Part shown: positions 1 to 52,067 of the stretch, in pieces
How positions within the stretch are numbered: the first letter of the stretch is position 1
How the letters are laid out: every line of letters starts with the position of its first letter
DNA from: Acidimicrobiales bacterium
Lineage (GTDB): Bacteria; Actinomycetota; Acidimicrobiia; Acidimicrobiales; Palsa-688
Reading direction: 5' to 3'
Length of the DNA: 52,067 bases
NCBI GenBank assembly: GCA_036378675.1
Contig: DASUWA010000053.1
Span: 1 to 52,067, forward strand
Program-made: the position numbers and the translations under genes
The notes under the pieces: model-generated
Databases searched by the model: none
Told to the model about the DNA's origin: nothing
The model's input: only the letters and a program-made list of their open reading frames with translations

Positions 1-156
1 GCCTTCGGGTCGGTACGGGTCATCGTCGACCCGACCAGCGCCAGCCTGCTCCAGGGCGCCACCTTGGACTTCAAGGATGGCCTACAGGAAGCCGGGTTCA
101 GCATCAACAACCCCAACGCCAGCCGGACCTGCGGCTGCGGCAACTCCTTCAGCTGA
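1..156 (+). CDS. Iron-sulfur cluster carrier, IscA/ErpA (HesB) family, C-terminal part
   Basis: Only the last 51 codons are in the window; the gene enters from the left edge. The frame ends in a Cys-Gly-Cys-Gly-Asn-Ser-Phe-Ser tail, the hallmark of A-type Fe-S carriers, whose C-terminal CxC supplies two of the three cluster-binding cysteines. The preceding [15 protein letters not shown] context matches the family. These proteins bind [2Fe-2S] or [4Fe-4S] clusters and hand them to apo-proteins in the cytosol. The next gene encodes a protein with two [2Fe-2S] domains and lies downstream in the same reading frame, so a functional link is plausible but unproven. The third Cys would lie upstream of the window. 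Confidence 0.9.
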
Positions 157-285
157 CCGGCTTCGGAGCCGTCGCCTCGCACGGCTCCGCCCAACACCCA
201 GACCAGCCCGTCCCACGCAAGTGGGTGTGACCTGAGCGTCCACTTCACCCTGGACGGCCGTCCCGTCGAGGCTCCGCGCGACGAC

Positions 286-2151
286 GTGTCGCTGCTCAGC
301 GCTCTGCGGGAGGATCTCGGTGTTCGCGAGCCGGTCAAGGATGGTTGCAGCCCGCAGGGCCAGTGCGGTTGCTGCACCGTGCTCGTCGACGGGTCCCCCC
401 GGGTTGCCTGCGTAACGCCGGTGCGGCGCGTGGCCGGCCGGTCGGTCGTGACCGCCGCCGGCCTGGAGCCCGAGGTCCAGCGCCGGCTGGTGGACGCGTT
501 CGTCCGGCACGGCGCCAGCCAGTGCGGCTTCTGCACGCCCGGGATTCTCTGCCGGCTCGCCGCACTCGGGTCTTCACCGGACCGGGAGAAAGTCGAGACG
601 GCCCTTCTCGCCCACCTCTGCCGGTGCACGGGGTGGCGGACGATCGTCGATGCCGCGTGCGACCAAGGGTCACTGGGTGCGGGTGGCGCCGGCGGGGCCG
701 ACCGGGTCGCCGCGTTGGCGTTTGGGCGTAAAAACGAGCAGTCCAGCGCGCTTTCTCACACCCAAACGCAAAACTCACGCCCAAACGCCGCGGAGGCTGA
801 CCCGGTGGCGACCCCTACTGCCCCCTTGCCCTCCTCGCCCCGCTCGACCCCTTCTGCCCCCTCGCCCCGCTCGACCCCTTCTCCCTCCTCGCCCCGCTCG
901 ACCCCTTCGCCCTCCTCGCCCCGCTCGACCCCTTCGCCCTCCTCCCCCCCTCCCTCCCCTTCGCCCGCCGAGCTGCGGGCCGCGCTCGAGGGAGGCGTAC
1001 CCCAACACGCCGGCCGCCACGTGATCGTGGGCGCCGGCGGTTTCGCCGACGACAACGCGCCGCCCGGTTGCCTCGTCGCGGTCCCCGACATCGCGGGCGG
1101 GTGGGCTGTGGGCGAGACACTCGAGGAGGCCCGGGCCGCGTCGGGGAGGATCCAGGGGCGCCGGAGCGGCCTAGCGCTCACCTACCCTATCGACGTCCCA
1201 CCAGGAGCAGGAGAGTGGGACATCACCTTGCAGACCACGTGGGTCGAACCGGCCTACCTCGAACTCGACTCCTCCTGGTGCGAGCCAGGAGGCGCACCGG
1301 CGAGCTCGGTAGCCAACGGCGGGGCTTTCGGAGGAAAGCTCGACTCGATCGCCCCGGCCGCGGCGCGGAAGCTGGCCGACATCCACGGCCGACCGGTTCG
1401 GGTGATCCTGTCCCGAGAGGACTCCGTGCGGCTCGGTCCCAAGCGCCCGCCGATCGCGGCCGGGTTGTTAGCCGATGGGAGCGGAGTGATGAGGATCGCG
1501 GCCACAACCCAGGCCGGCCTGCACGAAGCGCCGGCCGCGGCCACCGACTTCGCCCACATCTCCAGCGCCATCAGCACTTTCGCGCCCCACCTCAAACTCG
1601 AGGAAACCTCACTCCACGGCCCTCGAGTCTCGACCAAACTAAGGGCGTCCGGATGGGCCGAGGCGGCGATCCTGATCGCCGCCGCCGACGCACTCCGAGA
1701 GGGTCGGGTGCCGGCCGGCGCTCCCGCAGAGGCCTCCGCCGCGGTACTCGCCCCGAACGGCGCCGGCGCCAGCGCCGAAGTCTCGGTCGACGCCGGCGGG
1801 TGGCCCTCGGCCGTCACAGTCGCCGTCTCATGCGGCCCGCCCCTAGACGAGGTGACCCTGCGTTCGTTCGCGACGGGGGCGGCGCACATGGCACTCGGAT
1901 GGGTCTGTTCCGAGGGCATTGCAGTGGGCGAGGACGGCGTGCCCACCGATCTGACGATCCGGTCTTTCGGCATCCTCAGAGCCCGGGACACGCCCTCCAT
2001 CCGAGTCGAGATCGTCGCCCCAGAATCCACGGCGCCGCCCGCCGAACCGGTCAACGGGTCGGACGCGGTATTCGCAGCCGTCGCTGCGGCGACCTGGATC
2101 GCGCAGGGCCTACCGTCGCGCTGGCCCACACGCAGAGGGAGGACCAATTGA
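286..2151 (+). CDS. Compact xanthine-dehydrogenase-like fusion: [2Fe-2S] domains + Pro/Ser linker + shortened molybdopterin-type domain
   Basis: The N-terminal ~120 residues match the small Fe-S subunit of molybdenum hydroxylases: a plant-type cluster motif (GCSPQGQCGCC) and a second domain with QCGFCTPGILC and CRCTGW. A Pro/Ser/Thr-rich linker of 9-residue repeats follows (about residues 170-225). The remainder resembles the large molybdopterin subunit, with GGAFGGK at residues 345-351, but is only ~390 residues instead of ~750. No FAD subunit is encoded nearby. The C-terminal region where the family carries the catalytic Glu (GxxGxGE) reads EPVNGSD, so oxidase activity is doubtful. Homology starts upstream of the first canonical codon (GTG 286): an in-frame CTG at 232 would add LSVHFTLDGRPVE, which looks native, so the true start may be non-canonical. 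The frame is open from 157. The stop overlaps the ridA-like start. Confidence 0.75.
   Translation: MSLLSALREDLGVREPVKDGCSPQGQCGCCTVLVDGSPRVACVTPVRRVAGRSVVTAAGLEPEVQRRLVDAFVRHGASQCGFCTPGILCRLAALGSSPDREKVETALLAHLCRCTGWRTIVDAACDQGSLGAGGAGGADRVAALAFGRKNEQSSALSHTQTQNSRPNAAEADPVATPTAPLPSSPRSTPSAPSPRSTPSPSSPRSTPSPSSPRSTPSPSSPPPSPSPAELRAALEGGVPQHAGRHVIVGAGGFADDNAPPGCLVAVPDIAGGWAVGETLEEARAASGRIQGRRSGLALTYPIDVPPGAGEWDITLQTTWVEPAYLELDSSWCEPGGAPASSVANGGAFGGKLDSIAPAAARKLADIHGRPVRVILSREDSVRLGPKRPPIAAGLLADGSGVMRIAATTQAGLHEAPAAATDFAHISSAISTFAPHLKLEETSLHGPRVSTKLRASGWAEAAILIAAADALREGRVPAGAPAEASAAVLAPNGAGASAEVSVDAGGWPSAVTVAVSCGPPLDEVTLRSFATGAAHMALGWVCSEGIAVGEDGVPTDLTIRSFGILRARDTPSIRVEIVAPESTAPPAEPVNGSDAVFAAVAAATWIAQGLPSRWPTRRGRTN
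831..938 (+). repeat. 27-bp tandem repeat, four copies, inside the Fe-S/Mo fusion gene
   Basis: Copies run 831-857, 858-884, 885-911 and 912-938. The last two are identical and the first two differ at a few bases. Each encodes nine residues of the type S-S-P-R-S-T-P-S-P, followed by a Pro-rich tail. It forms a flexible, Arg-containing linker between the two enzyme-like halves and is likely to vary in copy number. Confidence 0.9.
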
Positions 2152-2585
2152 CCCCGCCACCTTCCGACTCGCCCACCCCATTCTCCGACCCGGCTGCCAC
2201 GCCACCTTCCGACCCGCCCATCCCATCGTCCGACCCGGCCAGCCCCAAGCCGCTCGGTCCTTACACTCCGATCGTTCAGGCGGGCGACTGGCTGATCTGC
2301 AGCGGTCAGATCGGCCAGAAGGACGGCGTCCTCGCCGACGGAATAACAGCGCAGGTCGCACAGGCAATCGAAAACATCTCCGCCCTCCTCGCCGGCGCCG
2401 GCTCCTCGCTCGAAAGAGTCGTCAAGACAACAGTGTTCCTTGCCGACATCGGTGATTACCCGGCAATGAATGATGCGTATGTCCGTGCCTTCCCCAGCCA
2501 CCGCCCCGCCCGATCGGCCTTCGCGGTTGCCGCGCTTCCCATGGGTGCCTCAGTGGAGATCGAGGCGTGGGCGTATCAAAAATGA
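2148..2585 (+). CDS. RidA (YjgF/YER057c/UK114) family enamine/imine deaminase, with Pro/Ser N-terminal extension
   Basis: 145 residues from TTG 2148, which has a strong Shine-Dalgarno (GAGGGAGG at 2135-2142) and overlaps the preceding stop as TTGA, indicating translational coupling. From about residue 33 the protein matches RidA: KPLGPYTPIVQAGDWLICSGQIG, VAQAIENISALLAGAGSSLERVVKTTVFL, and the C-terminal RPARSAFAVAALPMGASVEIEAWA, which includes the family Arg in RxAR and the terminal Glu. RidA proteins hydrolyse reactive enamine/imine intermediates from PLP enzymes in the cytosol. The first ~30 residues are a Ser-Asp-Pro-rich extension not usual for the family. An internal start that removes it cannot be excluded, but the ribosome site favours TTG 2148. 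Confidence 0.85.
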   Translation: MTPPPSDSPTPFSDPAATPPSDPPIPSSDPASPKPLGPYTPIVQAGDWLICSGQIGQKDGVLADGITAQVAQAIENISALLAGAGSSLERVVKTTVFLADIGDYPAMNDAYVRAFPSHRPARSAFAVAALPMGASVEIEAWAYQK

Positions 2586-2641
2586 GCCCGGCAGGACAGG
2601 AGTAGCAAGGCGGTCGAACGAAAAGGTGCGGTATTAGAGAC

Positions 2642-3493
2642 ATGAGTGGCGCCGCGTCGGCCGACCCGGCGGTCCGCCAATCGGCGGGGGAGGCCGCCTT
2701 AACGGCCGGGGTGCAGATCCGCCTCTTCCGGGATCTGGGGGAGATGGCGGAGGCGGAGACGCTGTTCGAGCGGGTGTGGGGACCCGGCGGCGTCACCGTT
2801 CCCCTGCTTCGAAGCCTCGCCCTCACCGACAACTACGTCGCCGGCGCCTGGGCCCACGACCAGCTCATCGGAGCGTCGGTGGCGGTCATGTCGGCGGGGC
2901 TCGGGCGGCGGACCTGCCACCTGCACATCATGGGAGTCCTCAGCCCTGCGCAGGGCTCCGGTGTCGGCTTCGCTCTCATGTCGCATCAGCGCGTGTGGGC
3001 ATCCGAACGTGCGATCGACGAGATCACCTGGATGTTCGACCCATTGGTTCGGCGCAACGGATGGTTCGCGACCGTCAAGGTGGGCGCCAAGGCCGTCGCC
3101 TACCACCCGGACTTCTTCGGTTATCTCAACGACCCTGTCAACCGTTGGGACTACACCGACCGGTGCCTCGCCCGCTGGGACGTGAACTCGGGTCCGTCGC
3201 CCACCAGCGAGCCGCCGGAACTGGAACCGGACAATGAAACGCTGTTGATACTGGCCGAGGACGAGTCCGGGCGGCCGGAACTGGCCGAGTCGTCCTGGCT
3301 CCAAAACCCACCGGAGACGTTGCTGTGCCAGGTCCCGCCCGATACCCACGGTCTTCGGCAGACGAACCCGAAACTCGCGCGTGAGTGGCTTTCCGCGCTC
3401 CGCGGCACCCTCGGGCGCGCGATCGATGCCGGCTACGAGGCGACGTCGATGACCCGAAGCGGCCGGTACGTCTTGACCCGCACCCGGGACTGA
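2642..3493 (+). CDS. GNAT-fold protein of the COG3375 type
   Basis: 283 residues from ATG 2642. After a 27-residue variable N-terminus the protein shows a GNAT-like core: a short strand/helix start (IRLFRDLGEMAEAETLFERVWG), a segment LIGASVAVMSAG, the LHIMGVLSPAQGSGVGFALMSHQ region where acetyl-CoA pyrophosphate loops lie, and ITWMFDPLVRRNGWF followed by NDPVNRWDYTDR. This order and the conserved 'DPL..RN..F' and 'D.VNRW..TDR' blocks are what I recall for COG3375, a predicted acyltransferase family of unknown substrate. It sits alone between a RidA gene and the convergent glnR-like gene (stop 4 nt from its own stop). Substrate cannot be inferred. Confidence 0.7.
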   Translation: MSGAASADPAVRQSAGEAALTAGVQIRLFRDLGEMAEAETLFERVWGPGGVTVPLLRSLALTDNYVAGAWAHDQLIGASVAVMSAGLGRRTCHLHIMGVLSPAQGSGVGFALMSHQRVWASERAIDEITWMFDPLVRRNGWFATVKVGAKAVAYHPDFFGYLNDPVNRWDYTDRCLARWDVNSGPSPTSEPPELEPDNETLLILAEDESGRPELAESSWLQNPPETLLCQVPPDTHGLRQTNPKLAREWLSALRGTLGRAIDAGYEATSMTRSGRYVLTRTRD

Positions 3494-3497
3494 GAGC

Positions 3498-4178
3498 TCA
3501 CGAACCCCAGCGGCTCTGACCGAAGCGGTACCCGACTGACCGGACCGTCGAGATCAGGTTCGCCTGCTCATCGCCGAGCTTGGCCCGCAGCCGACGGATG
3601 TGCACGTCCACGGTCCGTGCCCCGCCGTAGTACTCGTAGCCCCACACCCGCGACAGGAGCGTCTCGCGGGTGAACACCTTGCCGGGGTGGGTGGCGAGGA
3701 ACTTCAGCAGCTCGTACTCCATGTAGGTCAGGTCGAGCGGTTTGCCGGATAGCGCCGCCTGATAGGTCTCGAGGTTCAATACCAGTGGGCCGTACTCCAC
3801 CAGCTCCGGCCGTGTGCCTCTCCCAGTCCGCCAGAAAAGATGCCCCAACCGGGTGTCGAGCTCCTGTCCCTGCCAAGGCGCGACGCAGAAATCGTCGAAG
3901 AGGTCCTCGCGCAGGTTCAGCTCCTGAAGCTGCGACACCGACGCAATGAGCAGCAACGGCGCCAACGGAATGTCCCGCTTGCGCAGACTGCGGCACATGG
4001 CGAACGCTCCCTCGGGGTCGGCGTCGGCGCAGACGATCGCCCCCGACCACCCGTCATCCGGTTCGTTGCGCTCCGCCACCTGAGGAGAGGCGACCGACTT
4101 CCACGTATAACCGCCGAGATCGAGAGCCTGCGCGAGTAGCGGCGGAGCAGGATCGGGAAAAATGAGTAGCGGCTCCAC
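3498..4178 (-). CDS. GlnR-like OmpR-family winged-helix regulator of nitrogen metabolism
   Basis: 226 residues from GTG 4178, with a GAGG ribosome site 7 nt upstream. The N-terminal ~115 residues form a weakly conserved receiver-like domain without an obvious phospho-acceptor constellation. The C-terminus is a clear Trans_reg_C winged helix (LDLTYMEYELLKFLATHPG, FTRETLLSRVWGYEYYGGARTVDVHIRRLRAKL, TVRSVGYRF). The residues around WGYEYYGG.RTVDVH are very close to actinobacterial GlnR. GlnR is an orphan regulator that acts as a dimer without phosphorylation. The gene lies 17 nt downstream of the glnA2-like gene in the same operon, and no sensor kinase is encoded nearby. It probably activates the three glutamine synthetase genes through the site array at 5606-5643. 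Other OmpR regulators are possible, but context favours GlnR. Confidence 0.82.
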   Translation of the reverse strand: MEPLLIFPDPAPPLLAQALDLGGYTWKSVASPQVAERNEPDDGWSGAIVCADADPEGAFAMCRSLRKRDIPLAPLLLIASVSQLQELNLREDLFDDFCVAPWQGQELDTRLGHLFWRTGRGTRPELVEYGPLVLNLETYQAALSGKPLDLTYMEYELLKFLATHPGKVFTRETLLSRVWGYEYYGGARTVDVHIRRLRAKLGDEQANLISTVRSVGYRFGQSRWGS

Positions 4179-4195
4179 GTTCCGGCCTCTTCCCC

Positions 4196-5542
4196 TTACA
4201 GCGAGGTGAGATACCGGCGAAGTTCGAACGCCGTGACCTCGGCCTTGTAATCAGCCCACTCGGCCCTCTTGTTGCGGACGAACCACTCGAACACGTGCTC
4301 TCCGAGGACCTCCGCCATGAGCTCCGACCGTTCGAGCGCGTCGACCGCTTCGGACAACGATCCCGGGAGCGCCTCTATATCCTCCGCCATCCGTTGCGCC
4401 GGCGACAGCTCGTAGAGGTTGGCCGCGGCCTCTGGTGGTAGTTCGTAGCTCTTCTCGATCCCAAGGAGACCGGCAGACAGCACGGCGGCAAACGCCAAGT
4501 AGGGGTTGGCCGCCGAGTCGGGTGCCCTGTACTCGATGCGAGTCGAGTCCCGTTTGCCCTTCTTGGTGGGGGGCACGCGCACCAGCGCAGAGCGGTTGTT
4601 CCGGGCCCAGGAGATGTACACGGGCGCCTCGTAGCCGACGATCAGCCGCTTGTAAGAGTTGACCCACTGGTTGGTCACCGCGGTCAGCTCCCTGGCGTGG
4701 GTGAGCACGCCGGCGATGAACCTTCGCGCGACCGAAGACAGGTTGTACTCGTCTGAGTCGTCGTAGAAGGCGTTGGAGTCCCCGTCGAAGAGAGACATGT
4801 GGGTGTGCATGCCAGAACCCTGCACCCCATGGAGAGGTTTGGGCATGAACGTCGCCATCACCCCGTGCCGGGCGGCGATCTCCTTGACGACCATCCGGAC
4901 GGTCATCACCGTGTCTGCCATCGTCAACGCGTCGGTGTAGCGCAGGTCGATCTCGTGCTGGCTGGGAGCGTCCTCGTGCTGGCTGTATTCGACCGGTATC
5001 CCCATGTCCTCCAGCGTGAGAACCGTCTCGCGGCGCAGCTCCGCGGCGAGGTTGTTCGTCGTGAGGTCGAAATAGGAGCCTCTGTCGAGAGGCACCGGTA
5101 CCGACCCGTCGCTGATCGAGCCAGCCGGAGGGGCGAAGTAGAAGTACTCCAGCTCCGGGGCGACGAAGAACGAAAACCCCAGGCTCCTTGCGCGCTCGAG
5201 AGACCTCCTCAGCACGTGACGCGGGTCGCCTTCGAACGGGGTCCCGTCCAGGTTGACGACGTCGCACACCACGCGAGCCACCGGGGCGCCGTCAGTGAGG
5301 TACGGCAGCAGCTGGAAGGTCTTCGCGTCCGGCATCGCCAGGACGTCGCTTTCCTGCACCCGGCTGAACCCGTCGATCGTCGAGCCGTCGAAGGTCATCC
5401 CCTCCTCGAGGGCATTCTCGAGCTCGGCAGGCGTGATCTGGAATGACTTCGGCGTCCCGAGCACGTCGGTAAACCACATCTGGATGAAGCGGACTCCCCG
5501 CTCTTCCACGGTGCGCAACACGTAGTCCTGCTGGCGTTCCAC
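4196..5542 (-). CDS. glnA2: Glutamine synthetase type I, GlnA2-like
   Basis: 448 residues. Catalyses ATP-dependent amidation of glutamate in the cytosol as a dodecamer. The beta-grasp (MTFDGSTIDGFSRVQESD), metal-binding APELEYFYF, SQHEDAPSQHEIDLRY, the nucleotide/metal segment HTHMSLFDGD, the glutamate-flap region VTNQWVNSYKRLIVGYEAP and RIEYRAPDSAANPYLAFA are all intact. The start is set at GTG 5542 rather than 5548: it aligns with the start of mycobacterial GlnA2 and lies 7 nt after a TAACCT -10 box, which suggests leaderless transcription. Lengthwise it belongs to the shorter GSI-alpha type. Unlike M. tuberculosis GlnA2 it keeps a Tyr (about residue 377, NLYELS) at the position of the adenylylation site, so modification by GlnE cannot be ruled out. 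The glnR-like gene follows after 17 nt. Confidence 0.93.
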   Translation of the reverse strand: MERQQDYVLRTVEERGVRFIQMWFTDVLGTPKSFQITPAELENALEEGMTFDGSTIDGFSRVQESDVLAMPDAKTFQLLPYLTDGAPVARVVCDVVNLDGTPFEGDPRHVLRRSLERARSLGFSFFVAPELEYFYFAPPAGSISDGSVPVPLDRGSYFDLTTNNLAAELRRETVLTLEDMGIPVEYSQHEDAPSQHEIDLRYTDALTMADTVMTVRMVVKEIAARHGVMATFMPKPLHGVQGSGMHTHMSLFDGDSNAFYDDSDEYNLSSVARRFIAGVLTHARELTAVTNQWVNSYKRLIVGYEAPVYISWARNNRSALVRVPPTKKGKRDSTRIEYRAPDSAANPYLAFAAVLSAGLLGIEKSYELPPEAAANLYELSPAQRMAEDIEALPGSLSEAVDALERSELMAEVLGEHVFEWFVRNKRAEWADYKAEVTAFELRRYLTSL

Positions 5543-5549
5543 GACCACA

Positions 5550-5555
5550 AGGTTA
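5550..5555 (-). promoter_or_regulatory. -10 box (TAACCT) of the glnA2-glnR operon, leaderless
   Basis: On the minus strand TAACCT lies 7 nt before GTG 5542, the spacing expected when transcription starts at the start codon. No Shine-Dalgarno precedes this start. Confidence 0.5.
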
Positions 5556-5605
5556 GGTGGCGCCAGGGACCGTATTCGCTAGGGCTGCCCGTGGCTTCTC
5601 CGGTT

Positions 5606-5643
5606 GTCACACAGCGTTCACATTTCCGAAAACGTGCCTTGAC
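5606..5643 (+). promoter_or_regulatory. GlnR-box-like array between glnA2 and the GSII gene
   Basis: Four 5-mers occur at exact 11-bp steps: GTCAC (5606), TTCAC (5617), GAAAA (5628) and TTGAC (5639), each separated by 6 nt. The actinobacterial GlnR site is an array of alternating GTnAC and GAAAC 5-mers separated by 6 nt, i.e. one helical turn apart. Spacing fits exactly and the bases approximately. It lies 63 bp upstream of the glnA2 start and about 77 bp upstream of GSII, so one site could serve both directions. Confidence 0.55.
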
Positions 5644-5719
5644 CAGCCCGTGCAATGATGTCGCCCCCGAAGGCCCGGACTCCGGGCGACGAATCAGTCA
5701 CAGCCATAGGAGCACCTAC

Positions 5720-6730
5720 GTGAGCATCAAGGCCGAGTACATCTGGATCGACGGCACGGAGCCGACGGCGCTGCTGCGCTCGAAGACCAAGGTCCTGAGC
5801 GAGGGCGGCCCCGTCGACACTCTGCCGATCTGGGGGTTCGACGGTTCGAGTACCAACCAGGCCCCGGGCAAGGCTTCCGACTGCGTCCTGAAGCCGGTGT
5901 TCTCATGTCCCGACCCGATCCGGGGTGGCGACCACATCCTCGTGCTGGCCGAGGTTCTGCTTACCGACCTCACGCCCCACCCGACCAACACGCGAGCCTC
6001 GCTCGTTGATCTGGTCGCCAAGTACGCCGAGCAGGAACCGCTGTTCGGGATCGAGCAGGAGTACACCCTTTTCAAGGGGAGCAGGCCCCTCGGCTTCCCG
6101 GACCACGGTGGATACCCGGCGCCGCAGGGTCCCTATTACTGCGGTGTCGGAGCGGACGACATCTATGGCCGTCCACTGGTCGAGGCGCACCTCGACACGT
6201 GCCTCAAGGCCGGCCTGAGCATCTCCGGCATCAACGCCGAGGTCATGCCGGGACAGTGGGAGTTCCAGGTCGGCCCGCTCGGACCGATCGAGGTGTCGGA
6301 CCAACTGTGGATCGCGAGATGGATCCTCCACCGTCTGGGTGAGGACTTCGACATATCGGTCACCCTGGATCCCAAGCCGGTTCGCGGCGACTGGAACGGA
6401 GCCGGATGCCACACCAACTTCTCGACCAACAAGATGCGCGACTCTTACCAGGCGGTCATCACCGCGGCCGAGGCTCTCGGCAGCAATCCCGACGAGCACA
6501 TCGCCGGTTATGGGCACGGCATCGAGGACCGCCTTACGGGCCATCACGAAACCGCGCACTACACCGAGTTCACCTACGGGGTGTCAGACCGCGGCGCGTC
6601 GGTCCGGATCCCGTGGCAGGTGGAGAAGGACGGCAAGGGCTACATCGAGGACCGCCGCCCGAACGCCAACATGGACCCGTACCTGGTCACCAAGTTGATC
6701 GTCGGCACCTGCTGCGCCGCCTTGGCGTAG
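5720..6730 (+). CDS. glnII: Glutamine synthetase type II (eukaryote-like GSII)
   Basis: 336 residues from GTG 5720 with AGGAG 8 nt upstream; length is typical of bacterial GSII. Diagnostic GSII blocks: YIWIDG, LPIWGFDGSSTNQAPGKASD (substrate-binding loop), FGIEQEYTLF, AEVMPGQWEFQVGP, WNGAGCHTNFST and RRPNANMDPY. It makes glutamine from glutamate and ammonium as an octamer/decamer and is not adenylylated. GSII occurs in Frankia, Streptomyces and some other actinobacteria beside GSI enzymes, usually as a heat-labile, nitrogen-regulated isozyme. It is transcribed divergently from glnA2 across the GlnR-like array and reads towards glnA1, with a 296-bp spacer. An upstream in-frame extension to 5591 has no family similarity and was not used. 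Confidence 0.93.
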   Translation: MSIKAEYIWIDGTEPTALLRSKTKVLSEGGPVDTLPIWGFDGSSTNQAPGKASDCVLKPVFSCPDPIRGGDHILVLAEVLLTDLTPHPTNTRASLVDLVAKYAEQEPLFGIEQEYTLFKGSRPLGFPDHGGYPAPQGPYYCGVGADDIYGRPLVEAHLDTCLKAGLSISGINAEVMPGQWEFQVGPLGPIEVSDQLWIARWILHRLGEDFDISVTLDPKPVRGDWNGAGCHTNFSTNKMRDSYQAVITAAEALGSNPDEHIAGYGHGIEDRLTGHHETAHYTEFTYGVSDRGASVRIPWQVEKDGKGYIEDRRPNANMDPYLVTKLIVGTCCAALA

Positions 6731-7026
6731 GGCGCGGACGCGATCGTCGTGATCGAATTATTTGGCACCTGAGCGTCGAGATCGGCCGTTTTGTGGAATG
6801 AACTGTACGAATTTCCTTCGGGCACCCTGCCACAAAAGCATCCGACTCGACCTTGACATTCCACAAAAGGCGCTGCTGAGTTCCGTGCAGGCCTGGGAGC
6901 CGATCTGACCTCAGGCCGGCGAGGGCCGCCACGCCGGAGTCGCGGGCCAGACGCTCCTTCTGCAAGACTGCGGTCCGGCGGTGGCGAGGGCCACCGCCCG
7001 TTCTCCTCAACGGGGGTTGTTATCGG
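6731..7026 (+). promoter_or_regulatory. Long structured leader/promoter region of glnA1
   Basis: This 296-bp non-coding interval holds two layers. Upstream are three copies of one motif: CTTTTGTGG-type on the bottom orientation (TTTTGTGGAAT, 6789-6799), CCACAAAAG at 6830-6838, and ATTCCACAAAA at 6858-6868. The first and third form a perfect 11-bp inverted repeat, and TTGACA (6853-6858) abuts the third. Downstream is a hairpin series: CGGC-GAGG-GCCG (6917-6928), an 8-bp stem with the same GAGG loop (6978-6997), and CCGTT-loop-AACGG (6998-7013) whose loop contains CCTC and whose 3' arm covers part of the G-rich ribosome site (7012-7016). No ORF with coding character is seen. Confidence 0.55.
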
Positions 7027-8457
7027 ATGGGTTTCGCCAAGCGCACGCCGGAAGAGGTCCTGAGCCTGGTTCAGTCCGAGGGCATCGAGATCGTCGACTA
7101 TCGCTTCTCCGACCTGCCGGGTCTCATGCAGCACTACTCCTTGCCGGCGCACGAACTGACGCTGGACAGCTTCGAAGAGGGGTCTGGGTTCGACGGCTCG
7201 TCGATCCGTGGATTCCAGGAGATCCAGGAGTCCGACATGCTCCTGGTCCCGGATCCGAATACCGCGGTCATCGACCCCTTCCGCACTCACAGGACGCTGA
7301 ACCTGAATTGTTTCGTCCGTGACCCCGTCACCGGGGAGTCCTACTCACGCGACCCCCGCTACGTGGCCAGGAAGGCCGAGGACTACCTCGTCTCTACCGG
7401 CATCGCCGATACCGCTTACTTCGGACCCGAGGCCGAGTTCTTCATCTTCAACGACATCCGATTCGATCAGAACTCCCACGAGGGCTATTACCACATCGAT
7501 TCCGTCGAGGGCATCTGGAACTCCGGTAAGGACGAAGGACCGAACCTGGGCTTCAAGCCGCGATACAAGGAGGGTTACTTCCCGGTCCCCCCGATGGATC
7601 ACTTCCAGGACCTTCGCTCCGAGATGATCCTGACCATGGAGAAGCTCGGCATCGAGATCGAGATCCAGCATCACGAGGTCGGCACCGCCGGCCAGGCCGA
7701 AATCGACATGCGGTTCGACACGCTTTCGGCGATGGCGGACAAGCTGATGCTCTACAAGTACGTGGTCAAGAGCGTCGCTCGCTCCCACGGCCTGTCCGCG
7801 ACCTTCATGCCGAAGCCGATCTTCGCCGACAACGGCTCGGGCATGCACGTGCACTCGTCGCTGTGGAAGGGCGGGGAGCCGCTGTTCTACTCGGAGCTCG
7901 GGTACGCCGGACTTTCCGATCTGGGCCGTTGGTACATCGGCGGGTTGTTGGCCCACGCGCCGGCGATCCTTGCGTTCGCCGCCCCGACCACCAACAGCTA
8001 CAAGCGGTTGGTTCCCGGATACGAGGCGCCGGTCAACCTGGTTTACAGCCAGCGGAACCGTTCGGCGGCCTGCCGCATACCTCTCTACTCGAAGAGCCCG
8101 AAGGCCAAGAGGGTCGAGTTCCGGTGCCCCGACCCCTCGTGCAATCCGTACCTCGCTTTCTCGGCGATCCTCATGGCCGGGGTGGACGGGGTTCTGAACA
8201 AGATCGAGCCGCCCGATCCGGTGGACAAGGACCTTTACGACCTTCCCCCCGAGGAGCTCGCCCAGGTCCCGACCGTTCCGGGATCGCTCGAGGACTCGCT
8301 ACGCGCGTTAGAGACCGACAACGACTTCCTCCGCGCCGGCGGCGTCTTCACCGACGACCTGATCGAGACCTGGATCTCGTACAAGCGTGAGCACGAAATC
8401 GATCCCGTCCGGCTCCGCCCGCATCCTTGGGAGTTCATGCTCTACTACGACATCTAG
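7027..8457 (+). CDS. glnA: Glutamine synthetase type I (GlnA1-like, adenylylatable GSI-beta)
   Basis: 476 residues, slightly longer than the GlnA2-like paralogue because it has the GSI-beta insertion. Conserved blocks: [88 protein letters not shown]. The adenylylation segment [10 protein letters not shown] places the regulated tyrosine at residue 404, and the C-terminus ([13 protein letters not shown]) is typical of dodecameric GSI-beta. This is expected to be the main assimilatory enzyme and the target of GlnE (32630-35455). Translation starts at ATG 7027 after GGGGG (7012-7016), a ribosome site at ~10 nt spacing that may be masked by a hairpin. Confidence 0.95.
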
Positions 8458-8478
8458 GCAAAAAGCCTTGTAGTTGTT
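8456..8478 (+). terminator. Possible weak terminator after glnA1
   Basis: A 4-bp stem AGGC/GCCT with an AAAAA loop begins in the stop codon and is followed by a T-rich run (TTGTAGTTGTT). The stem is short for an intrinsic terminator. Confidence 0.3.
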
Positions 8479-8505
8479 GGGCCCTAGGCGCTTCTCGGAT
8501 GGGCG

Positions 8506-9336
8506 TCAGGATGGAGACTTCTGGCTAGGGTCGTCCAGGTAGATGGGCGTCCTGCCTTCGCGTCGCGCGCGGATCATCTCCTCGAAGTTTCCGGTGAGGT
8601 TGCGGACGTAGAGCTGGGAGATCCCTTCATGGCGCATGTGAGATTCAAGGCTTGCTGAGTCGAGGCCAGCCCAAAGCACCCGCTTCGTTAGCTCGACGCC
8701 CACCCGGCTCCAACCGGAGATCCGGGCTGCCATCTCGTAGCACACCTTTAGTAGCTGGTCGCCAGGGACCACCTGTGAAACGAGCCCGATCCGCTCGGCC
8801 TCGATGGCGTCCACGTCCCGTCCCGTGAGCATGATCTCGAATGCGCGCGAGGATCCGATTGCCCGAGGGAGCAGGTAGCTCAAACCGAGTTCCGACGACG
8901 ACAGCCCGTTGTTGATCCCGGCCGCTCGGAAATAAGCACCGTGCGAGGCGACACGGATATCGAACGCGAGCGACAGGCAGAACCCACCACCGATGGCGGC
9001 TCCGTTGATGGCGCCGATCACGGGCTGGTGCATCTTGCGAATCGTGAGGATCACGTCGTCGAGCAACTCCATTGCCCGCAACGAGATCGATGGAACGGTC
9101 AACCCATCGATGTTCGGGATCCGACCAGAATCGACGAGATCCGCCCCTGAGCAGAAACCTCGACCGGCACCCGTTACGACCACGACCCTCGTGGAATTGT
9201 CAAGGTTGATGTCCTCGAGCGCCTCGCGAAACGGGATCATCACGTCGAAGGCCATCGCGTTCATGCGCTCGGGCCTGTTGAGGGTCACCAACGTCACGTC
9301 GGGACGCGGTCGTTCGATCAGGAGGAAGTCGGCCAT
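8506..9336 (-). CDS. Enoyl-CoA hydratase/isomerase (crotonase) family protein
   Basis: 276 residues from ATG 9336. It has the crotonase N-terminal strand pattern (VTLVTLNRPERMNAM), the oxyanion-hole segment GAGRGFCSGADL and the second oxyanion loop AINGAAIGGGFCLSLAFDIRVAS. A retained Glu in SSSELGLSYLLPR sits where enoyl-CoA hydratases carry their second catalytic acid. The C-terminal region (LTKRVLWAGLDSASLESHMRHEG) resembles mycobacterial EchA paralogues. It acts on a CoA thioester in the cytosol, probably in fatty-acid or sterol-type beta-oxidation, but the substrate is unknown. A TAACTT 9 nt upstream of the start could be the -10 box. It is separated by 33 bp from the methyltransferase gene at its upstream side, both on the minus strand, so they may share a transcript. 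Confidence 0.88.
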   Translation of the reverse strand: MADFLLIERPRPDVTLVTLNRPERMNAMAFDVMIPFREALEDINLDNSTRVVVVTGAGRGFCSGADLVDSGRIPNIDGLTVPSISLRAMELLDDVILTIRKMHQPVIGAINGAAIGGGFCLSLAFDIRVASHGAYFRAAGINNGLSSSELGLSYLLPRAIGSSRAFEIMLTGRDVDAIEAERIGLVSQVVPGDQLLKVCYEMAARISGWSRVGVELTKRVLWAGLDSASLESHMRHEGISQLYVRNLTGNFEEMIRARREGRTPIYLDDPSQKSPS

Positions 9337-9369
9337 GAGCAGGCCAAGTTAGCGCCAGAAGGCAACTGG

Positions 9370-9999
9370 TTACGCCGAGCGGAACCCTTCAGCGACGATC
9401 ACGTAGAAGCGTCCACCGAACAGGATCTCTCCTCCTACTTCGTCAGCGAGGACCTGAGGATCGAAATGTCGGCGGAAGATGTGCCATTGGCTTCCATCCG
9501 GCAAAGTGCGGTGCTGCCAGTGTTCCGCGGGGACTCCCTCGGGCCGTCCGGCATCGAGAATGACGAGCTCTGAAGAGAGTCGTTTTGCCTCGTTCAGCAA
9601 TGTGGCTCTGCTGTCCGGTTCCAAGAGGCCGTATATGTGGGTGGCGAACACCCGAGAGATCGATCGGTCGTGCACCGGCAGATGCATAGCATCGGCGCGA
9701 ACGGCAGGGACCGTCGGGCATCTACGACGGATTGTCAGAAGCGCCGATTGGCTTTGGTCGAGTGCGACGCCCCATCCGGGTAATAGGTCGGTGAAGGTGC
9801 CGGGTCCCGCGCCGACCTCCAGGAACGAGACAGGTGGGAGTGAGGCGAGGACGCGTTCGACGTCGTGGGCCTCCGAAGCGATCTCTTGCTCCGACACCTC
9901 CACCCCGAGTCCCTGCCAGTAGCTGACCGCGTTCGCGAGTCCGGGAACCCCCTGGGCAACTCGACATTCGTAATAGTCCCATAGGTCCCGCTGAGTCAT
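9370..9999 (-). CDS. Class I SAM-dependent methyltransferase
   Basis: 209 residues. Motif I is clear at about residues 57-67 (FLEVGAGPGTFTDLLPG), preceded by a helical N-terminus. VALDQSQSALLTIRRRCPTVPAVRADAMHLPV gives the acidic adenosine-ribose motif and the post-motif II region. The core is a Rossmann-like methyltransferase of the type annotated as Methyltransf_11/25. No substrate-recognition domain or partner gene suggests the acceptor. It lies 9 nt downstream of the permease gene stop on the same strand, so it may be the third gene of the arsR-permease operon, which hints at a link to metal or metalloid handling but does not prove it. Confidence 0.82.
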   Translation of the reverse strand: MTQRDLWDYYECRVAQGVPGLANAVSYWQGLGVEVSEQEIASEAHDVERVLASLPPVSFLEVGAGPGTFTDLLPGWGVALDQSQSALLTIRRRCPTVPAVRADAMHLPVHDRSISRVFATHIYGLLEPDSRATLLNEAKRLSSELVILDAGRPEGVPAEHWQHRTLPDGSQWHIFRRHFDPQVLADEVGGEILFGGRFYVIVAEGFRSA

Positions 10000-10008
10000 C
10001 GCGCTGGC

Positions 10009-11241
10009 TCAGTGGCTGGTGTGCGTCTGCTCAGGATGCCGGTGCGCGTGGTGATCATGGTGATCATGGCCGTGATCACCGTGGTGATGTTCGTGCTCGT
10101 CGTCGGGGCCGCCGCCCATCATGCGCAACATAGGGATCCCACCGGTGCGAACGAATCGAAAGACGAGGGCTGCGGCGAGCAATAGGAACACGATGTTCAG
10201 CACCGTGGTGTAGTTCCAGTGGATAGAAGCCTCGATGACCTTGGCGTGACGCGCAGTCGGCACAAGCCCCGCTGCGTCGAACAGGAACTCGATCGCGTAA
10301 CCGGCCAAGGCCATCGTCGCGTAGAAGACGGCAAGTATGAACAGCATCATCCGGGTGCCGTAGTACTTCCGGTAGATGGCCAGGATCGGGATGATCAGCA
10401 GGTCCGCGAAGATGAAGGCAACCACACCACCGAAGCTGATCCCACCGTTCCATAAGACGGCAGCGAGTGGGACGTTCCCGATCGAGCACACGAAACTCAG
10501 CAGGCTCACGATCGGGCCGATCAGGGGCCCCCAGGCTTTCGCCACCGCTGAGTTCGACGTGAAGAAGAGGTGACGCCAGAAATCGTTTGGTACCCATGCG
10601 GCGACGGCTCCGGCGATGAGAAGCCCGATGACGATGTCTCGCAAGACGGCTGCCCATTCCATAACGAAGATGTGCGACACCGAAGTGGCACCGTTGGCTG
10701 AAAGCAGCCGCTTCCCGAAACTTGCGTCCCCCCGTATGGACATGTCCATGGCGGCGTGACCCTCCATAGACCCCGCCAGCGCCCGATCGGCCTGCGTGTG
10801 TGCTTCGTCGAGCAGGCGTTGGCGGAGGAACAAGCGAAACGCCAAGGCCACCAGGACGATCATGATGGGTCCGCCTACGAACTCGGCGAGGGTGAACTGC
10901 CAGCCGATCAGAAGTGCGAGGATGATGCCGAGTTCGATGACCAGATTGGTCGAGGCGATCTCGAACGCCATCGCCGACGTGAAACTCGCCCCCTTGCGGA
11001 ACAGGGCTCGAGCGAGCGCGACGGCCGCGTAGGAGCACGAGGACGATGCAGCCCCAAAGGCCGTCGCAGTTGCGATGCTCTTCGGCTGGTCGCTGCCGAG
11101 CAACCGTACGACCGTGCCTCGCCGGATGACCGCTTGCACGACCGCGGACAGTCCGAAACCGAGGATGAGAGCCCAGAGGACCTCCCACGTCATCGAACCG
11201 GCTATCCCGAGCGCGTGGCCGATCGCGTGGATGGCGCTCAT
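10009..11241 (-). CDS. COG0701 permease (ArsP / SO_0444 metal-efflux superfamily) with His-rich tail
   Basis: 410 residues with about eight to ten hydrophobic segments. Two inverted repeats typical of the permease family are visible, including ASSSCSYAAVALARALFRKG and ASTNLVIELGIILALLIGWQFTLAEFVGGP in the first half and VCSIGNVPLAAVLWNGGISFGG in the second. These cysteine-containing membrane motifs resemble the SO_0444-type Cu/Zn exporters and ArsP. The last ~30 residues are extremely rich in His and Asp/Glu, a likely cytosolic metal-binding tail. The start ATG overlaps the stop of the arsR-like gene by 4 nt (ATGA), so the two are translationally coupled. Function is inferred as efflux of a soft or borderline metal (Zn, Cu, Ni, Co) or arsenical; the His tail favours Zn/Ni/Cu over arsenic. 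Confidence 0.82.
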   Translation of the reverse strand: MSAIHAIGHALGIAGSMTWEVLWALILGFGLSAVVQAVIRRGTVVRLLGSDQPKSIATATAFGAASSSCSYAAVALARALFRKGASFTSAMAFEIASTNLVIELGIILALLIGWQFTLAEFVGGPIMIVLVALAFRLFLRQRLLDEAHTQADRALAGSMEGHAAMDMSIRGDASFGKRLLSANGATSVSHIFVMEWAAVLRDIVIGLLIAGAVAAWVPNDFWRHLFFTSNSAVAKAWGPLIGPIVSLLSFVCSIGNVPLAAVLWNGGISFGGVVAFIFADLLIIPILAIYRKYYGTRMMLFILAVFYATMALAGYAIEFLFDAAGLVPTARHAKVIEASIHWNYTTVLNIVFLLLAAALVFRFVRTGGIPMLRMMGGGPDDEHEHHHGDHGHDHHDHHAHRHPEQTHTSH

Positions 11242-11657
11242 GGTTCGTCAGGAGGTTCGTCAGGAGCCGACGGCGCCGCAATGTTGAGCAAGTCACGCAG
11301 GCAATGCTCCAACAACCGATGCGGGAAGCCAGGCGCCAGCGAGTAGAAGACGAGTCGTCCCTCTTTGCGGAACGTCACGAGGCCGGCGGTGCGGAGCATC
11401 CGGAGGGCGTAGGAGGCTGCGTCCTCGCTTATGTCCAGCGCGAGCGCTATATCCCCGACGCAGAGTCGCTCGACGCCGGAGAGCGCGAAGAGGATCCGTG
11501 AGCGAACCGGATCGGCCAGCAGTCCGAGCAGGCCAGCTAGCCGGCCCGCGTCGTCGGGGGATATCAACGCGTCCCGGGTAACTTCTACAGCCTGGGCGTC
11601 GACGGGATGGTCGTGGTCTAGCGAGCTCACGTCGCCAGCATATCCGCATATTCTCAC
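11238..11657 (-). CDS. ArsR/SmtB-family metal-responsive repressor
   Basis: Up to 139 residues. The winged-helix core covers ADPVRSRILFALSG, LCVGDIALALDISEDAASYALRMLRTAGLV and FRKEGRLVFYSLAPG, standard for ArsR/SmtB. Candidate metal ligands are the Cys in ERLCVGD (the alpha-3 site), His residues in the N-terminal DHDH segment and the His/Cys residues in FPHRLLEHC near the C-terminus. The open frame starts at GTG 11657, but that codon lies inside the perfect inverted repeat 11646-11676. GTG 11630 (VSSLDHDH) is an alternative start that leaves the operator untranslated. It heads an operon with the permease (4-nt overlap). Expected behaviour: apo-repressor binds its own promoter and metal binding releases it. 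Confidence 0.88.
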   Translation of the reverse strand: MRICGYAGDVSSLDHDHPVDAQAVEVTRDALISPDDAGRLAGLLGLLADPVRSRILFALSGVERLCVGDIALALDISEDAASYALRMLRTAGLVTFRKEGRLVFYSLAPGFPHRLLEHCLRDLLNIAAPSAPDEPPDEP

Positions 11658-11676
11658 GGATGTGCGGAGAATATGC
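11646..11676. promoter_or_regulatory. Operator: perfect 10-bp inverted repeat at the arsR start
   Basis: GCATATTCTC (11646-11655) and GAGAATATGC (11667-11676) are exact inverted copies separated by 11 bp. AT-rich 12-2-12-like dyads at this position are the usual binding sites of ArsR/SmtB repressors. Confidence 0.75.
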
Positions 11677-11694
11677 CACAGGCTCCTGCTAGAC

Positions 11695-11716
11695 CCGCCG
11701 GCGGCGCCACCGGCGG
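11695..11716. repeat. GC-rich inverted repeat upstream of arsR
   Basis: CCGCCGG and CCGGCGG are exact inverted copies with an 8-nt loop. On the minus strand it lies between the nested palindrome and the arsR operator, and could act as an attenuating hairpin in the arsR leader. No T-run follows it. Confidence 0.45.
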
Positions 11717-11724
11717 AATTTCAT

Positions 11725-11771
11725 GTCTACTGGGTAGACTTAAGGAACTATAGTTCCCTTTCTCTACCCAG
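11725..11771. promoter_or_regulatory. Nested palindromes of unknown role
   Basis: Three overlapping dyads share this 47-bp stretch: GTCTAC-TGG-GTAGAC (11725-11739), CTGGGTAGA/TCTACCCAG (11730-11738 and 11763-11771), and the perfect 14-bp palindrome GGAACTATAGTTCC (11744-11757) in the centre. The outer and inner dyads are concentric to within about one base. It is AT-richer than its surroundings and lies between the small exported-peptide gene and arsR, both on the minus strand. It could be a second operator or a structured mRNA end. Confidence 0.6.
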
Positions 11772-11885
11772 GTCGCAAGATACAGCGTCAACCTGATGGT
11801 CAATCGGGGTGCCGAAACCCCTCTGGCCTCCCTCCGAAACGCGATCGGCGCGGAGGCGGGCACGCTAGGCGGGCCGAGAACTCCC

Positions 11886-12083
11886 CTAGAGCTGGTGGCA
11901 GTCGGCCGGCCCGTTGGGGGCGTACCCGACCTGGATGTGCAGCCCGCCGGGCCCGTTGACGACGACGCATGCTGGCGGCGCGGTCGTTGCCGCGTGAGGC
12001 TTCGCGCTCGCACCGGGCATCAGCAGGTACAACCCGCCGCCAACCGTCGCGGCTGTCACCGCTACCAGAACTCGACGCTTCAT
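11886..12083 (-). CDS. Small exported protein, unknown function
   Basis: 65 residues from ATG 12083, preceded by a strong ribosome site (GGGGAGGAAGACG before ATG). The N-terminus is a convincing Sec signal peptide: MKRR, a hydrophobic stretch VLVAVTAATVGGGLYLLM and a cleavage-like PGASA. The mature part is only ~38 residues, with two cysteines (APPACVVV and ADCHQL) that could form one disulfide, and several Gly/Pro. I do not recognise a family. It lies upstream of the palindrome cluster and the arsR operon on the same strand. The ribosome site plus signal peptide make it more likely real than a chance ORF. Confidence 0.6.
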   Translation of the reverse strand: MKRRVLVAVTAATVGGGLYLLMPGASAKPHAATTAPPACVVVNGPGGLHIQVGYAPNGPADCHQL

Positions 12084-12232
12084 CGTCTTCCTCCCCTAGG
12101 GCCCCAGCGCGAACGCCCCAGAGGAGGATATATAGGCCGCATTGGGACTGTCGAGCGCCAACGGTCGCTAACGGCCCAAACCCGACGAATCCCTACCGAG
12201 CGCAGAGCCAGGACAACGGTCGCGAGTTCTCC

Positions 12233-12943
12233 TTATGAGAACGGCGACCAGCTGGAGGTGCGCAGGAGACGGCTGGTCCACTGGTCTCGGACCTCGAGCG
12301 CGTCGTGCATCCAAGTGCCGGGAGCCTTGAACTTGGCCGGGACTGCGGTGGTGAACAGGGCCAGCAGAGCCTGGTTGTCGACCACGCGCTGCCAGAGCAC
12401 GATCTCGCGACGCCGGCCGGTACCGAACGACGGCTGAAACGCCCCGACCATCTCGAGGAGCGGGTTGGGCCGTCGAAGGCTCGGCGCGTACTGGTTGCCG
12501 GCCTTGGTGATGTAGTCGTGAACCATTCCCTCGTGGGGATATGCGGTGTCCTCCATGTAAAGGACGAGGTCATGGGAGACGGGCTCGACCGGAACCGATG
12601 TCAAGTCGATCTCCTGCAGGCCGGACCACGGAAGCGGCCTGAGGAGTTTGGACGTCGAGTCATGTCGAAGCCGGTCAACCTTGCCTGCCCAGTCCCTCAA
12701 GTCGCCGTCGTGGATTCGGTCGGCCAGCCGGCGCCATGCTTCGGCGTCGCGGAGGGCCGTGATGGTGATCACGTTGTACGCCGCGCCAGTGCCATGCACG
12801 TGGTCGAGGTACCAGAGAAGGCGGGCGTCATCGGTCGAGGCGAGCTTTTCGATGTAGCCCCCGGATCCTCGGTATGCCTCTTCGAAATCATCCTCGTGAC
12901 GGCCGATGACGCTGTGAGTTTCGTGCAGCAGCAGGGTGCCCAT
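12233..12943 (-). CDS. Hypothetical protein, possible dimeric alpha/beta-barrel (NIPSNAP/EthD-like) repeat
   Basis: 236 residues from ATG 12943. I do not recognise it firmly. Two halves look alike: GTLLLHETHSVIGRHEDDFEEAYR followed by LLWYLDHVHGTGAAYNVITITALRDAEAWRRLADRI, then DLVLYMEDTAYPHEGMVHDYI and MVGAFQPSFGTGRRREIVLWQRVVDNQALLALF. Each carries a hydrophobic strand, an acidic helix and a His/Trp-containing strand, as in NIPSNAP or EthD ferredoxin-like barrels. No signal peptide or membrane segment. A TTG at 12967 with AAGGAG only 1 nt upstream is an alternative start with poor spacing; CAGACT 8 nt before ATG 12943 could be a -10 box. It is divergent from the SpoIIE phosphatase gene. Confidence 0.6.
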   Translation of the reverse strand: MGTLLLHETHSVIGRHEDDFEEAYRGSGGYIEKLASTDDARLLWYLDHVHGTGAAYNVITITALRDAEAWRRLADRIHDGDLRDWAGKVDRLRHDSTSKLLRPLPWSGLQEIDLTSVPVEPVSHDLVLYMEDTAYPHEGMVHDYITKAGNQYAPSLRRPNPLLEMVGAFQPSFGTGRRREIVLWQRVVDNQALLALFTTAVPAKFKAPGTWMHDALEVRDQWTSRLLRTSSWSPFS

Positions 12944-12992
12944 GCGGGCAGAGTCTGATGGAAGCAATCTCCTTGCGACAAGTGACAGGGCT

Positions 12993-12998
12993 TAGACT
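12993..12998 (+). promoter_or_regulatory. -10 box (TAGACT) of the SpoIIE/STAS/kinase operon
   Basis: TAGACT ends 6 nt before GTG 13005 and no ribosome site is present, suggesting a leaderless mRNA starting at the GTG. Confidence 0.5.
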
Positions 12999-13004
12999 CC
13001 CGGC

Positions 13005-14717
13005 GTGCCGAGGGGGGCTCTGTCAGAAGAATCAGAAGAAGTAGTCAGTCCACAATCTGACGCGCCGCCGAAAGTCCGATCGGACGAAGCCGACGAGTCA
13101 ACATCGGCAGCGGTCGTGGCAGACAAGGCGCGCCCCGGTCGGACCGTGGCCCTGGTGATTTTCCTGACAGGCCTCGTGGTAGTGGGGCTCCTCACTTGGG
13201 CCTCGTGGCGCTCATTTCAAGACAACGAATCCCGGCTCCTTGCTTCCCACGCCAAGGAAGCCGCGCAAGTAATCAACGCCGCGGTGCCAAGCGTCCAGAC
13301 GCCTCTGGCCGCGGCAGCGGAGCTGGCGGATGCGACGGGGGGCAACCGGAACGACTTCACCGAGTTCATCCAGTCGTTCGTCGGCAAGCAAGCGCCCTTC
13401 GTGTCAGCATCGCTTTGGCGCCTCGACGAACCGACAGCCGGGCCGCTGGCCGTCGTCGGTGCCAGCCCGATGCTGGCGGACAAGCCCGGTCGAGCGGAGG
13501 ATTTCTTCAGTCGCGTCAGCCGCACCTCGACTCTCGGCGTGACCGACTTGCTGGAGGGACCGTCGCGACGGCTCGGGTATGAGTACCACTTCGCCAACCG
13601 AGGACCGTTCGCCGCTTACGCGGAGGCGGCGCTTCCGGCCGACCGCCGAGCGACGATAGCCCGCAACGCAGCCTTCTCGGAGTTGCACTACGCGATCTAC
13701 CTGGGCAACGGCACTGAGGCCGCCAACCTGTTGACAACCGATTCGACACAGCCGCTCACCAAGTCCACGCACTCGAAGGTCGTGGTGCCGTTCGGCGACA
13801 GTGCGCTGACCCTCGTCTTTTCTCCGCGCGGTACTTTGGGTGGCGCCCTCGCGGCGGACCTGCCGTGGATCATCGCCGGCGCGGGAGTCGTGTTTGCTGC
13901 CGGAGCGGCTCTAGCCGCGGAGACCCTGCAGCGCCGTCGGCGTCGCGCTGAGGACCTCGCCGGCGCGCTCGACGTGGCCGCCGCCGAAGCGAGAGCGCTC
14001 TACGCGGAACAGCGCTCGATCGCGCTCACGCTGGAGCAAGCCCTTCTTCCTGAGTCGCTGCCTCAACTCGAAGGTCTCGAGGCGGGGTGTCGCTACGAGC
14101 CGGGAACCATGGGCGTCGAGATTGGCGGCGACTGGTACGACCTTGTTCCCCTCGGCGACGGCAGCGTCTTCTTCGCTATTGGTGACGTGTCCGGGCGGGG
14201 CGTCCGGGCCGCGGCTGTGATGGCGCGGCTTCGCTTCGCGATGTTGGCATACGCCGACCAGGGCGACCCGCCCGACGAGGTTCTTCGGAAGCTTTCCTCG
14301 CTGCTACACATCGAGGACAGCGGGCACTTCGCGACGGCCCTATGCGGCCTGATCCGAGCGGATCGCCACGAAGTGGTCGTTGCCAACGCTGGGCACCTTC
14401 CGTTCCTGGTTCTCGACGGGAGTTCCTCGAGGTTCATCGTCGAGGACGTCGGGCCGCCCATAGGTGTCACAGAGCACCCCGTTTACCGGGTTGCCACGAT
14501 CCACGTTCCGCCGAGGGCGACTCTGCTCGGGTTCACCGACGGCCTGATCGAGCGCAAGGGCGAGTCCATCGACGTCGGCCTCGGTCGCCTCGGCGTAGTT
14601 GCCCGGAGCAACCAGCATCTGTCACTCGACGCGATGATCACGTCGGTTGTCGAGGAGCTCACCCGTGAGGGCACGGATGACGACGCAGCGATCCTTGGTG
14701 TGCGATGGACGACCTAA
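13005..14717 (+). CDS. Membrane-bound SpoIIE/RsbU-type PP2C phosphatase with extracytoplasmic sensor
   Basis: 570 residues. A ~45-residue acidic cytosolic N-terminus is followed by TM1 (about 46-67), an extracytoplasmic domain of ~215 residues (a CHASE-like sensor by position), TM2 (about 286-307), a short coiled-coil-like helix (EDLAGALDVAAAEARALYAEQRS) and a SpoIIE phosphatase domain. Metal-binding motifs are intact: EIGGDWYDLV, FAIGDVSGRG, VVANAGHLPF, GFTDGLIE and DDAAIL. It should dephosphorylate the STAS protein encoded next, freeing it to capture the anti-sigma kinase. It overlaps the STAS gene by 13 nt. The ligand sensed outside the membrane is unknown. Confidence 0.9.
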   Translation: MPRGALSEESEEVVSPQSDAPPKVRSDEADESTSAAVVADKARPGRTVALVIFLTGLVVVGLLTWASWRSFQDNESRLLASHAKEAAQVINAAVPSVQTPLAAAAELADATGGNRNDFTEFIQSFVGKQAPFVSASLWRLDEPTAGPLAVVGASPMLADKPGRAEDFFSRVSRTSTLGVTDLLEGPSRRLGYEYHFANRGPFAAYAEAALPADRRATIARNAAFSELHYAIYLGNGTEAANLLTTDSTQPLTKSTHSKVVVPFGDSALTLVFSPRGTLGGALAADLPWIIAGAGVVFAAGAALAAETLQRRRRRAEDLAGALDVAAAEARALYAEQRSIALTLEQALLPESLPQLEGLEAGCRYEPGTMGVEIGGDWYDLVPLGDGSVFFAIGDVSGRGVRAAAVMARLRFAMLAYADQGDPPDEVLRKLSSLLHIEDSGHFATALCGLIRADRHEVVVANAGHLPFLVLDGSSSRFIVEDVGPPIGVTEHPVYRVATIHVPPRATLLGFTDGLIERKGESIDVGLGRLGVVARSNQHLSLDAMITSVVEELTREGTDDDAAILGVRWTT

Positions 14718-15019
14718 ACGCGCCTCTGAGCGTCTCCACCACGGATACACCAGCGGGCCCGGTGATAACGGTCGGCGGCGAGTTGGACGCTTCGAACATT
14801 GACCGGTTGCGCTCGGAGGTCGATTCCCAGCTCGCCAGTCGCCCGGAGACGCTGAAGTTCGATCTCTCGGGAATCACCTTCATGGACACCAGTGCGATCG
14901 CGTTGCTGATCTCGACCACGAAGACCGGCGTTCCCGTACGTATCCTGGCCCCTTCGGTTCCGGTAAGGACTGTCATCGAGATGACCGGACTCGCCGATGT
15001 CCTGGTCATGGAGCCATGA
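14705..15019 (+). CDS. Anti-sigma factor antagonist (STAS, RsbV/SpoIIAA-like)
   Basis: 104 residues. Shows the STAS fold signature: ITVGGELDASNIDRLRSEV, LKFDLSGITFMDTSAIALLI with the phosphorylatable Ser/Thr in the MDTSA loop (family DSSG), and VIEMTGLADVL. In its unphosphorylated form it binds the RsbW-like kinase and releases the sigma factor; phosphorylation by the kinase inactivates it. Its start overlaps the phosphatase gene and its stop overlaps the kinase gene (ATGA), so the three-protein switch is made from one message. The position after the phospho-site is Ala instead of the usual Gly, a mild deviation. Confidence 0.88.
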   Translation: MDDLNAPLSVSTTDTPAGPVITVGGELDASNIDRLRSEVDSQLASRPETLKFDLSGITFMDTSAIALLISTTKTGVPVRILAPSVPVRTVIEMTGLADVLVMEP

Positions 15020-15384
15020 GATCGGTTCGGCGCTACCGCCCGCGGGCGCAGGCCATTCCGGCCGCCCGGCATCACGTAGCTGACGTTCTGGACGGTTTCG
15101 ATCCCGACGACGTATACGCAATTCAACTGATGGTTTCGGAGCTCGCCACGAACTGCGTGCGCCACGGCGGTACGCCTTTCGACCTCGTGATCGACGTCCG
15201 GCCGCAGGAGGTACGCGTGGAGGTCACCGACGTTGGACCCGGCACGCCGAGGGTGCGCTCTCCCGGCCCGACCGACCCAACCGGGAGAGGCCTGAAGATC
15301 GTCGATAGCCTTTCTCATCAGTGGGGCGTGGAAACCGGCCCAGCGCATCCCGGCAAGCGAGTTTGGTTCACCTACCGGATTTGA
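15016..15384 (+). CDS. RsbW-like anti-sigma kinase (HATPase_c)
   Basis: 122 residues, the compact length of the GHKL anti-sigma kinases. N box: MVSELATNCVRHG; G1: VTDVGPGTPR; G2: GRGLKIVDSLSHQWG. These bind ATP/Mg2+. It is predicted to hold a sigma factor and phosphorylate the STAS partner encoded immediately upstream (4-nt overlap). No sigma gene adjoins the operon, so the target sigma factor is encoded elsewhere, or the switch controls something else. The last 13 nt overlap the convergent DUF2505 gene. Confidence 0.87.
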   Translation: MRSVRRYRPRAQAIPAARHHVADVLDGFDPDDVYAIQLMVSELATNCVRHGGTPFDLVIDVRPQEVRVEVTDVGPGTPRVRSPGPTDPTGRGLKIVDSLSHQWGVETGPAHPGKRVWFTYRI

Positions 15385-15872
15385 TCCTCGCCCACGAGCC
15401 TTCGATCGACGGCTTCGGCTTCGATGTCCAGGCGGCGCAGCAGGCCCGGGACGATCTTTCGCTCCGCGGCCGGCCCGATGAGAGGAACGGCGACATTGAG
15501 CTCACCCGAGAGGGTGCGAACAGTCAAGCCGCCCTGACTCGAGAGGCGGAACTCAGCTACCCCGTGCAAACGCTTCGGGTCCGCCTGAGCTTTGAAGTTG
15601 AGCGATCCCGATCCAGCCGACTGATCTACAGAAATCTGCTGGATCCAAGCGAGTCGGTTGCTGCCGAGCAGGCGACGCGCCATCGGGTCGAGACTGCCGA
15701 CGAACTCGTATCGCAGCGTCATCTCCGCTCGAGGCCCGTTCACCTGGTGGTCGAGGAGAACCGGCTGCCCCAAATCCGGTAGACGCAGGTTGATGTAGAA
15801 CTCCGGATCGGAGAGTAAAGCGGCGACGGCATCCCGGGTTCCGTGAAACCGGTGCTCGGCCTCGAATCGCAT
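15372..15872 (-). CDS. DUF2505 family protein (SRPBCC-like fold)
   Basis: 166 residues from ATG 15872. The start MRFEAEHRFHGTRDAVAALLSDPEFY, the central PVLLDHQVNG and MTLRYEFVGSLDP, and the end GELNVAVPLIGPAAERKIVPGLLRRLDIEAE follow the DUF2505 pattern, a common actinobacterial family related to polyketide-cyclase/START-type lipid-binding domains. No membrane segment, and function is unknown. It converges on and overlaps the kinase gene by 13 nt and is divergent from the alpha/beta hydrolase gene with 20 bp between starts. Confidence 0.85.
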   Translation of the reverse strand: MRFEAEHRFHGTRDAVAALLSDPEFYINLRLPDLGQPVLLDHQVNGPRAEMTLRYEFVGSLDPMARRLLGSNRLAWIQQISVDQSAGSGSLNFKAQADPKRLHGVAEFRLSSQGGLTVRTLSGELNVAVPLIGPAAERKIVPGLLRRLDIEAEAVDRRLVGEDQIR

Positions 15873-15892
15873 ACATCTAGTCTGGCCGGATT

Positions 15893-16612
15893 ATGAACGC
15901 CGAGCCTTCCCGCACGCTGCCCAGCGTTTCGATCGGTCAGGGCAACCCGCTGGTGCTGCTGCACGGATTCGGAATGAAGCCCGAGACCTACCTGCCCCTC
16001 GCGCGAATCCTGTCGGATCGGGCACGCGTCATCATCCCGGCGATATTTGAACTCGAAGGTCCCTGGACCTCCCGTCGCGCCTTGACCCAGCTTCGAATGA
16101 CGCTGGACTACCTGGAAGTTGACAAGTTCAGCCTTCTCGGCCACTCCTTCGGCGGTGGGCTAGAGCTCGAGCTTGCCTGCGACATGAAGGACCGGGTCAT
16201 GGAATGCGTGTTCGCCGACACCCTTGGAGTCAAGGAGCGATTTGGCTTGGCGCAAGAGGCGCTGCGCCACCCGGCACGCATCCTGGCCATGGCGACCCCG
16301 CCGGCTGCTTCCGCCTTCATTCGGTCGATCGTCGGCCATCCCGCGCAGATGCTTGCGTCCGCGATGTGGGGATTCGCCAGCGACCGGGAGCCGTACATTC
16401 ATATGTTGGCGGCCGAAAAAGTTCCCTGCCATGTGATGTGGGCCAGCAGGGACAGCCTGCTGACTCGTCAGGATGGACAGGAGTTCGCACGTCAGCTGAA
16501 CGCAACCTTCACCGTCGCGTGCGGGCAGGTTGTGGACCACGACTGGATGTTCGACGATCCCGAACTGTTCGCCACCCACCTGTATCAACTGAATCTCAAG
16601 GTGTTCAGCTGA
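15893..16612 (+). CDS. Alpha/beta hydrolase
   Basis: 239 residues from ATG 15893. Core features: oxyanion strand/loop VLLHGFGM, nucleophile elbow GHSFGGG with the catalytic Ser, a cap region between the two halves (AQEALRHPARILAMATPPAA), an acid in MWASRDSL and a final His in VVDHDWMF. The set is complete, so it should be an active esterase/lipase-like enzyme of unknown substrate. A TAGTCT box ends 9 nt upstream of the start. The gene is divergent from DUF2505 and convergent with the HAD gene 10 nt downstream. Confidence 0.87.
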   Translation: MNAEPSRTLPSVSIGQGNPLVLLHGFGMKPETYLPLARILSDRARVIIPAIFELEGPWTSRRALTQLRMTLDYLEVDKFSLLGHSFGGGLELELACDMKDRVMECVFADTLGVKERFGLAQEALRHPARILAMATPPAASAFIRSIVGHPAQMLASAMWGFASDREPYIHMLAAEKVPCHVMWASRDSLLTRQDGQEFARQLNATFTVACGQVVDHDWMFDDPELFATHLYQLNLKVFS

Positions 16613-16622
16613 TCCTTCGTGA

Positions 16623-17372
16623 TCACGGCGGACCTGCCCAGTCCGAGTGAGGGTCCGAGGCGGGGAAGGACTCGACCTCAGCTTCATCAATTTGGTCTTC
16701 CTTGCGTGCGTTGCGAAGCCTGTCGGCCATTGCGATCGCCTCGGCTGTCAGCTCGTCCAGGCTGGACAAGACGAGGTCGGCTCTCGAGAGCGCCTGCCCG
16801 TCGGGTGGGTAATGCGGGTTCGGGACGGCGACCACGCATGTGGTCGCTGTAGACGCGGACCGGATGCCGTTCGCCGAGTCCTCCACGGCGGAGCATTTCG
16901 AGGGCGGGACCCCCAGCCGCCGTGCCGCCTCGACGTAGACGTCAGGGGCTGGCTTCCCCCTCGGCACCTCCTCGGAGGACACCGTTGCCGCGAAACGATC
17001 GACCAGACCCGACAGCTCGAGCACCGTGTCGATGACCTCCCGGTTGGAGGACGAGGCGAGACCGAGCGGCCACGTCTGCGAGATTCTCTGAACTGCCTCG
17101 ACCGCACCGGGAATCAACGGAAGCCCACCTCGATAGGACGCCAGGAGCTTCTGGAGCACTCCCGCAACGATCTCGTCTGTCGAGAGGTCGACGCGGGCTC
17201 GATCCCTGAGGTAGGCGGCCCACTCTTTCGAGCTCATCCCCTGCATTGCTTGGGTCGCCCCTTCGGGCCAGATCCCTTGGTGCTCCTCAACCGTCTCGCG
17301 GCGTGCCTGATCCCAGAGTTGCTCGGAGTCCATGATGACCCCGTCGAGATCGAAGATCACCGCGTCGATCAC
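16623..17372 (-). CDS. HAD-IA family hydrolase (beta-phosphoglucomutase/phosphatase-like)
   Basis: 249 residues from GTG 17372. HAD motif I is FDLDGVIMDSE, with the nucleophile Asp and the acid Asp two residues later; motif II is LASSSN; the motif III Lys lies in RGKPAPDVY; motif IV is AVEDSANGI. An alpha-helical cap of the beta-PGM type lies between motifs I and II. The ~30 C-terminal residues (KEDQIDEAEVESFPASDPHSDW) are an extra acidic tail. It probably acts on a small phospho-sugar or related phosphate ester in the cytosol. GATAAT ends 6 nt before the start (leaderless promoter). Divergent from the NTF2-like gene. Confidence 0.88.
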   Translation of the reverse strand: MIDAVIFDLDGVIMDSEQLWDQARRETVEEHQGIWPEGATQAMQGMSSKEWAAYLRDRARVDLSTDEIVAGVLQKLLASYRGGLPLIPGAVEAVQRISQTWPLGLASSSNREVIDTVLELSGLVDRFAATVSSEEVPRGKPAPDVYVEAARRLGVPPSKCSAVEDSANGIRSASTATTCVVAVPNPHYPPDGQALSRADLVLSSLDELTAEAIAMADRLRNARKEDQIDEAEVESFPASDPHSDWAGPP

Positions 17373-17378
17373 TGCTGG

Positions 17379-17384
17379 ATTATC
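17379..17384 (-). promoter_or_regulatory. -10 box (GATAAT) of the HAD gene, leaderless
   Basis: On the minus strand GATAAT lies 6 nt before GTG 17372 with no ribosome site. Confidence 0.5.
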
Positions 17385-17430
17385 GCGAACCTTGGGCGGG
17401 CCGCCCTACGCATAACCGGCCCTTCCAAAA

Positions 17431-17436
17431 TAGGAT
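17431..17436 (+). promoter_or_regulatory. -10 box (TAGGAT) of the NTF2-like gene
   Basis: TAGGAT ends 8 nt before GTG 17445, consistent with a leaderless start. Confidence 0.4.
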
Positions 17437-17444
17437 CTGCGTCG

Positions 17445-17861
17445 GTGGACCAGTCTCCGATCGAACGGATCCTTTCGGCGGTCGACCGCCTCGACGTGGA
17501 CGGGGCGGTTGCGACGCTTACGGATGACTGCCGCATGATGTTGGTGGACGGACAACGTGTTGCCGGCCGCGACCACGTAAGGACCGTACTGGCAGACTTC
17601 TTTGGCGGGCTCAGATCGACTTCGCACAAGGTGATCTCCGAGTGGCATGAGGGTGACACCTGGATCGCGGAGATGGAAGCCAGCTACGAGCTGAGGAACT
17701 GGCTCCTGGTGGAGAGAGTTCCGAGGGCCATGTTTCTCCGTCACACCAGCGACGGGGTCAGCGACATCCGCTTCTATGGAGCTCATGAGCGGTCGATAAT
17801 CGATCGGGGCGGCGACCCCGACGCGATGCGCATAGGCGGACGCTGGATCCCGCCTCTCTAG
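17445..17861 (+). CDS. SnoaL/NTF2-like fold protein, unknown function
   Basis: 138 residues from GTG 17445. The sequence begins PIERILSAVDRLDVDGAVATLTDDCRMMLVDGQRVAGRDHVRTVLADFFGGLR, followed by alternating strands (HKVISEWHEGDTWIAEMEASYEL). This is the helix-helix-cone-of-strands order of NTF2/SnoaL-like proteins, in which a cavity binds a small hydrophobic ligand. No family-specific catalytic dyad can be assigned. A longer upstream open frame exists but lies antisense to the HAD gene and has no similarity, so the shorter start next to the -10 box was used. Confidence 0.75.
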   Translation: MDQSPIERILSAVDRLDVDGAVATLTDDCRMMLVDGQRVAGRDHVRTVLADFFGGLRSTSHKVISEWHEGDTWIAEMEASYELRNWLLVERVPRAMFLRHTSDGVSDIRFYGAHERSIIDRGGDPDAMRIGGRWIPPL

Positions 17862-17901
17862 GCCGGATTACACGCATCGAGAGGCCCTCGGATGTACAGG
17901 C

Positions 17902-19356
17902 TCACTGGCTGATGGCCACACCAGCCTCGCCTGGTATCGGCATCTCGACCGCCGTGGGCGAGCCGAGCCCGGAAGCCTCCATCATCTCTGCGAGCGCGGA
18001 CGGGACCTCACCGGCCAGAACCCAGACGTCTGGAACCAGGTCGGGGTCGACGTGGATTCCGAAGTCAACGCGGTCGAGGTAGCTGAACACGGTCACGTTG
18101 AGTCCCATGCCTTCGAGGATCACCGAGCTTGGGAAGACCGCTACGACCTTGCCGCCGCACATGTAGAGCGGAATGTTCGGTCCTGGCACATTCGAAACCA
18201 CGGTGTTGACGCGGAGTGGAATGCGCGACATCAGCGACGTGCGGTATATGGTGCGGATCGCCGTTCCGAGTATCAGAGGCGACGCGACCTCGCCGATCGA
18301 CTGGATCTCCCGGGCGCCTATGGCGTTGCGCATGGCCTTCGCGCTTTGAGTTGACCTTCTGATCGCCTTCAGGCGTTCGATCGGATCGGCGACGTCTGTA
18401 GCGAGCGACACGAACATGTTGCTGATCTGGTTGTCGAGAGACGTGTCCCCCTGGGGCCGGGTCGAGACAGGCACGGCCGTGACGAGCGGGCTGTCGGGGA
18501 GCTTGTCGTGCTTTTCGAGGTAACGCCGCAACGCGCCGGCGGCTATAGCCAGAACGACGTCGTTCACCTTGGCTTCGTGCTGGACCTTCAGGGCATGGAC
18601 GTCGGACATCGATACCGACGCGAAGGCAAGCTCGCGACGTGGGCCTATCGGCGCGTTGAACGGCGTGACAGGTGCGCGAAGGATGGCGCGATTCTCCTGA
18701 TCGGACCGGATGCTGTTGATAGCTGCGACTCCCTTGCCCAGAAGTCCGGTGAAGTAGCGCGTCAAGTGCAACGGCCTGCTCGGCTGGGCCATCAACGTCC
18801 GGCCGATCAGCTCCGCATCCCCGGGTTCGGGACCGGCTTTGCTTTCCTCGGGCGACGGCAGCGGAGCCAGGGGTGCGGTCGCGTCCGGTTCGATGTCCAG
18901 CAGCACGGTCGCGAGGCTCGCTCCGGCGACCCCGTCCAGCAGGCAGTGGTGATATTTGAGGAAAACGGCGATCTTTCCGCCGGCGATTCCCTCGATGAAC
19001 CACATCTCCCAAAGCGGCCACCGCCGATCGAGCTGCGAGCTCATCAAGGTGCCGACCACTTCGCCCAGCTCCTTCGCGCCCCCGGGTGACGGTAGCCCGA
19101 TCCGCCTCAGGTGGCGCCGCACGTCGAATCGGTCGTCGTCAACCCACATAGGACGGTCGAGACCGAACGGTGTCTCCTTCAGCTTCCAGGTGAACTTAGG
19201 GGCGTACGGAATTCGGTCGGCCACCTTCATTACGAACTCGTCGAAGGTTATGGTCCGGTCCTGCGGGTCGATGATGCTCAGGCCGCCGACGTGCTGGTGC
19301 CAGCTGGGCGTCTCGAGAGAGAGAAACAGCGCATCAGTACCACCGAGTCGCTTCAA
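17902..19356 (-). CDS. Wax ester synthase / acyl-CoA:diacylglycerol acyltransferase (WS/DGAT)
   Basis: 484 residues from TTG 19356 (MKRLGGTDALFLSLETP, the canonical family start), with GGAG 8 nt upstream. The catalytic HHxxxDG motif is present in FLKYHHCLLDGVAGASL near residue 140. Downstream family markers include NDVVLAIAAGALRRYLEKHD, the NxxSNVPGP-like VVSNVPGPNIPLYMCGG, and GLNVTVFSYLDRVDFGIHVDPDLVPD. These enzymes make triacylglycerol or wax esters for storage droplets at the membrane surface. Full length and intact. A 13-bp triplicate lies ~60 bp upstream and a TetR gene lies behind that on the same strand, so regulation through either is possible. Confidence 0.93.
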   Translation of the reverse strand: MKRLGGTDALFLSLETPSWHQHVGGLSIIDPQDRTITFDEFVMKVADRIPYAPKFTWKLKETPFGLDRPMWVDDDRFDVRRHLRRIGLPSPGGAKELGEVVGTLMSSQLDRRWPLWEMWFIEGIAGGKIAVFLKYHHCLLDGVAGASLATVLLDIEPDATAPLAPLPSPEESKAGPEPGDAELIGRTLMAQPSRPLHLTRYFTGLLGKGVAAINSIRSDQENRAILRAPVTPFNAPIGPRRELAFASVSMSDVHALKVQHEAKVNDVVLAIAAGALRRYLEKHDKLPDSPLVTAVPVSTRPQGDTSLDNQISNMFVSLATDVADPIERLKAIRRSTQSAKAMRNAIGAREIQSIGEVASPLILGTAIRTIYRTSLMSRIPLRVNTVVSNVPGPNIPLYMCGGKVVAVFPSSVILEGMGLNVTVFSYLDRVDFGIHVDPDLVPDVWVLAGEVPSALAEMMEASGLGSPTAVEMPIPGEAGVAISQ

Positions 19357-19411
19357 TGGAAGAACTCCTTCTCTTTAAGTAGCTATTAAGTGGCGCTAGC
19401 CCCAGCGAGCG

Positions 19412-19450
19412 CCTGTCGATGAATCCTGTCGATGAATCCTGTCGATGAAT
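19412..19450. repeat. Three perfect 13-bp tandem repeats upstream of the WS/DGAT gene
   Basis: CCTGTCGATGAAT occurs three times head to tail at 19412, 19425 and 19438. It lies between the TetR stop and the WS/DGAT start, in the likely promoter/5' region of the latter. Could be an iterated protein-binding site or simple slippage. Confidence 0.9.
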
Positions 19451-19481
19451 GCGGTCTCCTCAGATGAGAAGACCCGGAATA

Positions 19482-20072
19482 TCAGCCAGCCAGTGCCTCG
19501 GGCGCTGCTGAGGCATCGAGGAGCCCCACCACCAGTCCGAGGACTATTTCGAAGGTTCGATCGCCGTCGAGCGAACCGGTGAGAAAACCAGCATTTTCGA
19601 GCACTATCACGCCATGGAGAGCTGAAAACGCGCTCACCTGGAAGTCGAGTGATACGTCGTCAATGCCGTACGACTTGATGATCGCGGCGAAGGCAGCGAT
19701 GGCATCGGCGCTGGCGTCGGTGAACCCTTCGGGGTCGTGCGGTTGGCTCATTGCCAAGCCGTAGCGTCCAGGGTGGGTGCGGGCGTACTCCCTAAGGATG
19801 TGGGCCAGCGCCCGGAGCCCCCGCTCACCTGTCTTGCCCATGGCCTCGTTCCGGAGGAGCGTTCCGAGTTCCCGCATCGTGCGGTTCTGGAGTTCGCCTC
19901 TGAGTGCGTCAAGGCTGGGGACGTGGTTGTACAGCGACGACACCTTGACGCCGACGGCCTTGGCCAGCGCGGTCATGGTCAGAGCCTCCGACCCCTGCCT
20001 GTCGACAAGCGTCTCTGCTGCCGACAACACAGCTGCCCGGTCGAGGCGGCGGCGGCTGCCCTCGGTGACCAT
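19482..20072 (-). CDS. TetR/AcrR-family regulator (WHG/TetR_C-type ligand domain)
   Basis: 196 residues from ATG 20072. Helix-turn-helix: AAETLVDRQGSEALTMTALAKAVGVKVSSLYNHVPSLDALRGEL. The C-terminal domain (ALAHILREYARTHPGRYGLAMSQPHDPEG, VSAFSALHGVIVLENAGFL) belongs to the WHG-type ligand-binding group. The start is fixed by a TATAAT box 6 nt upstream; a longer open frame to 20123 would read through the operator. A perfect 7-bp dyad overlaps that -10 box, so autorepression is very likely. The WS/DGAT gene downstream on the same strand is a possible second target. Ligand unknown. Confidence 0.9.
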   Translation of the reverse strand: MVTEGSRRRLDRAAVLSAAETLVDRQGSEALTMTALAKAVGVKVSSLYNHVPSLDALRGELQNRTMRELGTLLRNEAMGKTGERGLRALAHILREYARTHPGRYGLAMSQPHDPEGFTDASADAIAAFAAIIKSYGIDDVSLDFQVSAFSALHGVIVLENAGFLTGSLDGDRTFEIVLGLVVGLLDASAAPEALAG

Positions 20073-20078
20073 GTCGTG

Positions 20079-20099
20079 ATTATACGAAACCCTTTCGTA
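20079..20099 (-). promoter_or_regulatory. TetR operator overlapping a TATAAT promoter
   Basis: TACGAAA-CCC-TTTCGTA (20083-20099) is a perfect inverted repeat. Its promoter-proximal arm shares two bases with the minus-strand -10 box TATAAT (20084-20079), which lies 6 nt from ATG 20072. A bound repressor would block polymerase directly. Confidence 0.8.
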
Positions 20100-20132
20100 A
20101 AGAGTCAAGGGGCATTCGGTCAATTCGGAGCG

Positions 20133-21854
20133 TCAGTGGCTCCCCAGTTGCACCGCTTTGACAAGGAGAAGGACGGCGCTGAGCACCAGGTATGCCCGCA
20201 GCGAGAGGATGCCGATCCTGAGGCCGGGAGACCACCGAACGGGCTTGAGCAAAGTGAGCGGGGGCATCCGCCAGGACATCTTCTCGGATGGGCTCATGAC
20301 CGGAGTTGGCGGGCGGCGCCGGCCAGAACGGCGCGCGGCCATTCTCAGCCACAGGAAGGCGCCAGCGCCGGCGACCCCAAGCGTGGCGGACAACACGACG
20401 AGAACGGCGGTGACATTGATGTGAGAGAACAACGTGGTCGCCATGAGCGTCCCGGACAGCACCAGCAGAGTCCCGACGATCAGTGACGCGACCGCGTTCA
20501 ACCACCCCGGGTTGATCCACGGGCCCAGCACCTCCGGATCGTTGCAAAGCAGCAGGAGGAAGACGCTCGCCGACGGCAAGAGCAGGCCTGCGAGGGCCTG
20601 CACCGAGGTGGTGATCAACCCCAAAGGCGCACCGGGGATGAGCACTATCCCGGCGGCCACCCCGACCATCGCGGCGTAACTCAAATAGAACTGCTTGGCT
20701 TCCCCGAAGCGGCGGTGAAGAGAATGGCGGATGCCGAAGACGTCACCGAACGCGTAACTGGTCGACAGGGTGACCGCCGCTGCGCCGATGACGCTCGCGT
20801 CGAACAGGAGGACGGCGAACAGCCCACCGAGGACGCCGCTCCTGTGTGAGAGGAGATGGGCCACACCAAGTGCGTCGGTGAAGTTTCCGAACCCGGAGGT
20901 TCCGGTGGCCGCGTAATTGGCGGTCACCATGATTGCGGCGGCTCCGCCCACCACGACCAACGAGCCGATGACCGTGTCCGCCCGCTCGTACGAGATGAAC
21001 CGAGGGGTGATTCGTTTGTCGACGATGTTCGATTGTTGGAAGAAGAGCTGCCACGGTGCGACGGTGGTCCCGACGATCGCAATGATCAACAGGACAGCAG
21101 CCGACGTGACACCGCCGTGTATGCCGGGGACCACGAAGTCATGGGCGATCGTGCCCCAGTGCGGTTTCGAAAGAAAGAACATGGGGACCTGGATGAGGCT
21201 GATCGCGATGAAAACGAACATCGAGCGTTCCCACCGGCTGAAGCTCCCGCTGGCCATGATCGCTACAAGCGCGACAGCCGCGAAGGGGACGGCTATGTAG
21301 TGCGAGATGCCCGCATAGCTTGCGGCGAGCGAGATGCCGATGAACTCGGTGACGATGGTCAAGAAGTTGAGGACAAAGAGGTCGCCGACGCTGAACCAGC
21401 CCCAGCCCCGCCCAAAACGCTCGTTGATGAGCCGGGCGTGACCGACGCCGGTCACCGCGCCGAGCCGGACGACCATCTCCTGATTCACCACAAGAACCGG
21501 AATGAGCAGGAGCAGAGTCCAAAGCAGGGTGGTGTTGTAGTTCTGGCCCGCTTGGGCGTAGGTAGAGACGCCTCCGGCGTCGTTGTCGCCCACCATGACG
21601 ATGATCCCGGGCCCAACGATCGCCGCCAGGGTGAGGAGTCGCTGCCGCAAGGTGCGGCGCTCGCCTACATCGGTGACCGAAATTTTCCCGAAGGCGCCCT
21701 GGATGTCTCCCAGGTGCGCTTCGTCGAGCACGGCGGACGGCCTGGCTCGGAGGTACCGGCCGGTCTCCGGCGTCTCCTCCGGCGCTTCCTCGGGGCGTGA
21801 CTCTCCCGCCGCCCCGGGGCCCTTGGCGCCGCTGGCGGCTAGACGGTCCGTCAC
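20133..21854 (-). CDS. NRAMP-related metal transporter with NRMT-type (Mg2+) binding-site substitutions
   Basis: 573 residues with an ~70-residue cytosolic N-terminus and about 11 membrane helices of the LeuT-like NRAMP fold. Canonical NRAMP Mn2+/Fe2+ transporters carry DPGN in TM1 and MPH in TM6. Here TM1 reads DAGG (residues 92-95) and TM6 reads APW (266-268), so the soft Met ligand is replaced by Ala and the Asn by Gly. Such changes characterise NRAMP-related magnesium transporters. The gene starts 3 nt after the stop of the PRC-MgtE_N-CBS gene and is surely co-translated with it. I infer Mg2+ uptake; Mn2+ or a broader divalent range is possible. Confidence 0.85.
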   Translation of the reverse strand: MTDRLAASGAKGPGAAGESRPEEAPEETPETGRYLRARPSAVLDEAHLGDIQGAFGKISVTDVGERRTLRQRLLTLAAIVGPGIIVMVGDNDAGGVSTYAQAGQNYNTTLLWTLLLLIPVLVVNQEMVVRLGAVTGVGHARLINERFGRGWGWFSVGDLFVLNFLTIVTEFIGISLAASYAGISHYIAVPFAAVALVAIMASGSFSRWERSMFVFIAISLIQVPMFFLSKPHWGTIAHDFVVPGIHGGVTSAAVLLIIAIVGTTVAPWQLFFQQSNIVDKRITPRFISYERADTVIGSLVVVGGAAAIMVTANYAATGTSGFGNFTDALGVAHLLSHRSGVLGGLFAVLLFDASVIGAAAVTLSTSYAFGDVFGIRHSLHRRFGEAKQFYLSYAAMVGVAAGIVLIPGAPLGLITTSVQALAGLLLPSASVFLLLLCNDPEVLGPWINPGWLNAVASLIVGTLLVLSGTLMATTLFSHINVTAVLVVLSATLGVAGAGAFLWLRMAARRSGRRRPPTPVMSPSEKMSWRMPPLTLLKPVRWSPGLRIGILSLRAYLVLSAVLLLVKAVQLGSH

Positions 21855-21857
21855 GGC

Positions 21858-23147
21858 TTAACCCCGAGGCTCCAGGCTCTCCTGCTCCGTAGCGGCCAAA
21901 TCCCGCTCCGTCAGCACCGGCTCTGGATGTGTCGGAGGTTCTCGACGTCTCCAGTCATCTGGGATCGTCGCCTCCAGGATGTCGTCGACTGTGATAACCC
22001 CCACCATGTGGCCTTCCATGTCGACCACCGGAACCGTCATGAGGTTGTAATCGGCCATCAGGATCGCCACGTCTACGACGTCTGCGTCAGCCATAACCCG
22101 CACCGGGTCCGCGTCGACGATGTCCGTCAAAGGAGTATCGGGTTCGACCTGCAAGAGCCCTATGACTGTCGCCGTTCCGGCAAGACAGTCGTGTTCGTCG
22201 ACAGCGTGGACCGTGACGAGAGCCTCCGGCTGAAGTCCTTCCGATCGTCTGATCCTCCGGAGGGCCTCCTCGACGGTCGCGTTCAATGGCACCGCCAAGA
22301 AATCGACGCCCATGATTCCGCCGGCGCTGGTCGCGTTGAAGCTCAGAAGCGTCATCACCTTCGTACGCGTACCCGCAGGCAGCAGGTTGAGCACATTTAC
22401 GCGCCTCTGTTGAGGAAGGTCGGCGATGGCGTCTGCCGCGTCGTCAGCCCGCATATGGGCGATGACGTCGGCCACCTCGGTATCGGTCTTGTCCTCGAAC
22501 AGCCGGTTCGCCGTATCAGGATCAAGCTCCTCGAACACATCGGCCTCGAGCTCCGGATCCGTGTGCACGACGTCGAGGATCTCCTCGCCCTCCTTCTGTG
22601 ACGCGTCCTCGAGGAGATCCGCGATCTGAGCAGGTTTCAGCTTGCGGACCCTCCCGAAGCTCGCCCGTACGCGCACGCTGTCTTCATGGCCGATCAGCGG
22701 TTCGAACGCCTTCCAGTCCTGGCAGGGATGACCTGCGGTGGCAGGGATGATGCCGAACAAGCGCGCCGGGCGGCGGGTGTCCAGACACGTGAGGACCCAT
22801 CCCTCGGCTGTTTCGGTCAACTCGATGTCCCAGGCACGAACCAGCTCCGCCTCGGCGACGTCGATCAGCCGGTGACCGAGGATGTCGCGGCGCAGGAGGA
22901 CCTCGCCCTCCCGTCGTTCGAAGCTGCGCAGGTCCACGTTGGGATCGGCCAGGGTAACGTTGCCAGGTGCCAACTCGCTGATCCTGGCGACCGGCAGGAA
23001 GACCCTGCGGCCGCCCACTTTCGCGACCAACCCGGTCACCAAAGGAAGCTCGCCGCCGCGCAGGCGAACTATCACGTCGTCTACCCGCCCCACGCTCTCG
23101 CCGGTGGGCGACAGGATGTGACCCTTCAGCAGTGCTGAGAGCTTCAC
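21858..23147 (-). CDS. Soluble PRC-barrel + MgtE N-domain + CBS-pair protein (Mg2+ sensor/regulator)
   Basis: 429 residues from GTG 23147. Order: PRC-barrel-like N-terminus (about 1-70: GHILSPTGESVGRVDDVIVRL), a second beta-rich segment, an MgtE intracellular N domain (about 185-290: LEDASQKEGEEILDVVHTDPELEADVFEELDPDTANRLFE and DDAADAIADLPQQRR), and two CBS motifs (about 295-410: GGIMGVDFLAVPLNATVEEALRRIR; DADPVRVMADADVVDVAILMADYNLMTVPVVD and MVGVITVDDIL). In MgtE channels this N-CBS unit is the acidic Mg2+ sensor that closes the pore. Here the pore domain is absent and an NRAMP-type transporter follows 3 nt downstream. A TAGGGT box lies 6 nt before the start. Confidence 0.88.
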   Translation of the reverse strand: MKLSALLKGHILSPTGESVGRVDDVIVRLRGGELPLVTGLVAKVGGRRVFLPVARISELAPGNVTLADPNVDLRSFERREGEVLLRRDILGHRLIDVAEAELVRAWDIELTETAEGWVLTCLDTRRPARLFGIIPATAGHPCQDWKAFEPLIGHEDSVRVRASFGRVRKLKPAQIADLLEDASQKEGEEILDVVHTDPELEADVFEELDPDTANRLFEDKTDTEVADVIAHMRADDAADAIADLPQQRRVNVLNLLPAGTRTKVMTLLSFNATSAGGIMGVDFLAVPLNATVEEALRRIRRSEGLQPEALVTVHAVDEHDCLAGTATVIGLLQVEPDTPLTDIVDADPVRVMADADVVDVAILMADYNLMTVPVVDMEGHMVGVITVDDILEATIPDDWRRREPPTHPEPVLTERDLAATEQESLEPRG

Positions 23148-23153
23148 GCACGT

Positions 23154-23159
23154 ACCCTA
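23154..23159 (-). promoter_or_regulatory. -10 box (TAGGGT) of the MgtE_N-CBS/NRAMP operon, leaderless
   Basis: On the minus strand TAGGGT ends 6 nt before GTG 23147; no ribosome site. Confidence 0.5.
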
Positions 23160-23246
23160 CCCGTCTCGCCGAGGGATGGGCAGGCTACCGTTTGAGAGTC
23201 AGAGGCGTTTGAGGATCAGAGGGAAGACGCGCCCAGGCGAGTAGAG

Positions 23247-26200
23247 GTGACGACCCCAACAGAATCGAGCGAGGCCGGCGTCAGGTTTGGTCAACCGTCT
23301 GGTGGGGCGCGCTCGTCTCCCGGATTCGGACTGAGTGGTTCAGTTGCCGGTATTGCCGTTGTTGGGGCGCTTCTGGGCGGGCTCTTGTGGGCCGGCGCCG
23401 CCCGAAGTGTCGCCTCGGCTGCTCATCCGAGGATCTTTGGGGGTTCGCTCGTCCTCGAGGATCAGCGGCCTCTGACCGTTATCGATGTGGCCTCCGGCAA
23501 GGTCACCGTCCGGCTCCAGGGGATCGACACCCAGGTCGGTGCGTCTTCCTACGGTGACGTACAGGCGGTTCCAGTGTCCGTTGGAACAATGCTTGTCGAT
23601 CGCAGGAGCGGAACCTTCAACCTGTTAGGCCATGACAACTACGTCGTTGACGCGGCGGGCCCCGGTGTTGGCTTGGGTGCTCTCTCCGGGTTGAACGGAG
23701 CGCTCGCCATGCCGGTCGGGCCGGCTGCGTACATAGTGCGTTTCGCATCGAAGAGCACCGTCTCGTTGGTAGACGAATCCACCGTTCTTGCCGGCGCAAG
23801 ACTCGAAAGGGGGACGCTCCGCCAGCCGAGTGACGTCACTCCGAAGGGCTTCGCCGATCTGGGCGGGCCAGTGCTCGATCAGCCGGGGTCAGCGGCGGTA
23901 CAGCCCACGTCGGGAGACTTGTGGGTCCTGGTCGGACGAGGCACAGGCTGCGACCTGCTGCAGCTACACCAGGCCCCGAGCGCACGGCAGGGCCTTCTTG
24001 CGTCCACCCGTGCGTCTTTTTCCGTCTCGTGTGCCAGGGCCGCGGTCGAGGCGATCCCCGACGCCGTTGCAGTGGCAACTCCAGGTGGGATCAGGTTGTT
24101 TACCGCTGGAGCGCCGGCGTCGGGCCGGGCCGTGATCATTCCGCCCGACACGCGCGCGAACGACTTCCTGCCGGTGACTGGCGCGACAGGCGAGATCTGG
24201 TTCCTGTTTGACTCCACCACGGGTTGGTCGGTCGTCGGCATTCGTCCGTCTGGCAGGACGAGCGGTCCGGTCCCGCTGGAGCACTTCGGGCCCGCGTCGC
24301 GGCCGTCCACTCCGGCTGTCTCCGCCGGTGTGCTTTACACCATGGACCAAGCTGCGACAGGGCAGCCCGAACTCTGGCGAATCTTCCCGGACACGGGCGC
24401 CATGGTGCCGGTGCAGGGCCAATCCGACTATCCCGCCAGAGGACCGACGGAGAAAGCCAGCTTCGATGGTGCGCAGGTGGTAGTCGAGGGTCCCAGGGTG
24501 GTGTTCAACAATCCCGGAAGCCTCTTGGCGGTCGTCGTCTTCACCGACCGGACCCATTCGCCCGTGGTCGTCGACAAGAGCGCGGCGGTGACGGTGAGCG
24601 CTACCGGTCCCGCAGACCTGGGGATCGCCCCGCAACCGGGCGCTACGAACACCTCGCCGACAACGGTCGCAGCACCGGGTCAGGTACCGGTCGTGCAGCC
24701 GGTGAGCAAGCAGGTCACCTGCGCGACGACGACCCAAAAGCCATACGCGCCACAGGTAACTTCGGTCACTGTCTCGTCCGCCACGGCGTTGATCGCTTGG
24801 TCGTACGAGTTGCTCGACCAAACCGACTGTGAACCGACTTCGTGGTCGGCGAGAGTGACGGCTCTCGGCGGAGCGCACCAACCGGACCAACCTGTTCAGT
24901 TCGTCAACGGGCAGAACCAACTTCTGTTCACCGGGCTCCGACCCGCGACCACGTACGAGGTGGTCGTCACCGCATACATCAACGCCCAATCGACGCCGTC
25001 CAGCCCGACCTCGTTCACCACGGCGGCACGAGGACCGGACGCGCCAGTGTCGGTGTCCACAGCTTCTGACGGAAGCGGAGACTGGGTGGTCTCGTGGACG
25101 CCGTGTACCGCTTCCAACTGCTACGTCCCCGCGGACACCTGGAACATCATCGGCTCGGCATGCGGCGCTTCGTATGTCGGCCAGCCGCCGCCCACCGTGC
25201 AAGTGCCGGGGAACCAGACAAGTGTCGTGATCAATGCCGACAGCCTCGGACTGCTCGGCGATTCCCTGACTTTCAGCGTTCAGGGGAGCCTCGCATCAGG
25301 TCTTCTGGGTGGCGCGACTCCCGATCATGGGTGCACAGAAGCGTGGCGGCCACCCGACCGCAACTTCATCTCTGTGAGTGGGTCGGGTGTGCAGAACGGT
25401 CAGACCATTACGGCAACGTTGAGGGTGTCGACCTCGGAGCCCGCGGTCGAGGCTTTCGGGAGCACCAGCACGCAGTTCATCTACAAAGTCGGCGGAAACA
25501 CTGTCGGTCCTACCGCCGCGACGTCGGTGACCGTCCCCGGGCTTGCCGCCGGACAGACCTATGTGCCGTCCGTGGCCGTCTACCCGACCGGTCAACCGCA
25601 GGCATCGGTGACGGTGACCGGCCAACCGTTCTCGAAGAACCTGTCCTGGCCGTCGAACTTATCTGTGAGCATCCAACCATCCGTCGACGAACCAAACCCC
25701 AACCAGGGAAACCTTCAGCTCGCCTTCGCGAACGTTCCGCCCGGACAGATGTCCGCGTCGGGCTTCTATGTCTGTGGGAGCACCCAAGGCCCGCAGTTCG
25801 GCGGACCGCTCAGCAACGGGGTGCTCAACGTGACCATGGACCTCGTCTCGATGGGCGGTTCGTGTCATCTCACTGCGACACTGTCGGACCAGGATTCGTC
25901 GGTATACGGCCGCCCGTCCGACCCGTTGACCGCACCGTTCACGATCGGGACCCAACCCCAGTACAGCTTCATCGCGGCGATTCCCCAACCGTGTCAGCAG
26001 AGCTTCTGTCTCCCGCAGCAGATAGAGATCCAGGCGCCGGGAACGAAGACCTTCGACCGGGGCGGTGATTGGAAGATAACGACCAAGACTCACGGTTCCG
26101 GGGGCGGGGGATTGGCGGATCTGTGCGCCTCCTCCACCGCCCTGCAGACGCCACCATCGTTCCCGTACACGCTCAGCCTGCCGTCCGCGTGCCTCGACGC

Positions 26201-26504
26201 GACGAACGTAGACGTCTCTGTCTCGTGGACGTACCTCGGGTCTACGTCGATCGACGATGCAGGCACGCCACAGGGAACTCCCAAACCGCCACCGACCACC
26301 ACGACGACAACCCCATCGACGACCACCACATCGACAACCACGAAAGCGGCAACTGGGACCATCCCGCCACCGCCGACCTCCGCCGGGAAGACTGGTGCAG
26401 CGACTTCCACGGCAGCCGGGCTTCTCGTTGTGGCATGGTGCTTCCGGCGCAGAGCGAGGAGCCGCTCCACCGCCGACAAGGGAAAACGCAAGAGGACGAT
26501 GTGA
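23247..26504 (+). CDS. Large membrane-anchored surface protein with fibronectin type III-like domains
   Basis: 1085 residues from GTG 23247. A ~30-residue cytosolic head precedes a signal-anchor helix (about 30-58). About 430 residues of beta-rich sequence, possibly a propeller, follow. From ~residue 490 there are Fn3-like units: one starts PYAPQVTSVTVSSATALIAW and runs to the NQLLFTGLRPATTYEVVVTAY consensus, another starts PDAPVSVSTASDGSGDWVVSW, and further units follow. Several Cys pairs suggest disulfides. The C-terminus has a Thr/Pro-rich stalk and a short hydrophobic segment followed by a very basic tail. The stop overlaps the MoxR gene (GTGA-type). In other actinobacteria a similar Ig/Fn3 surface protein precedes MoxR-DUF58-transglutaminase genes, so it is likely the exposed part or client of that machinery. 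Confidence 0.82.
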   Translation: MTTPTESSEAGVRFGQPSGGARSSPGFGLSGSVAGIAVVGALLGGLLWAGAARSVASAAHPRIFGGSLVLEDQRPLTVIDVASGKVTVRLQGIDTQVGASSYGDVQAVPVSVGTMLVDRRSGTFNLLGHDNYVVDAAGPGVGLGALSGLNGALAMPVGPAAYIVRFASKSTVSLVDESTVLAGARLERGTLRQPSDVTPKGFADLGGPVLDQPGSAAVQPTSGDLWVLVGRGTGCDLLQLHQAPSARQGLLASTRASFSVSCARAAVEAIPDAVAVATPGGIRLFTAGAPASGRAVIIPPDTRANDFLPVTGATGEIWFLFDSTTGWSVVGIRPSGRTSGPVPLEHFGPASRPSTPAVSAGVLYTMDQAATGQPELWRIFPDTGAMVPVQGQSDYPARGPTEKASFDGAQVVVEGPRVVFNNPGSLLAVVVFTDRTHSPVVVDKSAAVTVSATGPADLGIAPQPGATNTSPTTVAAPGQVPVVQPVSKQVTCATTTQKPYAPQVTSVTVSSATALIAWSYELLDQTDCEPTSWSARVTALGGAHQPDQPVQFVNGQNQLLFTGLRPATTYEVVVTAYINAQSTPSSPTSFTTAARGPDAPVSVSTASDGSGDWVVSWTPCTASNCYVPADTWNIIGSACGASYVGQPPPTVQVPGNQTSVVINADSLGLLGDSLTFSVQGSLASGLLGGATPDHGCTEAWRPPDRNFISVSGSGVQNGQTITATLRVSTSEPAVEAFGSTSTQFIYKVGGNTVGPTAATSVTVPGLAAGQTYVPSVAVYPTGQPQASVTVTGQPFSKNLSWPSNLSVSIQPSVDEPNPNQGNLQLAFANVPPGQMSASGFYVCGSTQGPQFGGPLSNGVLNVTMDLVSMGGSCHLTATLSDQDSSVYGRPSDPLTAPFTIGTQPQYSFIAAIPQPCQQSFCLPQQIEIQAPGTKTFDRGGDWKITTKTHGSGGGGLADLCASSTALQTPPSFPYTLSLPSACLDATNVDVSVSWTYLGSTSIDDAGTPQGTPKPPPTTTTTTPSTTTTSTTTKAATGTIPPPPTSAGKTGAATSTAAGLLVVAWCFRRRARSRSTADKGKRKRTM

Positions 26505-27469
26505 CCACCAGCCCTGAGATGAACGACTTTGTCCAAGGCGTGGATCGGCTGGTGGCCAACGTGTCCCGGGTGATGCACGGCAAGGATCAGGTAGTGCGTT
26601 CGGCGATCGCTTGTGTGCTGGCCGAAGGGCACTTGCTCATCGAAGACGTCCCAGGCGTGGGCAAAACGTCGCTGGCGCGAGCCATCGCCGCATCGATGGC
26701 CTTGACCTGGAACAGGATCCAATTCACACCGGACCTGTTGCCCACCGACGTGACCGGAGTATCGGTGTTCGATCAGGCGACGTCTACGTTCAGCTTCAGA
26801 CCTGGACCGGTTTTCGCCAACATCGTGCTCGGTGACGAGATCAACCGCGCTTCACCGAAGACCCAGTCCGCTCTCCTCGAGGTGATGCAGGAGCAGACCG
26901 TCACTACCGATGCGACCGTTTACCGGGTACCGAGGCCGTTCGTTGTCGTCGCGACCCAGAACCCCATCGACCTCGAAGGCACTTATGTCCTGCCCGAGGC
27001 TCAGCTGGACCGGTTCATGATGCGGCTCCATGTCGGCTACCCGGGGCCCGAGGCGGAGGCGCAGGTCCTGCGCACGGAAAGGGATGAAGCCACGGTCGCC
27101 CACCTGCCGTCGGTCATGACCGGGGACGAACTGCTGGAGATGATCGAGTTCGTCAAGCGGAACGTCGAGGTAGCTCCGGCCATCGAGAATTACATCGTGG
27201 CGGTCTGTGCGCATACGCGCGCTCTGCCCGAGGTCCGGCTCGGGGTTTCACCGCGAGGCAGCCTCGCCATGCTGCGTGCTGCGAGGGTTGCGGCCGCGTG
27301 CGCGGGTAGGTCGTACGTAACCCCCGACGACGTCAAAGCAGTGGCGACGCCGACCCTCGCCCATCGAGTGATTCTCCGCCCGGACGCCGAGATCCAGGGG
27401 CGAACTCCCGAAGACGTGGTAGCCAGGGCGCTGCAGGCCGTTCCGGTGCCGCGCACACTGGTTCGGTGA
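26501..27469 (+). CDS. MoxR-family AAA+ ATPase
   Basis: 322 residues from GTG 26501 with AGAGGA upstream, overlapping the previous stop. Walker A: EDVPGVGKTSLARA; Walker B: VLGDEINRASPKTQSALLEVMQE; sensor 1: VVATQNPIDLEGTYVLPEAQLDRF; C-terminal lid with LGVSPRGSLAMLRAARVAAA and the pre-arginine segment LAHRVIL. All catalytic residues are present, so it should be an active ATPase. MoxR proteins act as chaperones that mature or insert metal or assemble complexes, usually with a DUF58/VWA partner encoded next, as here. Position in the operon suggests it services the envelope complex made by its neighbours. Confidence 0.93.
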   Translation: MTTSPEMNDFVQGVDRLVANVSRVMHGKDQVVRSAIACVLAEGHLLIEDVPGVGKTSLARAIAASMALTWNRIQFTPDLLPTDVTGVSVFDQATSTFSFRPGPVFANIVLGDEINRASPKTQSALLEVMQEQTVTTDATVYRVPRPFVVVATQNPIDLEGTYVLPEAQLDRFMMRLHVGYPGPEAEAQVLRTERDEATVAHLPSVMTGDELLEMIEFVKRNVEVAPAIENYIVAVCAHTRALPEVRLGVSPRGSLAMLRAARVAAACAGRSYVTPDDVKAVATPTLAHRVILRPDAEIQGRTPEDVVARALQAVPVPRTLVR

Positions 27470-27472
27470 CCT

Positions 27473-28609
27473 GTGACCCGGCTCGGGATAGGCGCGGCGC
27501 TCGTCGGTGCTGGACTCACGGCCACCGGATGGCTCGCGAAATGGCCATCGGTGGTCGTGCTCGGTGTCGGGATCCTCGTACTCGTAGGCGCCTCGCTCGG
27601 CCACGTCCTTAGGCGGCCCCGGCTCGCCATAGTCCGTGCAATCGAGCCTCCGAAAGTTCAGAAGGGGTCGCCTGCAATCGCTTTGATTCACGCCACGAAC
27701 CTGTCGCGGAGAACGCTGGCTCCCGTTCCCTTCGACCAGCGGCTTGGCGACGTGACCATGCGCGCGTTCCTCCCGCGGCTGCGTCGCGGCGAGCAGGGGA
27801 TGCGGACATACCGGCTGCCTACCTCCCGGCGAGGGATTTTCGACATCGGGCCGGTCGAGGTCCCCAGAGCGGATCCGTTCGGTCTCTGCCGGACGGTGCA
27901 GCAGATGGGAGTTCCGCAGCGCATCGAGGTCCATCCGCGGCTTCTCCCCCTCAAGGCTCTCAAGACCGGCGCTTCGCTGAATCTCGAAGGCCCGTCGAGC
28001 GACATATCCCCACAAGGGTCGATCACGTTCCATCGGATACGCGAGTACGTGGTGGGCGACGAACTGCGAAAGGTGCATTGGCCTTCCACGGCCAAGACCG
28101 GGAAGCTAATGGTCCGACACAACGTCGACACCGCCCAGCCGTACACCGTTGTGCTTCTCGACCTCGATCCGGACCGCTATTCGGAAGAGACCTTCGAGGA
28201 GGCGGTGGACGTGTCGGCGTCGGTGCTCACGTCGTTGTCAACGGGCAAGGCCCCGGTGCAGTTGCGGCTCACCACTGGCGACCGCCTTGGCGGCCCGTTC
28301 CAACCTGACCCCACCGCGCTGATCGATTACCTCACCGAGGTGAAGCCGTCGTCTGCTGGGTCGTTGGACAGTGAGCTGCTCCTTCTGCGGAGGGATCGGG
28401 GAGGAACGGCGATGGTCGTCGTGACGGGGATCCTCGATCCCGGGGTCCTGCCCTCCGTCGCTGCCCTTCGAAGGCGCTTTGACCGGGTGGTGGCGATAAC
28501 CATGGACCCTCGCCAAATCCGGGTGCCGGTCCATCCAGGCTTGACGGTGATTGCCGCCTCGACCGCCGATGAGCTGGCTCGCACTTGGAACACCCGGATC
28601 GCACGATGA
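27473..28609 (+). CDS. DUF58 membrane protein, MoxR partner
   Basis: 378 residues from GTG 27473. Two N-terminal membrane helices (about 5-45) are followed by a beta-rich domain and the DUF58 signature: VEVPRADPFGLCRTVQQMG, then IREYVVGDELRKVHWPSTAKTGKLMVR, and a VWA-like Rossmann segment (VVLLDLDPDRYSEETFEEAVDVSASVL). In the family this VWA-type region docks with the MoxR ATPase. The gene begins 3 nt after moxR and its stop overlaps the next start (ATGA). It probably tethers the ATPase to the membrane next to the transglutaminase-fold protein. Confidence 0.9.
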   Translation: MTRLGIGAALVGAGLTATGWLAKWPSVVVLGVGILVLVGASLGHVLRRPRLAIVRAIEPPKVQKGSPAIALIHATNLSRRTLAPVPFDQRLGDVTMRAFLPRLRRGEQGMRTYRLPTSRRGIFDIGPVEVPRADPFGLCRTVQQMGVPQRIEVHPRLLPLKALKTGASLNLEGPSSDISPQGSITFHRIREYVVGDELRKVHWPSTAKTGKLMVRHNVDTAQPYTVVLLDLDPDRYSEETFEEAVDVSASVLTSLSTGKAPVQLRLTTGDRLGGPFQPDPTALIDYLTEVKPSSAGSLDSELLLLRRDRGGTAMVVVTGILDPGVLPSVAALRRRFDRVVAITMDPRQIRVPVHPGLTVIAASTADELARTWNTRIAR

Positions 28610-31035
28610 CAGGCGCGGTCACGGGCGAGCAGCGCGAGAGACGTTTGAACGCCGCGTTGTCATCGATCCCGTGGTCGAACGTCGCAATTCCGTCCGGCCT
28701 GTCGCTGGCGACCTTCGCGGCCGCATTGCCCTGGGTACACGCCTTCCGGATTGGGGGAGCGGTCGCCTTGCCGCTGTTGGCGGCGGTGCTGTCCGTCGCC
28801 GTAACCGCGACCGTCGCCGGCAGGCTTCGCCGTCCAGTTGCTGTGTCCTACGGCGTATCTGCGGCTGGACTGGTCGTGCTGCTGGTGGCCGGTACCGGAT
28901 TGCACGTCGGTTCCGTTTTGCACGCGCTGGCCGACGTTCCCGATCGTCTGATCACCGAAACACTTCCGCTCAATGGGCCCGTTTCCATGTTGGCCCCCGT
29001 AATCGTTCTGACCTGGCTTTGCGGAGCAACGTGTGCCGAGCTGGTTTACAGAGCGTCGCGGCGAAGTGCACTAGGTGATGTCGCACTCGTAGTGCCGGTG
29101 GTGCTCTTCGTCTTCGGGTATGCCGTCACGGCTTCCGCGCCTGGCCGTGATCGTGTGGCGGGCGGCCTGCTCCTCGTCGGGCTGGTGTTCGTTGCCCTCG
29201 CTCGCCACGACCTTCTTGGATCTTCGGTAGTCGCGTCGGCCGCTCCCCCGGATTTCGGGGGCTTTGACCCGGACGACGCTGCGGTGTCTCCACCGGCGCG
29301 CCGGCTCCTGATCGAGGGATCGATCGCCGCCACGGTAGCGCTGGCGGTGGTTCTGACGCTGATCGTGGCTGGCACTGATGTGCTGTCGGGCAAGCCGGCC
29401 ACCCTGAACAAGGCCCCGCCGGTTGCAGCATCGGTGATCGATGACCCGGTCGGAGCGACGTCCTCGATGAGAGACGGCGATCCGAGCCTCCACCCGTTCC
29501 CCGTAATGCGGATCGTCACGGATCGCCCCGCACCCGGGTATCTCAGCGCCGCGTTGCTCGACAACTTCGACGGCTCCCAGTGGACGTTCAATGCCACCTT
29601 CAAGCCGACCGGCGAGCGGATCCCGGCACCCCCCGGCGGCGTGCCGCTGATCGGCGGCCAGACCGTCGAGGCGAGCGAAGCGGTGGAGTCGGCGTTGCCC
29701 TTCGCGTTGTTACCCGCTCTCGACCGTCCGGTTTCGGTACGGGGATCGCCGGCCGTTGTCGACGCCTCCACTGGCATGATCCTTCCGGTCCGCCCGGGTC
29801 GGGGATCGACCTTCCGTGTCGTTTCCGAAGTTCCAGCCACCACTCTGGCGGGGGTGCCGACCGCGGACGGGATCGCAGTCGCAGCAGGAACGCCCCCCGG
29901 CACGGCCTCGCCCGACCTGGCTATTCCCCCTGACAGCAGCACCGCACTGGAGACCGCAATTCGGTTCGTCGCGAACGTCACGGGGGCTCGCCCGGCTCCG
30001 ACCGCGGCGTTCTTGCAGCGGATGCTCCTTGCCTTGCACACGCAGGAGCGCAGGCTGAGCCCGTACGCTCCCATCTCACCGACAGGAAGCCAACCGGGAC
30101 AAAGTTCAACGTCGGTTCCTGTTTCATCCTCGACAGTTGCTGGGTCGAGCGCGGGGCACCTGGAAGGTACTTCGCTCTCAGAGGTGATCAACGCGGTGAC
30201 GATCAACCGGAGCGCGACTCCGGAACAGTTCGCAACGTTCATGGCACTGGTAGCCCGCGACCTCGGTGTACCGGCGAGGATCGCCACGGGCTTCCGTGTC
30301 GCGTCCGGATCAGCGCGCGAGACGGTGCCCGCCGGCGCGTACCAGGTCGACAACCGGCAAGCCTGGACTTGGGTCGAGATCCCAGTGTCAGGTATCGGCT
30401 GGGTGGCCGCCGACCCAACTCCCGATGCCGTCACGGGAGTCGCGGCCCCTCCACCGGAGGAGGCGCAGGCAACGCCGACAACTGTCCCGAACAAGGCCAT
30501 CGCTGTCCCTAAGAACGCAACGACGGGGGGCCACGCGATCGCCAAACCAGCCCGGATCCATATTCACTCCGGCTCGGGTTTCCCCGCCTGGTTGATCTCT
30601 CTGATCGCTGCGGGAGCCGCGGTTGTGGTCTTGCTCGTGGGAGGACCCGGCCAGTCCGGGATCCGTCGGCGGCTTCGCAGGCGCGCCCGCCACTCCACCG
30701 ACCCGACCTTGCTTGCCGCAGGAGCCTGGCTCGAGCTGCTCGACGGGCTCGACCGAGCGGGGATGCAAGTGCCTCGATCGTCGACGAGCGCGGAGATAGC
30801 AACCGAAGCTGCCGCACACTTCGGCGCGGTAATACGTCAGCAGGTAGCGGAAGTAGCGGAGGTCGCCGACCGCAGTCTCTACTCCACGCAGAACCCGCCG
30901 ACCTTCGACGATGCGGTGCGGGTTTGGAGCGCACAGCGCGACCTGACCCGTGAGATCCTCGACGGCTTGGACCGGCGCCAGAGGGCGAGAGCTCTCATGG
31001 CCGTCGGCTCGAGCCCGAGGCGGCCCGACCGATGA
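28606..31035 (+). CDS. TgpA-like DUF3488/transglutaminase-fold membrane protein, catalytic residues missing
   Basis: 809 residues from ATG 28606 (ATGA overlap with DUF58; a TTG at 28585 is a weaker alternative). About seven N-terminal membrane helices (30-260), a large extracytoplasmic region, a transglutaminase-like core (about 525-610), one more membrane helix (about 660-683) and a DUF4129-like cytosolic end. The core is recognisable (EQFATFMALVARDLGVPARIATGF, then NRQAWTWVEI, GIGWVAADPTPD). However, the residue at the catalytic Cys position is Pro539 and the His position is Trp587; only the Asp (D603) remains. It should therefore not catalyse transamidation or proteolysis by the usual Cys-His-Asp mechanism. 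It is likely a structural or binding component of the MoxR-DUF58 complex. Confidence 0.85.
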   Translation: MTGAVTGEQRERRLNAALSSIPWSNVAIPSGLSLATFAAALPWVHAFRIGGAVALPLLAAVLSVAVTATVAGRLRRPVAVSYGVSAAGLVVLLVAGTGLHVGSVLHALADVPDRLITETLPLNGPVSMLAPVIVLTWLCGATCAELVYRASRRSALGDVALVVPVVLFVFGYAVTASAPGRDRVAGGLLLVGLVFVALARHDLLGSSVVASAAPPDFGGFDPDDAAVSPPARRLLIEGSIAATVALAVVLTLIVAGTDVLSGKPATLNKAPPVAASVIDDPVGATSSMRDGDPSLHPFPVMRIVTDRPAPGYLSAALLDNFDGSQWTFNATFKPTGERIPAPPGGVPLIGGQTVEASEAVESALPFALLPALDRPVSVRGSPAVVDASTGMILPVRPGRGSTFRVVSEVPATTLAGVPTADGIAVAAGTPPGTASPDLAIPPDSSTALETAIRFVANVTGARPAPTAAFLQRMLLALHTQERRLSPYAPISPTGSQPGQSSTSVPVSSSTVAGSSAGHLEGTSLSEVINAVTINRSATPEQFATFMALVARDLGVPARIATGFRVASGSARETVPAGAYQVDNRQAWTWVEIPVSGIGWVAADPTPDAVTGVAAPPPEEAQATPTTVPNKAIAVPKNATTGGHAIAKPARIHIHSGSGFPAWLISLIAAGAAVVVLLVGGPGQSGIRRRLRRRARHSTDPTLLAAGAWLELLDGLDRAGMQVPRSSTSAEIATEAAAHFGAVIRQQVAEVAEVADRSLYSTQNPPTFDDAVRVWSAQRDLTREILDGLDRRQRARALMAVGSSPRRPDR

Positions 31036-32075
31036 GACGCAGAAGGCGAGGTGCCGGCTTTCAGGACATCCTGTCCGACTACTCCGGTCTCAGCGACATC
31101 GGCAGCGGACCCTTCGCCAATGTTTACGGGGCAGTGGAGAACGAGACCGGCCAACCGGTGGCTCTGAAGATCTTCGAAACCGATGCCGGGGTCTTGGAAA
31201 TCCTCTCGCGCGAGATCAAGGACCTGGGTCGGGTCGATCACCCGAACGTGCTGATTCCCCGCCGTGTCGGGTCGACTCCCGACGACCGGCCGGTGGTGGT
31301 GATGGATCTGTGCGGGCAGTCGCTGGCCCAGGTGATCGGCGAGAGCGGACCGCTGAGCGCTCAGGAAACGGCAGGCGTCGGAATCAAGATCGCGAGCGGA
31401 TTGGCGGCGATGCATGAGTGGGGTTTTGCCCACCAGAACGTCAAGCCTCAGAACATTTTGTCGACCCTCATGGGCGAGCCGGCGCTTTCGGATCCGGGCG
31501 AGTCGTCGCTTCACCTCTCGGTAAGGACGATGGCGGGCGGAGGGGTGTTTACCGCCTTTCACTCGCCGCCAGAGAAGTTTGAAGGTCACGCCGTGACGCC
31601 GGCAACAGATGTATACGGCCTGGCGTCGACCATGTACCAACTGCTGAGCGGCAGAGCCCCGTTCCAACCGTTCGACGAAGAGCCGCCGATCTCGGTCGTG
31701 CTTCGGATACTTCGGGATCCGGTCGCGCCGCTGCCTGCCGACGTGCCCTTTAGGCTCGCTGAAATCCTGGCAGCGGGGTTGGAGAAGTCCCCGGCCGCCA
31801 GACCGCCGAGCGCCGCCGCCTTTGCGGACCTGTTGCGCGAAGCGGCGGCTCAAGAAGGATGGACCGTCGCCGTCGCGCCGGCACGCCAACCGAGCCCCTC
31901 GCAGCCTGCGGCGCCGTCGGCCGACGCGGATGATCTATCGGCGGCGCGATCCCCCCAGCGATCATGGCGACGCAACCGCCGTGGGGTGACTCAACCCCAG
32001 GAAGGTGACCGCAACGTCGTCCTCCCCGAGGGCTCCCGGCGAGGAAGCATGGACCGGCCGCCGCGCAGCTCGTAG
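31032..32075 (+). CDS. Ser/Thr protein kinase-fold protein, probable pseudokinase
   Basis: 347 residues; the start overlaps the preceding stop (ATGA). Kinase landmarks: Gly-rich loop DIGSGPFANVYGAV (22-35), VALKIF with Lys46, helix-C Glu61, then HQNVKPQN at 134-141 where active kinases have HRDxKPxN, so the catalytic Asp is Asn136. The DFG motif reads DPG (154-156). APE is SPPE and the alpha-F Asp (ATDVYGLAS) is kept. Fold-stabilising residues remain but the general base is lost. The ~65-residue C-terminus is Pro/Ser/Arg-rich and disordered, with no transmembrane helix or PASTA domain. It probably binds nucleotide or a partner and works as a signalling scaffold for the operon's envelope complex. 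Confidence 0.83.
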   Translation: MRRRRRGAGFQDILSDYSGLSDIGSGPFANVYGAVENETGQPVALKIFETDAGVLEILSREIKDLGRVDHPNVLIPRRVGSTPDDRPVVVMDLCGQSLAQVIGESGPLSAQETAGVGIKIASGLAAMHEWGFAHQNVKPQNILSTLMGEPALSDPGESSLHLSVRTMAGGGVFTAFHSPPEKFEGHAVTPATDVYGLASTMYQLLSGRAPFQPFDEEPPISVVLRILRDPVAPLPADVPFRLAEILAAGLEKSPAARPPSAAAFADLLREAAAQEGWTVAVAPARQPSPSQPAAPSADADDLSAARSPQRSWRRNRRGVTQPQEGDRNVVLPEGSRRGSMDRPPRSS

Positions 32076-32081
32076 CAATCG

Positions 32082-32105
32082 CTGCCGCGGTCGTGGCAGT
32101 TTCTT
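32082..32105 (+). terminator. Rho-independent terminator closing the Fn3-MoxR-kinase operon
   Basis: CTGCCGC and GTGGCAG arms (with one G-U pair) form a 7-bp stem with a 4-nt loop, directly followed by TTTCTT. It lies 7 nt after the pseudokinase stop and separates the operon from mscL. Confidence 0.65.
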
Positions 32106-32177
32106 AGGGTCATCGAAGCGGTGATGTTCGCCGCAAGGCGTCGAAGCTGACGCCATACCGCCCAAGAGGAGGCATGA

Positions 32178-32606
32178 ATGGCCGAAAAGAAGAGCGCGTT
32201 GGCCGAGTTCGAAGATTTCGTCATGCAGGGCAACGTGATCGACCTTGCCGTGGCAGTGATCATCGCCCAGTTCTTCGGCGCGATCGTCAAGGACGTGGTC
32301 AACCTGATCTTGTCGCTCCTTGCGATACCGGGCACTAAGAAAGTCGACTTCTCGAACCTGACCGTCAGCGCGGGAGGTGCCGTCTTCAGGTACGGCGCGC
32401 TGATCACCGACCTGATCACCTTCGTTGTCGTCGCGGCCGTTGTCTTCTTTGCCGTGGTACGTCCGATGCGAACGCTTTTGAATCGCCGGCGATCGCACGC
32501 CGATCCGGAAAGCTCCGACCGGGCGTGCCCTCAGTGCCTCAGCGAGATACCCAAGGCCGCGATTCGGTGTGCCTTCTGCACTGCCGAAGTCGGAGCCGTC
32601 ACTTAG
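32178..32606 (+). CDS. mscL: Large-conductance mechanosensitive channel MscL with C-terminal zinc ribbon
   Basis: 142 residues from ATG 32178 with a strong ribosome site (AAGAGGAGG). The N-terminal amphipathic helix and TM1 (ALAEFEDFVMQGNVIDLAVAVIIAQFFGAIVKDVV) and TM2 (FRYGALITDLITFVVVAAVVFFAVVRPM) match MscL, a homopentameric pore that opens under membrane tension to release solutes on hypo-osmotic shock. The cytosolic end carries two CxxC pairs (CPQC and CAFC, 14 residues apart), a zinc ribbon that replaces the usual C-terminal helical bundle. A TAGGGT box 53 nt upstream of the ribosome site may be its promoter. Separated from the preceding operon by a terminator. Confidence 0.92.
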   Translation: MAEKKSALAEFEDFVMQGNVIDLAVAVIIAQFFGAIVKDVVNLILSLLAIPGTKKVDFSNLTVSAGGAVFRYGALITDLITFVVVAAVVFFAVVRPMRTLLNRRRSHADPESSDRACPQCLSEIPKAAIRCAFCTAEVGAVT

Positions 32607-32629
32607 TCATCTAGTAGTCAACGATTTAG

Positions 32630-35455
32630 TCACGAACCCGATTCATCCGCGCGGGCTGATGGTGGCACGGCGGCTTCGGTGCCGCGCCCGTAGAACAGCT
32701 TCTCTACGACACGTCTCGCCCGCCTCGTCCTGCGTCGGTAGTCGTCGCGCAGCCCGGTCGCGGTGGTTCCGAAGCTGCGCGCCAGTGTGGTGAGCTGATG
32801 TCCTGCGCTCGGCAGCGACTCGCCCGGAATGTCGCGGATCAGGCCGAGCCGGTTGCGGGTCTGCTCGCAAAAGCGATACGCGTCCATCAGCACGTTGCCG
32901 TCGTCGCGGCTGACTGCGCCTTTGTCGACAAGCAGACTTAGCGCTTCCATCGTTCCCGGCGAGCTCACCCGGTGCTGCAACTGCAGAAGCTGCACGGTCC
33001 ATTCGATGTCAGCCAATGCCCCTGGCCCAAGCTTCAGATGGAACTCCGGGTCTTCGGAGGGCGGGATCCGTTCCCTTTCGACGCGGGCTTTGGTGCGACG
33101 AATCTGCCTGACGTCTTCGACCCCAAACGGGCGTCCCCATACGAAAGTCTTGGCGAGGGACTCGAACTCGGCCGCGACGGTTCGATCACCAGCCACGAAC
33201 CTTCCCCGTAGCAGCGCTTGACGTTCCCAGGCCTGCGCCCACCGCTCGTAGTACGCCGCGTACGCTTCGACGCTTCTGGCTTGAGGACCCTGCCGTCCTT
33301 CGGGGCGAAGCGCGGTGTCGACCCGGTAAATCTCGCTTGGAGGCGTAGAGCCCTCGATCATGCGGGCAATGGCCGTTGCCGCGCCTTCCGCTGTCGCCGC
33401 GGTGGCCGCCCCATCCGAGCTGCCGGGAGTCGCCCCTGTAAGGCCTTCTGATGGCTTGTTGCCGTATACGAACAACAGATCCAAGTCGCTCGAGTAGGCC
33501 AGCTCGCGGCCGCCCAGACGTCCCATGCCGATCACGGCAAAGGGAATCTGAGGTGCCGCCTCTTCCACGGCGACCTGGATCACCGCTTCCGCCAGATCCG
33601 ACAGCGACCTGCCTGTCACCACCACGTCGGCTAGTCCAAGTACGTCGCGTACAGCGATCCGAAGCATCTCGACGCGACCGAATTCGCGCAGTCCTTGCTG
33701 AACTGCGATCTCGCCAGATCTCCAAGCGAGCATCCCTCGTGCACGGGTGTGTAACTCGTCCCGTGAACGGTCGCTCAAGAGCTCTCCGCTCCCCAGGTCG
33801 CCGAGCAGCTCGGGATGACGCTGAAAGTCCCTCGTGAACCGAGGTCCGGTTCCGAGCAGCTGGCAGAGCTGACGTGCTGCTTCCGGTGACTCTCTGCAAA
33901 GTGTGGTCAACTGGTCTCGACAGTGGGGTGACGAAGCCAGCGTTCTCAGGCCGAGTAGACCCTGATCCGGGTCGGGTGCCCCGGACAGCCAGTCGAGCAG
34001 GACTGGGAGCATCTGGTTCATGAGCCGGGAAGTTCGCGAGAAGCCGCGAGTCAACTCTTTGATCGCCTGGTGCGTGCGTGCTGCGTCGGCAAACCCGAAG
34101 GCTTTTAGGCGCGTCTCGATAGCTTCGGCCGGCAGTGTTCCCGCGGCGCGGGTCGGCACGGACGCGAACGCCTCGAGCAATGGCCGGAAGAAAAGCCTCT
34201 CGTGAATCGCACGGACGATCAATTGGTGCCGGCGTAGGTCCTCCTCGAACTCAGCGAGGGCGGTCCTGCTGGGAGCGTCCCGGTATCCGAGCACCCGGGC
34301 GAGACGGGAACGGGACTGCTTTGCAGGCGGCAGCGCGTGAACCTGCTGGTCTTCCTCGAGTTGAAGCCGGTGCTCGACTGTTCTGAGGAAGATATACGCA
34401 TTTTCCAGAGAGGCCGCATCGCCCGCATCGACGTAACCGCCGGCGGCGAGTGCACGCAAAGCCGGAAGCGTCGATGGAGAGCGAATGTCGGCGTCCGCCC
34501 GGCCATGCACCAGCTGCACGAGCTGAACCGAGAATTCGATGTCGCGGATACCGCCCCGGCCGCTCTTGAGTTCCCGCGCAGCCAGTCCCCGCCGGTCGAT
34601 CGCCTCTTCCGCTCGGCTCTTCAGATGCCTGACCTGCCGGAGATCATCCGAGCCGAGCAGCCGCTCCCAGATCCTGGCAGCTGCTTCCGACTCGAACCTC
34701 GCACCCAACTTGCGATTCCCTGCGACGGCTCTGCTCTTGAGCAGCGCCTGGAACTCCCACGATTCGGCCCATCGATCCCAGTACGCGGCGTAGGACTCGA
34801 GGGTTCGTACGAGGGAACCTGCGCGGCCCTCCGGACGCAGGTCGAGGTCGACCCGCCATGCCCTTCTCGCCAGATCCAGGAACCGCCTGACGTCCCCGAG
34901 GTCGGGTTGCCTCGAGCTGCCGACGAGCAGGACATCGACGTCGCTCGAGTAGTTGAGCTCGCTTCCGCCGAGCTTTCCCATCCCTATGACGGCGAGGTCC
35001 TCGTCAACGCCGGCGACATGACAGGAGATGTCCAGGACCTCGGCGGCAAGCGACGCAAGATTGGATCCGACCGCCTCGAGACCGTCCAGGCCGATCAGGT
35101 CCCGAGCCGCAATCCGAAGGGTCTCCAGCCGTTTCGCCCGGTCGATGCGGTAGCCGTCGTCGCCGGCCACCGATTCGAGATCCACAGGCTGATCGAGGTT
35201 GGCGAGAACCTCGATCGCCAACTCGTCGGTGACGCACAGCCGCCCCAACCAGGGGCTGGCCGCGGCGATAGCGACCAAACCTGCACGCAGGTCCCCGTCA
35301 GAGGCGATCCGGTCGACGGCGCCTTCATGGGCTGTGGCCACCCGGTCGAGCAGCAGCGCAGCCGCGGACGGGTCGGCGCTCCTCTCGACCTCGTCCAGTT
35401 CCGTGGGCGTCCACGTGGCCACGCAACCAGTGTGGAGCAACTCGAGCAGAGACAT
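32630..35455 (-). CDS. glnE: Bifunctional glutamine synthetase adenylyltransferase/deadenylylase
   Basis: 941 residues from ATG 35455, which has AGAGG 8 nt upstream; a GTG at 35491 would add 12 residues without such a site. Two nucleotidyltransferase domains are visible, each with a G-(R/K)LGG-x-EL-x-Y-x-SD-x-D metal-binding motif: IGMGKLGGSELNYSSDVDVL in the N-terminal (adenylyl-removing) half and IGMGRLGGRELAYSSDLDLL in the C-terminal (adenylylating) half, separated by the helical linker. It adds or removes AMP on the Tyr of dodecameric GSI, here probably Tyr404 of the glnA1 product 25 kb away. Both active sites look intact. No glnB/glnD-type partner is in the window. Divergent from nadE. 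Confidence 0.95.
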   Translation of the reverse strand: MSLLELLHTGCVATWTPTELDEVERSADPSAAALLLDRVATAHEGAVDRIASDGDLRAGLVAIAAASPWLGRLCVTDELAIEVLANLDQPVDLESVAGDDGYRIDRAKRLETLRIAARDLIGLDGLEAVGSNLASLAAEVLDISCHVAGVDEDLAVIGMGKLGGSELNYSSDVDVLLVGSSRQPDLGDVRRFLDLARRAWRVDLDLRPEGRAGSLVRTLESYAAYWDRWAESWEFQALLKSRAVAGNRKLGARFESEAAARIWERLLGSDDLRQVRHLKSRAEEAIDRRGLAARELKSGRGGIRDIEFSVQLVQLVHGRADADIRSPSTLPALRALAAGGYVDAGDAASLENAYIFLRTVEHRLQLEEDQQVHALPPAKQSRSRLARVLGYRDAPSRTALAEFEEDLRRHQLIVRAIHERLFFRPLLEAFASVPTRAAGTLPAEAIETRLKAFGFADAARTHQAIKELTRGFSRTSRLMNQMLPVLLDWLSGAPDPDQGLLGLRTLASSPHCRDQLTTLCRESPEAARQLCQLLGTGPRFTRDFQRHPELLGDLGSGELLSDRSRDELHTRARGMLAWRSGEIAVQQGLREFGRVEMLRIAVRDVLGLADVVVTGRSLSDLAEAVIQVAVEEAAPQIPFAVIGMGRLGGRELAYSSDLDLLFVYGNKPSEGLTGATPGSSDGAATAATAEGAATAIARMIEGSTPPSEIYRVDTALRPEGRQGPQARSVEAYAAYYERWAQAWERQALLRGRFVAGDRTVAAEFESLAKTFVWGRPFGVEDVRQIRRTKARVERERIPPSEDPEFHLKLGPGALADIEWTVQLLQLQHRVSSPGTMEALSLLVDKGAVSRDDGNVLMDAYRFCEQTRNRLGLIRDIPGESLPSAGHQLTTLARSFGTTATGLRDDYRRRTRRARRVVEKLFYGRGTEAAVPPSARADESGS

Positions 35456-35481
35456 CGGCCGAGCCTCTAGCAATGGATTAC

Positions 35482-35537
35482 CATAGAACACTATGAAACG
35501 GTGTCATATCGGATTGCTGGTGATATTGGTCACACCG
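35482..35537. promoter_or_regulatory. Divergent glnE/nadE promoter region with two dyads
   Basis: CATAG-AACA-CTATG (35482-35495) is a short perfect dyad. CGGTGT-C-ATATC (35499-35510) is mirrored by GATAT (35522-35526) and ACACCG (35532-35537). On the minus strand ATGACA and TATGGT at 16-nt spacing could be the glnE promoter. No good GlnR-type array is seen. Confidence 0.4.
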
Positions 35538-35547
35538 GATCCCGACG

Positions 35548-35553
35548 TACTCT
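35548..35553 (+). promoter_or_regulatory. -10 box (TACTCT) of nadE, leaderless
   Basis: TACTCT ends 6 nt before GTG 35560 and no ribosome site precedes the start. Confidence 0.5.
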
Positions 35554-35559
35554 CATCTG

Positions 35560-37275
35560 GTGACCCGCCTGCGTCTCGCGTTGGCGCAAATCGACCCCGT
35601 GGTCGGTGATCTCGGCGGCAACGCCGAGCGGATCATCGCCGCCCTTGGTGTAGCTGAGGACGCCGGCGCCGACCTTGCCGTGTTCCCCGAGCTGGCAATA
35701 ACCGGCTACCCGCCGGAGGATTTGTTGCTCAAACCGGGGTTCGTCGCGGACAACTGCGCGGCTCTTGCCAAGGTCGCTGCAGCCACCGAGCGATGCGTTG
35801 CCGTCGTCGGTTTCGTGGACGAGCAGATGGACCTGTACAACGCGGCTGCGGTGTGTGCCCGCGGAGAGGTGCGGGGCGTGTACCACAAGCAGCTCCTGCC
35901 GAACTACGCGGTGTTTGACGAACAGCGCTACTTCGCGCCGGGAACCGGGGCAGCGCAGCTTTTCGGCATCGGGGGAGTGAGGGTTGGGGTCTCCGTTTGC
36001 GAGGACGCATGGAGCCCGACAGGGCCGATCGCCAAGCAGGCTGCGGCGGGCGCGGAGCTGATCGTCAATATCAACGCGTCCCCCTACTACATGGACCGGG
36101 TTCAGGAGCGAAAGCAAATGCTCGCGACGCGCGCCGCAGACAGCAGCTGTGCACTCGTATACCTCAACTGTGTCGGCGGGCAGGACGAGCTCGTGTTCGA
36201 CGGGGGGTCTCTCATCTTCGACGCCGACGGCCGTCTCATCGCTTCGCTCCCTCAGTTCGTCGAGGACATCGCGGTCGTCGACATCGACGTCCGGCCCGTA
36301 TACCGGAAGCGCCTGCTCGATCCGAGAGGAAGGGTGACCTCGTCGCCGTTACCGGTCCTCGAGGTCACCGCGGAGCCTCGCCATGGGCGCGAGTCCGAGC
36401 GGTTGCCTCTTCCCCTTGCGCAAACGTTGGATCACGAGGCGGAGGTGTACACGGCCTTGGTGACCGGCACCCGTGACTACGTCCTGAAGAACGGATTCTC
36501 GGATGTGGTCATCGGCCTTTCCGGCGGGATCGATTCTTCGCTGGTTGCAACCATCGCCGCCGACGCCCTTAGTTCCAGCCATGTTCACGGCGTAACGATG
36601 CCATCTCGCTTCTCATCCGCGTCCTCGTCGGACGATGCAGCCCAGCTCGCGTCGAACCTCGGGATCGACTTTCGGTCGATCGCCATCGAATCGGTTCACT
36701 CGGCGTTCCTTGATTTGCTGCATCCGAGCTTTGCCGAGCGCGCAGAGGACCTCACCGAAGAGAACCTCCAGAGCCGGATCCGCGGTGTGCTCCTGATGGC
36801 ACTCTCCAACAAGATGGGGTGGCTCGTCCTCACCACCGGCAACAAGAGCGAGACGGCCGTGGGCTATTCGACTCTCTACGGTGACACCGCCGGCGGGTTC
36901 GCCGTGATCAAGGACGTTCCGAAGACTCTCGTTTACCGGCTTTGTGAGTGGCGTAACGCCAACGGATCGCGGCCGGTCATCCCGGAGAACGTCCTCACCA
37001 AAGCACCGTCCGCCGAGTTGCGCGACGACCAGCGCGACGACCAGAGCCTTCCCCCCTACGAAGTGCTCGACCCGGTGTTGATGGACTACGTGGAGGGTGA
37101 TCTCACAGCCGGGGAGCTCGTGGACGCCGGATACGACCCGGAGATAGTCAGGCAGGTGGTTCGCCTCGTCGACCTCGCGGAGTACAAACGGCGCCAGAAC
37201 CCTCCTGGTGTCAGGGTCACGCCGAAGGCATTCGGACGCGATCGGCGCATGCCGATTACCAACCGGTACCGGTAG
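35560..37275 (+). CDS. nadE: Glutamine-dependent NAD+ synthetase
   Basis: 571 residues from GTG 35560. The N-terminal carbon-nitrogen hydrolase domain (about 1-270) has the Glu-Lys-Cys triad in FPELAITGYPPEDLL, YHKQLLPNY and VSVCEDAW and releases ammonia from glutamine. The C-terminal NAD synthetase domain (about 290-571) has the P-loop GLSGGIDSSLV, TTGNKSE and the C-terminal RRQNPPGVRVTPKAFGRDRRMPI. It converts nicotinic acid adenine dinucleotide to NAD+ with ATP, the final step of NAD biosynthesis. The protein is shorter than the ~680-residue mycobacterial enzyme and resembles the proteobacterial glutamine-dependent form. Adjacent divergent glnE suggests shared response to glutamine supply, but this is only positional. 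Confidence 0.95.
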   Translation: MTRLRLALAQIDPVVGDLGGNAERIIAALGVAEDAGADLAVFPELAITGYPPEDLLLKPGFVADNCAALAKVAAATERCVAVVGFVDEQMDLYNAAAVCARGEVRGVYHKQLLPNYAVFDEQRYFAPGTGAAQLFGIGGVRVGVSVCEDAWSPTGPIAKQAAAGAELIVNINASPYYMDRVQERKQMLATRAADSSCALVYLNCVGGQDELVFDGGSLIFDADGRLIASLPQFVEDIAVVDIDVRPVYRKRLLDPRGRVTSSPLPVLEVTAEPRHGRESERLPLPLAQTLDHEAEVYTALVTGTRDYVLKNGFSDVVIGLSGGIDSSLVATIAADALSSSHVHGVTMPSRFSSASSSDDAAQLASNLGIDFRSIAIESVHSAFLDLLHPSFAERAEDLTEENLQSRIRGVLLMALSNKMGWLVLTTGNKSETAVGYSTLYGDTAGGFAVIKDVPKTLVYRLCEWRNANGSRPVIPENVLTKAPSAELRDDQRDDQSLPPYEVLDPVLMDYVEGDLTAGELVDAGYDPEIVRQVVRLVDLAEYKRRQNPPGVRVTPKAFGRDRRMPITNRYR

Positions 37276-37295
37276 GCCGCCGGCTTCCTGCCAAG

Positions 37296-37301
37296 TACAC
37301 T
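37296..37301 (+). promoter_or_regulatory. -10 box (TACACT) of the TetR gene at 37309, leaderless
   Basis: TACACT ends 7 nt before GTG 37309; no ribosome site. Confidence 0.45.
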
Positions 37302-37308
37302 TACTGGG

Positions 37309-37971
37309 GTGAACGTCTCGGCTGTCAGCGTGAGCGTGCCCCGGCGGGCAAGATCCCCGAGGGGACAAGGAGAGCAGCTGCGGGACGAGATCCTCGCTGC
37401 GGCTGAGCGAATCCTGATCGAGACGAACGATCAGTCGGCGTTATCGATCCGGGCGATAGCTACCGCCGTTGGGGTGACTCCGCCCTCGATCTATCTGCAT
37501 TTTGCCGACCGCAACGACCTGGTCTTCGCGGTTTGCGAACGGCACGCCGAGCAGCTTGAACAGGCGATGGCCGACGCGGCGGAGGGCGTGGACGATCCGT
37601 GGGAACGCATCCGCCGGCGTGGCTACGCGTACATGCGTTGGGGTCTCGCCAACCCGGAGCACTACCGGATCCTGATGATGAGCAGGCCCGATCACACTCC
37701 CGACCGATTCGTCGACGAGCGGCTCGCTGACACTGCCGGTCTCGTCCCGGTCGCCGAAGATGTGGATGCGGCGATCGCGACCGAGCAGGTCGCGTCCCAC
37801 GACGATCCGCTCGAGATCACCAAGATGCTCTGGATGATGATCCACGGGTTGGTTTCACTGGTCATCTCCAAGCCCGAGTTCCCCTTCGGGTCCGTCGACG
37901 TGGTGTACGACAGGCTCTTCGAGGTAGCTCATCGCGGTCTGGTTCCGCATCCGCCGGCCGCCGAAACCTAA
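37309..37971 (+). CDS. TetR/AcrR-family regulator
   Basis: 220 residues from GTG 37309. Basic N-terminal arm, then helix-turn-helix EILAAAERILIETNDQSALSIRAIATAVGVTPPSIYLHFADRNDLVFAV. The ligand domain contains RRRGYAYMRWGLANPEHYRILMMSRPD and MLWMMIHGLVSLVISKPEFPFG, a pattern seen in the WHG/TetR_C_13-like group. It is followed after 10 nt by a small helical protein gene, which may be in the same transcript, and preceded closely by nadE. Ligand and targets are unknown, and no clear dyad operator is seen at its promoter. Confidence 0.9.
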   Translation: MNVSAVSVSVPRRARSPRGQGEQLRDEILAAAERILIETNDQSALSIRAIATAVGVTPPSIYLHFADRNDLVFAVCERHAEQLEQAMADAAEGVDDPWERIRRRGYAYMRWGLANPEHYRILMMSRPDHTPDRFVDERLADTAGLVPVAEDVDAAIATEQVASHDDPLEITKMLWMMIHGLVSLVISKPEFPFGSVDVVYDRLFEVAHRGLVPHPPAAET

Positions 37972-37981
37972 CGACCGAACC

Positions 37982-38506
37982 GTGTCGCTCACACTCGAGG
38001 ACTCCGCGCGCCTCGCCGGCGGTCACTGTTGGGTCGAGCGGCGCCTGTTCGAGATAACCGGCGGCTGGGTGGCTTCAACTCCTGAGCCGGAGGTGAAGCT
38101 GATGCTCGACCGGCACAGCCAGCATCACGCGTGGCGGGCGGAGCAGTGGTGGGATCGCCTACCCGTGCTCGACGATGTCGACCGAGACGCGCTTGTAGCG
38201 CCGCCTGGGCCCTCCGTCGCCGCCGTGGTGTCCGCCCTGGCTGACGTGCCACCAACCGTCCCGCGCCTCGCCGGCCTTTTCCGCGTCGCCCTGGCCCGCG
38301 TCCACGTGTCGTACCGCAACCACCGCGCTCTCGCAGGGCCCGTCGCCGACGCCTCTGTCCTTCGCACCCTCGACATCGTCGGTCCCGATGTGATCGGGGA
38401 CTGGACCGAGGGCGAAGCAGTCCTGCAATCGCTTCTTACCAACCGCCAAGCGGTTCAGGATGCATCCGCGACGGTCCTGAAGCTCGAGGGTTTGCTGGCG
38501 GAATAA
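37982..38506 (+). CDS. Hypothetical helical protein, possibly ferritin-like
   Basis: 174 residues from GTG 37982. Predicted almost all-helical, with repeated His/Glu positions (GGHCWVERRLFEITGGWV, LMLDRHSQHHAWRAEQWW, VHVSYRNHRALAG, DWTEGEAVLQSLL). This spacing is compatible with a four-helix ferritin-like or DinB-like bundle, but a complete diiron ExxH set cannot be identified, so metal binding is only a suggestion. No signal peptide or membrane segment. The gene lies 10 nt downstream of the TetR gene and is probably co-transcribed with it. I do not recognise a named family. Confidence 0.6.
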   Translation: MSLTLEDSARLAGGHCWVERRLFEITGGWVASTPEPEVKLMLDRHSQHHAWRAEQWWDRLPVLDDVDRDALVAPPGPSVAAVVSALADVPPTVPRLAGLFRVALARVHVSYRNHRALAGPVADASVLRTLDIVGPDVIGDWTEGEAVLQSLLTNRQAVQDASATVLKLEGLLAE

Positions 38507-38621
38507 CTTCCTTTCCGTCGGCCCTCTATCTGCCAGCCGGCTACGGAAAATCGACCATGATCGATTTTCTCGACCCACTTGGGCCGGGGAGCGACCGATG
38601 TCCAAGCCGTTATCCCAGCCG

Positions 38622-39482
38622 TCAGGCTTCGCCGAGCTGTGAACGATACGACCGCCACGCGATGGCCGTCGCGCCCCCGCCGGCGGCGGCCACGGCAGCC
38701 GCAACCGAGCCCCACGTCAATACGCGCCGGCGACCATGGCGCCGGCGGGCCATGTCGGCCGCTTCCACGACCGCATCCTCCTCCGGCACCGCAATATCGT
38801 CGGCACCTGCCGGCTTCGGTAGCTGAGAAAAGTTGAGCACCTCCCACTCCCGCTCGGCTGCGACGTGGCGAAGGTGGCGATCCGGGTTCACTGCGATCGG
38901 GTGCCCGACGGTCTCGAGCATCGGCAGGTCAGTAGCGGAGTCGCTGTACGCGTACGAGGCGGCGAGATCGATTCCGTCTCGTTCGGCGATCTCCAACAGT
39001 GCGTCAGCCTTCGCCGGGCCGTAAACGTAGGTGTGAAGTTCGCCGGTGTAGCGGCCGTCATCGTCGACGACCGCGACGCTTGCCACGGCCTCGTGCACCC
39101 CTAGCCGTTCGGCGATCGGCTCCACGATCTCAGCCGGAGCCGCCGAGACCAGATAGACCCGCCGGCCCCGGGCAATGTGATCCCTGATCAGCTCGCGCGC
39201 CTCCACGTAAGTGATCGGATCGACCGCTTCGGCGAGGGCCGCGACAACGATCCCCCTCACCTGGCCGCTATCCCACCCCTGAGTTACCGCCAGCACGGAG
39301 CGGCGAACCTTCTCGAGCCGGCGGGCGCCCGCTCCCCGGTGGCGGTAGACGAGCTGCCTGCAGGCGCCTCTGGCCAGGGCACGCCTGCTGACCAGGCCTT
39401 CCCTGCGGAAGTGACCGGCAAACGCCATGATCGAGGCCCGGTCGATGACGGTCTTGTCGAGGTCGAAGAACGCCGCCTCCAT
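38622..39482 (-). CDS. HAD-IB family phosphatase with C-terminal membrane helix
   Basis: 286 residues from ATG 39482 (MEAAFFDLDKTVID); a longer open frame to 39623 has no family similarity. HAD motif I is FFDLDKTVID, a Ser/Thr motif II lies in YLVSAAPAE, the motif III Lys is in GPAKADALLE and motif IV is YSDSATDLPMLE. The layout matches the SerB-like HAD-IB (TIGR01490) group, which removes phosphate from small molecules or lysophosphatidate-type lipids. The last ~45 residues add a basic patch (MARRRHGRRR) and a hydrophobic helix (VLTWGSVAAAVAAAGGGATAIAW), so it is likely tail-anchored with the catalytic domain in the cytosol. Divergent from the sortase gene. Confidence 0.88.
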   Translation of the reverse strand: MEAAFFDLDKTVIDRASIMAFAGHFRREGLVSRRALARGACRQLVYRHRGAGARRLEKVRRSVLAVTQGWDSGQVRGIVVAALAEAVDPITYVEARELIRDHIARGRRVYLVSAAPAEIVEPIAERLGVHEAVASVAVVDDDGRYTGELHTYVYGPAKADALLEIAERDGIDLAASYAYSDSATDLPMLETVGHPIAVNPDRHLRHVAAEREWEVLNFSQLPKPAGADDIAVPEEDAVVEAADMARRRHGRRRVLTWGSVAAAVAAAGGGATAIAWRSYRSQLGEA

Positions 39483-39634
39483 ACCGCGCACTTTATGGTC
39501 ACCGTCCACCACTGCGGTGTCGGTATCGCCGAAATTTGGCTTTAGCCGGGGGGCGAGGTAATCGCACGGAAATGTCGAATTAACTTGTTGAGGGGCGGCG
39601 ACGTGGCCGGACAGAAGGGACATAGGGGTACGAC

Positions 39635-40255
39635 GTGGACAGGTTGATGGACTGGCTGGTCCAGCGGCAGGGCGCGCGCAAAGGCCTTTCCGCGGCCGGA
39701 GCGGCCCTCGTCCTGGTAGCCGTCGTCTTCCTCGCTTTCCCCGTTTACACCGATTTCGTACACAACGGGCTGCAAGGGAAGCTGAGCAAGGAGCTCGGCA
39801 CCTCGTCCACCAAGCAGGCCTACCTGGCAGGAGCTTTGAAGTCGGGCCAGAGCCTCACGCGAATCGAAATACCCAAGCTCGGCGTCAACGTCGTGGTCGT
39901 GCAGGGGATCGACGAAACCTCTCTGAAGGCGGGTGCGGGGCACTACCCCGAGACTCCGCTGCCGTGCAACGTGGGCGACGTGGCGATCGCCGGTCACCGG
40001 ACCACCTACGGGAAGCCCTTCGCCAATATCGACCGGCTCGCACCGGGCGACGAGATCATCCTCAAGACGCCGATCGGGGCTTGCGTCTACCGTGTGAGCC
40101 AGGCTCCGTTCGCGGTGCTTCCGACCGATTGGTCGGTAGTGGCGAACACCCCGGGACAGTTCACGCTCACCCTCTCCGCGTGCCACCCGAAAGGCTCCGC
40201 GTCTCACCGGCTCATCATCAAGGCCGCAATGGTCAGCTCGGATCTGGCGACGTGA
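39635..40255 (+). CDS. Class E-like sortase
   Basis: 206 residues from GTG 39635. An N-terminal signal-anchor (about 19-37: SAAGAALVLVAVVFLAFPV) positions the domain outside. The sortase core is intact: IEIPKLGVNVVVVQGID, catalytic His in AIAGHRTTYG, catalytic Cys in LTLSACHPKG and Arg in SASHRLII. It is a transpeptidase that joins surface proteins with an LPxTG/LAxTG-like signal to the cell wall. The stop overlaps the start of a secreted Fn3 protein gene (GTGA), so the pair is co-translated and the partner is the obvious substrate candidate, although it lacks a clear sorting motif. Confidence 0.9.
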   Translation: MDRLMDWLVQRQGARKGLSAAGAALVLVAVVFLAFPVYTDFVHNGLQGKLSKELGTSSTKQAYLAGALKSGQSLTRIEIPKLGVNVVVVQGIDETSLKAGAGHYPETPLPCNVGDVAIAGHRTTYGKPFANIDRLAPGDEIILKTPIGACVYRVSQAPFAVLPTDWSVVANTPGQFTLTLSACHPKGSASHRLIIKAAMVSSDLAT

Positions 40256-41556
40256 GCGCGGACAATTCGGGCGGTCTCCGCGTCCGGGTGGCTCGCCGGC
40301 GCCGAATCCTCGGCCGCGTCGCACTGGTCGCTTGGGCTGCGGGCGCACCGATGACCGCAATCGGCTTGGCCGTCGTTGCCGCTGCCGGACCGGCGTACGC
40401 GTCGGGCACGAGCACCACCACCCCGCAATCGCCTCCGCCTCCCCTCAACGTAGCTCTATCACCGTGTGATCCTCCGAGACAGGGAGCTGCGTGCGGCGTC
40501 GACCCATCGCAACTTCAGGTCAACATCCCCGGCGGCACGGACGTCACGGCGGTTGAGGTTTCGTGGGTATCCGAGCCCGGCCGCTCCTCGCCGGTGCCAA
40601 GCGCAAACCCCCCCACCCTCCTTCAGGTATCCAACTCGGCTTCGTGCGGTGGGGGCCTGTGCTGGGGCTGGCCACAGTCGATCGACTACAGAGCGGACGG
40701 CAATCCGTGGGTTCTCAACGGCACCTACCAGGTGAGCCCGTGCGCCGGCCAAAGCACCAACTCGTGCACTCCATCGGCGAATTACACGCCGTCGCAGGTC
40801 GAGATCGCCGCCGCTCCGGCCGTTCCGGCGAACTTGAGCGCGTCCACACAAGGCGGGACGATAACGCTGCGTTGGCAGGCCGGCCCGGAACCCGACCTGG
40901 TCGGTTATCTCGTCACTCGCAACTCCGAGGACATCTATACCTGCAGCATCAATGGCTTCGGTCCCGGAGCGGGGCACCCGTGCGCGTCGCCGCCGTCTTT
41001 TTCCGATAACCCCGGGCCCGGCACCTGGAGGTACCAGGTCGAAGCCCTTCGTTTCGGGCAGGACGGTTCCGCCGCGCACGTCATCCGGTCGCTCCCCGCA
41101 ACTGCAGTGGCGAGCGTGGCGGGCGCCGCCGTGGGTGGAAATGCCGGAAGCGCAGGAAGCGCAGGCGGGAACCAGCCAGCCGTACACATTTTCATCCCGC
41201 CCATCCCGGCGGCTGGCGTAATGCCGTCGTTCATCAGCCCGACGGGCGTTGCAGGTCGCGCGCCGACCACTGCAAACGCCCCGGAGGGCGAGCCTGGTGT
41301 GACCCAGGGCAGTCCCAACCTTCCTTACGCCGACAATCCAGCGCTCGCCGGTGCTCAGGCAGAGGCGACCGGGACTTCCGAGCGGCCCCCGCCGAAGCCC
41401 GTCCGCAACGTCAACTCGGTCGCCGAGATCGCGCTTGCGGTCATCGCGCTGTCACTGGCAATCCACGCGTGGTACGTCCGCGACGAGCTCCGACGAGCGG
41501 CCGCCCGCGTCGCCGCCCGGCAGGCGATCGATCAGCGGGGACTCCAATCCACGTGA
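40252..41556 (+). CDS. Secreted/anchored Fn3-domain protein, sortase partner
   Basis: 434 residues from GTG 40252, overlapping the sortase stop. The N-terminus is basic (RVRVARRRRILG) followed by a signal peptide core (about 20-45) and a likely cleavage at AYASG. A Cys-rich region (about 60-180, at least six Cys) is followed by an Fn3-like domain (ANLSASTQGGTITLRWQAGPEPDLVGYLVTRN). A long Gly/Ala/Pro-rich spacer leads to a membrane helix near the C-terminus (VAEIALAVIALSLAIHAWYV) and an Arg-rich tail. That end looks like a cell-wall sorting region, but before the helix I find NLPYADN and PPKPVRN rather than LPxTG or LAxTG. It may be a membrane-retained accessory or carry an unrecognised sorting signal. 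Confidence 0.8.
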   Translation: MSADNSGGLRVRVARRRRILGRVALVAWAAGAPMTAIGLAVVAAAGPAYASGTSTTTPQSPPPPLNVALSPCDPPRQGAACGVDPSQLQVNIPGGTDVTAVEVSWVSEPGRSSPVPSANPPTLLQVSNSASCGGGLCWGWPQSIDYRADGNPWVLNGTYQVSPCAGQSTNSCTPSANYTPSQVEIAAAPAVPANLSASTQGGTITLRWQAGPEPDLVGYLVTRNSEDIYTCSINGFGPGAGHPCASPPSFSDNPGPGTWRYQVEALRFGQDGSAAHVIRSLPATAVASVAGAAVGGNAGSAGSAGGNQPAVHIFIPPIPAAGVMPSFISPTGVAGRAPTTANAPEGEPGVTQGSPNLPYADNPALAGAQAEATGTSERPPPKPVRNVNSVAEIALAVIALSLAIHAWYVRDELRRAAARVAARQAIDQRGLQST

Positions 41557-41635
41557 GTCGCCGCCGGCTGCGCTCCACGGACCGGTCCACCGTCGCTAAG
41601 GTTTTTGTCAACGTTCAAACCCGGAAGGAACCTGC

Positions 41636-41974
41636 ATGGAGCTCGGGCTCGAAGTAGACGAAAGTCGAGCGCCCTACACGGTCTTGTCCGTGAAGGGTGA
41701 GATCGATGTTTACAGCGCACCGCGTCTGCGGGAGCGCTTGGTGGAGCTGGTCAGCCAGGGTCACCGCCAGATCGTGGTGGACCTTGAAAGCGTGGACTTT
41801 CTCGACTCCACCGGGCTGGGGGTTCTAGTCGGCGGCCTGAAGCGGCTGCGCAGCCATGACGGCGAGCTCTCCATCGTGTGCAGCCAGAGCCGGATCCTGA
41901 AGGTGTTCGAAATCACCGGGCTCACTTCGGTGTTCAGGATGGCGTCCACCGTGGACGAGGCGACCGCCAGCTAG
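41636..41974 (+). CDS. Anti-sigma factor antagonist (STAS, RsbV-like)
   Basis: 112 residues from ATG 41636 with AAGGA upstream. STAS features: [47 protein letters not shown] with the phosphorylatable Ser in DSTG, and [16 protein letters not shown]. All match the SpoIIAA/RsbV consensus more closely than the STAS protein at 14705. It is followed after 28 bp by an RsbW-type kinase gene, together forming a minimal partner switch with no phosphatase or sigma factor adjacent. A phosphatase elsewhere, possibly the SpoIIE protein at 13005, would be needed to recycle it. Confidence 0.92.
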
Positions 41975-42002
41975 GCGGCTCTCGACCGGTTAGGCACGCC
42001 AA

Positions 42003-42488
42003 ATGGAGCTGTCGCTAGAGCTGTCGATCCCGTCCAGGCCGGAATACATCGCAATAGTCCGGCTGGTCGTGGCGTCGCTGGCGGCGGCCAGGCGGAATTT
42101 GGCGGACGAGCGGATCGACGACTTGAAGCTGGCGGTCTCCGAGGCATGCACGAACGCGATCGAGGCCAACCTCTCGAGTGGGCACGACGCACCTGTGGTG
42201 GTGAGCCTGTGGGAAGCGCCGGAACGATTCGAGGTCTGTATCGCCGACTCTGGCCCCGGGTTCGACCCTGAGCAGTTGCCGGACCATCCGCCTGTCACCG
42301 ATCCGGACCGTTTGAACTTCGAGCGGGGGCTGGGAATCCCGCTGATTCGCAACCTGGTCGACGACGTGCGGTTCGAGCCCGGCGAGACCGGGACTGCGGT
42401 GTGGATGACCCTTTTCGGTGGCCCGGCAGCCGAAACGGGTGACCAGACCTCTGAGATCCTCAGGGTGGTCACGTCGGAGGACGGCTGA
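42003..42488 (+). CDS. RsbW-like anti-sigma kinase (HATPase_c)
   Basis: 161 residues from ATG 42003. N box DDLKLAVSEACTNAIEANL, G1 CIADSGPGFDP, G2 ERGLGIPLIRNLVDDVRFEPG and the final strand TAVWMTLFGG make a complete GHKL ATP-binding fold. It is longer than the kinase at 15016 and closer to classical RsbW/SpoIIAB in the spacing of its motifs. It probably sequesters a sigma-B-type factor encoded elsewhere and phosphorylates the STAS protein encoded just upstream. The ~35 C-terminal residues after the fold are polar and acidic with no known role. Confidence 0.92.
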   Translation: MELSLELSIPSRPEYIAIVRLVVASLAAARRNLADERIDDLKLAVSEACTNAIEANLSSGHDAPVVVSLWEAPERFEVCIADSGPGFDPEQLPDHPPVTDPDRLNFERGLGIPLIRNLVDDVRFEPGETGTAVWMTLFGGPAAETGDQTSEILRVVTSEDG

Positions 42489-42537
42489 GCCCACCGCCCC
42501 GTTAATCCCGACCAGCCCGGTAGGGTTTAGGCTTGTC

Positions 42538-43035
42538 ATGGCCGGTTTCTTCTCGTTTCCGAATCCCGTCAACGAGACATCCGCCCGGGTAGTCGCCGGC
42601 GGCGTTGTCGGGATGGCGGGGACGGCCCTGGCATTCGACCAGCCGTGGCTGCTCTTCCCGTTGGCCTACGGCTTCGCCGCGCGGGTGGCCTCCGGTCCGA
42701 AGTTCAGCCCGCTGGGTCTGCTCGCGACCAAGTTGGTCACCCCGAAGATTCCGATCGTGCACCGGTTCTCGCCCGGACCCCCGAAGCGACTTGCCCAGGC
42801 CATCGGTTTCACCCTTTCCGCCACCGCACTGCTGCTGCACTACGGGTTCGGACGACCGCGAGCCGCCAAGCAGGTGCTCTCCGTGTTGCTCGCCGCCGCT
42901 GCCCTCGAGGCCGGCCTCGGCATCTGCTTGGCCTGCAAGATGTTCGCGGTGGGCATGAAAGTCGGCGTCGTGCCAGAAGCCATTTGCGAGGAATGCAACG
43001 ACATCTGGCGGCGCTACGGCACCACCGCCGCTTGA
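42538..43035 (+). CDS. DUF4395 membrane protein
   Basis: 165 residues from ATG 42538. It begins FPNPVNETSARVVAGGVV, the standard DUF4395 entry, with four likely membrane helices (about 18-34, 37-50, 79-96, 106-125). A membrane-proximal CLACKMF and a C-terminal CEECNDIW add four Cys, typical of the family. DUF4395 proteins are often encoded near thioredoxin-like or rhodanese genes and may take part in thiol or sulfur chemistry at the membrane, but no such neighbour is present here. A TAGGCT ends 4 nt before the start and TAGGGT ends 11 nt before it; either may be the promoter -10 box. Confidence 0.88.
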   Translation: MAGFFSFPNPVNETSARVVAGGVVGMAGTALAFDQPWLLFPLAYGFAARVASGPKFSPLGLLATKLVTPKIPIVHRFSPGPPKRLAQAIGFTLSATALLLHYGFGRPRAAKQVLSVLLAAAALEAGLGICLACKMFAVGMKVGVVPEAICEECNDIWRRYGTTAA

Positions 43036-43077
43036 CTTTCGGGGCCCCAAAAAACTACCGTCGCCGCCCACGAAACC

Positions 43078-43797
43078 ATGGATGCGGCCCTCACGAAGTC
43101 CGAACGCGAGACACTGAAGGCAATTTGGCGCCTCACGTCTGATCCTCGTTCCGACGGCGGGGCGCGGACGGGGGACCTCGCAACCTCGCTGAGGGTCTCC
43201 CCCGGGACCATGACCGCAACCGTGAAGAAGCTCGCCGACCGGGGCCTGGCGGTGCATACCCCCTACCGTGGGGTCGAGCTGACCGAGGTAGGCCGGCGAA
43301 GGGCCATGAGCGTCGTTCGCCGTCACCGGATAGTCGAGCGCTTTCTCGCCGACATGCTCGGCTACAGCTGGTCGGAGGCCGACCGGCTGGCGCCCACCTT
43401 CGAGCACCAGCTGCCACAGGAGGTCGAGGACAGGCTTTTCGTAGCGCTCGACCGCCCGGCGACGTGCCCGCACGGGTTCCCGATCCCGGGGACGGGTACG
43501 GAGACCTTGCCGGCTATGCCGGCCCTCTACGACCTCGAACCGGGAACGCGAGCGACCGTCGCCCTCCCCGGTTCGACCGACCCCGACGTGGCGATGTTTC
43601 TCGACAGCCTCGGCGTGCGGCCCGGCGTCGAGGTCGAGGTCAAAGAGAAGCACCCTTTCGACGGCCCACTGGTCGTTGCGGTCGATGGGCACGACCGGAC
43701 CCTCGGCGAGCGAGTAGCCCGCCAGATCCTGGTCCGGCTGCCCGACACCAGCAACAACACAAACGTGAAGCAGAAGAGGAGAAAGGAAACCGTCTGA
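43078..43797 (+). CDS. DtxR/MntR-family metal-dependent regulator with FeoA-like domain
   Basis: 239 residues from ATG 43078. The winged helix (about 5-70) contains GDLATSLRVSPGTMTATVKKLADRGLAVHTPYRGVELTEVGRRRA. The dimerisation/metal domain follows (VVRRHRIVERFLADMLGYSWSEADRLAPTFEHQLPQEVEDRLFVAL), with the Glu/His ligands expected in DtxR/IdeR. A FeoA/SH3-like domain ends the protein (EPGTRATVALPGS, LDSLGVRPGVEVEVKEKHPF). CPHGFPIPG is also a family motif. It normally represses metal-uptake genes when Fe2+ or Mn2+ is bound. It ends 3 nt before hppA, whose ribosome site lies inside it, an unusual pairing with a proton pump. Confidence 0.9.
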   Translation: MDAALTKSERETLKAIWRLTSDPRSDGGARTGDLATSLRVSPGTMTATVKKLADRGLAVHTPYRGVELTEVGRRRAMSVVRRHRIVERFLADMLGYSWSEADRLAPTFEHQLPQEVEDRLFVALDRPATCPHGFPIPGTGTETLPAMPALYDLEPGTRATVALPGSTDPDVAMFLDSLGVRPGVEVEVKEKHPFDGPLVVAVDGHDRTLGERVARQILVRLPDTSNNTNVKQKRRKETV

Positions 43798-43800
43798 GTC

Positions 43801-46131
43801 ATGCGACTCATCGCTGAGGGCGGCTATCAGCCGTTCCACCTCCACAACGCCGAGTGGGCCTGGCTGATCTTTGCCGCCGCGTGCGCGGTGATATCGATCA
43901 CCACCGGGTTCCTGCTCCTACGATCGATGCTGGCCACCGATCAGGGGACGCCTTCGATGATCAACATCGCCAAGGCGGTGCAGGAAGGTGCGCAGGCGTA
44001 CCTGACTCGCCAGTTCCGGGTGATCGGGATCATCGTCGTCCCTTTGGCGATCCTGGTGTTCGTCACCGCAAGCAGGGTCACCCGGACGGTGACCGTCAAC
44101 GGGGTCACGACCAAGCACACCGTCCTGTCGTACGGGCTCTCCGGGCTCTTCAGGGCGATCGCCTTCCTGGTCGGGGCCACGCTGTCCGGCCTCGCCGGGT
44201 ACATCGGCATGAGTTCGGCGGTCCGCGGCAACGTCCGGACTGCCGCGGCTGCCCGTGACGGCTCGCTCCCGGCGGCGCTCAAGGTCGCGTTCAGGACTGG
44301 GGCGATCACCGGCCTCTTCGTCGTCGGGTTCGGCCTGCTGGGGGCGACGATCATCGTGATGCTCGCCCAGAACACCGCGACCGCTACCCTCATCGGATTC
44401 GGATTCGGCGGCTCGCTGCTCGCGCTGTTCATGCGCGTCGGCGGCGGCATCTTCACCAAGGCAGCTGACGTCGGAGCCGACCTGGTGGGCAAGGTCGAGG
44501 CGGGTATCCCCGAAGACGACCCCCGCAACGCGGCGACCATCGCCGACAACGTCGGCGACAACGTGGGGGACTGCGCAGGCATGGGCGCCGACCTGTTCGA
44601 GTCCTACATCGTCATCCTCGTCGCGACCCTCATCCTCGCCAACACCGCCTTCCCGACCAAGGGTCAAGTCGGCCTGGTGTTCTCGCTCATCGTTCCGGCC
44701 ATAGGCATCCTGGCTTCGATCATCGGCGTTTTTGTCGTCCGCGCCTCGGGCAAGGACCGCACCGCCATGGCGCCGATCAACCGAGGGCTGCTCACCTCCG
44801 CCGTCCTGACGGTCGGAGGCACGGCGCTCGTAGCCGGGCTGTACGTCCACAACTGGCGCGTATTCTGGGCCGTGACAACGGGGGTCATCCTCGGCCAGGT
44901 GGTCAGCCGGATCACCGAGTACTACACGTCGACCGAAACCTCGCCGGTAAGGGAGATCGCTCAGTCGGCTCGTACCGGACCCGCCACAACCGTCCTTTCG
45001 GGCGTGAGCGCCGGCCTGGAATCGGCTGTCCCGGCGATCATCGCGATCGTCATCGCGATCGTGGTCGGGATCGCGCTCGGTCAAGGCCGAATTCAGTACG
45101 AGCTGTACCTCGTGTCGCTCATCGGGCTCGGGCTGTTGTCCAACGCCGGCATCGTGGTCTCCGAGGACACCTTCGGCCCGGTCTCCGATAACGCCGCTGG
45201 CATCGCGGAGATGAGCGGCGAGTTCCAGGGAGAGCCCGAGCGGATCATGGTCAGCCTCGACGCCGTCGGCAACACCACCAAGGCGATCACGAAGGGATTC
45301 GCGATCGGTTCGGCTGTCATCGCCGCGGTGGCCCTATTCGCCAGCTACATCCAGACCATCTCGGAGAACGCGAAGGGCATAACCGGGTCCGGCAACGCAC
45401 TCTTCACGTCCGTGTCGCAGACCATCATCAACGTCGCCAACCCCAAGACGTTCATCGGCCTGCTCATCGGCGGATCGATCGCGTTCCTCTTCTCGGCGCT
45501 GGCGATCCGGGCGGTCGGACGGTCCGCTGGAACGGTCGTTCAGGAGGTCCGCCGGCAGTTCCGCGAGCATCCCGGGATCATGGACTACACCGAGCGCCCC
45601 GAGTACGGCCGGGTGATCGACATCTGCACCGCCGCCGCGCAACGCGAGCTGGCGACGCCGGCCCTGCTGGCGGTCCTGTCGCCGGTTGTGGTCGGCTTCG
45701 GGATCGGTGACCTTGCCCTCGGCGCGTTCCTCGCCGGGACCATCCTGACCGGTCAGCTGATGGCGAACTTCCTCAACAACTCCGGCGGCGCGTGGGACAA
45801 CGCGAAGAAGTACATCGAGGATGGACACGAGGGGGGCAAGGGCTCCGAGGCTCACAAGGCGGCGGTCATCGGCGACACCGTCGGCGACCCGTTCAAGGAC
45901 ACCGCCGGGCCGGCCCTCAACCCGCTGATCAAGGTGATGAACCTGGTGAGCCTTCTCATCCTGCCGGCCATCATCAGCCTCCAGAACCACACCGCCGTGC
46001 GCTCCGTGATCGCAGCCGGCGCCGCCGTCGTCATCCTCGCCGGCGTGGCCTTCTCGAAGCGGAAGACGGGTGGCATCGACGACGCGCCGATCGAGCCATC
46101 CGCCGCGGAAACCGTCGCGGCCGCCGACTGA
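43801..46131 (+). CDS. hppA: Membrane-bound H+-translocating pyrophosphatase, K+-independent type
   Basis: 776 residues with about 16 membrane helices. Substrate-binding motifs DVGADLVGKVEAGIPEDDPRN, DNVGDNVGDCAGMGADLFESY, the second GDTVGDPFKDTAGPALNPLIK and NNSGGAWDNAKKYIE are intact. The residues that set K+ dependence read GNTTKAITKG: Lys, then Thr three residues on, as in K+-independent H+-pumping enzymes (K+-dependent ones have Ala at both). It hydrolyses PPi at the cytosolic face and pumps protons outward, or into an acidic compartment. ATG 43801 is preceded by GGAGAAAGGA. It is co-transcribed with the DtxR-type gene. A strong stem-loop lies ~50 bp after the stop. Confidence 0.95.
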   Translation: MRLIAEGGYQPFHLHNAEWAWLIFAAACAVISITTGFLLLRSMLATDQGTPSMINIAKAVQEGAQAYLTRQFRVIGIIVVPLAILVFVTASRVTRTVTVNGVTTKHTVLSYGLSGLFRAIAFLVGATLSGLAGYIGMSSAVRGNVRTAAAARDGSLPAALKVAFRTGAITGLFVVGFGLLGATIIVMLAQNTATATLIGFGFGGSLLALFMRVGGGIFTKAADVGADLVGKVEAGIPEDDPRNAATIADNVGDNVGDCAGMGADLFESYIVILVATLILANTAFPTKGQVGLVFSLIVPAIGILASIIGVFVVRASGKDRTAMAPINRGLLTSAVLTVGGTALVAGLYVHNWRVFWAVTTGVILGQVVSRITEYYTSTETSPVREIAQSARTGPATTVLSGVSAGLESAVPAIIAIVIAIVVGIALGQGRIQYELYLVSLIGLGLLSNAGIVVSEDTFGPVSDNAAGIAEMSGEFQGEPERIMVSLDAVGNTTKAITKGFAIGSAVIAAVALFASYIQTISENAKGITGSGNALFTSVSQTIINVANPKTFIGLLIGGSIAFLFSALAIRAVGRSAGTVVQEVRRQFREHPGIMDYTERPEYGRVIDICTAAAQRELATPALLAVLSPVVVGFGIGDLALGAFLAGTILTGQLMANFLNNSGGAWDNAKKYIEDGHEGGKGSEAHKAAVIGDTVGDPFKDTAGPALNPLIKVMNLVSLLILPAIISLQNHTAVRSVIAAGAAVVILAGVAFSKRKTGGIDDAPIEPSAAETVAAAD

Positions 46132-46141
46132 ACCGGTTCGC

Positions 46142-46342
46142 TCATCGGGCGAAGCTGTGCCAGCCGAGCCACATCCAAGCAACGAGTAACCCGGCTCGCC
46201 CGAGCCGGGTACTCGTGATCCCGCGGAACAGAGCGTCGGCGGTAGGCAGGCGGCCGCGAGACGCGATCGCGGTCACCTGGGTGCCGAGCACGGCGAGCCC
46301 GACTGCAGCCCAGACGATGAACGATGTCGATCGCCAGCTCAT
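46142..46342 (-). CDS. Small membrane protein, DUF6186-like
   Basis: 66 residues from ATG 46342 (MSWRSTSFIVWAAVGLAVLG), overlapping the stop of the preceding gene as ATGA. Two hydrophobic segments: about 8-25 near the N-terminus and LGRAGLLVAWMWLGWHSFAR at the C-terminus. The end LLVAWMWLGWHSF resembles the DUF6186 family of actinobacterial small membrane proteins, as I remember it, but I give this as tentative. The coding region contains a long perfect-arm inverted repeat (46182-46216). Function unknown; co-translated with the 163-residue membrane protein upstream. Confidence 0.6.
   Translation of the reverse strand: MSWRSTSFIVWAAVGLAVLGTQVTAIASRGRLPTADALFRGITSTRLGRAGLLVAWMWLGWHSFAR
46182..46216. 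repeat. 15-bp stem inverted repeat inside the small membrane protein gene, downstream of hppA
   Basis: ACGAGTA-A-CCCGGCTC, loop GCCC, then GAGCCGGG-TACTCGT: the arms pair over 15 bp with one bulged A and share one loop-edge base. It lies 50 bp beyond the hppA stop, so it can fold in hppA read-through RNA and in the antisense small-gene mRNA. No T-run follows, so it is not a standard terminator. Confidence 0.8.
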
Positions 46343-46830
46343 CGTGTGACCAGGTACCAGCCGAGGAGCGCCCACCCTGCGAACGCGCTTGCTCTTCCGG
46401 CGGGGCTCCCGTCAACGCCGTCGAGCACGGAGCTCAACGTCGGATGAGCCAACCGCGGCGAAGCGGTGTAGCAGAACAACTCCCATCCAGCGGTGGCCCC
46501 GAGCGGCGCCACCCAGAGCAGCCACCGCCGCCGGCGGCCGTCGGTCGATGCCTCATGTCCTCTGGACCGACGGGCGACGATCGCGGGAGTGGAGTGCGAC
46601 AAGCGTTGGATCGCGACGGTCGCGATCAACGCGCACAGGGCGAGGGCCACAACCAGGTCGGCTGACCAGGTAAAGGGCTTGGAACGGTAAACCTCCACCA
46701 GCTCCGCCGCTGTGCAGATGAGGAGAGCGGTTCTTAGGGCGTTCGCCCGGGCCCCCTTGAAGGACGCGCCACGGGATTCGCTCCGCGTTGTGTGTCGCCG
46801 ACTTCCCTGCGCTTCACTGAGATAGGACAT
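46339..46830 (-). CDS. Hypothetical membrane protein
   Basis: 163 residues from ATG 46830 with GGAGAGG upstream. The N-terminal ~30 residues are basic and polar, then three likely membrane helices: ALRTALLICTAAELVEVY, ADLVVALALCALIATVAIQ and RWLLWVAPLGATAGWELF, and a C-terminal one (AFAGWALLGWYLV). An Arg-rich loop (RRSRGHEASTDGRRRR) lies between the second and third. The end WALLGWYLVTR resembles the end of the next protein (WMWLGWHSFAR), suggesting the two are related and may form a complex. The pair overlaps by 4 nt. Function is unknown. Confidence 0.65.
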   Translation of the reverse strand: MSYLSEAQGSRRHTTRSESRGASFKGARANALRTALLICTAAELVEVYRSKPFTWSADLVVALALCALIATVAIQRLSHSTPAIVARRSRGHEASTDGRRRRWLLWVAPLGATAGWELFCYTASPRLAHPTLSSVLDGVDGSPAGRASAFAGWALLGWYLVTR

Positions 46831-46937
46831 TCGCCTCTCCGGGCGACCGGACCGCAGCCATAGTTTTCTATATGTATGTGGTGTATGTGCCCGAAATGCA
46901 TGTGCCCAGAACCTGACCGAGGAGGAACCTGACAGCT

Positions 46938-47672
46938 ATGGCGGCCGTCGTCTCCGCTGGGCCGTACTGGTCCTCCGTGGTGCTGGTGGCCGCCGGGTGC
47001 GTGCTGTTGTGCAGAGGCGCCAAGCGAAGACCAGGTCCCTGGAGAGTGGTCGCCGCCCGGATCATCGGGTCGTTGCTTCTTGCCGACGCGGTGGTGTACT
47101 CGATCGGGTTGGTCGTGGCCGGAACCTGGTCGGCTTCCACCTCACTGCCCTTGGCGCTGTGCAACGTGGGAGTGCCGGTCGCGTCCTCCGCATGCTGGTG
47201 GCGGGTCCCTCTGCTGGTAGAGCTCACCTATTTCTGGGGATTGGCGGGAACGCTGCAAGGAGTCTTGACGCCCGATCTGAGCTCCGGGTTCCCCCACCTC
47301 GTCTTCTTCGAGTACGTGGCGGGTCACCTGGGCATCGTGGTTGCCGCTTTGTTCCTGGTGATTGGAATGGGTTTGGTGCCTCGGGCCGGCGCAATAGGAC
47401 GGATATTCGCGGTGACGGCGGCGTACACGGCATTTGTCGGCGCGGTCGATTGGCTGACCGGGTCGAACTACATGTTCCTCAGCAGCCCGCCGACCGAATG
47501 GACGGTGCTGAGGTTGCTGGGCGCTTGGCCCTGGTATGTGGTGGGCGCTGCGGGAGTCGCCCTGCCGCTTCTGGTGATCTTGGACTTGCCGTTCTGGCGC
47601 GTTCGCCACGAGGGCCGAGAGCTATCGCCCCGATACTTCGGAAGCCGTCATAGACCGGTGGCGACGGGCTGA
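46938..47672 (+). CDS. TIGR02206 (YwaF-like) family integral membrane protein
   Basis: 244 residues from ATG 46938, after AGGAGG at ~10 nt. Six to seven membrane helices. Family blocks: SLPLALCNVGV, LLVELTYFWGLAGTLQGVLTPDLSSGFPHLVFFEYVAGHLGIVVAALFLV, AYTAFVGAVDWLTGSNYMFLSSPP and LLGAWPWYVVGA. The conserved His residues in GFPHLVFF and AGHLGIV may matter for function, but none is established. An AT-rich upstream stretch (46861-46907) holds two copies of an ATGTGCCC repeat 15 bp apart. The MFS gene starts 7 nt downstream. Confidence 0.88.
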   Translation: MAAVVSAGPYWSSVVLVAAGCVLLCRGAKRRPGPWRVVAARIIGSLLLADAVVYSIGLVVAGTWSASTSLPLALCNVGVPVASSACWWRVPLLVELTYFWGLAGTLQGVLTPDLSSGFPHLVFFEYVAGHLGIVVAALFLVIGMGLVPRAGAIGRIFAVTAAYTAFVGAVDWLTGSNYMFLSSPPTEWTVLRLLGAWPWYVVGAAGVALPLLVILDLPFWRVRHEGRELSPRYFGSRHRPVATG

Positions 47673-47679
47673 GGTTCAT

Positions 47680-48933
47680 GTGACCACCGCGCTCCGACTT
47701 CACCGATGGAACGATCGGGTCACCGTCGGGGTCGCGCTGGCCGCGCTGGCGGGGGGTTTCGGACAATTTGGTGCGGTTGCTGCTTTGGGCGACGTTGCCA
47801 AGGGGTTCGGCCAGGTCACCCACGGAGCGACGGTCGCAGAGCAGGCCGGCCTCTCGGCAACGGTGCTTGGCGCGGGCCTCGCCATCATCCGCCTGGCGTC
47901 GTTAGGTGGTCTGCCGGTGGCGGCCTTGGCTGATCGATTCGGCCGGCGGCGACTGCTGCTGGCGACGTTGGCGGGTGGCTTGGGGCTGACCGCGCTCGCA
48001 GCGGCGAGCCCTAGCTACTGGTGGTTCGTTGCGATCTTCGCGTTGGGTCGTCCTCTTCTCAGCGGTGCGGACGCGGTGGCACAGGTCTGCGCAGCGGAGC
48101 AGACCGACACCGAGAATCGATCCAGGGCGGTTGCTTTGGTGGCGGCGGGTTACGGAGTCGGAGCGGGGCTGACGGCGATCACGCACAGTGTGGGCCTCGG
48201 TTGGCTCGGCTTCAGAGGCTTGTTCGCCCTCGCGTTGGTGCCGCTGGCCGGTCTCGGCTTGTTGAGGCGATGGATAGCAGAGCCCGACCGGTTCCTGGCC
48301 GCTGCAAATCGAGAGCGACGGTTCCCCGTATTCGGCGGAGTGGGCCGTAACTTTCGCCGCCGGCTTGCTGTCGTCGCGGCTCTTGCGTTCACCTTGTCGG
48401 TGATCACCGGCCCTGCGAACGGATTCGCGTTTCTCTATGCCGAGAACATCGTTCGCCAACCCGGCTACGTCACCGCACTGATGGTGGTGGGGGCTGGAGC
48501 CGCCGGGCTCATCGGGTTGTTCGTTGGCCAGTGGTTGGCGGACAACATTGGCAGGCGGGCGACCGCGTCATTCGGCATGGTCGGCATCGCTTTGTTTGCG
48601 GTCGTCGCCTACTCCGGATCGGGAGCGGCACTGATCGTCGGCTACTCGTTTGGCGTACTGACCGGTTCGATCCTCGCCCCGGCTGTCGGCGCGCTCGTCA
48701 ACGAACTCTTTCCGACCTCGGTGCGAGGGTCTGTAGCGGGCTGGTGGATAGCAGCGGGTGTCGTCGGCGCCGCGGTCGGGCTGGTGACCTTCGGGGCGGT
48801 CGCAGACGTGCGAAACCAGTTTGCCCTGGCGGCAACCGTCACGTTCCTTCCGGCCGCGGTGGCCGCCGGCTTGTTCTGGCTGCTTCCTGAAACGCGCGGC
48901 CGCGAACTCGAGCAGCTCAACCCACCCTTATGA
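47680..48933 (+). CDS. MFS transporter
   Basis: 417 residues from GTG 47680, 12 predicted membrane helices in two halves. The loop 2-3 MFS signature is visible as GGLPVAALADRFGRRRLLLATLAGG, and the repeated motif in the second half is GLFVGQWLADNIGRRATASFGM. The central loop (RWIAEPDRFLAAANRERRFPVFGG) and the C-terminal LPETRGRELEQLNPP are close to metabolite/sugar-type MFS carriers. Substrate not predictable. It is likely in an operon with the TIGR02206 gene 7 nt upstream. The last 17 nt overlap the convergent alcohol dehydrogenase gene. Confidence 0.9.
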   Translation: MTTALRLHRWNDRVTVGVALAALAGGFGQFGAVAALGDVAKGFGQVTHGATVAEQAGLSATVLGAGLAIIRLASLGGLPVAALADRFGRRRLLLATLAGGLGLTALAAASPSYWWFVAIFALGRPLLSGADAVAQVCAAEQTDTENRSRAVALVAAGYGVGAGLTAITHSVGLGWLGFRGLFALALVPLAGLGLLRRWIAEPDRFLAAANRERRFPVFGGVGRNFRRRLAVVAALAFTLSVITGPANGFAFLYAENIVRQPGYVTALMVVGAGAAGLIGLFVGQWLADNIGRRATASFGMVGIALFAVVAYSGSGAALIVGYSFGVLTGSILAPAVGALVNELFPTSVRGSVAGWWIAAGVVGAAVGLVTFGAVADVRNQFALAATVTFLPAAVAAGLFWLLPETRGRELEQLNPPL

Positions 48934-49918
48934 CGGCGGCACCGGTGATCCTGTCATGCGCCACGTCGGAGAGCGCTTGGTCGACACCTTCGAGCTCGTA
49001 CGACGTCGTGGTGACGTGGAGATGCAGCCGGTCCGCCGCGAGGAGCAGCTCCTCGCCGTCAGCCCGCGTGTTGGCCGTCACGCTCGTGAGGATCCGCTCC
49101 TCGAAGAGATGTCTTCGGTAATCGAGAGACGGAATGTCGCTGAGATGGATTCCGGCTATCGCCAACGTGCCCCCTCGGTCGAGAGCTCCCAAGGCCACGG
49201 GAACGAGAGTCCCAACCGGGGCGAAGAGGATGGCCGCATCGAGAGGTTCAGGCGGCGGGTCGGTCGAATCTCTCGCCGATGCGGCGCCGAGATCGAGGGC
49301 CAGCCGGCGAGCCTCCGCCGACCTGGTCAGAACGTGGACGGTGGCTCCCTCTTTGATCGCGATCTGGGCCGCTAGATGAGCCGATGCCCCAAAGCCGTAG
49401 ATGCCAAGCCGGCCGAACCGTGGGAGGTTCGCCCTGCGGAGTGCGCGGTAACCGATGATCCCTGAGCACAGCAAGGGTGCGGCTTCGACATCCGAAAAGC
49501 CCGGCGGAAGGAAGTAGGCGTACCCCTCGTCTACGACCGCGTACTCCGCGAAACCTCCATCCTCGTCCCAGCCGGTGAAGAGAGGGGACACGCAGAGATT
49601 CTCCCGGCCTGAACGGCAGAACCGGCACGTACCGCACGTATGCCTCAGCCAGGCGATGCCGATCCGGTCGCCTATCTTGAAGCGATTCGCTCCCGCGCCG
49701 AGCGCGTCGACCACTCCTACCACCTCGTGACCGGGCGTAACTCCGTGACGCCGCGGAACCAGATCGCCTTCGGCCAGGTGGAGGTCCGTACGGCAGACTC
49801 CGCAGGCGAGGACCCGAACGCGGACCTGGCCGGGGCCCGGTAAGGGTTCGTCTCGTTTGACGACCTTGAGTGGCTTGTCGTCGATTGGCGCAGGACGGTC
49901 GACAACCCAGGCGAGCAC
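48917..49918 (-). CDS. Zinc-dependent alcohol dehydrogenase (MDR family)
   Basis: 333 residues from GTG 49918, which has GGAGG 4 nt upstream; an open frame to 49996 has no family similarity. Catalytic zinc: Cys in LACGVCRTDLHL, with the His of HGVTPGHEVVGVV. Structural zinc: four Cys in CGTCRFCRSGRENLC. Rossmann NAD(P) site: LGIYGFGASAHLAAQIAI, with the third Gly of GxGxxG replaced by a Ser-Ala step. The features match the AdhA/AdhP-like class of alcohol dehydrogenases (cf. mycobacterial AdhA). It oxidises a primary or secondary alcohol with NAD(P)+. It lies 40 bp downstream of the SulP gene on the same strand and converges with the MFS gene (17-nt overlap). Confidence 0.92.
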   Translation of the reverse strand: MLAWVVDRPAPIDDKPLKVVKRDEPLPGPGQVRVRVLACGVCRTDLHLAEGDLVPRRHGVTPGHEVVGVVDALGAGANRFKIGDRIGIAWLRHTCGTCRFCRSGRENLCVSPLFTGWDEDGGFAEYAVVDEGYAYFLPPGFSDVEAAPLLCSGIIGYRALRRANLPRFGRLGIYGFGASAHLAAQIAIKEGATVHVLTRSAEARRLALDLGAASARDSTDPPPEPLDAAILFAPVGTLVPVALGALDRGGTLAIAGIHLSDIPSLDYRRHLFEERILTSVTANTRADGEELLLAADRLHLHVTTTSYELEGVDQALSDVAHDRITGAAVIRVG

Positions 49919-49958
49919 GCTTCCTCCTCCGTCCGAGAGGTTCAGTCGAGACGCTAGG

Positions 49959-51659
49959 TCATCCTGCCGCCCCGGGGAGCCCGGGCGCGAAGTCACTGAC
50001 TGCCTGGTCGACGACGGGGTACCAATGATCCTCGCCTATGCGTGCCATCAGCCCGCTTCGAACGAGGCTCTCTCGGACGTTCTGGCTCCCCCGGCCGATG
50101 TAGAGCGCGATGTTCGACTTCTGCAGGTGATCAAGGACTTCAGCGAGAGCCCGAGCACCGGTGTAATCGATGTCAGCCATCCCGATGGCGTCGAGCACGA
50201 CGAGCTTGATCGGACGTCCCGTCTCGGACAAGGTGCTAAGGAACTGTGCCCGGAAGAGATCTGCGTTCGCGTACCACAGCGGAGTGGCGAACAAGACCAC
50301 AAGTACTCCGTCGACTTGCTCCGTCCTTTCGTCGCTGTGGACCAGAGTCCAACTGGTCGTTCCCACGACTCGGCCGAGGACGTGGAGATTGTGTCGGGCA
50401 GTGCGGCGTGTGCGTTCGAGTATCGCGAGCCCCACGGCCACCCCGATTCCCTGCTCGACGCCGACGAGCGTCACGGTCAGGAGGGTGACGAGTGCCAAAC
50501 CGAGTTCAACAAGGCTGAAGCGGCCTATCGAGATCAGATCGCGCACCCGGAACAGGCGAACAGCGACGTACAGCAACGTTCCGGCCAGCGCCGCAAGCGG
50601 AACGTCTTTCAAGAGCCCCGAAGCCGGAATCAGAACGACGACGGCAGTTGCCGCGCCAAGTCCGGCCAATTGTGTTCGGCCTGACGCACTCTCCACCACC
50701 GCTGTTCGTGGGGGGCTGGCGTTGACCGGGAATGATCCCGACAAACCGGCCAGCAGGCTGCCCGCTCCCACGCCGACGAAGTCCCGGTTGACGTCGACGT
50801 CGTAGCTGCCGCTCTCCGAGAAGGCTCGCGTGGTCGCTGCCGACTGGGAAACCACGATAAGGGCCACCAGTCCCGCGATCGGGGCGAGTTTTCCCAGAGC
50901 CGTCCAGCTGACGCCTTCCAGCCCAAAATGGGGAGCCTTGTGTGCGACGGTGCCGAGCACCGCGACTCCATGGCTCTTCAGGTCGAGCGCAGCCACGACG
51001 ACAGTCGATCCGACCATGCCTATAAGTGCGCCCGGCAACCGTCGGTCAATTCTCTCCAAGCCGATGATCGTCGCGAATACAACCAATCCGATTCCGACTG
51101 CCCACCCGTTCGCACTGCCAAGGTGACCGAAGCTGTACCTGATCCTGTGAAGGTTGGATCCAGTGGCCGACGAGATACCGAACAAGTCGGGAAGCTGGTG
51201 TATGACGATCACGACAGCGATGCCGGCCAGGAACCCGGTGATGATGGGTACGGAGAGGAACTCGGCGATCCAGCCGAGGCGGGCTATCCCCACGAGCACG
51301 ACGAAGAGTCCGACCATCACCGCGAGGATCCCGACCAGATCCACATACCTCGAGGAACCCGCAGTTGCGATCCCGCCGACTGCCGCTGCGAATAGGGGCG
51401 CAGTGGTTGAGTCGGCGCCGACTGACAGGTGTGGGTTCGATCCGAGAAGCGCGAACATGACTGTTCCGGCGATGAACGCGTAGAGGCCGGTGATCGGTGG
51501 CATTGCTGCCAGCCGCGACGTCGCCAGCTGCTCAGGGATCGCGATGGCGAGGAGGGTCAACCCCGCTATCGCGTCCGGCCGTATCCAGGACGTCTCGTAA
51601 CCATGCAGCGACGTCAGTACCCAGGGATGCGACGCGCGCAGCTTGGCTATCGCTGCCAT
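49959..51659 (-). CDS. SulP/SLC26-family anion transporter with STAS domain
   Basis: 566 residues from ATG 51659 (a TTG one codon earlier is an alternative). Ten to fourteen membrane helices: the entry DAIAGLTLLAIAIPEQLATSRLAAMPPITGLYAF is the SulP signature, followed by SVGADSTTAPLFAAAVGG and QSAATTRAFSESGSYDVDVNRDFVGVGAGSLLAGLSGSFPVNASPPRTAV. The C-terminal ~120 residues form a STAS domain (IKLVVLDAIGMADIDYTGARALAEVLDHL) where Asp-Tyr replaces the Ser phospho-site of RsbV-type STAS. Such proteins carry sulfate, bicarbonate or other anions. It starts 9 nt after the PEP-mutase-like gene stop and precedes adh, so these three probably form one operon. Confidence 0.92.
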   Translation of the reverse strand: MAAIAKLRASHPWVLTSLHGYETSWIRPDAIAGLTLLAIAIPEQLATSRLAAMPPITGLYAFIAGTVMFALLGSNPHLSVGADSTTAPLFAAAVGGIATAGSSRYVDLVGILAVMVGLFVVLVGIARLGWIAEFLSVPIITGFLAGIAVVIVIHQLPDLFGISSATGSNLHRIRYSFGHLGSANGWAVGIGLVVFATIIGLERIDRRLPGALIGMVGSTVVVAALDLKSHGVAVLGTVAHKAPHFGLEGVSWTALGKLAPIAGLVALIVVSQSAATTRAFSESGSYDVDVNRDFVGVGAGSLLAGLSGSFPVNASPPRTAVVESASGRTQLAGLGAATAVVVLIPASGLLKDVPLAALAGTLLYVAVRLFRVRDLISIGRFSLVELGLALVTLLTVTLVGVEQGIGVAVGLAILERTRRTARHNLHVLGRVVGTTSWTLVHSDERTEQVDGVLVVLFATPLWYANADLFRAQFLSTLSETGRPIKLVVLDAIGMADIDYTGARALAEVLDHLQKSNIALYIGRGSQNVRESLVRSGLMARIGEDHWYPVVDQAVSDFAPGLPGAAG

Positions 51660-51668
51660 CAACCGGCT

Positions 51669-52067
51669 TCAGGTCCGGAACGCCGACCTGGCGGCGGTAG
51701 ATCCCTCCGCGGCAAGCGACCAGAACGCGTACGTGCCCCTTTTCTTTAGCTCGCAAGCGGCCTGGACCACGGCGCCGAGCGCCACGTTCGCCAAGGCCGA
51801 TCCGACAGAGACCCGAGCCACCCCCGCCGCGGCCAGGTCCTCGACGGGCGGAACTGAAGGCATTGCGAGAACGTTGACCGGACGGTCGACGCTGGCGACC
51901 AACGACCGGATGTCGCCCGGATCGGTGATCCCTGGGGCGTACAGAACATCGGCACCGGCCTCCTGGAACGACTGCAACCTGGCGATCGTCGCAGCGAGGT
52001 CCGGGCGGTTGCGGAGATAGTTCTCGCACCGGGCGGTGACGACGAAATGGAGGTCGCCGGCGTGAGC
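51669..52067 (-). CDS. Isocitrate lyase/PEP mutase superfamily protein, C-terminal part
   Basis: 133 codons in the window; the 5' end lies beyond the right edge. The visible part reads GDLHFVVTARCENYLRNRPDLAATIARLQSFQEAGADVLYAPGITD, a diagnostic stretch of the PEP-mutase/oxaloacetate-decarboxylase group of this TIM-barrel family. It continues with VDRPVNVLAMPSVPPVEDLAAAGVARVSVGSALANVALGAV. These enzymes cleave or form C-C or P-C bonds in 2-keto acid substrates with Mg2+. The catalytic loop (KKCG in isocitrate lyases, different in PEP mutases) is upstream of the visible part, so the reaction cannot be specified. Immediately followed by the SulP gene. Confidence 0.88.
   Translation of the reverse strand, partial: AHAGDLHFVVTARCENYLRNRPDLAATIARLQSFQEAGADVLYAPGITDPGDIRSLVASVDRPVNVLAMPSVPPVEDLAAAGVARVSVGSALANVALGAVVQAACELKKRGTYAFWSLAAEGSTAARSAFRT

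Follow-up and report, generated by a model that had tools for sequence, protein, structure and literature searches.

Does a protein that resembles the regulatory half of the Mg2+ channel MgtE, and that lacks the channel itself, control an unrelated transporter encoded next to it? This question is raised by a locus in an Acidimicrobiales bacterium, within a stretch of 52,067 nucleotides (contig DASUWA010000053.1, positions 1 to 52,067; referred to below as the window). Both genes of the initial annotation were recovered there on the reverse strand. The partner gene (21858-23147(-), 429 amino acids) lies upstream of the transporter gene (20133-21854(-), 573 amino acids), and both start with GTG. 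Only 3 bases (21855..21857, (-)) separate the TAA of the partner from the GTG of the transporter, and the two genes share the same reading frame. The TetR gene located 9 bases downstream was rejected as a conserved operon member, since among 163 loci (E 1e-10) it matched copies of the window only (L003, L004, and L134).

Gene pairs of the same kind have been described previously. According to Shin et al. (2014; PMC4072509), most NrmT loci have an MgtE-like neighbor gene, for which cytoplasmic feedback regulation was proposed. The pairs in question include the Ca_c0685 operon of Clostridium acetobutylicum and Acp2976/Acp2977 of Acidobacterium capsulatum, and in the latter the transporter is located downstream, as in the window. 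Because that article already presents both the pairing and the feedback idea, the hypothesis of the initial annotation is not new. The window differs from these pairs in the absence of an M-box and in a transporter that is extended at the C terminus and carries an N-terminal signature specific to its clade. Furthermore, its partner has a PRC-like domain, and the word "PRC" is absent from the main text of PMC4072509.

The transporter matched the Pfam Nramp family with 248 bits and stayed under the cut-offs of all three MntH/Nramp matches in NCBIfam. Among solved structures, the best sequence match was EleNRMT from Eggerthella lenta (7qia; Ramanadane et al. 2022, PMC8806188), with an E value of 3.1e-54 as compared to 1.1e-13 for the runner-up. 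The canonical NRAMP/MntH signature, DPGN in TM1 and MPH in TM6, is absent from the protein; the replacement by DAGG and APW noted at first reading was confirmed, and both changes correspond to the NRMT signature, as in EleNRMT. TM1 reads NDAGG (residues 91-95), in which DAGG (residues 92-95; 21570..21581, (-)) represents the NRMT DxxG site. TM6 reads GTTVAPW (residues 262-268), one residue different from GTTIAPW in EleNRMT; its site TTVAPW (residues 263-268; 21051..21068, (-)) contains the NRMT TxxA and places a tryptophan at the first canonical histidine position. DxxG in TM1 and TxxA/T in TM6 are thus both present, as D92AGG95 and T263TVA266. In the alignment to EleNRMT, the TM6b histidines are replaced by W268 and Q273, whereas the TM3 glutamate is kept as E170. 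EleNRMT therefore shares with the window protein DAGG, TTxAPW, the TM3 glutamate, and the loss of the proton-path histidines. The two differ in that their identity is about 30% and the window protein has some 35-40 additional residues before TM1 and about 100 at the C terminus; the words "operon" and "CBS" are both absent from the main text of PMC8806188. Taken together, these sequence features support an NRMT-type transporter with an Mg2+-type site. The N terminus carries a cytosolic signature, VLDEAHLGDIQGAFGKI (residues 42-58; 21681..21731, (-)), that is conserved in the window-type clade, defined by a profile score of >520 in a survey from which ORFs lacking a recognizable TM1 or having <45 residues before TM1 were dropped.

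A transporter of this type may not be confined to Mg2+. The pair could be mainly an Mn2+ importer with a sensor that detects Mn2+ or that links Mn2+ uptake to the Mg2+ status of the cell, or could handle both ions. In PMC4072509, the A. capsulatum NrmT located beside an MgtE-like fragment fully rescued Mn2+ uptake, whereas Mg2+ uptake was rescued only at low millimolar Mg2+, and EleNRMT carries both Mg2+ and Mn2+ (PMC8806188). In accordance with this alternative, no M-box Mg2+ riboswitch was found in the window or elsewhere in its own genome. What makes it unlikely, although not negligible, is that the DxxG/TxxA site is the same as in EleNRMT and that M-boxes accompany close relatives. In four relatives, an M-box is located between partner and transporter (G015, G020, G027, and G058), and in the last three it directly precedes orthologues that are 66-68% identical to the window transporter; in Rhodococcus spelaei (L064, 71% identity) it is located upstream of the pair. 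Since the transporter alone lies behind an Mg2+ riboswitch in several relatives, its transcription and its activity would, under the wider proposal of an Mg2+ governor considered below, be governed separately by Mg2+. In two genome samples, 28 M-boxes were found, 19 of which precede an NRMT-like match by ≤4 kb, and an M-box upstream of the pair was present in only 5 of the best 80 relatives in named genomes. M-boxes mark a subset of NRMTs and do not define them.

We then consider the partner. The assignment in the initial annotation, a PRC barrel, an MgtE_N domain, and a CBS pair without a pore, was borne out. The PRC-like domain, β-rich in the predicted model (about residues 1-125; 22773..23147, (-)), matched PF05239 only below the threshold (17.1 bits versus a cut-off of 21.2). 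In homologues of the same layout, the match exceeded the threshold in seven cases (L164, L165, L168, L171, L172, L176, and L178), was below it in L047, and was not listed for L040. The MgtE_N domain (residues 170-271; 22335..22640, (-)) exceeded its cut-off and contains D203, D235, and D239 at the positions of E59, D91, and D95 of Thermus thermophilus MgtE. It is followed by the CBS pair (about residues 275-395; 21963..22325, (-)), in which D389 occupies the position of D247, and N368 and E392 those of D226 and D250. A single CBS stretch (342-393) exceeded the Pfam cut-off, and the solved MgtE N-CBS unit aligned to residues 177-393, which covers both CBS repeats. The chain ends 36 residues past the CBS stretch, with no membrane domain or pore, and scored 118.6 bits against TIGR00400 (cut-off, 232.75).

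The pattern of conservation in 105 partners, namely, the window-type candidates minus loci without a usable partner match and minus identical copies, is selective. The positions of D91, D95, and D247 are conserved in 105, 105, and 104 partners, respectively, and that of E59 is Asp in 104 and retains Glu in one; the window partner has Asp at all four. In contrast to MgtE, the plug is replaced, with Arg for E258 in 100 partners and for D259 in 94 (R400 and R401 in the window partner, just past the CBS pair). The Mg5 site is altered as well (D226 to Asn in 102/105 and D250 to Glu in 88/105), and the window partner has both changes. ATP sensing by the CBS pair was rejected, because Y170 and R187 of the MgtE ATP site are not kept. 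As compared to the MgtE N-CBS unit (PDB 2yvy/2yvx), the partner thus has the same domains and sensor residues and differs by a replaced plug, the missing pore, the additional PRC-like domain, the lost ATP-site residues, and the altered Mg5 site.

The survey of co-occurrence suggested with the initial annotation was based on the 150 NRAMP and 150 MgtE_N matches listed from 246 genomes, in which a few NRAMP genes were split into two matches. Among the matches listed, an MgtE_N gene was found beside 44 of 70 NRMT-like matches versus none of the 80 other NRAMP matches (0/47 canonical and 0/33 intermediate). The NRMT-like class was defined by profile A1, all 12 rows of which derive from partner-linked genes, and 44/70 may therefore lean upward, whereas 0/80 is independent of this. 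Also among the matches listed, an MgtE_N match was present in 61 of the 63 genomes that contain an NRMT-like match, as compared to 72 of the 183 that do not, a comparison of related genomes in which Fisher values overstate the evidence. For named genomes, the comparison covered the best 80 of 515 confirmed candidates and hence near relatives only; the pair was present in 76 of these, and the other four loci were cut off by a contig end. A sample centered on L104 (titled Acidobacteriota) repeated matches from the phylum of the window, with the same contig numbers and coordinates, and was not counted. The pairing is far beyond chance.

Such a linkage could arise if two genes that serve Mg2+ homeostasis independently were placed in one operon, without direct interaction between their products. 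There were 26 NRMT-like matches of the 70 without a listed MgtE_N gene nearby, or 23 after inspection, which revealed one in G139, G278, and G288. The own genome of the window contains a second NRMT with no listed MgtE_N match nearby, and no single ORF joining sensor and transporter was found among 200 sensor-match and 195 transporter-match ORFs from 219 loci. Nevertheless, we consider this explanation very improbable: the linkage outlasts a change of strand (in L029 and L140 the partner adjoins the transporter on the opposite strand), holds across distant relatives, and persists where the membrane domain has been lost. Moreover, an MgtE_N match was still listed for 22 of the 24 genomes whose NRMT-like match is unlinked. 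In the own genome, no MgtE_N match other than the partner was found.

Predicted structures were obtained with AlphaFold2 for pseudo-complexes, single chains made by translation of both genes through the stop codon of the partner. Both halves were well folded in the window pair (pTM 0.57) and in a second pair (L178; pTM 0.52), with no confident arrangement in either case; as models, the pseudo-complexes neither support nor exclude contact between partner and transporter. Fold comparison of the window model placed human NRAMP1 (Z 39.4), DMT1 (Z 39.0), and EleNRMT (7qji; Z 38.5, rmsd 2.7, 389 residues aligned) at the top. These are tied, and the comparison thus establishes the NRAMP fold rather than the NRMT class; it returned transporter matches only and barely tested the sensor half.

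The lack of an arrangement, which also fits linkage alone, is compatible with a partner whose target is other than transport activity: it might affect how stable the transporter is, how it inserts into the membrane, or how it is turned over, or might serve as an Mg2+ chaperone or buffer. PMC4072509 names chaperone activity as an alternative for the MgtE-like fragment, and reports that the C. acetobutylicum partner is not strictly required for transport and that co-expression of the A. capsulatum partner gave no further gain in Mg2+ rescue. We judge this alternative improbable, given the selective retention of the sensor residues and the fusion described next. In two genomes (L168 and a relative of G298), the PRC, MgtE_N, and CBS domains are fused to an Mg2+-translocating P-type ATPase. 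This is the same three-part sensor as in the window partner; the difference is that sensor and transporter form one chain and that the transporter is a P-type ATPase. In a midpoint-rooted tree, which included 14 of the 105 partners, the ATPase-fused module fell within sensors that carry a membrane domain. This position, together with its presence in one chain with the ATPase, suggests that the module regulates the transporter to which it is joined.

Some NRMT-linked partners carry an MgtE-like membrane domain. The pore aspartate D432 was present in 0 of 21 of these, as compared to 8 of 8 ordinary MgtE proteins, and these long partners might be dead channels, a reading for which the pore Asp was the sole functional residue examined and against which stands that NCBIfam calls one of them (L165) MgtE (366 bits versus a cut-off of 233). 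Judging by these relatives, sequence comparison suggests that several unrelated Mg2+ transporters have been fitted with the PRC-MgtE_N-CBS sensor. The wider proposal that this module is a transferable Mg2+ governor appears to us evenly balanced. It would act in trans on NRMTs, in cis on the Mg2+ P-type ATPase, and perhaps in trans on DUF1003 membrane proteins, and would also be found on MgtE-like membrane domains without the pore aspartate, which may only anchor it in the membrane. Its fully detached form would be represented by the window pair.

Our preferred reading, to which we assign a probability of roughly 60%, is that the pair forms a two-component Mg2+ importer in which a cytosolic sensor restrains the transporter in trans. 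The NRAMP-fold subunit would be an NRMT that, like EleNRMT, imports largely hydrated Mg2+ (and probably Mn2+ as well) with no coupling to protons, and the partner would be a cytosolic Mg2+ sensor related by descent to the regulatory half of MgtE. At high cytosolic Mg2+, the ion would bind at the equivalents of Mg4 (D91/D247), Mg6 (D95), and Mg7 (E59), and the sensor would close up and keep the transporter inactive; as Mg2+ falls, it would loosen and free the transporter. A possible docking site is the conserved tail at the N terminus of the transporter. We infer Mg2+ as the substrate, Mg2+ binding by the partner, physical contact, and the sign of regulation. This reading is supported by EleNRMT as the closest structure, the clade-specific linkage, the M-boxes, the sensor residue pattern, the ATPase fusion, the loss of the pore Asp, and the lack of another MgtE_N match in the own genome. 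Against it count the rescue results of Shin et al., the pTM values, the altered Mg5 and ATP sites, the unlinked NRMTs, and the scarcity or absence of M-boxes. Of the original interpretation, the Mg2+-type site and an MgtE sensor in trans that is tied to the NRMT clade have stood, with M-boxes by some close orthologues and sensor residues kept where the plug is lost; gating is still a proposal, and the models offered no arrangement.

The 2014 paper did not settle what the MgtE-like fragment does next to NRMTs, and the present patterns provide sharp tests. In the sensor, D235, D239, and D389 are predicted to matter and the former plug positions are predicted not to, and the natural P-type ATPase fusion offers a classical enzyme on which regulation is testable. 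If the reading is correct, one interchangeable sensor would regulate unrelated bacterial Mg2+ importers, which would represent a clear case of the exchange of a regulatory module between folds.

The partner gene (window 21858-23147, minus strand) encodes 429 residues and is followed after three bases, on the same strand, by the transporter gene (20133-21854), whose 573-residue product has the NRAMP fold (Pfam Nramp, 248 bits). The MgtE_N and CBS stretch of the partner lies above the Pfam cut-offs, residues 177 to 393 aligned with the solved MgtE cytosolic unit, and only 36 residues follow the CBS stretch, without a membrane domain. This confirmed the layout described in the initial annotation, namely, a 3-base gap and an MgtE_N and CBS partner without the pore. 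The PRC-barrel match of the window partner is sub-threshold (17.1 versus a Pfam cut-off of 21.2 bits), whereas the cut-off was exceeded in 7 of the 9 other proteins scanned (e.g., 51.1 bits in L164); the match in locus L047 was below the cut-off and none was listed for L040. A TetR-family regulator gene (19482-20123, minus strand) begins 9 bases past the transporter; among 163 loci searched, only the window's own copies of it were matched.

By sequence, the top solved relative of the transporter was EleNRMT, the NRAMP-related Mg2+ transporter (NRMT) of Eggerthella lenta, far ahead of the others. In a fold comparison, the transporter half of the model retrieved NRAMP structures, and the leading matches, human NRAMP1, DMT1, and EleNRMT, were tied. 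Ramanadane et al. (PMC8806188) define NRMTs by two motifs: helix 1 carries DxxG instead of DxxN, and helix 6 carries TxxA/T instead of A/CxxM. The window transporter contains D92-A-G-G95 and T263-T-V-A266-P-W268, its TM3 glutamate is E170, and the two histidine positions are occupied by W268 and Q273. On the basis of these residues it is an NRMT by signature, and the Mg2+-type site initially claimed from DAGG in TM1 and APW in TM6 holds at the sequence level; the cargo would be Mg2+.

The sample of 246 phylum genomes comprised 150 listed NRAMP matches, of which 70 were NRMT-like, 33 intermediate, and 47 canonical. Among the matches listed, an MgtE_N match was present within 3 kb of at least 44 of the 70 NRMT-like but of none of the intermediate or canonical ones (0/80), so that the co-occurrence survey proposed in the initial annotation supported the pairing. 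Each of these 44 MgtE_N matches shared the strand of its transporter; 41 preceded it and 3 followed it. Inspection revealed the partner in three further genomes (G139, G278, and G288). Again among the matches listed, MgtE_N was found in 61 of the 63 genomes with an NRMT-like match versus 72 of the 183 others. The best 80 of 515 relatives, from named genomes, span Mycobacterium, Nocardia, Rhodococcus, Streptomyces, Kitasatospora, and many metagenome-assembled genomes; in 76 the partner was found directly before the transporter, within the flank, and the other 4 are truncated there by a contig end. In loci L029 and L140 the partner adjoins the transporter, yet on the opposite strand. The window's own genome (97% complete) contains a single MgtE_N match, which is the window partner, and two NRMTs. 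The second NRMT (L034:8362-10065, plus strand; G000:C42) is ~53% identical, has DAGA for DAGG, and lacks an adjoining partner. The same locus encodes a large protein (L034:11585-13903, minus strand) with repeated GGYWLVASDGGIF-like units, as judged by eye only.

Site residues of Thermus thermophilus MgtE, taken from passages of PMC5882242 and PMC5529423, were mapped on 105 distinct window-type partners. D91 and D95 were kept in all 105 and D247 in 104, and E59 was replaced by Asp in 104, with Glu in 1. D226 was Asn in 102, and D250 was Glu in 88 and Asp in 10. For comparison, acidic residues were retained at a mean of 0.43 across 44 other acidic positions of MgtE. Arg occupied E258 in 100 partners and D259 in 94, and the ATP-site residues Y170 and R187 were not kept. 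According to the same passages, E258 and D259 (sites Mg2 and Mg3) adjoin the plug residue I260; part of PMC8104411 describes Mg2+ bridging plug and membrane part in closed MgtE, and E258 and D259 would be the bridging residues. This pattern indicates that the sensor retains its own sites Mg4, Mg6, and Mg7, with a changed Mg5, but not the plug residues, which is largely what one would expect once a sensor is detached. The partner would bind Mg2+.

M-boxes (Mg2+ riboswitches) support Mg2+ as the cargo of the clade, though they mark only a minority. Of 28 in the phylum sample and close relatives, 19 precede an NRMT-like match by at most 4 kb; another 4 are close to an MgtE_N match without NRMT, and the remaining 5 lie elsewhere. 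The M-box is located between partner and transporter, 206-401 bases ahead of the transporter match, in genomes G015, G020, G027, and G058; their transporters share 63-68% identity with the window transporter. Where the M-box has this position, as at L047:2153-2324, G015:C73:16661-16835, G020:C210:17235-17403, and G027:C193:71562-71728, only the transporter would be under riboswitch control. Among the 80 named loci (best 80 of 515), an M-box was found upstream of the pair in 5 (L060, where it lies 1.4 kb ahead of the partner's open frame, L063, L064, L072, and L088) and ahead of a second, unpartnered paralogue carrying DAGA in 2 (L069 and L083); the scan detected none in the other 73, in the window, or in its own genome. 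A c-di-GMP-II riboswitch match lies directly past the NRMT gene at L178:3609-3674 (plus strand).

The hypothesis of the initial annotation is already in print (Shin et al. 2014, PMC4072509), and the pairing is not new; literature searches, mostly without subscription papers, returned no further title on NRMT/MgtE-fragment pairing, which does not prove novelty. In that study, the Acidobacterium capsulatum transporter fully rescued Mn2+ uptake and rescued Mg2+ only at low millimolar Mg2+, which addition of the partner did not improve further. No other evidence speaks as strongly against a general Mg2+ role, and a pair serving Mn2+ is therefore still a serious rival. On the other side stand the observed linkage, selective residue conservation, riboswitches at some orthologues, and cis fusion of the sensor to an Mg2+ ATPase described below. 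We assign a probability of about 0.6 to the pair being an Mg2+ transporter with a sensor in trans, slightly reduced (from 0.62 to 0.60) since an M-box precedes the pair in so few of the near relatives. The initial observation thus stands, and its interpretation is plausible and better supported than before, yet not proven.

In this Mg2+-sensing arrangement, the partner would contact the transporter and inhibit it at high Mg2+; two pseudo-complex folds, one of the window pair and one of the L178 pair, showed no arrangement. The cytosolic N-terminal tail of window-type transporters (profile score above 520) carries the strongly conserved signature VLDxAHxGDIxGAxGxI (window 21681-21731). Its short form (GxIxGxxGxI) fits 110 of 125 window-type tails and the long form, with DxAH in front, 102, whereas the pattern occurs in 1 of 16 classic NRMTs. 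At least the core is kept in nearly all unpartnered window-type paralogues inspected. As a guess, the shared sensor may dock at this signature.

The sensor module also occurs in other forms. NRMT-linked partners in other families (L164-L167, L176, and L180-L195) have open frames of 607-681 codons and retain an MgtE-like membrane domain. The pore residue D432, or any Asp within 3 columns, was found in 0/21 of them and 0/11 unlinked PRC-MgtE proteins versus 8/8 ordinary MgtEs, whereas plug residues E258 and D259 were kept in 21/21. Judged by the pore Asp alone, these partners are possibly dead channels; against this, L165 exceeds NCBI's MgtE cut-off. In a midpoint-rooted sensor tree (77 rows), L177 and L179, without membrane domain, are nested within these partners (support 100/97); L164/L180/L181 have L168 and L169 as sisters (99/93). 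L168 (93-4046, minus strand; G256:C77) encodes PRC, MgtE_N, and CBS fused to an Mg2+-translocating P-type ATPase (1318 residues; TIGR01524, 1077 bits versus a cut-off of 611). A gene at G298:C8:6780-10730 (minus strand), of which L169 represents 1244 codons, matches residues 2-1318 with 87% identity. The full fusion was present in 2 of 31 genomes of its class, and the best-scoring 5000 plasmid records contained no match covering 80%. Full-text searches, mostly without subscription papers and in the text accessible, retrieved no report of a P-type ATPase/MgtE/CBS fusion, nor a publication combining PRC-barrel or DUF1003 with MgtE. A DUF1003 gene adjoins the stand-alone sensor lacking a nearby NRMT in five of six loci (L198 and L215-L218), and the single open reading frame tested in the sixth, L219, was not DUF1003; this neighborhood of stand-alone PRC-MgtE_N-CBS genes suggests an Mg2+ role for DUF1003. 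The wider pattern, in which a single sensor module recurs with several unrelated transporters, is a more interesting lead than the window pair itself.
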